Assembly (NCBI GenBank): GCA_000990945.1
Contig: LBQR01000008.1
Span: forward strand, 1 to 37,946
DNA: 37,946 bases
Origin: Candidatus Moranbacteria bacterium GW2011_GWF2_35_54
GTDB lineage: Bacteria; Patescibacteriota; Minisyncoccia; Moranbacterales; UBA9337
Direction: 5' to 3'
Shown: piece after piece, positions 1-37,946 of the stretch
How the letters are laid out: each line of letters opens with the position of its first letter
Position numbering within the stretch: position 1 is the first letter of the stretch
Translations under genes and position numbers: made by a program
Notes under the pieces: model-generated
Database searches by the model: none
What the model saw: only the letters and a program-made list of their open reading frames with translations
What the model was told of the DNA's origin: nothing

Positions 1-1
1 A

Positions 2-100
2 ACTGCTCAGGATATGGAAAAAATTCAAAAAGCTGCTGAGGCAAATCAAGCTACTCTTAACGAGGTGGTAAAAAACAGACCAAAAGTTCCTGTGAAATAA
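2..100 (+). CDS. C-terminal fragment of a CDS truncated by the window start (...TAQDMEKIQKAAEANQATLNEVVKNRPKVPVK*)
   Basis: Open frame from the window edge to TAA at 98-100; product not recognisable. Confidence 0.45.
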   Translation, partial: TAQDMEKIQKAAEANQATLNEVVKNRPKVPVK

Positions 101-266
101 GAATATTCATAGGGAACGCGCCACGGCGTGTTTCTACCGTGTAAATAGAGTATATTTTATAGGTGCGATGGCAAATCCCTGTGCCAAGTTTCATTTCATG
201 CAAATAAAACAGAGCAGTGCTCGAACAGAGCGATGCTCTGTTCCTACGAAGATAAATTAAATACAA

Positions 267-330
267 AACCCCCTCCCAACCCTGCCTACCGGCAGGCAGG
301 CTCCCCCTTAAAAATGGGGAGGGAAAAGGA
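267..330. repeat. Dispersed C-rich/G-rich hairpin repeat (CCCCCTCCCAACC...GGGGAGGG)
   Basis: Near copy at 19619-19656 (ccccctcccaacctccccctcaaagaggtggagggg); this copy contains an internal gcctaccggcaggc palindrome. Confidence 0.6.
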
Positions 331-374
331 TAAAAAAACATCCTATTGCTAGGATATTTTTTGCTATATATTTT

Positions 375-452
375 ATGGTCTATGCTTCATGATACATGTT
401 TCCGTGCTCTATGATCTATGTTTTATGATATATGTTCCATGCTCTATGATTT
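375..452. repeat. Degenerate 7-bp-period tandem array (ATGNTNY units)
   Basis: ATG at 375, 382, 389, 396, (GTG 404), 411, 418, 425, 432, 439, 446; abuts the rplT stop codon at 454-456. Confidence 0.8.
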
Positions 453-453
453 T

Positions 454-744
454 CTATTTCTTCACCTCTTCCATAAATTTTCCAAATACTTCAGGATTTT
501 CGAGAGCCATTTGAGATAAAACTTTTCTATCTAGCTCGATATTTTTACCTTTTAGAACATCGATAAATTTACTATAAGATAATTCAAATTGCCTAACAGC
601 ATTGTTTAGCCTGATAATCCAAAGGGCGCGCATAGTTCGTTTTTTAGTTCGTCTGTCTCGATAAGCATATTTGCCCGCTTTCAAGAGAGCTTCCTTGGCA
701 GCGATAAAATTAGATTTTCTTCTCCACTTAAAACCCTTGGTCAT
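454..744 (-). CDS. rplT: 50S ribosomal protein L20 (N-terminus disturbed; homologous frame extends upstream without an obvious start)
   Basis: Protein KGFKWRRKSNFIAAKEALLKAGKYAYRDRRTKKRTMRALWIIRLNNAVR is L20; the frame continues upstream as VKVSANKRRKNVLS before a stop. Confidence 0.93.
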   Translation of the reverse strand: MTKGFKWRRKSNFIAAKEALLKAGKYAYRDRRTKKRTMRALWIIRLNNAVRQFELSYSKFIDVLKGKNIELDRKVLSQMALENPEVFGKFMEEVKK

Positions 745-856
745 GGATAGAACATTCTTTCTTCGTTTATTGGCGGAAACTTTAACATCTTAGCATATTA
801 ACTCCGCCAGATGGCGGATTAGCAATGATTTATTTTTTAGATAAATCAACTAAAAT

Positions 857-892
857 TGTTTATATGTTAAAAAGTTGATATGTTAATATGTT
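857..892. repeat. 8-bp-period array between rpmI and rplT
   Basis: NGTT core at 857, 865, 873, 881, 889 (exact 8-nt steps); runs into the rpmI stop codon at 893-895. Confidence 0.75.
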
Positions 893-1084
893 TTATACTA
901 GGGCTTTTAAAATATTTTTAGCTTCTTGCCCGACGATTTCTACATCAGATCGCTTCTTTCGCTTAAAACTACCGGTTTGTTTGCTATTAAAATGATTTTG
1001 TTTAGTGTATCTTCTTAAAACCTTTTTACCAGCCGTTACTTTGATTTTCTTTATCAGAGATTTTTTACTTTTCCATCTTAGCAT
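893..1084 (-). CDS. rpmI: 50S ribosomal protein L35 (start probably the internal MLRWKSKKSL; ORF track extends to 1105)
   Basis: KSKKSLIKKIKVTAGKKVLRRYTKQNHFNSKQTGSFKRKKRSD is typical L35; lies between infC and rplT. Confidence 0.9.
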   Translation of the reverse strand: MLRWKSKKSLIKKIKVTAGKKVLRRYTKQNHFNSKQTGSFKRKKRSDVEIVGQEAKNILKALV

Positions 1085-1161
1085 ATAAGCTCCGCCATCC
1101 GCCAACTGGTCGGAGGCGGATTAGCAATGATTTACTTTTAAAATAAATTCAATTACAGACT

Positions 1162-1197
1162 TGTTTATATGTTTAAATGTTTATATGTTAAATTGTT
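1162..1197. repeat. 8-bp-period array downstream of infC
   Basis: TGTT core at 1162, 1170, 1178, 1186, 1194 (exact 8-nt steps). Confidence 0.75.
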
Positions 1198-1205
1198 TTA
1201 GTTAT

Positions 1206-1748
1206 TTATTCTGGGGCAATTAGGATATTAAATCCACCCGGAAATCTTTTTATATCTTCTTCTATTTTATGAGGAATGTCAATGGTGGCAACAAACTTTC
1301 GAATACCGGCAACTGCTAGATCTTGATGGGCTTTTTCTCTACCTCTTAAGCGCAATTCAATCTTAACTTTGTTTCCCTTGCTTAAGAATTTTTCCGTTTG
1401 TTTCTTTTTAAATTCTAAGTCATGAGAATCAGTTCGAACGCCCAAGCGGACACCTTTTACGTCAGTCTTTTTTTGTTTAGCTTTATTTAACCGGTCTTGT
1501 TTGGATTGGCTGTATTGAAATTTTCCAAAATTAGCTATCTTACAAACAGGTGGATTGGCGTTGGGCGCAACTTCGACTAGATCTAAACCTTTAGACTTAG
1601 CTAGGGCAATTGCATCAACGTTGTTCATCTCGCCAATCTGCTCTTTATTTTCACCAATAACGAAGACAATCGGCGTTCTAATATACTCGTTTACTCTGTA
1701 ACGAGGCTTTGTTTGGATTGGTTTTCTTTTTACGTGGCGTCTTCGCAT
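1206..1748 (-). CDS. infC: Translation initiation factor IF-3
   Basis: RVNEYIRTP...GLDLVEVAPNANPPVCKIANFGKF...LRGREKAHQDLA...FPGGFNILIAPE. Confidence 0.96.
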   Translation of the reverse strand: MRRRHVKRKPIQTKPRYRVNEYIRTPIVFVIGENKEQIGEMNNVDAIALAKSKGLDLVEVAPNANPPVCKIANFGKFQYSQSKQDRLNKAKQKKTDVKGVRLGVRTDSHDLEFKKKQTEKFLSKGNKVKIELRLRGREKAHQDLAVAGIRKFVATIDIPHKIEEDIKRFPGGFNILIAPE

Positions 1749-1828
1749 TGTAAATATTTTCTTAATTGTTTTTTAATAAATCTTCTATCGCGTAAAATCT
1801 ACTCGCCAAAGCTCATGATTTTACGCGG

Positions 1829-2239
1829 TGGAGCTGGTGGGAATTGAACCCACGTCCAGAATTGGCTAGAAAAACATTTCTACAAGTTTATTTTGTCTTT
1901 TTTCTGTTTGCAACAACAGAAGTTTAAATCAATACATTTAAGACAAACGAACTTTATTGATCGATCCTTCAATTAGCTTTGCCAGTTACGCGAAGGAGAC
2001 ATAGATGGCTATTCTAGTGTTTGACACCGAGCTCTGCTTACTAGAAATAGGCAGTTCGATGGCTGAGCAATTTAGGCTACAGCAGAAGCGAAAGATGGTG
2101 CAAAAGCGTTAGCGATTGCGTTCTTTGCCTTTGATATAAAGTTTGCACTTATAATCGTGTAACCAGGTTTTACGACTATTATTACTTGAGTCGACTTGCT
2201 TAGCTTTTAAAGTTCAAACTGTCGAAACTAGACAGCCCC
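1829..2239 (-). ncRNA. ssrA: tmRNA; predicted tag ANFISKAKNAIANAFAPSFASAVA*
   Basis: 5' GGGGCTGTCTAGTTTCGACAG and 3' GGGTTCAATTCCCACCAGCTCC; ends pair as an acceptor stem; tag ORF ends at TAA. Confidence 0.93.
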
Positions 2240-2284
2240 GATTATAATACTTTTCATAAAAATATCATTAGCGCGAATGTCTAT

Positions 2285-2709
2285 CTATCCTATATTACGA
2301 AGAAGTCTCTTCATTTTTTTCGCAGAGTCCTTCTTTTTTATGTCTTCTCTTTTGTCGTATTCTTTTTTACCACGACCAACACCAAACTCAAGCTTGATAA
2401 GTCTTTTCTTAGTATAAACCCGAATAGGCACAAGTGTCAAGCCTTTAACATTTCAGATTTTTTGAGTAACAATTTCCGAGAATGTCTTGGATCATAATTA
2501 ATAGGGATGCCCGCAAACTTATAAAAAGGGATGTCCGCATTGGTTAAATAAAGTTCATTGCCCTTAAAAGTTACGAAACTTCCCTTGAGACTGAGATGTC
2601 CGGTTTTAATTGACTTTACCTCCGCTCCAGTCAAAACTAAACCCGCCTCATATTTATCGGTGAGGGTATAGTCAAAATGAGCTCGTTTGTTTACGGCTAT
2701 AGTAGTCAT
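2285..2709 (-). pseudogene. smpB: SsrA-binding protein SmpB, frameshifted with an apparent short internal deletion
   Basis: N-part MTTIAVNKRAHFDYTLTDKYEAGLVLTGAEVKSIKTGHLSLKGSF...KLLLKKSE; C-part KGLTLVPIRVYTKKRLIKLEFGVGRGKKEYDKREDIKKKDSAKKMKRLLRNIG* lies in another frame. Confidence 0.88.
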
Positions 2710-2796
2710 GGTCTTAGTGTAGCAGAAATGGGGTAAGTATCAAGTATTATGAATTAAGAATTATGAAAAAATAATACCAGTGTGCAAAGTTGAAAT

Positions 2797-2824
2797 TGCT
2801 AAATGGTTATATTGTTAAATTGTT
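2797..2824. repeat. 8-bp-period array
   Basis: NGYT core at 2797, 2805, 2813, 2821. Confidence 0.5.
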
Positions 2825-2836
2825 CGCTGCTTAGTT

Positions 2837-2922
2837 TGTCATTCCGACTCGCCTCGCTAAAGCTACTGCGAAGCGGGCCGAATGAATCTTCATACTCGAA
2901 GATTAGAAGTGGAGGAATCTAA
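2837..2922. repeat. GTCATTCCGA...GGAATCT-type intergenic repeat
   Basis: tttgtcattccgactcgc...gtggaggaatct; related copies near 32142-32250 and 33535-33570. Confidence 0.5.
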
Positions 2923-3072
2923 GATGCTAAGTTAATTTTAAATAATTTATTTAAGAAAATTTGAAAAAGTTATCGACATTTCATAATTTTTTCTACTATC
3001 GGATTTATCCCTAGAAAGCGCACACGCTTTCTCGGGATTTTTTATTTGGTAAAAATAAAAAATTAGAATTGG

Positions 3073-3103
3073 GGCGGAAGATGTTTAGATAAACATCTTC
3101 CGC
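3073..3103 (-). terminator. Hairpin, possible terminator downstream of the 3131-3385 ORF
   Basis: gcggaagatgttta-gat-aaacatcttccgc; near-perfect stem. Confidence 0.4.
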
Positions 3104-3130
3104 TTGTGCTCGCTCAATTTTGAGCGGGTT

Positions 3131-3385
3131 TCATGCTATCGTAAAAGGTTGAATTGTCACTGTGCAACCTTTGTCATCCAAAATGAGATTTACAATTGAA
3201 AAACCTACCGCATTTTGCAGGGTGCGCTTCCTTAATTTAGAGAACTTTTCGTGACAGATTAGGGAAGCTTTTCTGGTGGGTAAATTTTCAAAAGTTATTC
3301 CCTCACCTACGTATTGGATATTTTCTGCAGCCATTTTCCCCTCCTTAAAAAAATGAGATTGACCAGCATCGACCCATTGACCCAA
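3131..3385 (-). CDS. Hypothetical protein (84 aa ORF; start uncertain)
   Basis: ORF only; possible start at MAAENIQYVGEG after an aaggagg-like SD. Confidence 0.5.
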   Translation of the reverse strand: MGQWVDAGQSHFFKEGKMAAENIQYVGEGITFENLPTRKASLICHEKFSKLRKRTLQNAVGFSIVNLILDDKGCTVTIQPFTIA

Positions 3386-3566
3386 ATCTAATTTTTCTTT
3401 CTTTTATTTTTTAATGAGCAAGAGGATTCTATTTGAAAACCAGTATGTCTATAGTTTAACAAATATTTGTAATTATGCAATTTTTATTCATTATTGATGT
3501 AAATTAAAAAAGTGACTCATCTCTCAATGAGAGGGGAGCCACCTTGATGATACTTGTGGATTGGGT

Positions 3567-3887
3567 CTATGCGGTTTCCAGGCAGGCAACTTCGGAATGT
3601 TTTTTCAGCTGTGCTTCAAGAAAATTTTTCACAGCCGTTCGCACCGTATCAGTTATGACATCGCAAGACTTAGTAAGTCCACGAAAAGTCTGAGGTTCAA
3701 TAGTTCTGAGTGCATTGATAACCGGCCTTATTTTCCCTTTCCCTAAGTCCTTGCACCCCAGGAATTCTTGGAATCCCTTTTCCACAGCGGGAGTTATTTC
3801 TCCAGGGCTAGAATTTTCATTCTCGGGATAAAATCCCGATTGCTTCAGTGCTCTTACTGCATGATTTATTCTGCTTGCGTTACTCAT
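3567..3887 (-). CDS. Hypothetical protein (106 aa)
   Basis: ORF with initiator M and no competing frame; no family recognised. Confidence 0.5.
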   Translation of the reverse strand: MSNASRINHAVRALKQSGFYPENENSSPGEITPAVEKGFQEFLGCKDLGKGKIRPVINALRTIEPQTFRGLTKSCDVITDTVRTAVKNFLEAQLKKHSEVACLETA

Positions 3888-4048
3888 AATGCCCCCTGTA
3901 TGATTGTTAAGGGTTTTTATTTAAAACCCAAGTGGGATAACTAAAATAATGTTAAATTAAATGCACTTTAAAGTCAATATTTATTTTTCCTGTAGCATAA
4001 TTAAAAATGACTCACTTTAAGATTCGAACCCCATATTTTGTGAGTTCT

Positions 4049-4282
4049 TTATAGAAAATGCTTTTTTACAAATGCTCTCCCTGATCCAGTCTTTAAATAT
4101 TTTTCAAATTCAAAAGCTTTGTATTTATTTTGAATTGCAAAATAAAATTCCAGCTCTATTGGTAAACGATTTGCAGTTGCCGGCACATATCCTTTTTGAT
4201 GCCGACTTATTCTTTCCTTAAGATTATCTGTGCACCCAACATAATAGCCATCTTTACATTTGATGCTATATACATAATGCAT
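4049..4282 (-). CDS. GIY-YIG domain mini-protein (UPF0213/YhbQ-like)
   Basis: MHYVYSIKCKDGYYVGCTDNLKERISRHQKG...FEKYLKTGSGRAFVKK; ORF track extends upstream to 4339. Confidence 0.88.
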   Translation of the reverse strand: MHYVYSIKCKDGYYVGCTDNLKERISRHQKGYVPATANRLPIELEFYFAIQNKYKAFEFEKYLKTGSGRAFVKKHFL

Positions 4283-4465
4283 ACTTTTTTGTTTTATGTA
4301 TTGAACTCGCTTTCGCATATCTACAGCGGACTGCGTCACGTCGTAGGTTTTGCTACTGCGAACTGAATCTCGCTTACGCGTAGCTACCTGGCGGACTGCG
4401 TCACGCCGTAGTTATAATGTAGTTTTAGCGAAATCTGACTTCGCTAAAGCTACGTCATGACGAAG

Positions 4466-4484
4466 GCGGAGAAGGAGGGATTCG
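4466..4484 (-). repeat. Duplicated tRNA-Ser(GCU) 3' end
   Basis: gcggagaaggagggattcg identical to 4617-4635. Confidence 0.85.
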
Positions 4485-4617
4485 GTCACAAATATTTTTA
4501 CTGGTGTAAAAATTTTTCGACCCCGTCTCGCGGTGCTTCGCACATCGCTCCGACTTTCTCACCCTCACGAAAGCCAAACTCTTGGCTTTCTCTTCTCCTT
4601 ATTCACTTTGTTCACTG

Positions 4618-4706
4618 CGGAGAAGGAGGGATTCGAACCCTCGATACGGTATTACCCGTATAACAGGTTAGCAACCTGCCGCTTTCAGCCTCTCAGCCAC
4701 CTCTCC
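4618..4706 (-). tRNA. tRNA-Ser (anticodon GCU)
   Basis: ggagaggtggctgagaggctgaaagcggcaggttGCTaacctgttatacgggtaataccgtatcgagggttcgaatccctccttctccG; long variable arm; CCA not encoded. Confidence 0.93.
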
Positions 4707-4880
4707 ATGGGTTTGAATTTTTATCAAACGCAAACCACAATAAAAATGATATCAATAAAAATAGATTAAGGCAAGCCAATTATAATAATTGGATTTTCCG
4801 ATAGACCAGCTCTTATCTTTTTTATCTTTTTGGAGTAAAATATAAAGTAGATAAGATAAGAATTTAAGGCATAATCTCTT

Positions 4881-5327
4881 ATGAAAAATAAAATTTTTTT
4901 GATTCTAATAATTTTCGTAGCGATTTTTGCTTTGAATTTTATTTGGGAAGCGACGCATTCTTTTTTGTATACTCCTCATTATTCTGGATTTAGCAATTTT
5001 ATTTTCGTGCACATTAAAGCTAGCTTGGGAGATGTGTTATTGATTGCGATAATGTATTTAAGCGGATTTTTTGTTTTTAAAAATAACCGATGGTTTTTGC
5101 TCAAAAGAAAATATCCTTATATGTTTTTAGTTTCCCTAGGTTTTTGTCTAGCGGTAATAGTTGAAAACTTTGCGCTGAAATCCGGCCGCTGGGTTTATAA
5201 TGATTGGATGCCGATTATTCCGCTTTTTAATATCGGATTAACTCCAGTTTTGCAATTAACTATTTTGCCACCTGTAATTATGTGGATAACGTTGAAATAT
5301 TATGAAAAATATTTCGGAGATAGATAA
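4881..5327 (+). CDS. Integral membrane protein, unknown function (148 aa)
   Basis: Several hydrophobic segments; long clean ORF. Confidence 0.7.
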   Translation: MKNKIFLILIIFVAIFALNFIWEATHSFLYTPHYSGFSNFIFVHIKASLGDVLLIAIMYLSGFFVFKNNRWFLLKRKYPYMFLVSLGFCLAVIVENFALKSGRWVYNDWMPIIPLFNIGLTPVLQLTILPPVIMWITLKYYEKYFGDR

Positions 5328-5449
5328 AAGCGCATTGTTTCTTGAATTCAAGCCAGTTTAATTTGTTAATTTCTGAAAAATAAATTATAATAATGTAGTC
5401 TCGAATCAAATAATAATATTGTAAAAAAATAAAAAATATGCAAGCAACT

Positions 5450-6130
5450 ATGAAAAAAATAATCCTAATGAGTTTAATATTTTCTTTAGCTTTGGGCTTC
5501 TCTTTTGGCGCCAATGCAACAAGTGTAAGCTATACCCCAACAGTGAAGATTAAAAAATCAGCCGATACCTATGTTACTTTGCAGATAGTTTCGACTAATT
5601 TAAAGAAAAAAGATGTAAAAGTTAAAATAAAAATTGAAAAAATCGATGCCGACGACGATGACACTAAAATTTTCGAAAAAACTTTAAATAAAAGCGGGAA
5701 AGTAGATATTAAAGTTGACGGTTTAGCTAAGGATAATGCATATTCTTTTAGCGTAGCTATAAAAAAATCATCAGATAGAGATTATTCAGATTATTCCAGT
5801 GAGGTGTCGGTTAATGCCGAAGGAACTTTTGATTATAATCCCGCATTGAGTATTAAAGATGAAACTAGCTCGACTATGGTTTTGGACGTAACGTCAACTA
5901 AATTAAAGAAAAAGAAGACGATAATTAAAGTTAAGATAGAAAACAAAGATACTGATAAAACTGAAACCAGAACTTTTACTAAGACTTTAAATAAAAACGG
6001 AAAAGCAGAGATTACGATTGATAATTTGTCCAAAGATACTGAATATAGCATTAAGGCATTGGTAAAGAAAAGTAAGGATAAAGGATTTTCTGAATATTCC
6101 AATGAAGAGTCTGCTACAACTGAAGATTAG
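5450..6130 (+). CDS. Secreted protein with two FN3-like tandem domains (ORF track starts at 5438)
   Basis: Signal peptide MKKIILMSLIFSLALGFSFGANA; two about 95-aa repeats (TLNKSGKVDIKVDGLAKDNAYSFSVAIKKS / TLNKNGKAEITIDNLSKDTEYSIKALVKKS). Confidence 0.7.
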   Translation: MKKIILMSLIFSLALGFSFGANATSVSYTPTVKIKKSADTYVTLQIVSTNLKKKDVKVKIKIEKIDADDDDTKIFEKTLNKSGKVDIKVDGLAKDNAYSFSVAIKKSSDRDYSDYSSEVSVNAEGTFDYNPALSIKDETSSTMVLDVTSTKLKKKKTIIKVKIENKDTDKTETRTFTKTLNKNGKAEITIDNLSKDTEYSIKALVKKSKDKGFSEYSNEESATTED

Positions 6131-6373
6131 TTTTGACTTTTAGATGTTTGGCAAAATAAACCTCGTAACTTATGAATCGAGGTTTTATTTTTTATGGTAA
6201 AATATAGAAGATATACGATTTAGGATTTATGATTTGGGAAATTTTAGTTTTGTCATCTCGAGCGTAACGATAGTGAAGTCTAGAGATCTGAACTTTTGGT
6301 TTATTTGAGATTTCTCCATGCATAAATTTTGAGTACAAAATTTATTTAGTCGAAATGACACAAAAAATAAAAT

Positions 6374-6404
6374 TGTTAAAATGTTAATATGCTAACGTGC
6401 TAAT
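6374..6404. repeat. 8-bp-period array followed by a CCGCCAGCTGGCGG palindrome
   Basis: NGYT at 6374, 6382, 6390, 6398; then ccgccagctggcggagctaaaATG. Confidence 0.75.
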
Positions 6405-6425
6405 CCGCCAGCTGGCGGAGCTAAA

Positions 6426-7031
6426 ATGTTTTTTATGCAAAAAGAAATACAAATATCTGGCAGAGAAATAAACTATCAGATAAAAAAATATAAATTATCG
6501 AAAAATCTAAGGTTAAGTATTAGGCCTTGTTTTGATGATGAAATAGGCTGTGAAAAAAATTCCCGCTTGAAAATTTCAGTTTCTATTCCTAGTAGAGTAA
6601 GTTTAAAAATAGCGGAAAAATTCGTCCAAGAAAGAATCAACTGGATAATTGAAAAATTAGATGAGTTTAAAAAAACAACTCCGCAAGTACGCCCAGCTAT
6701 GGGTAAAAAAGAATATAGAAAGGAAAAAGAAAAGGCGCGAAAGATAATTGCGAATAGGGCAAATTATTTCAGTGATCTTTATGGTTTTAAATTTAATCGC
6801 ATCGCAATCCGTTCCCAAAGGACGAGATGGGGGAGTTGCACTAGAGATGGCAATCTTAATTTTAATTATAAATTAATTTATTTGCCGGTGGAAATCATGG
6901 ACTATGTGATTGTGCATGAACTTTGTCATCTGGATCAATTAAACCACTCTAAGAAATTTTGGTTTTTGGTTTCGGAGATTGTTCCGGATTATCGAGAATT
7001 GCGGAGGAAATTGAAGAAGATAAATATATAG
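6426..7031 (+). CDS. YgjP/DUF45 family zinc metallopeptidase (start may be 6435)
   Basis: RSQRTRWGSCTRDGNLNFNYKLIYLPVEIMDYVIVHELCHLDQLNHSKKFW. Confidence 0.92.
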   Translation: MFFMQKEIQISGREINYQIKKYKLSKNLRLSIRPCFDDEIGCEKNSRLKISVSIPSRVSLKIAEKFVQERINWIIEKLDEFKKTTPQVRPAMGKKEYRKEKEKARKIIANRANYFSDLYGFKFNRIAIRSQRTRWGSCTRDGNLNFNYKLIYLPVEIMDYVIVHELCHLDQLNHSKKFWFLVSEIVPDYRELRRKLKKINI

Positions 7032-7284
7032 AAGATTATCTAAGCATATTAGCACGTTAGCATATTAATATATTAACATTTCAATATAGACAGGACTTGC
7101 GCGTTTGAATATCATTTGGTCTCAAGTTTCTAAAAGACATAAAAATTGATGACTGGATTATGATTTTTATGAGAATTTTATGGCTGAGCTTGATTAAACC
7201 TATTATTATGCTAATATTATAAAATCACATAAACAGATGTGATTTGTTTATTTTTTTATTCATATTGAGTGTAAGAAAGGGAGA

Positions 7285-7611
7285 ATGGGGATGGAATTTA
7301 AATTTAATGGAAGAGATTTGAGACTCTCAGCAACAAAAGAAATAAAAGAAGGGAAAGTTGTTGTGATTGTCGGCTTGCACGAAGAAGGCGAATATTTGAA
7401 AGAAGAAATAATCGAAATTACTGGGATCAATTATTGTTGTCCCTGCTGTGGACAGGTGGTATTTAATGGAGGAGAAAGATTTGAAGTGCAACCAAATAAC
7501 TATCTCTCCAACGACAAGCAATTGGTCTTGAAACTTGTCGGCTACTGCTCAAAGGGTGTTTACAATCAATTAAATATTGCAATAGCAATAAATATTGTGC
7601 CCGCTACCTAG
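7285..7611 (+). CDS. Hypothetical protein with a CCPCCGQ cysteine cluster
   Basis: ORF preceded by an agaaagggag SD-like sequence; followed by a strong hairpin terminator. Confidence 0.65.
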   Translation: MGMEFKFNGRDLRLSATKEIKEGKVVVIVGLHEEGEYLKEEIIEITGINYCCPCCGQVVFNGGERFEVQPNNYLSNDKQLVLKLVGYCSKGVYNQLNIAIAINIVPAT

Positions 7612-7636
7612 TAGGATAATAAATTGAAGTCAAAAG

Positions 7637-7675
7637 AGAGGGATATGCTCAGCGAAGCATATCCCTCTAATTTTT
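7637..7675 (+). terminator. Rho-independent terminator
   Basis: agagggatatgct-cagcga-agcatatccctct followed by aattttt. Confidence 0.8.
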
Positions 7676-7720
7676 GTGCTCAGCAATTAATAATTTGATT
7701 TATTTTTTTCATCATGAATC

Positions 7721-7790
7721 TTAGTTTGTAATGTTTAGCATTTAGTTATTTAAAATTTATTGTAAATTGAAAACTGAAAATTTTAAATTG
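7721..7790. repeat. 7-bp-period array abutting the recG stop codon
   Basis: ttagttt|gtaatgt|ttagcat|ttagtta|tttaaaa|tttattg|taaattg|aaaactg|aaaattt|taaattg. Confidence 0.65.
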
Positions 7791-7794
7791 ATTG

Positions 7795-9984
7795 CTATTC
7801 CAAATGAATATTTCGATTCATTTTTTCTAGCTCTTCTTTGAGTAAAAGATTATTTTTTAAAGCAACGTCATGATTGATAATTTCGCGCGCTTCTTCGTAA
7901 GCGCATTTAATCATTTTGATGTTAGTGATGTTTTGCATCGTACTGTCAGCAAGGCCCGATTGGCGATTTCCCAAAAAATCTCCCGGACCGCGGATTTCCA
8001 AATCTTCTTGAGCTACCTTAAATCCATCGGTATATTTTTCCAAGATGCGCAGACGGGTAGTGGAATTTTTGGCAAATAAAAAGCAGTAAGATTGAAATTC
8101 TCCTCTTCCGACTCGGCCACGAAATTGATGTAGCTGCGAAAGCCCAAAACGATAAGCTTCTTCAACTATCATGACGGTAGCATTGGGAATATCGATGCCC
8201 ACTTCGATAACAGAAGTGGAAACCAAGATATCGGTTTTTTTGTTCTTAAAATTTAACATTATTTCTTCTTTTTCCTTGCTTTTCATCCGTCCGTGCAAAA
8301 GTCCCAATTTAAATTCAGGAAATACATCGCGCAAAAGCCGTGCGTGCTCAGTAACGGCCGCTTTTACTTCGGCTAGTTTTTCTGATTCTTCAACCAGAGG
8401 AAATATCACAAAAGCTTGACGGCCATTTTTAATTTCCTGGCGGATGAAATTATAAACTTCATTTTGCTTATCGGGCAAAATTACTTTAGTGATTATCGGT
8501 TTTCTGTTTTTAGGCATTTCAGTGATGAGTGAAACATCCAAACTTCCCAAAAGAGTCATAGAAATAGTGCGAGGGATAGGGGTGGCGGTCATACTTAGCA
8601 GATGGGGAATTTTATCGGGTAAACCGTCATTAATCTCTGTAATTTTTTGTTGGAGATAACTGCGTTGCATGACGCCAAATCTGTGTTGCTCGTCAATAAT
8701 AATAAGAGCTAAATTCTTGAAACGAATATCTTTTTGAATAATTGCATGCGTGCCAATTACTATGTCTATATTACCAACCTTAATTTCTTCCAACATTGTT
8801 TCACGTGAAATTTTTGCTGTAGAATAATTTTCAATTTCTAATTTTGAATTTTGAATCAATTTTGAATTCTTTAATGAAACCAATGACCGATGACCGATGA
8901 CTTTTCCTTCTCTACCGTGAACTGTTGACCGTGAACCATAAACCAACTTATACGAATTAGTCAATAATCCTATGGAAATATCAAAATCAGCAAGTAGTTT
9001 GCTAAAATTTTCAAAGTGTTGATAAGCTAAAACTTCCGTTGGCGCCATAATAGCGGCTTGAAAACCATTGGTTGATGTTTGGAGTGCCGCTAGTATCGCT
9101 ACTATTGTTTTTCCTGAACCAACATCTCCGTTTAAAAGACGATTCATGGGGTGTTTTTTGGTTAAATCTTTTTTAATTTCAGTAAAAGCTTTTTTTTGAT
9201 CATTTGTTAAACTAAAAGGCAGGGAAGCTAGGAATTTTTTTATCTTCTCGGTTGGAAATTCTAATTCTTGGGCACTTTCTTTTTTGAGTTGTTTTTTTAT
9301 TTGGAGGGCTCTGAGTTGAATTAAAAACATATCAAAAAAAGCAAATCTTTTTTGTGCTACTAGATAAGAATTTTCTGAGCGGGGAAAATGAACGTCATAA
9401 AGAGCTTTTTTGAGAGTCGGGAGGTGATATTTTTTTAATATCTCAACAGGAAGCGGGTCGACAATGTCAAAATCATTTTTGAAAATAGTTTCGATTTGCC
9501 AGCGGAGCCATTTAGAAGTTATGCCTCTAGTCTCGGGATAGATGGGGACAATTCTGCCTGTGTGATTAGGATTTTTATCAGCCACTTCCCAAATTGGATT
9601 GGAAAAATAAAAACCGTTTTTGTCCAATTTGGCTTTGCCACTGAGACGAATGAATTTATTTTTGCTAAAAACATCAATTAAATACTTTTGATTAAACCAG
9701 GTGGCGCGGATAATTCCAGTTTCGTCTCTGAGTTGAATTTCAATGATGCTAATTTTTTTGTGCCAGCTTCGCTTGAGGGCAAATTTGATGATTTCTCCAC
9801 TGACTGTGGCGCTTTGCTCAGGAATTATTTCTGAAATGCTTACCAAATTAGAAAGGTCATCATAGCGGGCCGGAAAATGAAACAAAAAATCACCCACCGC
9901 AGTGATGCCTAGTTTCTTTAACTTTTCGGCCTGAGCGGGCTTTATATGAAAAGTTTTATCAATAGGGGTTTTTAAATTTAGCAT
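7795..9984 (-). CDS. recG: ATP-dependent DNA helicase RecG, with an insertion in the helicase core
   Basis: LLNGDVGSGKTIVA, IIDEQHRFGV, LLSMTATPIPRT, STSVIEVGIDIPNA, HQFRGRVGRG. Confidence 0.97.
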   Translation of the reverse strand: MLNLKTPIDKTFHIKPAQAEKLKKLGITAVGDFLFHFPARYDDLSNLVSISEIIPEQSATVSGEIIKFALKRSWHKKISIIEIQLRDETGIIRATWFNQKYLIDVFSKNKFIRLSGKAKLDKNGFYFSNPIWEVADKNPNHTGRIVPIYPETRGITSKWLRWQIETIFKNDFDIVDPLPVEILKKYHLPTLKKALYDVHFPRSENSYLVAQKRFAFFDMFLIQLRALQIKKQLKKESAQELEFPTEKIKKFLASLPFSLTNDQKKAFTEIKKDLTKKHPMNRLLNGDVGSGKTIVAILAALQTSTNGFQAAIMAPTEVLAYQHFENFSKLLADFDISIGLLTNSYKLVYGSRSTVHGREGKVIGHRSLVSLKNSKLIQNSKLEIENYSTAKISRETMLEEIKVGNIDIVIGTHAIIQKDIRFKNLALIIIDEQHRFGVMQRSYLQQKITEINDGLPDKIPHLLSMTATPIPRTISMTLLGSLDVSLITEMPKNRKPIITKVILPDKQNEVYNFIRQEIKNGRQAFVIFPLVEESEKLAEVKAAVTEHARLLRDVFPEFKLGLLHGRMKSKEKEEIMLNFKNKKTDILVSTSVIEVGIDIPNATVMIVEEAYRFGLSQLHQFRGRVGRGEFQSYCFLFAKNSTTRLRILEKYTDGFKVAQEDLEIRGPGDFLGNRQSGLADSTMQNITNIKMIKCAYEEAREIINHDVALKNNLLLKEELEKMNRNIHLE
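8826..8944 (-). repeat. 7-bp-period array inside recG (in frame)
   Basis: Minus strand: GGTTTAT GGTTCAC GGTCAAC AGTTCAC GGTAGAG AAGGAAA AGTCATC GGTCATC GGTCATT GGTTTCA TTAAAGA ATTCAAA ATTGATT CAAAATT CAAAATT AGAAATT GAAAATT. Confidence 0.8.
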
Positions 9985-10160
9985 AATATTAGTATAGATT
10001 ATTTTGACAAAAGCATAAAGTGCTAGCGATAGTTAATAAGCATATCAATCTGCATTGACCGCTTAACTTCGAGATGTTAATCTCTTAAATGGTTCCTTTA
10101 GTGGCAAGAAGAGAGGAGTGATAATTTTTCTACCAAAACAAAATCATGGGGGAATGAATT

Positions 10161-10334
10161 ATGTTTTTGGAAAAAAAGCTTTTTGCGTTGTCTTTGATTA
10201 TTTTTTTAGGCTGCATACTTTGGATGAATGTAGAGTTTTTCTCTGAGCGAGGCCTCAAAAAGGATATGAAAAAAACTATCCGATATGGCGGACTCCCTCT
10301 TTTTTTGATGACTATTTTTGTAATTTTCCAATAA
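10161..10334 (+). CDS. Small membrane protein (57 aa)
   Basis: MFLEKKLFALSLIIFLGCILWMNVEFFSERGLKKDMKKTIRYGGLPLFLMTIFVIFQ*; followed by a terminator. Confidence 0.6.
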   Translation: MFLEKKLFALSLIIFLGCILWMNVEFFSERGLKKDMKKTIRYGGLPLFLMTIFVIFQ

Positions 10335-10358
10335 AGAAAATAGTTGGGGCTTCAGATT

Positions 10359-10396
10359 GAGTGGCTTGGTGAGTTCATCAAGCCACTCGTTTTTTA
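10359..10396 (+). terminator. Rho-independent terminator
   Basis: gagtggcttg-gtgagttcat-caagccactc followed by gtttttta. Confidence 0.85.
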
Positions 10397-10463
10397 TGGA
10401 AACTGCTACTTTTTTAGTATATAATAAAAAATGTGTGTTTAATAAAAAATAATTACAATTATT

Positions 10464-11007
10464 ATGGATTCAAAAATTAAAAGAATTTTAGAAAAGATGG
10501 AGGCGCTTAACATTGCTTTAAAAAAAGAGCATGCTCGTTTGGCAAAAAAATATGGCTTCTATTTTTCTCAAAAGAAAATAGTTTTTCTTAAAAAAATTAA
10601 AATAAAAAATAAAAGATTTCGCATCCCAGTTTGGAAATATGTTATTCCAAAAAATATTCGTGATGATAGTTCCAGCAGTGATTTTGGATATTTTTCTTAC
10701 GATTTATCATGCAGTGGCTTTTCCTCTGTATAAAATCCCCAAAGTTAGAAGAAGCGAATATATTATTTATGATAGAAAATTTTTGGATTATTTAAATGTG
10801 GTTCAAAAAGTGCATTGTCTATACTGCAGTTATATAAATGGACTGTTCGCTTATGCAGTAGAAATTGCGGCGCGCACTGAACGGTATTGGTGTCCTATTA
10901 AAGCGGCTAGCAAAATGAACGCGCCGCATAGCTGGTATAAGGATTTTAATCAAAAATTTAACAATCATGAAGCTTTTGAATGTATGAAAGGTGAGGATAA
11001 AAAATAA
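10464..11007 (+). pseudogene. Conserved hypothetical protein, frameshifted near 10665
   Basis: N-part ...RFRIPVWKYVIPKNIR in one frame; C-part MIVPAVILDIFLTIYHAVAFPLYKIPKVRRSEYIIYDRKFLDYLN...CLYCSYINGLFAYAVEIAARTERYWCPIK in another. Confidence 0.75.
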
Positions 11008-11160
11008 AAAATAATATTTTTTGAAAGAAAAATATTTTTCGTGCGTATCATTTAAATGACAGGGCTATTTTTATTTGCTATACTGTCAAGGTACCAATAA
11101 AAAACCGCCCCTTCAATAAGGACGTTTTTTTATGTCCAAAAGCCAAAGGAGACGAATGTT

Positions 11161-11635
11161 TTGAAAAAATCAATTTTTTTGACAGTACTTTTATTGTTAT
11201 CATTTAGTTTTTTGGGCATAGCTCACGCCAAAAAGGATAACAATTATTCAGCGAAGCGAAGCGTCGCTTCAAAGGAGAAAAAAAGTACCCCACCAAAGAA
11301 AAAGATTGCCGAAGGAGATGCAATCAGGGTTCTGGTCACAGGTTATTACACGCCAGTCAAAGGCCAGAATAAATACGCTACCAAAAGTTTTCGTGGCGAC
11401 ATGAAAAGAAATGGTGGCGGAAAAACTAGCTCGGGAAACTGATCCAAGGGTTATTCCTACTGGTACAGAAGTATATATTCCAGAATTGGAATTGTATGCA
11501 GTCGCAGAAGATACCGGTGGAGACATCAAAGGAAAAAGAATCGATGTCTATACCGGAAGTGGAGAAGAAGGGCTCAAAGAGGCTCTCGATATCGGCAATC
11601 GAATGGTTACTGTGATAATCATTAAGCGCGCCTGA
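11161..11635 (+). pseudogene. Secreted 3D-domain (RlpA/MltA-type double-psi barrel) protein, frameshifted
   Basis: VTGYYTPVKGQNKYATKSFRGDMKRNGGGKTSSGN* then, in another frame, TDPRVIPTGTEVYIPELELYAVAEDTGGDIKGKRIDVYTG; TTG start. Confidence 0.85.
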
Positions 11636-11802
11636 TATTTAGGACAAATTTATTGGTACTTTGGGTAAAAGCAGGGATGGTGAACTTATCATTCCTGCTT
11701 TTTATTTTTTGCCTTCAGTGTATTTTTGTGTTAAAGTAAAAAAATATTAGAGTTGCGGCGACTTAAGCGCATAATTACTAAAAACAATAAATTTTCTAAA
11801 GT

Positions 11803-13536
11803 ATGTTCAAAAAAATTGATCTAAGGCCGCTTTTAAAATATTTAAGACCGTACAAAAGAGATGTTTGGTTGACTTCTGCTTTTGTGATTTTGGAAAATGG
11901 AACTTATTTAATTTTACCTTTGATTTATAGCCAGGTAGTGGATACTGTAACTCGAGGTGGATTCTTTGAAAGATCAGTTTATTTATTGTTGGCGCTGTGG
12001 GCGATTCTCCAAATAGGCGGAGGATTATTAATGAGAGTACGAGTGATTTTGTCTAATAAATTAGGCTATAGAGCTTCAGCTGATTTGATAAATAACTCCA
12101 TAAAGCATCTAATTAGCTTGCCGGTTTCTTTTCATAAAAGAAAGAAAGTCGGAGAAGTGATTCAAAAGTTTTCCAGAGCAGATGGTTATCTGTATAGTTT
12201 AGTCGATTACGCTTTATTTACCATTATTCCATATCTAGTCACTTCTTTTTTGGCATTTATCGTGATTTTTTGGATAAACTGGATTTTAGCCCTTATTTTT
12301 ATGATGTTTATTTTATTTTTTGTGGTAGTAACGATTAAGAAAACCAATCCCATTATTGTTTCCCAAGGAAAAATGAATAAATTTTTCGAGAAATATTACG
12401 GAGATGTTTTTGACCGAACACCCAATATTATTGCAATTAAATCAAATGCGCAGGAATCTACTGAAAACGAAAGAAACTTTGGAGCGATGAGAAAGGGATT
12501 GGCTCTTAGCCAAGGGCAAGTAGTAGTTTGGATGAATTTATATTTTTGGCAAAATCTGATTTCTACCGTTTCAGTTATTTCTTTGTTTGGAATTGGAATT
12601 TATTTGGTAAGCATTAATAAAATCACCATCGGTCAGTTTGTGATGCTGATTGCCTATATTAATTTTGCTTCCAATGCCATTAATATGCTAGGCGGGCATT
12701 ATAAAAAACTGCAAGAAGGAATAGCGACTATCAAAAGATCGGAAAAAATATTTAATGAAATCCCGGAAGTTTACGATGTGCCCAATGCAGTTAAAATAAA
12801 AAATCCCAAAGGAGACATCGAATTTAAAAATATCAGTTTTTCTTATGAGGATGAAAAAGTCTTGGAAAATATTAACTTTAAAGTTCTAGCTGGAAAAATG
12901 GTGGCGATTATCGGTAAAAGTGGGGAAGGCAAATCAACTCTAGTAGATTTGATTTCTCGTTATAATATTCCCCAGAAAGGACAGATTTTATTTGACGGAG
13001 TGGAAACAGGAAAAATAAATTTAAAAGACTTGCGTGATAATATTGCTATTGTGCCTCAGGAAATTGATTTATTCAATGATTCAATAAAAAATAACATCGC
13101 TTATGCCAAGTTAGATGCTGTTGAAGAGGAAATTGTTCGAGCGGCTAAACTGGCTAATTGTCATGAATTTATAAGTAAATTTCCAAAAAAATATGAACAA
13201 ATCGTGGGGGAAAAAGGTGTGCGGTTATCCACTGGGCAGAAACAACGTGTCGCTATTGCTCGGGCAATTTTGCGAAATCCTCGAATTTTAATTTTAGACG
13301 AAGCTACTAGTGCATTGGACAGTGAATCGGAAAAATATGTTCAAAGCGCTTTGGAAGAAGTAATGAAAAATAGAACGACTTTTGTAATCGCCCATCGTTT
13401 AAGTACTATTCGTAAAGCTGATTTAATCTTGGTGCTTGAAGGTGGAAAAATAGTAGAATCCGGCGATCATCAAGAATTAATGAATCATGGCGGAGTGTAT
13501 AAAAAATTAAGTGAATTGCAAAATATCCAAGTTTAA
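11803..13536 (+). CDS. ABC transporter, fused permease/ATP-binding protein
   Basis: Walker A GKSGEGKST, signature LSTGQKQRVAIARAI, Walker B ILILDEATSALD. Confidence 0.96.
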   Translation: MFKKIDLRPLLKYLRPYKRDVWLTSAFVILENGTYLILPLIYSQVVDTVTRGGFFERSVYLLLALWAILQIGGGLLMRVRVILSNKLGYRASADLINNSIKHLISLPVSFHKRKKVGEVIQKFSRADGYLYSLVDYALFTIIPYLVTSFLAFIVIFWINWILALIFMMFILFFVVVTIKKTNPIIVSQGKMNKFFEKYYGDVFDRTPNIIAIKSNAQESTENERNFGAMRKGLALSQGQVVVWMNLYFWQNLISTVSVISLFGIGIYLVSINKITIGQFVMLIAYINFASNAINMLGGHYKKLQEGIATIKRSEKIFNEIPEVYDVPNAVKIKNPKGDIEFKNISFSYEDEKVLENINFKVLAGKMVAIIGKSGEGKSTLVDLISRYNIPQKGQILFDGVETGKINLKDLRDNIAIVPQEIDLFNDSIKNNIAYAKLDAVEEEIVRAAKLANCHEFISKFPKKYEQIVGEKGVRLSTGQKQRVAIARAILRNPRILILDEATSALDSESEKYVQSALEEVMKNRTTFVIAHRLSTIRKADLILVLEGGKIVESGDHQELMNHGGVYKKLSELQNIQV

Positions 13537-13609
13537 AAACATATTATATAAAATATAAAAAATCCTCCACTTCAACTTAAATAGGGGATTTTTTGTTTTT
13601 TTACTTCAT

Positions 13610-13639
13610 ACCACAATTATGCGGTCGTGCGATTATGGT
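13610..13639. repeat. 30-bp repeat, left copy (overlaps a TATAAT -10-like box)
   Basis: accacaattatgcggtcgtgcgattatggt; 29/30 identical to 14284-14313. Confidence 0.9.
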
Positions 13640-13680
13640 ATAATAGATTTAGCAGCTAAGTAAAAAGTAATTTATTTTTT

Positions 13681-14229
13681 ATGCAAATTAGAAGTGATTT
13701 AAAAAAGAAAATTTTATTAATCTTATTGGGCGGAATAGCTTTAGGACTAACAACATCTCCTCGAGGCCAGAAAATTATATTTAGAAAATTAGCTTGGGAA
13801 TGGGAAATGATAAATAGAGATAGAATTAGACGTGTAGCAAGAGAATTAAAAAGAGATAAATTTGTTCATTACAATGGCGACAAATGGTGGAGCGCTAGGT
13901 TAACCCTGAAAGGAAATAGATTAGCAAGAAAAATAGATATTACAAATATAAAACTAAAAGTTTTAAAAAAATGGGATAAGAAATGGAGAATGGTTTTATT
14001 TGATATTCCAGAGAAAAACAGAATAGGCAGAGACGTATTAAGAAGAACAATAAAGAAATTGGGTTTTGTTGAATTGCAGAAATCAGTTTTTGTCTACCCG
14101 TATCCCTGCAGGAAGGAAATTGGCGAAGTGATTGAATTTTTTAGCTTGGAAAAATTTGTTCAGCAGTGTGTCGTTGATGAATTAGATAAGTCTATTGAAC
14201 AAAGTTTAAGGAAAAAATTCAAACTTTAA
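13681..14229 (+). CDS. PaaX/Cas2-like protein
   Basis: N-terminal helical/winged-helix-like part, then WRMVLFDIPEKNRIGRDVLRRTIKKLGFVELQKSVFVYPYPCRKEI, typical of Cas2/PaaX ferredoxin-like domains. Confidence 0.75.
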   Translation: MQIRSDLKKKILLILLGGIALGLTTSPRGQKIIFRKLAWEWEMINRDRIRRVARELKRDKFVHYNGDKWWSARLTLKGNRLARKIDITNIKLKVLKKWDKKWRMVLFDIPEKNRIGRDVLRRTIKKLGFVELQKSVFVYPYPCRKEIGEVIEFFSLEKFVQQCVVDELDKSIEQSLRKKFKL

Positions 14230-14283
14230 TATTTTTTAAAAAGTTTTTTATCAATCAGTCAAACAGTTAAAACAAATTAGATT

Positions 14284-14313
14284 ACCACAATTATGCGGTC
14301 GTGCGGTTATGGT
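14284..14313. repeat. 30-bp repeat, right copy
   Basis: accacaattatgcggtcgtgcggttatggt. Confidence 0.9.
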
Positions 14314-14396
14314 TGAACAAGTTTAATAAATGAGTTTCGTCCAGAAGTTAAATTTGTAGTATTTTTTAGTAATTAGTTTATTTTTGGGAAAGTCAG

Positions 14397-15176
14397 CTAT
14401 TTCTTATGAGGCAGATTTTTTAAAAAAATATATTCTTCTTCTCTTTCCGGATGACAAACAATTTCAGTTTCTGCTTTTAAAAATTTATAAGGTTTTTTAT
14501 TCTTAATTATCCAGTCCAAGCTCAGCATGTAGTCAGAAGAATCCAATTTGGAAAAAGAGTACAATGTTTTTTTATTTTTTAAAAATAAGATTTGTAAAAT
14601 ATGGCGGATTAATCGGCGAGCAAAAGGTTGGCCGTTTTTTCCTAGGCGGACATAGCGAATGTGATTTTTTTTAGCGATTTGGCAGATGATGCGAAAAAAA
14701 GGAGGAAAGAGATGAAAGTGCTCATGAGAATTTAAGCCATCTGGTTTTTTGCCAAATATCTGTTCAAATTCAAAAATTTGTTCAGTCCACATTTTTTTAA
14801 CTCTGGAATAATAAAATTCTCCTCTTAGATATCCAATAAAAAAAGACATTCCTCTTAGGAGGGTATTTTTTTTGAGCTTAAGCTCTTGATTAATAAATAA
14901 TTCCAAATGTAAATCTATTTTAAGATTGGATTTTTTAAGGAGTTTAATCTCTTCTTTGGAAAAATTTCTTTTTATCATTACTGATATTCTATCGATTTTA
15001 TTTTCTTGAATTAAGGCGAGTATATTTTTATTGGCCCTGGGACTGGCCCCAAAATCATCAGCTGAGATAATAACGTCTTTCCAGAGGTCTTGGGCTTGAA
15101 CTTTATAAATACCTTTGAGATTATTCCAGCGAATTTTAAACAAGGCAAAAAACATATTGATAGGATCAAAAATCAT
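14397..15176 (-). CDS. ChbG/HpnK (YdjC-like) deacetylase domain, preceded in frame by the C-terminus of the GT2 domain
   Basis: VIISADDFGASPRANKNIL, GLNSHEHFHLFPP, EIVCHPERE; starts MIFDPINMFFALFKIRWNNLKGIY, which resembles a DPM-type GT2 tail. Confidence 0.88.
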   Translation of the reverse strand: MIFDPINMFFALFKIRWNNLKGIYKVQAQDLWKDVIISADDFGASPRANKNILALIQENKIDRISVMIKRNFSKEEIKLLKKSNLKIDLHLELFINQELKLKKNTLLRGMSFFIGYLRGEFYYSRVKKMWTEQIFEFEQIFGKKPDGLNSHEHFHLFPPFFRIICQIAKKNHIRYVRLGKNGQPFARRLIRHILQILFLKNKKTLYSFSKLDSSDYMLSLDWIIKNKKPYKFLKAETEIVCHPEREEEYIFLKNLPHKK

Positions 15177-15836
15177 TCAAATATGGCTTTCTCTGGGATT
15201 GCAAAGGGTTATAGGGAGCTCTTTAATAGAAAAGTTAAATTTTTTAGCCAAAAAAATAACTTCTGAATCAAAGGCAAAACGAGATACGGTAGTTAAATTA
15301 AATATTTTGATAGCGACTGAACGTCTGAAAACTTTAAATCCGCATTGGGAATCGCGAACTTGCCAATTATTTAAAATGATAACTCTTAAAAAGCGAAAGA
15401 CTATTTCCATAGTTTTCCGGTACCACAACACTGGCTCTAGAACTTTTAGGCCAGGAACAAAACGCGAGGCGATTACTAAATCTAAATTTTTATTTTCCAA
15501 AGCGGTAACGAATTTATTCAATTCATCAATGGGGATGGCTAAATCAGCGTCTAAAAACATCACTATTTCGCTTTCGGGGCTAGTAGCTAGCATTCCAACT
15601 TTTACAGCATTGCCCTTGCCAGTGTTTACAGGCACGTTAATGATTTTAAACGGAATTTTATTTTTGATTTCAGCTAACTTAGCGGCTGTTTTATCAGTCG
15701 ATCCATCGTTGGAGACAATTATTTCAAAGGAGGAATAATGCTCTTTCAGGTATGTGTAAATAACCCCAATATTTTTGGTGATACCTTTTTCTTCATTGTA
15801 GCAAGGAATGACTACAGAAATTTTTTCTTTTCTCAT
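15177..15836 (-). CDS. Family 2 glycosyltransferase (DPM1/DPG-synthase-like), ending at a TGA immediately before the ChbG ORF
   Basis: ISVVIPCYNEEKGI, IIVSNDGSTDKT, MFLDADLAIPIDEL, DSQCGFKVFRR, ELPITLCNPRESHI*. Confidence 0.93.
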   Translation of the reverse strand: MRKEKISVVIPCYNEEKGITKNIGVIYTYLKEHYSSFEIIVSNDGSTDKTAAKLAEIKNKIPFKIINVPVNTGKGNAVKVGMLATSPESEIVMFLDADLAIPIDELNKFVTALENKNLDLVIASRFVPGLKVLEPVLWYRKTMEIVFRFLRVIILNNWQVRDSQCGFKVFRRSVAIKIFNLTTVSRFAFDSEVIFLAKKFNFSIKELPITLCNPRESHI

Positions 15837-15939
15837 AAAATATGATAAATAATCAACAATTAATTATAGCACAAAGTATCCGTCTGGGAATATACTTTAG
15901 CGAGGTTAATGTTTGTGGTATAATTTTCATTGAGTTGAA

Positions 15940-17505
15940 TTGTTATATGAAGTTATGAAAAATAAAGAAAAATTAGTCTTGATAGCATTGAGTCTTATTA
16001 TTTTATTGGGAGTTTTTTTGCGTGTTTATCATATCAATACTGCGCCTCCAGGGATTTACCCTGATGAAGCAGTAAATGGGCAAGACGCGCTCAGGGTTTT
16101 GGATGATTTTGATAATTTCCAATGGTTTTATCCAGATAATGACGGACGAGAAGGATTATTTATGAATTTGGTGACTGTGAGTTTTGCATTTTTTGGCGTA
16201 AGTGCTTTTTCTTTAAAACTGCCTGCTATTATTTTTGGCATATTGGCTATTTTGGGAACATATTTGCTTGCGCGCGAGATGTTTAAAAGCGATAGGTTGG
16301 CGCTCTTGGCTGCTTTTTTTGGCGCAGTTTCTTTTGTGTCGGTCAATTTTAGCCGAATTTCTTTCCGGGCCAATATGCTACCTTTTATTTTAGTTTGGTC
16401 GTTTTATTTTTTATTTCTAGGTCTTAATTCTAAAAAAACCATCCATTTCGTGTTAGCGGGGATATTTTTTGGCTTGGGCATGCATAGCTACATTGCTTTT
16501 CGATTAGCACCTTTTATTTTAGTGGGCGCGTTGCCATTTTTATTCTTGGCAAAAAAAGATTTTATAAAAGATTTTTGCAAGCCGATTGGAATGTTTATCA
16601 TTTCTTTTATTATCATAGCTTTACCGATGTTTTATACTTTTTATATTCATCCGGAATATTTCTGGTCTAGACCCAATCATGTCAAAGGTCATCCTTGGAA
16701 AATGCTCTTGAATAATATTGAGTTAAGCTTTTTGAAATATAATTTTATCCCTGATAATAATTGGAGAAACAGCTTTCCGCCATTTCCCGTTCTTAATCCA
16801 GCCTTGGGGGTGCTTTTTCTTTTGGGGATGTTTTCTTCAATTATTATTTTCGGACGTTCACTTTGGGCGCGCTTAGCAAATAAAACTTATTCAAATAATT
16901 TAATAATTCACGCAGTTCTATTGCTGTGGTTTTTTGTCATGCTAGTGCCTGAATTTATGACAGCCGAGGGTCTCCCGCACGCATTGCGAGCTATAGGTAC
17001 TTTGCCAGTGGTATATATTTGGGCAGCTTTTTTTGTGGGATTCATCTTAAAGAAGGTAGAGGAAAATATTTTGTGGGGCAAGAAAATAATCTATGGATTT
17101 TTTATTTTTGTAATTTTATTCATCGGTGTATTTGATACAGCTAAATATCATTTCTTTTGGGCAAATAATATTCAGACCGCCAGATCTTTTGAAAAAAACA
17201 TTACTGATGCCGCTTATTATATAAACACATTGCCTCCAGAAAAAGAAGTTTATGCGGTGCTGGGCAATATGCAAAGAGTGGTGGTGAGAATGTTTAATTG
17301 GAATGAGTCGAATTTTCATGATTTGAGTCCGTTTGAACTGGACAAAATAAATCCAAAAAATATAAAAGAAATAGTGATTGTTTTTTCTGATTATCGGAAA
17401 GATGAGATTATCAAAGAATTAAGCGCGCGTTTTGGAGAAATGCAGTTGCGGACAATTGAAGATGCACAAGGTTTGAAATATTATATTTTAGAAAAAATAA
17501 ATTGA
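15940..17505 (+). CDS. Membrane glycosyltransferase (GT39/PMT-like)
   Basis: PPGIYPDEAVNGQDALR and multiple TM segments. Confidence 0.85.
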   Translation: MLYEVMKNKEKLVLIALSLIILLGVFLRVYHINTAPPGIYPDEAVNGQDALRVLDDFDNFQWFYPDNDGREGLFMNLVTVSFAFFGVSAFSLKLPAIIFGILAILGTYLLAREMFKSDRLALLAAFFGAVSFVSVNFSRISFRANMLPFILVWSFYFLFLGLNSKKTIHFVLAGIFFGLGMHSYIAFRLAPFILVGALPFLFLAKKDFIKDFCKPIGMFIISFIIIALPMFYTFYIHPEYFWSRPNHVKGHPWKMLLNNIELSFLKYNFIPDNNWRNSFPPFPVLNPALGVLFLLGMFSSIIIFGRSLWARLANKTYSNNLIIHAVLLLWFFVMLVPEFMTAEGLPHALRAIGTLPVVYIWAAFFVGFILKKVEENILWGKKIIYGFFIFVILFIGVFDTAKYHFFWANNIQTARSFEKNITDAAYYINTLPPEKEVYAVLGNMQRVVVRMFNWNESNFHDLSPFELDKINPKNIKEIVIVFSDYRKDEIIKELSARFGEMQLRTIEDAQGLKYYILEKIN

Positions 17506-17597
17506 CAAAAGAAATTATTGAGGTAACCTATCTATAAAGAGAGATAAAAGGGTGGCATACAATCAAGAGTTCTTCAAACAAAGCAAGAGGTAAGAAA

Positions 17598-18026
17598 ATG
17601 AAAAGACTTCTATTTTTTGCAGGTGTGGCTGGCATCTTTTTGGCGTTTTACTTATATGCGGTATTTGCGATAGCGTTAATGCTGATTGTTTTTGGTGCGG
17701 TTGCTATTTTTTCTCCACTTATTATTTCGGCTCATTTTTTGAATTCCCCAATTTTACACATAGAGGAAGTGGAATATGATATAATTCATATTCTTGATAA
17801 ATCGAAAAAATTATTGAGAGGTGAGGGATGGCTAACTTTTGACGAGATTTTTAGCCTTGCTGAAGCGTTAGATATGGATAAAGATTTGATGAGGAATGGA
17901 TATTACATTGCTTTGTCCAATCTCATCAACAGAAAGATGGTCGAAACTGGTAGTAAAAATGGAGAGCATGTTTATCGGTTAATTGTTGAATGCAATTCTG
18001 TTGGAGAATTGCCTTGCGTTGCATAA
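17598..18026 (+). CDS. Hypothetical membrane protein with C-terminal winged-helix-like region
   Basis: Two TM segments then a soluble domain; preceded by SD-like aagagg. Confidence 0.6.
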   Translation: MKRLLFFAGVAGIFLAFYLYAVFAIALMLIVFGAVAIFSPLIISAHFLNSPILHIEEVEYDIIHILDKSKKLLRGEGWLTFDEIFSLAEALDMDKDLMRNGYYIALSNLINRKMVETGSKNGEHVYRLIVECNSVGELPCVA

Positions 18027-18042
18027 TTTTGTCTTTCATATG

Positions 18043-18078
18043 GGGTTTAGTCATGCGTGTGTGACTAAACCCTTCTTA
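18043..18078 (+). terminator. Rho-independent terminator
   Basis: gggtttagtca-tgcgtgtg-tgactaaaccc followed by ttctt. Confidence 0.65.
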
Positions 18079-18202
18079 ATTTAATTGCAAAAAATATGAT
18101 ATAGAGTAAAATTAAAATATGGAAATTATTGCGATATAAAATTTAAAATAATAATTTAATAAAAAATCGAATATGGAAAAAATAAAAGTTCACCCTGTTA
18201 AA

Positions 18203-18481
18203 TAATTTTAAATTTTTATATTATTATGTATTACGTCTATGTTCTTAAAAGCTTAGCGGATGGCAAGAACTATGTTGGTTATACAAAAAATTTAAAATTA
18301 AGATTTGAGGAACACAGGAAAGGAAAAGCAAAATCTACAAAAAACAGAAGACCATTAAAATTAATATATTACGAAGCCTGCCTAAATCAGCAAGATGCTA
18401 CTCACAGAGAAAAGTATTTAAAAACTTATCATGGAAAGATGTTTTTGAAAAATCGCCTCAAATCTTATTTAACAGGGTAAA
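18203..18481 (+). mobile_element. About 279-bp GIY-YIG-bearing insertion (TAAA flanks; alternative bounds 18193-18477 by inverted repeat)
   Basis: TAAA at 18199-18202 and 18478-18481; CCCTGTTAAATAA (18193-18205) / TTATTTAACAGGG (18465-18477) inverted repeat. Confidence 0.8.
18226..18480 (+). CDS. GIY-YIG domain mini-protein
   Basis: MYYVYVLKSLADGKNYVGYTKNLKLRFEEHRKGKAKSTKNRRPLKLIYYEAC...REKYLKT. Confidence 0.93.
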   Translation: MYYVYVLKSLADGKNYVGYTKNLKLRFEEHRKGKAKSTKNRRPLKLIYYEACLNQQDATHREKYLKTYHGKMFLKNRLKSYLTG

Positions 18482-18655
18482 CAACATGGTTTTACTGCTT
18501 TCTCTTGGTTTGCGGGGTGGTTATTTACAATTGGTTTTTTGGAATTGCCATTTTTTTGGAAAGGCGTTTGGGCGGTAGTGCTGTGGCCTTATTATATAGG
18601 TGTCGCAATTAAGGTTTTGATGCAAAATTAAAATAATTTATTTTTCAATAATAAC

Positions 18656-19079
18656 ATGGCTATAATATACGAAACAGAAAATTTTATTCTTGAATCTTCG
18701 ACTAGAGGGTGGGCATATTAAAATTTCTCCAAAAATAGGCATTGAAGATAGGACTAAATTAACGCCAAAACAAGCGATTGAGTTGATGCGATTAACTATG
18801 TTAGCGGGAGAGGCTATGAAAACGGCTATGGGAAAATCTGGAGTGGAAATTGGAAGAATAAATTATCAAGACAATGGCAATTGGACTCCGCATTTGCATA
18901 TTCATCTTTATGGCAGAGTAAAAGATGCAACTATACAAAAATATGGCGATCCTATTATTTCAGGTCATCGGGAAGAATATAAGCCATTGAACGGCGAGGA
19001 TATTGAGAATATGGAAAAGGCAATCGATGATTTATTAAAAGAAGAAAAATTTTCTGAAGTTAATTGGAAATTAACATAA
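18656..19079 (+). pseudogene. HIT-like domain protein, apparently frameshifted near the N-terminus
   Basis: MAIIYETENFILES in one frame, RLEGGHIKISPK...NWTPHLHIHLYGRVKD in another; HxHxH motif. Confidence 0.7.
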
Positions 19080-19083
19080 TTAC

Positions 19084-19554
19084 ATGAAAAAAATATTAAT
19101 AGTGTATTATTCTCGCACTGAGACGACTAAGAAAGTAGCGATGCAACTGGCGGAAAAATTGGGGGCAGATGTGGAGGAGATTAAAGACACTGTGGACAGG
19201 AAAGGGGCCAAGGGTTATTTGATTTCTGGTCGAGATGCGACCTTGCGAAAGTTGACGGTTTTAGAAAAATCAGAAAATAATCCTAGTAACTATGATTTGG
19301 TAATTATTGGTACGCCGATTTGGTCCTGGAATATGTCAGTGCCGGTGCGCACTTATTTGACTGACCGCAAGGATGAATTTCCAGAAGTGGCTTTCTTTTG
19401 CACTATGGGAGGCAGTGGGGATAAACGGGCATTTGCAGAAATGGGTGAAATTATTGGAAAACAACCAATAGCGACTCTGACTTTAAAAACAGTGGAGGTG
19501 GTGAAAGATTTGGCTCAAGAAAAAATTGATGAGTTTGTGAAATCAATAAATTAA
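19084..19554 (+). CDS. Flavodoxin-like protein
   Basis: ILIVYYSRTETTKKVAMQLAEKLGADVEEI, LVIIGTPIWSWNMSVPVRTYL. Confidence 0.92.
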   Translation: MKKILIVYYSRTETTKKVAMQLAEKLGADVEEIKDTVDRKGAKGYLISGRDATLRKLTVLEKSENNPSNYDLVIIGTPIWSWNMSVPVRTYLTDRKDEFPEVAFFCTMGGSGDKRAFAEMGEIIGKQPIATLTLKTVEVVKDLAQEKIDEFVKSIN

Positions 19555-19683
19555 AAAAGTTTTGTTTATGAGATAATTTTTTTACGATGATTAATGAGCG
19601 TTGGAATTGTTTTTATCCACCCCCTCCCAACCTCCCCCTCAAAGAGGTGGAGGGGTAAAACGTGTAAGTTTTAAAGAAAATAT

Positions 19684-20232
19684 ATGAAAAAAGTAACATT
19701 TATCACTGGCAATCAAAACAAGGCGGATTATTTGGCGAAGTTTTTGAATCATCCGATTGATCACAAGAAAATTGATTTAGATGAAATTCAAGCATTAGAC
19801 TTAAAAGAAATTATTGAGCACAAAGTCAGAGAAGCGTATAAAAAAATAAAAAGGCCAGTAATCGTCGAAGATGTTTCTCTGGAGTTTAAAGCCTTGGGCG
19901 GACTGCCTGGGCCATTTATCCGATTTTTTGTGGACAATGTTAAATTTCAAGATATTTGTTCGCTAGTTAATGGGAAAGATAGAGCAGCAGTGGCTAAATG
20001 TGCAATGGGATATTTTGACGGAAAAACATTGAAGATTTTTGAAAAAGGATTGAAAGGAAAAATAGCCAAGCGACCAGCTGGGAAAAATGGTTTTGGCTGG
20101 GATAGGATTTTTATTCCTCAAGGCTACGAAGTTACTCGCGCCTCGCTAAATGAAATTGACGATAAAAAAACATTTTTAAAAATAAAACCCTTTGCCGAGC
20201 TAAAAAAATTTTTAAAAGATAATAATTTATAG
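19684..20232 (+). CDS. Ham1/RdgB-type non-canonical NTP pyrophosphatase
   Basis: VTFITGNQNKADYLAKFL, VIVEDVSLEFKALGGLPGPFI, GFGWDRIFIPQG. Confidence 0.92.
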   Translation: MKKVTFITGNQNKADYLAKFLNHPIDHKKIDLDEIQALDLKEIIEHKVREAYKKIKRPVIVEDVSLEFKALGGLPGPFIRFFVDNVKFQDICSLVNGKDRAAVAKCAMGYFDGKTLKIFEKGLKGKIAKRPAGKNGFGWDRIFIPQGYEVTRASLNEIDDKKTFLKIKPFAELKKFLKDNNL

Positions 20233-20239
20233 AATATTT

Positions 20240-20761
20240 ATGGAAATAGAATTGGAAAGGACATTTTTAGCCAAGTATATTCCAGAAGGATTGGATAAAT
20301 GTGAATGTAGGGAAATTTTGGATATCTATATCCCATTATCTGCAGCGCATCCAAGCTTGCGGATTCGAAAAAGAGGAGATATTTATGAGGTAACCAAAAA
20401 AGAAATAATTTATGGCAATGATTCGTCGGAAATGTCTGAAAAAACGATTTCATTAACTAAAGATGAATTTAATGAACTAGCTAAAATTCAAGGAAAAAGA
20501 TTGCACAAAAACAGATATTTTTTTCCTTATGAAAACAAGACAGCGGAAGTGGATGTTTTCTTGGATGATTTAGCCGGATTGGTGGTGGTGGATTTTGAAT
20601 TTGAATCAAGAGAAGAAATGGAAAAATTTGCAATGCCAGATTTTTGTTTGGCCGAAGTTACCCAAGATAAAACCATGGCGGGAGGAATGCTCACGGGAAA
20701 AAGTTATAGGGATATTCTAGGAGATTTGGAGAAATATAATTATAAAAAGATAATAAAATAA
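20240..20761 (+). CDS. CYTH-domain protein
   Basis: MEIELERTFLAKYIPEG, LRIRKRGDIYEVTKK, EVDVFLDDLAGLVVVDFEFESREE. Confidence 0.88.
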   Translation: MEIELERTFLAKYIPEGLDKCECREILDIYIPLSAAHPSLRIRKRGDIYEVTKKEIIYGNDSSEMSEKTISLTKDEFNELAKIQGKRLHKNRYFFPYENKTAEVDVFLDDLAGLVVVDFEFESREEMEKFAMPDFCLAEVTQDKTMAGGMLTGKSYRDILGDLEKYNYKKIIK

Positions 20762-20765
20762 ATAT

Positions 20766-21518
20766 ATGGGAATTGAATCAATGTCTCAAAATAAAGAGCA
20801 GACAGCAGTTCATTATCCTGGTGAAAATTATGAATTTAGCTTGTCTCTAGCTGAGAATTGCAGCGATAATGCGTTAGATGTCATTAGGGAGAAAAAATTT
20901 ATCAGAGAGCGTCTTTTGGATATAAAAAATCATGATGAAAAAACTTTTCTGCATTCTTTAGAGGTGGGAAATATGACCGCTTTTTTGATCAATAGACTTG
21001 GCGATAAATTATCAAAAGAGGAAAGAGAAATTTTAATAAGCTCAGCGTTGCTTCATGATTATGGGAAAACTAGCATTGACCCGGAGATTTTAAATAAAAA
21101 AGAAGAACTGACCCCGGAGGAATTAACGGAAATAGAAAAACATCCAACTGAGACCTTTTATGCCCTAAGAGAATGGAATATCGAAGTAGCTAAGGTGTCC
21201 GTAGCTCATCATGAGCACCAAGATCATACTTATCCGCGAAAAGAATTCACGGATGATGTTATGAGAGAAAGGACGCCCAGCAAAGAGGTAGATAAGTTAT
21301 CGAGAATTTTAGCGATAGTGGATTCATTTCAGGCTATGCTGGATCCAACTCGTCCAAGTAGCATAAGGAGCCCTAAGACTATCGATGAAACAATAGATGA
21401 ATTGAATAAAAAATTTATTTTGAAAGAAGACAAAGAAACCATTTTTTTATTGGAAAAATATTATTATGAAAAATTGGATAATGAAGAAAAGAAAAATTCA
21501 AAAGAGCAAATACATTAA
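20766..21518 (+). CDS. HD-domain phosphohydrolase (HD-GYP-like)
   Basis: HSLEVGNMTAFL, ALLHDYGKTSIDPEIL, VSVAHHEHQD. Confidence 0.9.
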   Translation: MGIESMSQNKEQTAVHYPGENYEFSLSLAENCSDNALDVIREKKFIRERLLDIKNHDEKTFLHSLEVGNMTAFLINRLGDKLSKEEREILISSALLHDYGKTSIDPEILNKKEELTPEELTEIEKHPTETFYALREWNIEVAKVSVAHHEHQDHTYPRKEFTDDVMRERTPSKEVDKLSRILAIVDSFQAMLDPTRPSSIRSPKTIDETIDELNKKFILKEDKETIFLLEKYYYEKLDNEEKKNSKEQIH

Positions 21519-21530
21519 AATAAATTAATC

Positions 21531-21652
21531 TCAGTTAAATAATGTAAATTACTGCTATTTAACGGTTTACCCCGTTAAATCAGAGTAGGTTTTGTTATTT
21601 AACGGGGCAACCCCAGTTAAATAGTGCGGGGTACCGCAATTTAACGGGGTAA
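21531..21652. repeat. Alternating inverted CCCNGTTAAATA / TATTTAACNGGG repeat cluster
   Basis: Six alternating copies between the HD gene and the ORF at 21659. Confidence 0.8.
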
Positions 21653-21658
21653 AGAAAT

Positions 21659-21862
21659 ATGGAAGAAGAAATTTTGAGGAAAATTGAAGATCAAAACAAG
21701 AAGATTGATGCAATCTGGATAAGTGTAGAAAAAACGAGAAAATATTTTTTAACTACTCTTATAATATCAGTAGTAATGACAGTTTTACCGTTGATTGGAC
21801 TACTGATTGTCATTCCGATAGTTTTGAGCAGTTTGTCGAAATCGATGGAAGGACTTTTGTAA
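21659..21862 (+). CDS. Small protein with coiled coil plus TM segment
   Basis: MEEEILRKIEDQNKKIDAIWISVEKTRKYFLTTLIISVVMTVLPLIGLLIVIPIVL. Confidence 0.7.
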   Translation: MEEEILRKIEDQNKKIDAIWISVEKTRKYFLTTLIISVVMTVLPLIGLLIVIPIVLSSLSKSMEGLL

Positions 21863-21889
21863 AATTTCAAATTTCAAATGTCAAATAAA
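21862..21889. repeat. 7-bp-period array abutting a stop codon
   Basis: AAATTTC|AAATTTC|AAATGTC|AAATAAA starting on the last base of the TAA. Confidence 0.65.
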
Positions 21890-21952
21890 TTTTTAATGAC
21901 TTAATGAAATAATTCAGGTCGTTTTATTTTTTTTAGTATGAGTGGCTGTTAT

Positions 21953-22040
21953 ATGCTAATATGTTAAAATGTTGGTATGCTAAGATGTTGGAATGTTAAT
22001 ATGTTAAAATGCTGACATGTTAATATGTTAAAATGATTAC
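21953..22040. repeat. 8-bp-period array, 11 phased ATG units
   Basis: ATG at 21953, 21961, 21969, 21977, 21985, 21993, 22001, 22009, 22017, 22025, 22033. Confidence 0.95.
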
Positions 22041-22062
22041 ACGGAGAGATGCTAGAGTGGTT
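22041..22062 (+). repeat. Partial tRNA-Ser(CGA) 5' duplicate
   Basis: acggagagatgctagagtggtt identical to 22392-22413. Confidence 0.9.
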
Positions 22063-22127
22063 TGCGCCCGAGGCGCATCCGCCTGGGGCGGAGAATAGAA
22101 CTTAATAATTCTTATATAATCAAAAAG

Positions 22128-22388
22128 ATGCATTACGTTTACATTTTATATAGTAAAAAATTAAATAAATTCTACGTGGGCGCAACAAGTGATTTGAAAA
22201 GAAGAGTTTCGGAACATAATATAGGAGCGAGTCAATTTACTTCCGCGGGGGTTCCTTGGGAGTTGGCATATTATGAAGCTTTCTTAAAAAAGAAAGACGC
22301 TATAAGAGAAGAGAATTTTCTAAAAACAGGAAAAGGGAGAGAAAGAAGAAAATATTTATTGGAAACTTATTTAGAAGATTTAAAATAA
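22128..22388 (+). CDS. GIY-YIG domain mini-protein
   Basis: MHYVYILYSKKLNKFYVGATSDLKRRVSEHNIGASQFTSAGVPWELAYYEAF...REENFLKTGKGRERRKYL; ORF track extends to 22062. Confidence 0.93.
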   Translation: MHYVYILYSKKLNKFYVGATSDLKRRVSEHNIGASQFTSAGVPWELAYYEAFLKKKDAIREENFLKTGKGRERRKYLLETYLEDLK

Positions 22389-22393
22389 TTTAC

Positions 22394-22480
22394 GGAGAGA
22401 TGCTAGAGTGGTTGAATAGGACGCTCTCGAAAAGCGTTGTCCGAGAAATCGGACCGAGGGTTCAAATCCCTCTCTCTCCT
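22394..22480 (+). tRNA. tRNA-Ser (anticodon CGA)
   Basis: ggagagatgctagagtggttgaataggacgctctCGAaaagcgttgtccgagaaatcggaccgagggttcaaatccctctctctcc; acceptor GGAGAGA/TCTCTCC; no encoded CCA. Confidence 0.93.
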
Positions 22481-22568
22481 CAGTGAACAAAATGAATAAG
22501 ATAGATAAATTATCTTAAGATAAGATTTGTCAAGAAACCATTTGATATGGTTAATAAAAAGAGGAAGA

Positions 22569-22754
22569 ATGGAAATGTCTAAATATTATGTTGTGTTACG
22601 CAGTAGGGAGAAGCCTAGAGAATTCCAGCCTGCTTTAAGATGGCATGTTTCTTTTGATAGCAAAACTGATTTTGAAAATTGGTATACGGACGAAGTTAAA
22701 TCAAGACAAGAGATACTTTGGGAGGCACAGCTACTGAAAACGAATTCCAAATAA
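22569..22754 (+). CDS. Hypothetical protein (61 aa)
   Basis: SD-like agaggaag before ATG; MEMSKYYVVLRSREKPREFQPALRWHVSFDSK. Confidence 0.6.
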   Translation: MEMSKYYVVLRSREKPREFQPALRWHVSFDSKTDFENWYTDEVKSRQEILWEAQLLKTNSK

Positions 22755-22935
22755 TATTTAATTCAATTTATAGAGCTATTTGCGATAGTTATTTTTATTG
22801 ATAATAATCCGGACTGAAACGAACTGTTTTTCTTTACTCTGTCCTCGTTTGGTGGTAGAATAGGTGCAGATAATTCAAAAATATGTTTAAGAACAAAAGA
22901 ACGTCGGAAGCATATAAAAAATAATCCGATTTGAT

Positions 22936-23403
22936 ATGAATATTTATCTAAAAAAATTTACAGATAAAAAGTTTAAGAATCCAGCCAAAGCTCTTGATTT
23001 GGGAGCTGGTGATTTTAAGGACGTCCTTTATCTTAGAGAGTTGGGATGGGAATGTGAAGGGGTAGATAGAATAGGTGGGGTGGATTTGGAAAAAACGTTT
23101 AAATCAGAAAATGGTCCGTATGACCTGGTTTTCTCCAACTATCTTTTACATAAATTGAAAAATAAGGAAGCTTTGGCGGAAACGGCCTTTGAAAATCTTA
23201 GGAAAGGCGGTTGGCTGTTTATCCATACTTTTGAAAAATCCGATAAAATAAGTTTTCACGGGGTTGACATTGAAGAAATAAAGCGTATACTGAAAGGCCC
23301 TGGCTTTATTGATATAGAATATAAGATATTTGATGTATATGATGAAGAAGTCGGACATAAACATTGGCACAAAATTTTGGAGGTAAGTGCTAAAAGACCT
23401 TAA
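22936..23403 (+). CDS. Class I SAM-dependent methyltransferase
   Basis: AKALDLGAGDFKDVLYLRELGWECEGVDRIGGVDL...YDLVFSNYLLHKL...LRKGGWLFIHTFEK. Confidence 0.85.
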   Translation: MNIYLKKFTDKKFKNPAKALDLGAGDFKDVLYLRELGWECEGVDRIGGVDLEKTFKSENGPYDLVFSNYLLHKLKNKEALAETAFENLRKGGWLFIHTFEKSDKISFHGVDIEEIKRILKGPGFIDIEYKIFDVYDEEVGHKHWHKILEVSAKRP

Positions 23404-23473
23404 GGAAAGTTCTTTAAAAGACAACACATTTTCGATGTTGTCATTGACAATAAAAAAGGAGGTGATGATAAAA

Positions 23474-23572
23474 GTGGCTAAGACCAAAGCTGAGGCTAAA
23501 AAAGACGCAAGCGCCAAAAAGCCGGTGAAAAGGGTTCGCATAGGCAAAGGTAGCTGCACTATCTGTGACTGA
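23474..23572 (+). CDS. Putative RiPP precursor peptide MAKTKAEAKKDASAKKPVKRVRIGKGSCTICD (GTG start; alternative ATG 23465)
   Basis: Very strong SD aaaggaggtgat directly upstream; short, basic leader-like N-terminus, C-terminal GKGSCTICD; immediately before a radical SAM/SPASM gene. Confidence 0.7.
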   Translation: MAKTKAEAKKDASAKKPVKRVRIGKGSCTICD

Positions 23573-23593
23573 AACCACGTTACTCAACTCAGA

Positions 23594-23626
23594 GGGGGTA
23601 AACGCTCATGCGTTACTCCCTCGTTT
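23594..23626 (+). promoter_or_regulatory. Hairpin between peptide and radical SAM gene
   Basis: gagggggtaaacgc-tcat-gcgttactccctc, no T-tract; possible attenuator or mRNA-processing hairpin. Confidence 0.6.
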
Positions 23627-23645
23627 AATAGATGGAGGTTTTAAA

Positions 23646-24725
23646 ATGGAATGCGTAGAAAAAACTCCAACCTTGTCGGTGGAGACGGAAGAGGCTATCT
23701 ATGAGATTGAGTTTGCTCAGATTCAGATCGAAATAACCGGTCGTTGCAATATGCATTGTCAGCACTGCCGAGCCGCGCATGAAGTGCGGAAAGATATGCC
23801 GATCGACCAGATTATAAAGATTATCCGCTTTGCCCGGCGGTTCAGCCCCAACTACAAAGAAATTGTGGTTTCCGGGGGTGAACCATTGATCCATCACGAT
23901 TTTTTCAATGTGTTGGAAGCGGTTAGGAGAAATGGGGGAGAATTTGTGACACTCACCACGAACGGTTCGCTCTTGACCGAAAAACATCTCTCTTTCATAA
24001 GAGATCTGGAATTTCAGCGCTTTATTCTATCTGTTAGTTTGGACAGTCTTGATGCTGGAATACATGATAATTTCCGATCTTTTCCTGGCGCTTTTGAAAA
24101 AGCTCTTCGGTCCGTAAAGATGATCGTGGAAGCCGATATCCCGAACGTCATGACTTCCGTCAGGACAACTCTGCGTCCAGAACAGATCGGGGAAATGGAA
24201 GATATTGTGGATTTTGTCTTCTCCTTGGGAGTCAAGCGTTCAAGCCTGTCTCCGATCCATCCATCCGGGCGCTCGATAGAACGCCCCGATCTCTGGATGA
24301 GTAAAGAACAGAAAAAGAAGTTCATGGAGAATCTCTACCGGCTCAAAGGCAAGTATCCCAATTTTCAAGTGAGCACGAGCGATCCCTTGAAATGCCTGTT
24401 TAGGGGCTATCATGATGTTGGCGGTGAAAACGAATTGGTTTTTGACGGATGCTCGGCGGCGGCGGTGACTTTCAATGTTGGGGCCGATGGAACCATGACT
24501 CCTTGCGCTCTTTTGAATATTCCAATGATGAATGTTTTCGACCTTTCTATCGAGGAAATCACTGAGAGTTATCGTAATAACGAAATCGTAAAAAACATGC
24601 TGGACATGAATCTCAAGGGCAAGTGTGGCGTTTGTCCGAAGAAATATCAGTGTGGCGGTTGTCGGGCCAGAGCCCATGTCCGCAAAGGTGATTATCTGGA
24701 GGAAGATCCGGATTGCTGGCTTTGA
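23646..24725 (+). CDS. Radical SAM/SPASM domain protein (probable peptide maturase; ORF track starts at 23565)
   Basis: CNMHCQHC motif, SGGEPLIHHDF, SPASM-type CGVCPKKYQCGGCRARAHVRKGDYLEEDPDCWL; SD ggaggt before ATG 23646. Confidence 0.92.
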   Translation: MECVEKTPTLSVETEEAIYEIEFAQIQIEITGRCNMHCQHCRAAHEVRKDMPIDQIIKIIRFARRFSPNYKEIVVSGGEPLIHHDFFNVLEAVRRNGGEFVTLTTNGSLLTEKHLSFIRDLEFQRFILSVSLDSLDAGIHDNFRSFPGAFEKALRSVKMIVEADIPNVMTSVRTTLRPEQIGEMEDIVDFVFSLGVKRSSLSPIHPSGRSIERPDLWMSKEQKKKFMENLYRLKGKYPNFQVSTSDPLKCLFRGYHDVGGENELVFDGCSAAAVTFNVGADGTMTPCALLNIPMMNVFDLSIEEITESYRNNEIVKNMLDMNLKGKCGVCPKKYQCGGCRARAHVRKGDYLEEDPDCWL

Positions 24726-24748
24726 AGGTATTATAAAAAATAAGTTTG

Positions 24749-24780
24749 GGCGTTGCGTCTCTCGCAACGCCTTTTTTCTT
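24749..24780 (+). terminator. Rho-independent terminator
   Basis: ggcgttgcg-tctct-cgcaacgcc followed by ttttttctt. Confidence 0.9.
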
Positions 24781-24819
24781 TACTTCAAGGCTATTTAGAG
24801 ATAAAATGGAGATACTTAT

Positions 24820-24835
24820 CTAGATACATATCTAG
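24820..24835. repeat. Left copy of 16-bp inverted repeat CTAGATACATATCTAG
   Basis: Perfect reverse complement at 28500-28515. Confidence 0.85.
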
Positions 24836-24865
24836 AAAACTTTAAATAATAATTAACTTATTATT

Positions 24866-25042
24866 ATGGCGCTAAAAAAATCAGAAGAAAAAAATACAAG
24901 AAAGTTAGCCAAAATTGGTAAACAATCAGTCGGTGTAACTCTTCCAATTGAAGAAGTGCGCAAAATTGGTTGGCGGGTAGGGCAAAAGCTCACCATCAAG
25001 CGTATCCGCGGAGGGTTTGAAATTAAAGATTGGAGAAAATAA
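24866..25042 (+). CDS. AbrB/MazE-like (SpoVT-AbrB) DNA-binding protein, 58 aa
   Basis: MALKKSEEKNTRKLAKIGKQSVGVTLPIEEVRKIGWRVGQKLTIKRIRGGFEIKDWRK* (not in the ORF track because of its length). Confidence 0.8.
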   Translation: MALKKSEEKNTRKLAKIGKQSVGVTLPIEEVRKIGWRVGQKLTIKRIRGGFEIKDWRK

Positions 25043-25050
25043 TTTTATGA

Positions 25051-27990
25051 ATGAAAATAATGAGCATAAGTAATAGTGAAAAAATAGCTGACAAATTAGT
25101 TAGGGAATATCTAGAGAACTGGAGAAATGTTTATAAAGATTTTTCTTTAGGTATTGAACTGATATTAAAAACATTGTTATTAAATAGTTCAGTTAAGAAA
25201 TACCAGACATCCTGTCGCGAAAAAGATTATAGGAAGCTTAAGAAGAAAATAATACATAACGGATATGAAAAATTAAGCCAAGTAAAAGATTTGGCAGGAT
25301 GTCGGATTCTTTTTTATGTTCAGGATGATATTGAACTTTTCAAGAAATATCTTTTTGAAGAATTTAAGGTTGAAAGCACAAAATTACATTATCCTTTTTC
25401 GAACGAAAGTAAAAATAAGGTATATTACGGCGAACACTTATATATAAAGCTAAAAGAGAACCGATTAAAAATTCCTGAATATAAGAGATTTAAAAATTTA
25501 CTATGCGAGATTCAGTTGACAACGGTTCTTTATCATTCTTCATCAGAATTAGAACATGACATCAGCTATAATCCACCGGAAAAGGTGGGGACTTTTTATA
25601 AAGAGGATATTGATATATTAAAAAACAGATTTGCAGATGTTTTGAAGAAATATATTAAGCCGGCTCAGGGCGAATTCGATGATATTTGGAAAAGATTTAA
25701 TTCAATTTCTGAAGGAAAAAGAATGTTCGGATACGATTTTACTCATAGAATCCTAAATCCGAAATCTATTAATGATTTATATTCAGATCTTAATTTTCTA
25801 AAAAACAAAGTAGAATTATTCAAAGGGAAGCTACCAGACAATATTGATCTATTTAAGATCATCAGAAATTCTCTGGAAGTATCAAAAAAATTTAAAGCAG
25901 TTGATATAGACACGGCATTTGGGAAAGTAAAAGGTCAACGATACAATGACGTTCTTTCTTTATGTCTAGAAATAATAAATTATTTGAAATTCAAATATTC
26001 AGAGGAATTTTTTGAACTACTGATAGAGCTATACGAGAATAATAAAAAAGACCAAAAAAAGAAGATAGTTGAAATATTGGCCTCATTTTCAAAAAATGAT
26101 TATCATATTCTTCAAAAAATTGGATACCAACCGAAAAAATTCATTCTGGGTAAAATGGAAAAATGGAATAAAAAGGAATTGGCGGAGAGAACGGAGATTG
26201 TTTTGAATGTGAGCAAAAATTTATTAAATCCCTCCTTTGAGGGGACTTCCATGAAAGACTACAAGACTATGGTTTTCTCTTCTGGTCCTTTAAAAGCGAC
26301 AGTAGAATTGACGAATATCAGAAAGAGAACTTTGAAATTATTGATGGGTCTTTATTTTGGTATTAAAAGAAATGAACAACGAAAAGAAATTTTGTCAACA
26401 ATAGACATAGCCAGTCAGACTCCTCATCAGGGTGTTTATGGTGATGACATGGAGGAAATGGCGAGAAATAATGCAAAATATATTACTGATTTTTTCATCA
26501 AAATACTTCCCAAATCAAATAACGAAATAATCAGCAAGATCGAAGAACAGATGAAATGGCTTTATAAAAGATTTGGTGAGAAAAAATTGCCGGCGCTTGA
26601 AAAATTAAAGAATTCAATTGATAACAAAAAAGAATATAAAATATATCGAGTGCTTGTGGGATATGAAGATAGATTTTCAGAAAAATTGAGTTGGGAAGAG
26701 TGCAGAAAAGTTAGGACAGAAAAGATTAATGAATTTATTTGCGAAATAAATGAAGAGAATTTTGCAAAATGGAAGAGAAGAATTTTTGATATAATTCATA
26801 ACTATAGAATTTCTGATCCGGGAGGCTATCAATATCTCAATATTTTTCTCAGTGAACTTGCCAAGCAAAAACCGGAGTTTGCTTTAAAAATTTTAGAAAC
26901 TAATAAGCGAATACCGCTACCATTTCTGGTCGCGCTTATATCTGGTTTATTGAGGAGCAATTTAAAAGATAAGGGGCGAGGAATAATACAGGAATGGATA
27001 AAAAAAGGAGTTAATTTAGATATTATTGCCAATGTATTCAGTTATGATGTGGAGGTGGATAAAGAAATTGTATTGTTACTGTTTAAGAAGGCCAGGAAGA
27101 AAAAGAATATAAATGCATTAAATGGTATAATTAGAATTCTTGCTAATAATTATCCAAAGTTTGAGAATAAGAAGTTATTTTTAGATACAATTAGAGACCT
27201 TACTTTCCTTAAAAATCATTTTTGGGTAAATGATGTTTGGCATCAAAAAGATTGTATCTTAGATTCATTATCAGAAACAGATTATCGAGTTATACTAGAT
27301 AATTTATTGCTTTCTTCTAGAATTGATTATCATACGGAGGAAATTCTCGCCCATATTGCAAAAAGCAACCCAAAATTAGTAGTAGATTTCTTTTTTAGTA
27401 GGATTAAAATTTATGAAAATAAAAAGAAGAGCATGTCGTATGATGCTATTCCTTATGATCTTCATGAATTGGAAAATGTATTGGTAAAGGATGAGAATGT
27501 GGATGTTGTTATAAAAGAGGTGTTAAAATGGTTCGAAAAGGATGGGTGGATGTATGGTTGGAGTGCTGCAAATTTATTACAGATAATTTTTCCGGGCTTC
27601 GGTGAAAAGTTTGAGAGAGCTTTGCTGGATTTAATTAAAGAAGGCGGGGAAAATAATGCCAAAATAGTTGGATCTATTTTAGATAAGTATGATGGCCAGA
27701 TATTTTTGCATAATGTATGTAAGGAATTTATTAGGAAATATCCAAGTACAAAAGATTACACCAACGAGGTTATTCACATCCTATCTAAAACTGGTACCGT
27801 AATGGGAGAATATGGATTTATGGATGCTTATAAGAAAAAGAGAGAAGAAATCCAAATTTGGAAAAAAGAGAAAGATAAAAAAATACTATCTTTTCTTAAG
27901 GAATACGAGAGTTATCTAGACAAACAGATTAAATATGAACAAAAAAGAGCGGACGAACAAATAGAATCGAGAAAGAGGAATTTTGAATAA
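25051..27990 (+). CDS. 979-aa protein: N-terminal RelA/SpoT nucleotidyltransferase-like domain plus large helical C-terminal region
   Basis: QVKDLAGCRILFYVQDDIELFKKYL, KVYYGEHLYIKLKENR, LCEIQLTTVLYHSSSELEHDISY. Confidence 0.8.
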   Translation: MKIMSISNSEKIADKLVREYLENWRNVYKDFSLGIELILKTLLLNSSVKKYQTSCREKDYRKLKKKIIHNGYEKLSQVKDLAGCRILFYVQDDIELFKKYLFEEFKVESTKLHYPFSNESKNKVYYGEHLYIKLKENRLKIPEYKRFKNLLCEIQLTTVLYHSSSELEHDISYNPPEKVGTFYKEDIDILKNRFADVLKKYIKPAQGEFDDIWKRFNSISEGKRMFGYDFTHRILNPKSINDLYSDLNFLKNKVELFKGKLPDNIDLFKIIRNSLEVSKKFKAVDIDTAFGKVKGQRYNDVLSLCLEIINYLKFKYSEEFFELLIELYENNKKDQKKKIVEILASFSKNDYHILQKIGYQPKKFILGKMEKWNKKELAERTEIVLNVSKNLLNPSFEGTSMKDYKTMVFSSGPLKATVELTNIRKRTLKLLMGLYFGIKRNEQRKEILSTIDIASQTPHQGVYGDDMEEMARNNAKYITDFFIKILPKSNNEIISKIEEQMKWLYKRFGEKKLPALEKLKNSIDNKKEYKIYRVLVGYEDRFSEKLSWEECRKVRTEKINEFICEINEENFAKWKRRIFDIIHNYRISDPGGYQYLNIFLSELAKQKPEFALKILETNKRIPLPFLVALISGLLRSNLKDKGRGIIQEWIKKGVNLDIIANVFSYDVEVDKEIVLLLFKKARKKKNINALNGIIRILANNYPKFENKKLFLDTIRDLTFLKNHFWVNDVWHQKDCILDSLSETDYRVILDNLLLSSRIDYHTEEILAHIAKSNPKLVVDFFFSRIKIYENKKKSMSYDAIPYDLHELENVLVKDENVDVVIKEVLKWFEKDGWMYGWSAANLLQIIFPGFGEKFERALLDLIKEGGENNAKIVGSILDKYDGQIFLHNVCKEFIRKYPSTKDYTNEVIHILSKTGTVMGEYGFMDAYKKKREEIQIWKKEKDKKILSFLKEYESYLDKQIKYEQKRADEQIESRKRNFE

Positions 27991-28011
27991 TAAATCAAAT
28001 TTTCTAATCGA

Positions 28012-28176
28012 ATGGAACCATCTGAAAAATACATTAAAGAATTCCAAGAGATATACAAGAAAGAGCATGGAGAAGATTTGTCTTGGGAAGAAATAATAAT
28101 AAATAATGGTCTTGGGCGTCTTCATCTTGTAACAGTAATAAAAAATAGAAATAGGAAAAATAAAAAGATTAATTAA
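28012..28176 (+). CDS. Short hypothetical protein (54 aa)
   Basis: MEPSEKYIKEFQEIYKKEHGEDLSWEEIIINNGLGRLHLVTVIKNRNRKNKKIN*; N-part plausible, C-part uncertain. Confidence 0.45.
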   Translation: MEPSEKYIKEFQEIYKKEHGEDLSWEEIIINNGLGRLHLVTVIKNRNRKNKKIN

Positions 28177-28197
28177 TTTTATAATTTTTTAAAAACT

Positions 28198-28503
28198 ATG
28201 CTAAAAAAATATACCGCTTATATCAAAGACAACCCCGAGGGTTATTGGTTTAAGGCCAAGCTTTATGGTTGGGGTTGGACACCTGCAAAATGGCAAGGAT
28301 GGTTAGTTATAATCCTCTATCTCTTTCTTGTTTTGAGTCTTGTACTTTCAAGGGAAGAAGCTATCCTGGGAAATCCTGATTCAGGAAGTAATTTTTTGAC
28401 ATTTGCACTGCCGATTATCGTTCTAACCACTCTTCTCATTGTTGTCGCTTATAAAAAGGGAGAAAAGCCACGTTGGCAATGGGGGAAGGATAAAAACAGC
28501 TAG
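28198..28503 (+). CDS. Small membrane protein (101 aa)
   Basis: Two TM segments; GYWFKAKLYGWGWTPAKWQGWL. Confidence 0.7.
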   Translation: MLKKYTAYIKDNPEGYWFKAKLYGWGWTPAKWQGWLVIILYLFLVLSLVLSREEAILGNPDSGSNFLTFALPIIVLTTLLIVVAYKKGEKPRWQWGKDKNS

Positions 28504-28640
28504 ATATGTATCTAGGTACACATCTGTGATTAAGTGATTAATTTAATAAAAAAGCCGCTTATTACATAAGAGCTTTTTTAATTTGCTAAACTCCCTAATT
28601 TTAGGTAAAATTAGGGGGTAATAATAAATTGTAGTAATTT

Positions 28641-30230
28641 ATGAAATCTTTTTTGTTGAAGAAAAAAGTTTTGGCTATTTTAGTGGCAATTTTGGTTTTA
28701 GCTGGATTTTTACGTTTTTATAATCTAGATGAAAAATCTTTTTCGGCGGATGAATTTTTGGGCGTAAATACGGCTTATGGATATTTAAAAACAGGCGAGT
28801 GGAGAAGATGGGATTTTAATTTAGAAAAACCTCTTGCAGACAATGCTTATTTTAAAACTTTTTTCGATTTCGATATTTGGGGTGGTGGACCAGAGACTTA
28901 TACTCGCGCTTGGATTTATAATTGGCAAGTAGCACAGTCTTTGAGATTTTTGCCTGACGGCGAAACCTGGTCTTATCGAGTGGTAAGCGTGCTATGGGGA
29001 ATTTTTTCAGTATTAATTATTTATTGGGTGGCTTTTAAATTTACCAAAAATAAAACTATTGGAGTTATCGCCGCACTTTTGCTGGCGCTAAGCATCGATG
29101 GGATAGAGTTTTCTCGCAAGATGAGAATGTATGCGATGTTTATGCCGGTTTTTCTGATCTTTAGCTATGTGGCTTTTAATTTTTTTGAGTCAAAAATTAA
29201 AAGTAAATGGTCGGCAATAAACAAACTTAATGAAAAAACAAAACTTAATTTCGTTTTTTTGGTGCCAGTTATTTTACTGGGATTTCTGAGCATGCATCTG
29301 CATCTCTTGGCGGCTAATTTTGTGTTTATCGGTTTGATTTATTTTTTAGCGATGGGTACTATTACTTATCGAAAAACTAAAAATTTCAAAAATCATTATT
29401 TATTTTATTTTTTGGTGGCAGTCGCTATCGGAATAATTGTAAATTTAAAAGGTAACGCTCTTTTGAGTTCACTGAGCTGGGAAAATCATTTTTCTTATTT
29501 TGAGAAATCTTTTTCCGATTATGGCAATATCTTGGTGGCCGGTGCGCTATTGATTTTGGGAGCGTATCATTTAATTAAAGACAAAACTCAAGAAGGTGTT
29601 TTTGTTGTAACCAATTATGGATTTATTTTATTGGGAGCAATGTTTCTCTGGAATAGAAATGCTGGCGAGCAATATATATTTTTTGCCAAACCCTTTCAAA
29701 TAATTTTGATAGCTATTGGGATTTGGGCAATGGCTAATTTTTTCAAAAATAATTTAAAAAAATATAATCAAAAAGTTTATTTAGTGACTATAATATTTTT
29801 ATTAGGCACTGTTATCAACTGGAGTTATTTTTGGGCAAGTGAAAATGCATATATTCAAACTTCGAGTTCCCCAAATCCTAATTATCGGGATGTTTTTAGC
29901 TTTGTCGTTAGCAAGCGTACCAAAGACGATGTATTGGTGACGAGAAATTTCAGAAATTTTTATTGGCAAGGGGCTAAAATGAATGTAGTTTCTTTGGGAG
30001 GAGAAAGGGCTGAAGAATCCGAAAAAAAAATAGAGCTAGAGAAATTAATGGAAATTGTAAACAAAAATAATAGCGGTTGGATAGTTTATTCAGATAATGA
30101 TGCCACTTTTCTTTCTAAAGAGGCTCAGGATTACATAGATAAAAATTTAGAAAAAATAAATAATTTAAAAGTAAGGGGTCCTATCAGTGTATATTATTGG
30201 AATAATTCTATTCCTGTAAGGCCAAATTAA
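28641..30230 (+). CDS. PMT/ArnT-like membrane glycosyltransferase
   Basis: FLRFYNLDEKSFSADEFLGVNTA and many TM segments. Confidence 0.85.
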   Translation: MKSFLLKKKVLAILVAILVLAGFLRFYNLDEKSFSADEFLGVNTAYGYLKTGEWRRWDFNLEKPLADNAYFKTFFDFDIWGGGPETYTRAWIYNWQVAQSLRFLPDGETWSYRVVSVLWGIFSVLIIYWVAFKFTKNKTIGVIAALLLALSIDGIEFSRKMRMYAMFMPVFLIFSYVAFNFFESKIKSKWSAINKLNEKTKLNFVFLVPVILLGFLSMHLHLLAANFVFIGLIYFLAMGTITYRKTKNFKNHYLFYFLVAVAIGIIVNLKGNALLSSLSWENHFSYFEKSFSDYGNILVAGALLILGAYHLIKDKTQEGVFVVTNYGFILLGAMFLWNRNAGEQYIFFAKPFQIILIAIGIWAMANFFKNNLKKYNQKVYLVTIIFLLGTVINWSYFWASENAYIQTSSSPNPNYRDVFSFVVSKRTKDDVLVTRNFRNFYWQGAKMNVVSLGGERAEESEKKIELEKLMEIVNKNNSGWIVYSDNDATFLSKEAQDYIDKNLEKINNLKVRGPISVYYWNNSIPVRPN

Positions 30231-30316
30231 TTTGATTACTTTCAGATTTGTCATTCCGGGTTCGATCTGGAATCTCTTGAGATCCTGAATCAAGTTCAGG
30301 ATGACAACATAATAAA

Positions 30317-32070
30317 ATGAAGAAAAAGAAAAATAAACTTAAATTGTTTGAAAAAATCGGTTTTTTTAAAAATAAATATTTTTGGATTTTTATGCTCTTT
30401 TTTGTACTGGGAGTATTCTTGCGCAGTTATAATTTTGTTCCGTGGATCCATTTGGAGTTAGACCAGGCGCGAGATGCCACGTTAGTTGATGAATCCCTAG
30501 TAGGTGGACCGATGAATCTGCCACTTTTGGGGCCTAGGGCGGCGGGGAGTTTCTTGAGATTAGGACCGATTTCTTATTATATTGATTACGCTTTCTCAGT
30601 GCCGATTAATAATTCAGTGGTCGGGTCAGCTTTGGCGACTTTGTTTTTTTCAATTCTTTCTTTGATAGTGTTTTATTTTTTATTGAGAAGATATTTTTCC
30701 AAAAATCTTTCTCTCGCAGTAGGCGCGATATTTTCTACTTCATTATTTCTCGTAACTTATTCGCGCTTTGCCTGGAATCCTAATCTGTTGCCGTTTTTTA
30801 TTATTTTATTTTTCTTGGCACTTCTGCGAGCGGTGGACGGCGAAAATGAAAAAAAACAAGGCTGGTGGCTTTTGGCAAGTGCGGTTGTTTTTGGAGTTCT
30901 TTCCCAACTCCACTTTTTGGCAATGATTGTGGTTTTTGTTTCCGCGGTTGTTTTTCTTATTTTTAAAAGACCGAGAATTAAGGCAGTTTTTTGGGCAGGC
31001 AGCGTGCTAGTTGTCCTCTTTTTAAATCTGCCATTGGTGATTAATGATATCAAAAGTGGAGGAGATAATATCAAGCAATTAACCGGCACAGTGGAAGAAA
31101 AATCAGAAAGTAAAGCGAGTTACGATTTAATAGAAAAGGTGATAAAAAATTATACTGAAAATTCTCTAAGTTACTGGACAATTGTAAGCGGTTCACAAAG
31201 CGCCGAGCTCCCTCGAATCGCCACTGAATTGAAGGCGAGAAAATTAGATATTGAATGTAAAGAATCCTGTCGAAACAATTTGGGTTTAGGCATTGTAGCG
31301 GCAATTTTCTTCGGCTTGGGCATACTTATCTTAGTAGTAGAATCCATTGTTGAAAAAGAGCCTCGAAAAAAAGATTTTCTTGTGCTTAATTTAATTTTAT
31401 TTTTGATATCTTTTGGAATTTTTACTTTTTTTTTCTGATTGTAATTCCGTTGCCTTTTATTTTTTGGGGATTAATTTTTTATGAGGCGCTCAAATTAGTT
31501 AAGAATGTTAAATTGGTGTGGATTTTCGCTATTATTTTTGCAACTTTCAATTTGTATTTTACTATTGAATTTTTTGATCAATTAGCTAAAGCTAAGAGCG
31601 AAGCAATTAGTATAGGCAACGATAAAATTTTGAGGCAAAAAACTAGAATTACGCTGGAACAGCAAGAATTAATTGTTGATTATATTGAAGGCATTTATAA
31701 GAAGAATAAATTTGCCGTGCTATACCATGGACAAAGCGAATTCCATCGAGCTTTTGCTTATCTGCTGGATAAAAGAAATATTCCGCGCGATGGAATTAGT
31801 ATGGGGGAAAATCATACTACTTGCAGAAAGGGAAATTATTTTCTAATCATTCGCACCCAGTCAAGCGAAGATAATTTCGCTGATTATTTTACTGATTTTA
31901 CTGTTTTGGAAGAAAAGAAATTTGGAACTTTGACAGTGTATCATTTATCGCCCAAGCCCACTATTATAAATTGTGAGGTTCCTGATCAATCTAAATTTAG
32001 GACTTATAAAGATGAGGGCGGAGCAGTGGCCAAAAGGTACACCTGGAAAGAAGTGTTTAACCTAAAATAA
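30317..32070 (+). pseudogene. PMT-like membrane glycosyltransferase, frameshifted at about 31435
   Basis: 30317-31438 ends ...ISFGIFTFFF*; the topology continues in another frame as LIVIPLPFIFWGLIFYEALKLVKN... Confidence 0.8.
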
Positions 32071-32325
32071 TTTAATTATAATTATTCACTGGCAAAAATA
32101 AAATTCATATCTTTTCATGTTATATTTTAAAATGACTTACGATTGTCATTCCGACCGCAGCGATAGCGGAGTGGAGGAATCTAAAAAGGATGCAACATAA
32201 TGATTGAGATCTTTCGACTCCACTATCGTTCCGCTTAAGATGACATAATTGGAAAGTCTTGATGTTCTAGCGGATTGTTCTATATTTAAGCTTGTCGAGT
32301 GCATTAATTTAATGAATCTAAAAAA

Positions 32326-33462
32326 ATGAAAATATTATTTTTTAATTATGAATATCCGCCGTTGGGAGGAGGGGCGGCCAATGCAACCTTTTGCATCTTA
32401 AGAGAATTTTCTAAAATAACTGATTTGGAAGTGGATTTAATTACTTCTTCCATAAATGAAAAATATTCCGTAGAAAAAATAGGTGGAAATATTACTATTT
32501 ATAAGGTGCCTATTGGAAAAAACAGCAATAATTTGCATTTCCAGTCGCAAAAAGATTTAATTGTTTATGCCTGGAGAGCTTTAATATTAGCTAATAAATT
32601 AATTAAAAAAAATAAATACGACCTTACTCATTCATTTTTTACTGTTCCTTGCGGAGCGATTTCGCTAAAAATTCCCTTTGTTATCTCGTTGCGGGGCTCG
32701 GATGTGCCTGGTTACAGTGAAAGATTTAAATTTATTTATACTATTTTAAAACCTTTGATAAAACTCATTTGGAAAAAATCAAGCACAGTTGTCTCCAACA
32801 GCCGGGGGCTCAGAGATTTAGCTTTGGAGACAAACAAGCATCAAAAAGTTGATATTATTTTTAACGGTATTGATTTAGATGATTTCTGTCCAAACGAATC
32901 TTTGCGCGCAAAGGACAGATTTATCATTACTATCGGAGCGACTCGTATCACTGCTCGCAAAGGAACGAATTATCTGGTAGAAGCTTTGGGCATATTGGCG
33001 CCTAAATATCCTAATCTTCTTTTGCGTATTTTGGGGGATGGGGACGAAAAAAACAATCTAATAGATCTTACAAAAAAAATGAAATTAGAAAATTTCGTTC
33101 AATTTTTAGGGAGAATTCCCAGGGAAGAAACAGCTCCTTATTATCAGGAAGCCAGTCTTTTTGTGCTACCATCTTTAAATGAAGGAATGAGTAACGCTAT
33201 GCTTGAAGCCTTAGCCTCGGGATTGCCAATTTTGGCCACACAAACGGGAGGTACGGAAGAATTGGTTGAAGATGGGATAAATGGATTTGTTATAAAAATG
33301 AAAGACCCCAAAGATTTAGCGGATAAAATCGAAATGATTTTAAAAGACGATGGATTGCGCGTGCAGATGGGACTGGCGAGTCGAAAAAAAGCCCAAGAAA
33401 TGAGTTGGAAAAATGTCGCTCAAAAATATTTTGAGTTATATGAAGAAATAGTAAAGAAATGA
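32326..33462 (+). CDS. Family 4 glycosyltransferase
   Basis: EYPPLGGGAANATF, VSNSRGLRDLA, ITIGATRITARKGTNYLVEAL, EGMSNAMLEALASGLPILATQTGGTEELV. Confidence 0.95.
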   Translation: MKILFFNYEYPPLGGGAANATFCILREFSKITDLEVDLITSSINEKYSVEKIGGNITIYKVPIGKNSNNLHFQSQKDLIVYAWRALILANKLIKKNKYDLTHSFFTVPCGAISLKIPFVISLRGSDVPGYSERFKFIYTILKPLIKLIWKKSSTVVSNSRGLRDLALETNKHQKVDIIFNGIDLDDFCPNESLRAKDRFIITIGATRITARKGTNYLVEALGILAPKYPNLLLRILGDGDEKNNLIDLTKKMKLENFVQFLGRIPREETAPYYQEASLFVLPSLNEGMSNAMLEALASGLPILATQTGGTEELVEDGINGFVIKMKDPKDLADKIEMILKDDGLRVQMGLASRKKAQEMSWKNVAQKYFELYEEIVKK

Positions 33463-33636
33463 GATTCCCGATAAGTGAATTTCTAAAGCTCGTAAACTCG
33501 CTAAGAAATTCTACTTTCGAGAATGACAAATCTCACAATGTTGTCATCCTCGCGAATGCGGGGGATCTACAATTTTAAAAGTAAAGCATAGTGAAGTGAG
33601 TTAATTTTTATATTAGTTTATTACTATATAATTTTC

Positions 33637-34569
33637 ATGCCAAATAAAAAATTAGTAAAATTTATCGCAAAACTTTTAGTGAGTTTATTTTTTGTATGGT
33701 GGATTATCTTTAAAGTGGATTGGAACGAGGTGGGGCAATATCTAAAAAAATTAAGTGGCAGTGAAATAATTTTGTATGTTTTATTATATTTATCAGGAAT
33801 GATTTTTTCCGCTTACAAATGGCGATTTTTAGCTGGTTTGCGAGGGATAATATTGCCCTTGGGAGAATTTTTCAAATCATATTTTACTGCTACCTTTATC
33901 AATAATTTTATGCCGTCTTTTGTGGGTGGGGATAGCTTTAAGATTTATCATATCGGCAAGATATCAGGAAAATTCAAAGAAGCAACTTCAAGCGTAATAA
34001 TGGATAGATTCACCGGGCTTGTCGGAGGAATGGTACTGGTGATTATTTTTTCAATTCTAAATTTTAGCATTGTTAGACAAAATAATATTTTATTGGCACT
34101 TGATGGGTTAGCTTTGGGCGGATTAATTTTTTTGTTCGTTCTCCTAGAATTCTATCGCCAAAGGAAAATTCACACTCCTTTTGAAAAAGTAAATGTATTT
34201 CTAAATAAACTTATCGGAGAAATAAATCATTATAACGGCCAAGCTAGCCATATCTGGAAAGCTATCGGCTTGTCTTTTCTGTTTAATTTAGTCGGACTGG
34301 CTCTTGCTAACGGGGTGCTTTTTTGGGCATTAGAAATTCACATTGGAATTTTGAATTATCTATCGGTTATTTTTTTAGCCAGCGTAGTTTCTTCTATTCC
34401 AATCAGTATCAATAATATCGGCGTGAAAGAATGGGCGTATATAACTTTTTTTGGCATCTTTGGCCTCAGCGCTAGTGCCGTCATTAGCGTAGCTATCATT
34501 AGCCGTCTTTTGCAGATGTTTTTGAGCTTTTTGGCAATCCCCATTTATTTGAAAGATAAAAAGGTTTAA
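33637..34569 (+). CDS. UPF0104/lysylphosphatidylglycerol synthase-like membrane protein
   Basis: SFVGGDSFKIYHIGKISGKFKEATSSVIMDRFTGL, SIPISINNIGVKEWAYITFFG. Confidence 0.88.
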   Translation: MPNKKLVKFIAKLLVSLFFVWWIIFKVDWNEVGQYLKKLSGSEIILYVLLYLSGMIFSAYKWRFLAGLRGIILPLGEFFKSYFTATFINNFMPSFVGGDSFKIYHIGKISGKFKEATSSVIMDRFTGLVGGMVLVIIFSILNFSIVRQNNILLALDGLALGGLIFLFVLLEFYRQRKIHTPFEKVNVFLNKLIGEINHYNGQASHIWKAIGLSFLFNLVGLALANGVLFWALEIHIGILNYLSVIFLASVVSSIPISINNIGVKEWAYITFFGIFGLSASAVISVAIISRLLQMFLSFLAIPIYLKDKKV

Positions 34570-34650
34570 ATTGATTGAGTAATTATATGCTTAATGGTAA
34601 TATAAACGTATTGGAAAATCTTAAATTTTTTTGGAATTAGTTTTCTTTTC

Positions 34651-36297
34651 GTGTATATGATAAAAAATCAAACAACAAATGAGCAGCTTGAATTATGGAT
34701 AGAGATGTCCGAAGGGTTAAACTTGGAATTCAAAAAGGCGAAAAATAATTTTAATAAGAAAAAAGATTTACCTGATTACTGTGCGGCATTAGCAAATGAA
34801 GGTGGTGGAAAACTAATTTTAGGAATTTCTAATGATCGAGAAATCAGTGGAACAAAAGAATTTATGGGTACGATTGATACACTATCCCATGAATTATTAA
34901 ACAGTATTAGTATCAGAGTAGATGTCGAAGAAAAATATTATAAAGAAAAAAGAATACTTATTTTTCATATCCCAAGTCGTTCAATTGGTACTATCGTAAA
35001 GTCAACTGGAAATTATAAATATCCAATGCGCGCGGGTAGTTCCTTAGTTGAAATGACTCAAAATAAAATTAAAGAAATTTTAAATGAAGTAGAGCTTGAT
35101 TTTTCGTCCAAAATAGTTAATGGGTTTACATTGTCAGATATAGATAATGAGGCGATAAATAATTTTAAAAAACTTTGGGCACGGAAACAAAATAAAGAAG
35201 AATATCTAACGTTTTCAATGGAAAAAACGTTGCGGGCAATCGGCGTTTTAACTGATGAAGGATTAAATAATGCTGGATTGATTCTTTTTGGTAAAAAAGA
35301 AAAAATTAATAAAATAATTCCCGGCGCAGAAATTATTTTCGAGTGGCGACAGAGTCAAAAAATTAGACATGATTTTAGAATTGATTGGCGGGAACCATTT
35401 TTTAAAATCTATAATGAAATATGGGATGTTATTAATGCTAGAAATTTGAGATTTCCTTATCATGAGGGTTTTATACAACGAGAAGTTTTTGCATTCAATA
35501 AAGAGTCAGTCAGAGAGGCGCTGGCTAATGCGATAGCACATAGAGATTATAATATTCAATCAGCCTCCATATTTATTAAAGTCACGCCGGAAAAGATTTC
35601 CATACAAAGTCCTGGAGGATTTATTAAGGGAGTTAATCAAGAAAATATTTTAGAAAAATCAGAGTGGAGAAATAAGCGTATTGCAGAAATTTTCCAAACA
35701 GCTGGGCTCGTAGAGCGTTCGGGGCAAGGAATGGACATGATTTTTGATAATACAATACGAGAAGGAAAGGGTATGCCTGATTTTTTAGGAACTGATAATT
35801 ATTCGGTTGTTTTGAATATTCCAGCAAAAGTTAAAGATGAAAATTTTATAATATTTTTAGAAAAGATAATAAATCAAAGTCAAATCGCATTGTCTTTTGA
35901 AGAAATTTTAGAGTTGGAGAAAATTAGAGAAAAACAAGAGATTCAGAATCTAGAATTTCGTAATAAATTTCTGGAACTCAATCTAATTGAGAATATTGGA
36001 AAAGGTCGTGGATCAAAGTACATTCTTTCTAGCAAATACTATGAATACGAGGGAAAACTTTGGAAACATACGCAACTTGTGGGAGCTTCGCGAGATGAAA
36101 AAAAGTTACTCATTTTGAAACATTTGAAAAAAGTTGGTAAAGTGGGTGCTCAAAGAAGCGATTTTCACAATATTTTCACTGAAAATATAAGCAAAAAAGA
36201 AATGGATAATATCCTTCAGGAATTAAGAAGAAATGATGAAATATTTGCCCGAGGTAAGGGCTTGTCGAGTTATTGGTTTTTAAATAAATTTAATTAG
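34651..36297 (+). CDS. AlbA_2/RecG-like ATP-binding transcriptional regulator-type protein
   Basis: LNLEFKKAKNNFNKKKDLPDYCAALANEGGGKLILGISNDREI...REALANAIAHRDYNI...RSGQGMDMIF. Confidence 0.9.
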   Translation: MYMIKNQTTNEQLELWIEMSEGLNLEFKKAKNNFNKKKDLPDYCAALANEGGGKLILGISNDREISGTKEFMGTIDTLSHELLNSISIRVDVEEKYYKEKRILIFHIPSRSIGTIVKSTGNYKYPMRAGSSLVEMTQNKIKEILNEVELDFSSKIVNGFTLSDIDNEAINNFKKLWARKQNKEEYLTFSMEKTLRAIGVLTDEGLNNAGLILFGKKEKINKIIPGAEIIFEWRQSQKIRHDFRIDWREPFFKIYNEIWDVINARNLRFPYHEGFIQREVFAFNKESVREALANAIAHRDYNIQSASIFIKVTPEKISIQSPGGFIKGVNQENILEKSEWRNKRIAEIFQTAGLVERSGQGMDMIFDNTIREGKGMPDFLGTDNYSVVLNIPAKVKDENFIIFLEKIINQSQIALSFEEILELEKIREKQEIQNLEFRNKFLELNLIENIGKGRGSKYILSSKYYEYEGKLWKHTQLVGASRDEKKLLILKHLKKVGKVGAQRSDFHNIFTENISKKEMDNILQELRRNDEIFARGKGLSSYWFLNKFN

Positions 36298-36444
36298 GTT
36301 ACTATTAGGTATATAATAAGAAAAAATTGACCAAAAACCCTTTATCTAAGCAGAATTTAATTAGGTTACTAGTAGGCAATATGGGCTTTAAATATTTAAT
36401 TAAATAAGCTATAATTAATTTGTGAACCATAAAGAAACAGAAAA

Positions 36445-37946
<1,502 letters not shown>

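Follow-up and report, generated by a model that had tools for sequence, protein, structure and literature searches.

Several kinds of short repeated DNA words are known from bacterial intergenic regions. The STRR heptamers of filamentous cyanobacteria are dispersed intergenic short tandem repeats of near-identical units, and we know of no report that they face gene edges in inverted pairs. The operator arrays of ribbon-helix-helix proteins, such as the 8-bp met boxes of MetJ and the heptads of omega-2, consist of contiguous, degenerate 7-8 bp units in direct or inverted orientation near promoters. DNA uptake sequences of Neisseria and the Pasteurellaceae are genome-specific words that form inverted pairs at gene ends, and REP/MITE palindromic elements are dispersed intergenic elements built as inverted repeats. 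Direct repeats of the heptamer TAACTGA have been described in marine Beggiatoaceae, Cyanobacteria, and Bacteroidetes, where their mechanism is not given (MacGregor 2015, PMC4679880). These occur between genes in 100-200 sets per genome, each of few units, with a patchy distribution over distant phyla; they mostly point at a start codon and end there, with a minority reversed towards stops and one inverted repeat reported, contain stops in all frames, and also precede ribosomal-protein genes (PMC4679880). Here we describe arrays of a phased octamer in a Patescibacteria genome; our search of the literature on Patescibacteria/Parcubacteria found no description of such arrays.

The window array and its genome-wide family

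The window (the whole stretch of DNA analysed, 37,946 nt) is contig C8 of G000, a genome of 1.22 Mb in 76 contigs, which was compared with G001, a sister species of the same genus, and with other genomes of the class. As the first-pass annotation had claimed, 11 ATGs stand at exact 8-bp phase with zero slips at 21953-22040, where none would be expected; no further stretch with at least four ATGs at this phase occurs in the window. TRF reports the array with two periods, 8 bp (10.4 copies, 68% matches) and 24 bp (3.8 copies, 81%). It is the longest copy in a 375-kb sample of G000, a length that is not special and that is probably due in part to duplication of three units (24 bp).

The array is one instance of a dispersed, lineage-specific family found genome-wide and not a local oddity of a tRNA/GIY-YIG locus. 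A three-unit pattern with one mismatch allowed has 195 matches (96 + 99) in the G000 genome, its reversed form has none, and a profile search found 50 arrays of at least 20 bits in the 375-kb sample, which consists partly of contigs chosen for having matches, and 0 in a shuffled copy (first-order Markov). Scaled to the genome, this amounts to about 160 arrays, an estimate on the upper side because the sample includes contigs picked for matches; G000 holds well over a hundred short arrays between genes. The comparison with shuffles that had been proposed for the lag-8 signal bore it out, the signal being far higher in the real sequence, with 28 phased trinucleotide runs in G000, all intergenic, and 0 in the shuffle. 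In a survey of any trinucleotide at periods 5-14, the intergenic arrays of both genomes were nearly all of period 7 or 8. The three-unit pattern is present in 20 of 387 genomes across the class. The samples were non-random, and gene calls came from a simple hexamer-based ORF caller together with ARAGORN. Long true tandem arrays of the same octamer pattern, with up to 8 consecutive four-unit matches, were also seen in Photorhabdus (L089, L090, L123), an unrelated group.

Over 601 units the consensus is ATGYTRAH (A-T-G-Y-T-A-A-H), with T2 at 0.99, G3 and T5 at 0.97, and A7 at 0.90, so that TG-TAA forms a nearly invariant core; the variable positions are Y4 (C 0.37, T 0.58) and H8 (A 0.41, T 0.43, C 0.14). 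Adjacent units are not the near-identical copies of a microsatellite, since the Y4 states of neighbours are statistically independent and those at H8 almost so, where A and T alternate slightly more often than expected; the earlier view that this is no simple microsatellite therefore stands, the units varying mainly at fixed positions. Array length peaks at 3-4 good units and falls sharply at 5 (16 of the 25 arrays in G033 have exactly 4), and the good units are followed by one terminal ATG, most often ATGA. The element is about four octamers plus a terminal ATG(A), roughly 35 bp.

The rules of array orientation are not visible from the window alone. Among neighbouring arrays within 150 bp, 42 of 43 pairs diverge, (-)(+), from the middle of the gap, and the pair centres cluster near 15 bp (range 0-39 bp). 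In G033, G044, and G178 an array pair commonly spans the gap from the stop codon of one gene to the start codon of the next, in G178 even within the S10 operon (gene identities from N-terminal sequences); in G000 arrays mostly occur singly. Assigned arrays point at starts in 32 of 42 cases in G000 and 14 of 25 in G033, the remainder pointing at stop codons, and the convergent gaps of the two genomes hold 0 arrays, for which the chance probabilities (0.013 in G000, 0.049 in G033) are approximate because paired arms are not independent. Of 27 starts that lie within -10..+24 bp of an array end, 21 are in phase (p=1.5e-14), a figure partly inflated because the simple gene caller favours ATGs inside arrays; the start codon is itself an array unit, and in-phase starts are also found at rplT, efp, def, trxB, and rplF, whose N-termini are recognisable. 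A first impression that the stop codon is in phase with stop-side arms was dropped, the offset being variable. Twenty G000 arrays do not abut a start. Within 20 bp of the outer end, nine of them carry a -35 box of sigma-70 type (background 7%, p=3e-6), compared with 0 at the inner end; two such sequences are TTGACA-N17-TATACT after L063 4270 and TTGATT-N17-TATCAT after L073 5093. Array ends are found at start codons, tRNAs, sigma-70 -35 boxes, or stop codons. A ladder of overlapping extended -10 promoters was an attractive candidate because TGYTAAHAT resembles TGnTATAAT; it was rejected, as the promoters of these genomes look like ordinary sigma-70 promoters (TTGAC...TAnnnT, sense-enriched) and at many arrays are located past the outer end.

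The tRNA-Ser locus and other repeats in the window

The array had first been described as standing directly upstream of a tRNA-Ser/GIY-YIG element, with an implied tie between the two that fails on comparison with G001. In that genome the orthologous array, of 8 units, lies 2 nt upstream of an intact tRNA-Ser(CGA), with neither GIY-YIG gene nor tRNA fragment; the flanks are near-identical, and the difference between the arrays is 24 bp of whole units. Since the G001 array abuts the intact tRNA without a GIY-YIG gene, the array is part of the tRNA gene's 5' flank. The GIY-YIG insertion with its partial tRNA duplication is an event separate from the array, and the GIY-YIG gene is outside the array system. 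A search against Rfam over 21500-22600 matched the tRNA solely, leaving the array itself unmatched.

The octamer had also been listed at six further places in the window. Five were recovered with the profile (Table 1), two of which (781-804 and 7040-7087) sit on the minus strand, a point the first-pass annotation did not remark; the sixth, 2797-2824, is only a weak TTGTT-type lag-8 run, detected by TRF. At rplT (744-804, minus strand) the usual start is missing: the codons that read MTRVKRG in G001 are replaced by array-like units (ATGCTAAG ATGTTAAA), which include an in-frame stop, and the first start left is the ATG at 744. This loss of N-terminal codons is either a real truncation through array spread or an assembly error.

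Table 1. Positions of the octamer arrays and of the tRNA-Ser locus features in the window.
Feature	Position	Strand	Remarks
Array, 11 ATG-phased octamers	21953..22040	+	ends ATGATTAC 2 bp before tRNA-Ser 5' fragment; G001 orthologue L157 2083-2146
Duplicated tRNA-Ser 5' fragment (GGAGAGATGCTAGAGTGGTTT, ~20 nt)	22043..22063	+	left by GIY-YIG insertion; G001 has intact tRNA-Ser there
GIY-YIG protein gene	22128..22388	+	PF01541, 8.8e-15; between array and tRNA; absent here in G001
Intact tRNA-Ser (CGA)	22394..22481	+	gene originally abutted by the array
Array copy pointing at rplT	781..804	-	outer units stand where rplT codons 1-7 would be
Array copy, divergent partner of 781-804	856..887	+	towards 3' end of small minus-strand ORF 893-1105
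Array copy, stop-side arm	1161..1192	+	13 bp from stop of minus-strand gene 1206-1748
Array copy	6373..6404	+	21 bp upstream of gene starting 6426, then palindrome CCGCCAGCTGGCGGA
Array copy, stop-side arm	7040..7087	-	8 bp past stop of plus-strand gene ending 7031

Other repeats were seen alongside the octamers. The palindrome CCGCCAGCTGGCGGA stands exactly at the outer end of several octamer arrays (window 6405-6419, L061 10399, and L061 18055), where it precedes GCTAA-ATG or GTTAA-ATG, as if inserted between units. Two ATG runs at 7-bp spacing occupy 375-402 and 411-452 of the window, and ATG-phased heptamer arrays (ATGNTNY) occur in G000 at window 375-452, L063 8299, and L068 3200. Further heptamer families are AATTTYN and TAGTTTA, the AATTTYN arrays of G033 being mostly inverted pairs about 100 bp apart. 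At window 8825-8901, the heptamer repeats AATTTTC and ACCGATG form an in-frame low-complexity insert in a recG-like ORF (7795-9984), and the repeat of this insert is also dispersed in G001.

Conservation, word change, and candidate explanations

Conservation of phase, which the first-pass annotation had put forward as a check, is seen in the sister species: G001 keeps the phase, and indels are of whole units, the dnaX arrays differing by exactly one. Across three orthologous arrays of G000 and G001, positions T2/G3/T5 differ at 1 of 48 sites and Y4/H8 at 15 of 32 (p=1e-6), in a small sample of 16 unit pairs, some of them paired by hand. The core is far less diverged than Y4/H8, which argues that it has been constrained after array formation. 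Because of this constraint, the fixed size, and the position at gene edges, a binding-site array fits best: the window array would be an expanded copy of a genome-wide element that serves as a cooperative binding-site array, marking or insulating the edges of transcribed units, mainly at their 5' side, a reading to which we assign a probability of roughly 0.4. The consensus, size, position, orientation, DNA-level symmetry, and interspecies core constraint are all directly observed. The element starts near mid-gap and points outwards, to whichever functional edge is nearest. A sequence-specific DNA-binding protein would occupy the array, binding would be cooperative along the 8-bp phase, and occupancy may act on transcription or chromosome organisation. 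Against a binding-site array counts that stop-side arms and the S10-operon arms of G178 have no evident regulatory use, as does the quick turnover of most arrays; no candidate binder for the arrays was found.

Nine further orthologous junctions carry an array in G000, and eight of these are without a recognisable array in G001 (one has it), which suggests that arrays are gained and lost, most turning over quickly. In relatives, the rpmI-rplT and rpsR-efp gaps are free of arrays or contain a phased inverted one made of a different 7-8 nt word. The rpmI-rplT gaps of the G033 family fall into two classes: those of 14-24 nt contain no array, and those of 58-128 nt often contain inverted phased arrays made from other words, among them GTTATGT, which has period 7 and occurs in the rplT as well as the efp gap of G421, and AATTTAAA-like heptamers, with ATGTTTC and TTCGTAGA-like words also in the efp gap; the rplT gap of G001 is different, with a AGCTATGACCTAAA-like run. 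Inverted repeats of TTCGTAGA-like and AATTCGCAT-like words were noted in the efp/rplT gaps of L193, L197, L198, L216, and L223 (G033 family). The word seems to go with the genus, though more than one is possible per genome, and the inverted-array architecture, judged by these gap sequences, recurs at the same junction while the word changes between related genera. It is conceivable, if doubtful, that phased 7-8 nt arrays at the gene edges of Paceibacteria are written or maintained by a trans-acting word-specific system, in the form of a templating activity or of a DNA-binding protein particular to each genus; orthologous gaps would then retain their inverted-array architecture as the word is exchanged between genera.

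Word turnover and indifference to the kind of edge are better fitted by a templated generative process that leaves neutral scars, which would yield outward arms, variable centres, in-phase starts, indels of whole units, and a word that the template dictates for each genome. Such a process agrees with divergent pairs whose centres vary and whose units are independent, with start codons in phase, with arms that abut any kind of edge, with different words at the same junction in relatives, and with the replacement of rplT N-terminal codons by array units in the window. We nevertheless consider it unlikely, as the 3-4-unit length peak and the conserved core in orthologues are unexpected for neutral scars, convergent gaps hold no arrays, and a candidate enzyme or template was not found. 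Similarly improbable is a palindromic mobile element (MITE/REP-like) of about 80-90 bp, with inverted octamer arms and a centre of about 15 bp, that enters short co-directional gaps and leaves single arrays as remnants. The clustering of centre lengths is in keeping with this, as are two near-identical copies in opposite orientation in G339, the shared centres and arms of G178 copies, and orthologous gaps in the G033 family that are short (0-27 nt, no array) or longer, many with arrays. The G033 copies, however, share the consensus only, and not the states at variable positions or the centre; decay should strike all positions, yet the core hardly varies while two positions are random; arrays in G000 mostly stand alone, and G000/G001 gaps are of similar length with or without arrays.

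A function at the RNA level, either as an AU-rich leader replacing the Shine-Dalgarno sequence (as proposed for TAACTGA repeats) or as a two-arm intergenic mRNA hairpin, appears quite unlikely. Many arrays do reach the start codon in phase, SD-like motifs are scarce upstream (42/294 in G000, 11/175 in G033), and inverted arms recur at G033-family junctions despite the change of word. However, sense (start-side) and antisense (stop-side) arms have an identical profile, which points to duplex DNA rather than RNA, and some arrays precede a tRNA or lie beyond the transcript, upstream of -35 boxes. The fold of real arm pairs (-20.4 kcal/mol) is weaker than that of swapped arms (-22.9 kcal/mol), sense and antisense strands folding alike, and the arms do not covary (Y4 matches 0.54 vs 0.545 by chance; H8 0.29 vs 0.39, a deficit), so that a selected hairpin was rejected at the unit level. 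The shared arm profile, a complementarity of the arms no higher (in fact lower) than that of swapped arms, and the lack of covariation together favour a motif of duplex DNA over an RNA motif or a hairpin under selection; the constraint on the arrays looks DNA-level. A neutral replication-slippage minisatellite in AT-rich spacers, already disfavoured, is very unlikely, for although interspecies indels are of whole units and the 24-bp period of the window copy suggests tandem duplication, neighbouring units are independent at Y4 and not mutual copies, outward orientation is fixed, length is peaked, and the core is constrained.

Relation to described systems

The arrays bring the kind of pattern seen in Beggiatoaceae, Cyanobacteria, and Bacteroidetes to the candidate phyla radiation. 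Several of their features limit the possible explanations: length is fixed, the core is constrained at the DNA level, arms face outwards at every edge type, and related genera rebuild the same junction with a different word. A dedicated factor behind them would mean a new system that organises or writes very small genomes; failing that, they still explain much odd intergenic sequence and are a source of mis-called start codons.

Like the STRR heptamers, with which they are compared by description only, the octamers are dispersed intergenic short tandem repeats. The operators of MetJ and omega-2 are similar in their contiguous 7-8 bp units, which makes ribbon-helix-helix proteins the obvious class of binder, but the ribbon-helix-helix domain RHH_1 (PF01402) is absent from seven array genomes tested (G000, G001, G033, G044, G178, G273, and G168) and present in G339 alone, and an operator array of this type was rejected. 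DNA uptake sequences are alike in their genome-specific words and inverted pairs, but lone octamers are not enriched here, single TGYTAAHA outside arrays numbering 162 in G000 against 176 expected, and this candidate too was set aside. With REP/MITE elements the arrays have in common that they are dispersed inverted repeats between genes; their copies share the unit consensus and mostly not a full-length sequence, which is common to two copies in G339 and partly so in G178, but not in G033.

Of the described systems, the TAACTGA heptamer arrays of Beggiatoaceae come closest. Both are short phased intergenic repeats that point at starts, with a minority at stops, and both occur at ribosomal-protein genes. 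They also agree in the number of sets per genome, the small number of units in each, the stops in all frames, and the patchy spread over distant phyla. The unit here, however, is ATGYTRAH, of 8 nt, and not TAACTGA, of 7 nt; it has internal variable positions, and divergent inverted pairs are common. The octamer arrays further differ in including the start codon as a unit, in standing also at -35 boxes and a tRNA, and in a word that differs between related genera at the same junction.

Follow-up and report, generated by a model that had tools for sequence, protein, structure and literature searches.

Radical SAM/SPASM enzymes encoded next to a cysteine-containing peptide are the norm among RiPP systems. 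The closest described examples are the sactipeptide and ranthipeptide maturases SkfB, CteB and PapB (freyrasin), each of which acts with a cysteine-containing precursor; PapB uses a C-x-x-x-D spacing (PMC9413430). Other relatives include the SuiB-type enzymes, which introduce C-C cross-links (streptide), the GeoRSP, ACGX, SynChlorMet and TIGR04053 radical SAM/SPASM families, several of which are peptide-associated, and the heme synthesis enzymes NirJ2 and AhbD, some AhbD proteins also having a complete SPASM motif (PMC10452713). In CPR bacteria, RiPP loci are known in the form of graspetide clusters, and some loci of their branch 2 contain SPASM and UbiE-like methyltransferase genes (Makarova et al. 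2022, PMC8939145).

Here we describe a cassette from Candidatus Moranbacteria bacterium GW2011_GWF2_35_54, located in a 37,946-nt stretch of DNA (hereafter, the window; contig LBQR01000008.1), whose precursor family, enzyme clade and minimal RRE-free architecture are new among the NCBIfam and Pfam models and the papers that we found, although SPASM RiPPs as such are a known kind. Neither the peptide nor the enzyme clade fits any model in the two databases, and a full-text literature search, which did find the graspetide loci (PMC8939145), gave no account of this peptide. SkfB and CteB are among the top structure matches of the enzyme, and the C-x-x-x-D spacing of the peptides resembles the CX3D motif of PapA (PMC9413430), but the cassette has neither an RRE nor a recognisable leader, its precursors are 21–37 aa long, the Asp is not universal, and the enzyme scored 74.7 bits against the PapB-type model NF047865, whose cut-off is 340. 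SuiB-type enzymes gave the highest TM-score (0.74), and a four-Cys AuxI site is likely in the clade of the window enzyme (group A) too, but identity is about 17% and the cassette peptide lacks Lys-x-x-x-Trp. GeoRSP, ACGX, SynChlorMet and TIGR04053 are the best or near-best NCBIfam relatives, but the enzyme reached at most a third of their curated cut-offs and the precursors are unrelated (no match). Scores for NirJ2 (TIGR04055, 152.5 bits) and AhbD (TIGR04545, 148.7 bits) were comparable and likewise below the cut-offs (500 for both), but the cassette enzyme is instead linked to a conserved peptide gene. Finally, graspetide loci are defined by an ATP-grasp ligase and have a different precursor motif; no ATP-grasp hit or recognisable ATP-grasp ORF was found at the cassette loci, in the part of the neighbouring genes that was scanned.

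Reading of the ORFs on the + strand at 22936–24725 gave a methyltransferase, a 32-aa peptide and a radical SAM/SPASM enzyme (Table 1). Pfam recognised Methyltransf_23 (E 3.7e-14) in the first ORF and Radical_SAM (E 5.3e-25) in the third, with a SPASM match just under the gathering score, and nothing in the peptide. Translation from the GTG at 23474 yields VAKTKAEAKKDASAKKPVKRVRIGKGSCTICD; an in-frame ATG at 23465 lies only 2 nt from the core of the Shine-Dalgarno sequence, which makes the GTG the likelier start. The elements named in the preliminary description (methyltransferase, 32-aa peptide, enzyme with CNMHCQHC, strong Shine-Dalgarno sequence and terminator) are all present in the window, and the Cys-rich C-terminus that it called SPASM-like contains the complete SPASM motif. 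Its statement that the region is GC-rich holds for the peptide (49%) and enzyme (47%) genes but not for the methyltransferase gene (35%), which is like the flanks (34%). It mentioned neither the hairpin between the peptide and enzyme genes nor the further cassette that this genome carries outside the window, both of which are described below.

Table 1. Features of the cassette (positions in the window)
Feature	Position	Strand	Basis or detail
Class I SAM-dependent methyltransferase, 155 aa	22936..23403	+	LDLGAGD SAM motif; invariant C-terminal HxHWH
boxA-like GTTCTTTAAAA, leader 5′ of peptide gene	23409..23419	+	sequence; like elements in other loci
Strong Shine-Dalgarno AAAGGAGGTGAT for peptide gene	23455..23466	+	sequence
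Precursor peptide gene, 32 aa, GTG start, ending ...VKRVRIGKGSCTICD	23474..23572	+	conserved in 11 loci; motif pattern
Conserved C-terminal block RIGKGSCTICD (putative recognition site and modified core)	23537..23569	+	codon-position analysis
Stem-loop between peptide and radical SAM genes (putative attenuator-type partial terminator)	23592..23622	+	shuffle test; window p 0.027
Shine-Dalgarno GGAGG of radical SAM gene	23634..23638	+	sequence
Radical SAM/SPASM enzyme (putative maturase), 359 aa, no RRE domain, ATG 23646	23646..24725	+	Pfam, homologues, AF2 model, Foldseek
CNMHCQHC, CX3CX2C ligands of SAM-cleaving cluster	23745..23768	+	invariant in 15 sequences
Eighth Cys C250 of radical SAM enzyme, group A-specific	24393..24395	+	column check, 15 sequences
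SPASM motif C269-X12-G-X4-C287 ... C327-X2-C330-X5-C336-X2-C339 ... C357	24450..24716	+	column check, 15 sequences
Rho-independent terminator at cassette end (24748–24772 and T tail)	24748..24780	+	sequence

Homologues 58–67% identical to the window enzyme were found in ten further genomes from several classes of the same small-genome phylum (the copy in G170 is truncated and that in G975 is interrupted by the contig end), and at all ten loci a peptide of 21–37 aa, the shortest being that of G913, was encoded directly upstream, 51–93 nt before the enzyme gene. Group A peptides end in [VA]RIGKGSC[TSGA]IC[DS], G112 having the variant VRIGQNGCRTCDTNG. Conservation of the peptide beside homologous enzymes, on which the RiPP proposal depended, was thus observed at 11/11 group A loci (G112 with its variant core) and 4/4 loci of a related group B, so that a short precursor-type gene is linked to a modifying-type enzyme gene at all 15. 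The core had been proposed to be SCTICD, preceded by a Lys-rich leader; the conserved block is larger (RIGKGSCxICD), and the N-terminus, variable in length and sequence between loci, is Lys/Arg-rich only in some. Among the last 12 codons of ten loci, 4, 4 and 10 variable columns fell at codon positions 1, 2 and 3, respectively, and this concentration at third positions indicates selection on the protein. Of 380 genomes, 5 matched a DNA pattern for IGKGSxCxIC, and these are precisely the ones that have a GKGSC-type enzyme; every match lay inside the cassette, whereas the reversed control pattern gave 0 matches, showing that the motif is not due to chance. Because each draw took a sample of about 380 genomes, the frequency of the cassette, about 2% of genomes, is approximate; beyond the phylum, the search consisted of a single pattern-based scan.

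The second, divergent cassette of the same genome (G000:C33, L024:3579-4810) encodes the peptide MKTAKKIRRIRISKCRCFTCDSN and an enzyme 40% identical to that of the window, and has no methyltransferase gene. It belongs with three other genomes to group B, whose peptides end in LKCRC[FM]TCD[SV]N; the ending TCDTN in G112 links group A to group B, and both groups are supported clades in the tree (98 and 100). In a group C, exemplified by G520, the peptide is ...VVVGKNTCSTSGSYK, the ending also being given as ...GKNTCSTSGSYK; for G215, of the same clade, no peptide was visible near the contig end. The first Cys has a constant position in groups A, B and C, and it is the only one that group C keeps. 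More distant enzymes (E < 1e-40; G349, G381, G506, G591, G600, G612, G624 and G951) were considered as family members and rejected, as they have no GKGSC-like peptide. In G520, another SPASM enzyme gene precedes a small ORF that is rich in Cys and ends in CECSDCNCCDGDCYDG (L045:6709-8223). In four genomes, nucleotidyltransferase-like ORFs lie beside radical SAM genes that belong to group B or are more distant (L048:2082-2966, L049:4795-5628, L052:6328-7074 and L053:1850-2605), and the three of these that were scanned gave Polbeta/NTP_transf_2 matches.

The CX3CX2C motif and the seven-Cys SPASM motif were invariant in 15 enzyme sequences, the last Cys being missing only in a row that ends before that column. 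An AlphaFold (AF2) model of the enzyme (pLDDT 88) gave SkfB, SuiB and CteB as best Foldseek matches, followed by BlsE, PqqE and AnSME, and in a profile search of PDB sequences SkfB, CteB, PqqE and AnSME ranked first. NCBIfam scores were spread over NirJ2, TIGR04053, AhbD, GeoRSP and ACGX and lay far below the curated cut-offs (395–500), indicating that the enzyme is in none of these families. A grouping with non-peptide enzymes had been named as a possible objection; the best structural neighbours, SkfB, SuiB and CteB, are peptide maturases, and the HMM scores place the enzyme between the heme enzymes (NirJ2, AhbD) and RiPP maturases. Pfam detected only Radical_SAM, Fer4_12 and SPASM and no RRE (PqqD-like) domain, and the stretch before the radical SAM domain is about 25 residues long. 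A reading of the enzyme as a viperin (pVip) was discarded, as it rests only on the radical SAM core shared in the PADLOC and Foldseek matches and leaves both the peptide and the SPASM domain out of account.

Taken together, these data make it likely that the 32-aa peptide is a ribosomal precursor and the adjacent SPASM enzyme its dedicated maturase, the two constituting a RiPP family with chemistry at a Cys motif. Against a maturase stands the fact that the highest-scoring curated families include NirJ2 and AhbD, heme enzymes that do not act on peptides; in addition, neither a transporter, protease or immunity gene nor any conserved further partner gene is linked to the cassette loci. Since the enzyme lacks an RRE and the N-terminus of the peptide is rich in Lys/Arg to a variable degree only, we infer that the enzyme would recognise the conserved C-terminal block of the peptide itself. 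Its 5′-deoxyadenosyl radical would then abstract a hydrogen, the peptide would be oxidised, and a thioether would join the first Cys to a residue close by, such as one in C-x-x-x-D, with a mass change of about −2 Da for each link.

As judged from the sequences, the modification probably takes place at the cysteines, but its nature is less certain. A thioether from the first Cys is favoured over other SPASM outcomes, with a chance that we put at about even, and we leave the acceptor unclaimed, because the first Cys is kept in all three groups and C-x-x-x-D is missing in some peptides. Cys-X3-Asp/Glu is present in most of them, but Asp cannot be the universal acceptor, as it is replaced by Ser in G304 and group C lacks both the second Cys and the Asp. 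All nine group A enzymes have an eighth Cys, C250, where those of groups B and C have Tyr or Phe. An open three-Cys AuxI site is linked to ranthipeptide maturases, whereas AnSME and SuiB have four-Cys AuxI sites (PMC10452713); by comparison, the site may be closed by four Cys in group A and left open, with three Cys, in groups B and C. The thioether step is weakened by this eighth Cys, which could close AuxI. The strongest competing explanation, less probable than the thioether and still a serious contender, is that the cysteines are modified but not cross-linked (formylglycine-like oxidation, epimerisation or decarboxylation) or that the link is C-C or C-O: the eighth Cys of group A resembles the four-Cys AuxI of AnSME and SuiB (PMC10452713), both enzymes are among the best structural matches, and group C keeps a single Cys, but thioether or thiol chemistry would suit the two or three closely spaced Cys of groups A and B, and SuiB ranks no higher than SkfB and CteB.

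Peptides can also be consumed to make redox cofactors, as are PqqA for PQQ and MftA for mycofactocin, and the cassette product might likewise be a small cofactor instead of a secreted peptide. A precursor of down to 21 aa, a near-invariant C-terminus and the lack of a transporter agree with this, and the models of PqqE and mycofactocin MftC are distant relatives of the enzyme. We nevertheless regard a cofactor as unlikely: no dehydrogenase, peptidase or PqqD is linked to the cassette, the distribution is sporadic, unlike that of a core cofactor, and the core sequence differs between groups A, B and C.

The methyltransferase gene has homologues (47–58% identical) in eight related cassettes, and its product was modelled (AF2, pLDDT 93) as a TehB-like class I methyltransferase fold. 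The invariant C-terminal H-x-H-W-H of the family could bind a metal. The gene adjoins the peptide/enzyme pair in 8/9 group A loci that have both flanks on the contig, upstream or downstream depending on the genome, and in G138 it lies directly behind the degraded C-terminus of a group A enzyme (CGGCRARAFVEYNDYLAPDPHCWL). Among the 380 genomes searched with the motif pattern, the methyltransferase occurred in seven, the group A enzyme in six and both in five (hypergeometric P = 2e-9), indicating that the methyltransferase, for which a tailoring role had been suggested earlier, is a genuine partner in the cassette. By contrast, a Campbellbacteria group A locus lacks it despite having the same core peptide, as does group B, and its GC content is unlike that of the enzyme gene, as might be expected of a mere neighbour with no role in the cassette; the co-occurrence and the fact that the gene travels with the pair, on either side of it, make such a neighbour improbable. 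The methyltransferase is therefore best read as an optional tailoring enzyme, present in the majority of group A cassettes, where it would methylate the product. In G388, from the window's own family, the neighbours of a methyltransferase 55% identical are a peptide ending in GPICSICCDCCLCETGGV and a radical SAM enzyme with no more than 29% identity, suggesting that the methyltransferase can serve other peptide/enzyme pairs. The remnant of the group A enzyme in G138 is part of a cluster (L067, 10-6389) that also encodes three methyltransferases and two further radical SAM/SPASM proteins, of which one has a PqqD-like N-terminus, and that contains a small ORF rich in Lys/Arg (MSKARKLSKKKIRNSS...).

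Folding predicted a hairpin between the peptide and enzyme genes at 17/17 loci, with a stem better than those of shuffled sequences at 16/17. The stems are near-universal and their sequences are unrelated between loci, which fits partial termination: the hairpin would lower read-through and keep the peptide in excess over the enzyme. We consider it very unlikely that the short ORF is instead a regulatory leader, in which stalling at the conserved C-terminus controls the hairpin and the enzyme acts elsewhere, for although the order short ORF, hairpin, gene is that of an attenuator and the conserved part of the peptide adjoins the stop codon, a search for a mutually exclusive antiterminator found at no locus an upstream segment whose pairing with the hairpin's 5′ arm beat that of shuffled sequences (lowest fraction 0.10), the distance from stop codon to stem varies from 7 to 38 nt, and both a SPASM enzyme beside a Cys-containing peptide and hairpins 3′ of precursor genes are common in RiPP operons. 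Leaders of several peptide genes contain a boxA-like [GT][CT]TCTTTAA (window 23409; L016, L021, L046, L047, L050, L045 and L026), in many cases after a promoter-like TTGACA; it was present upstream of 6 of 15 independent peptide genes against a simulated mean of 0.25, and was not significant in the window alone.

The peptide and enzyme genes are inherited and transferred together, with RIGKGSCxICD conserved as protein. G407, from the window's order, and G817, from another class, share a 2.2-kb block with 83.5% nucleotide identity, which begins in the promoter region, ends shortly after the methyltransferase gene and has different flanks in the two genomes. G380, from the same genus as the window, retains the genes up to tRNA-Ser(CGA) and those from the glycosyltransferase at 28641 onward, with other genes in between, indicating that the cassette occupies a variable segment behind the tRNA gene. 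Both results support the acquisition suspected in the preliminary description. The two- to three-gene unit, which includes no transporter or protease, would thus move between Patescibacteria.

Inverted repeats surround the cassettes of G407 (L021:173-245 and 2200-2272; 73 nt at 81%) and G817 (L046:3311-3338 and 5308-5335; 28 nt at 93%), and are possibly the ends of a non-autonomous mobile element. A direct- or inverted-repeat boundary was sought around the window cassette and none was found. A further palindromic tract lies next to the G407 cassette; its reading as an attC-like site was abandoned, as it did not match the attC consensus by eye and nothing in a literature search spoke for it. 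Phage, plasmid and IMG/VR searches returned only remote radical SAM proteins (24–29% identity) and 0 matches to the peptide pattern, arguing against a viral or catalogued plasmid carrier. In the window, a GIY-YIG ORF (22012–22391) that is absent in G380 is inserted at tRNA-Ser, and a second copy of the beginning of the tRNA gene lies to its left (22028–22062 against 22379–22413). Palindromic and 8-nt tandem repeats occupy 21560–22040 and have many interspersed copies in G380. The variable segment also contains (24866–27990) a possible toxin-antitoxin or defence pair: a 58-aa MazE/AbrB-like ORF and, after it, a protein of 979 aa that has a RelA/SpoT domain at its N-terminus (Pfam 5.6e-10) and matches the PADLOC candidate PDC-S33 (1e-11). 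Further downstream (34651–36297), a Schlafen/AlbA_2 and RecG-C-like protein gave weak PADLOC Argonaute-associated matches.

RiPP biosynthesis in Patescibacteria has been little described, although graspetide loci are known (PMC8939145). The present cassette is small enough to be expressed whole, and natural variants of it exist: the three groups, forms that have or lack the methyltransferase, and enzymes with predicted four- or three-Cys AuxI sites; small, variable and transferred as a unit, it offers a compact test of how a SPASM enzyme recognises its substrate without an RRE. Somewhat speculatively, it may be a leaderless, RRE-free minimal RiPP system in which a very short cationic peptide is turned by a new SPASM clade into a product for dealings with host cells or rivals, through a cross-link or cysteine chemistry unseen in known SPASM systems. 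The cassette is also a lead to a molecule exchanged repeatedly among tiny, host-dependent bacteria.
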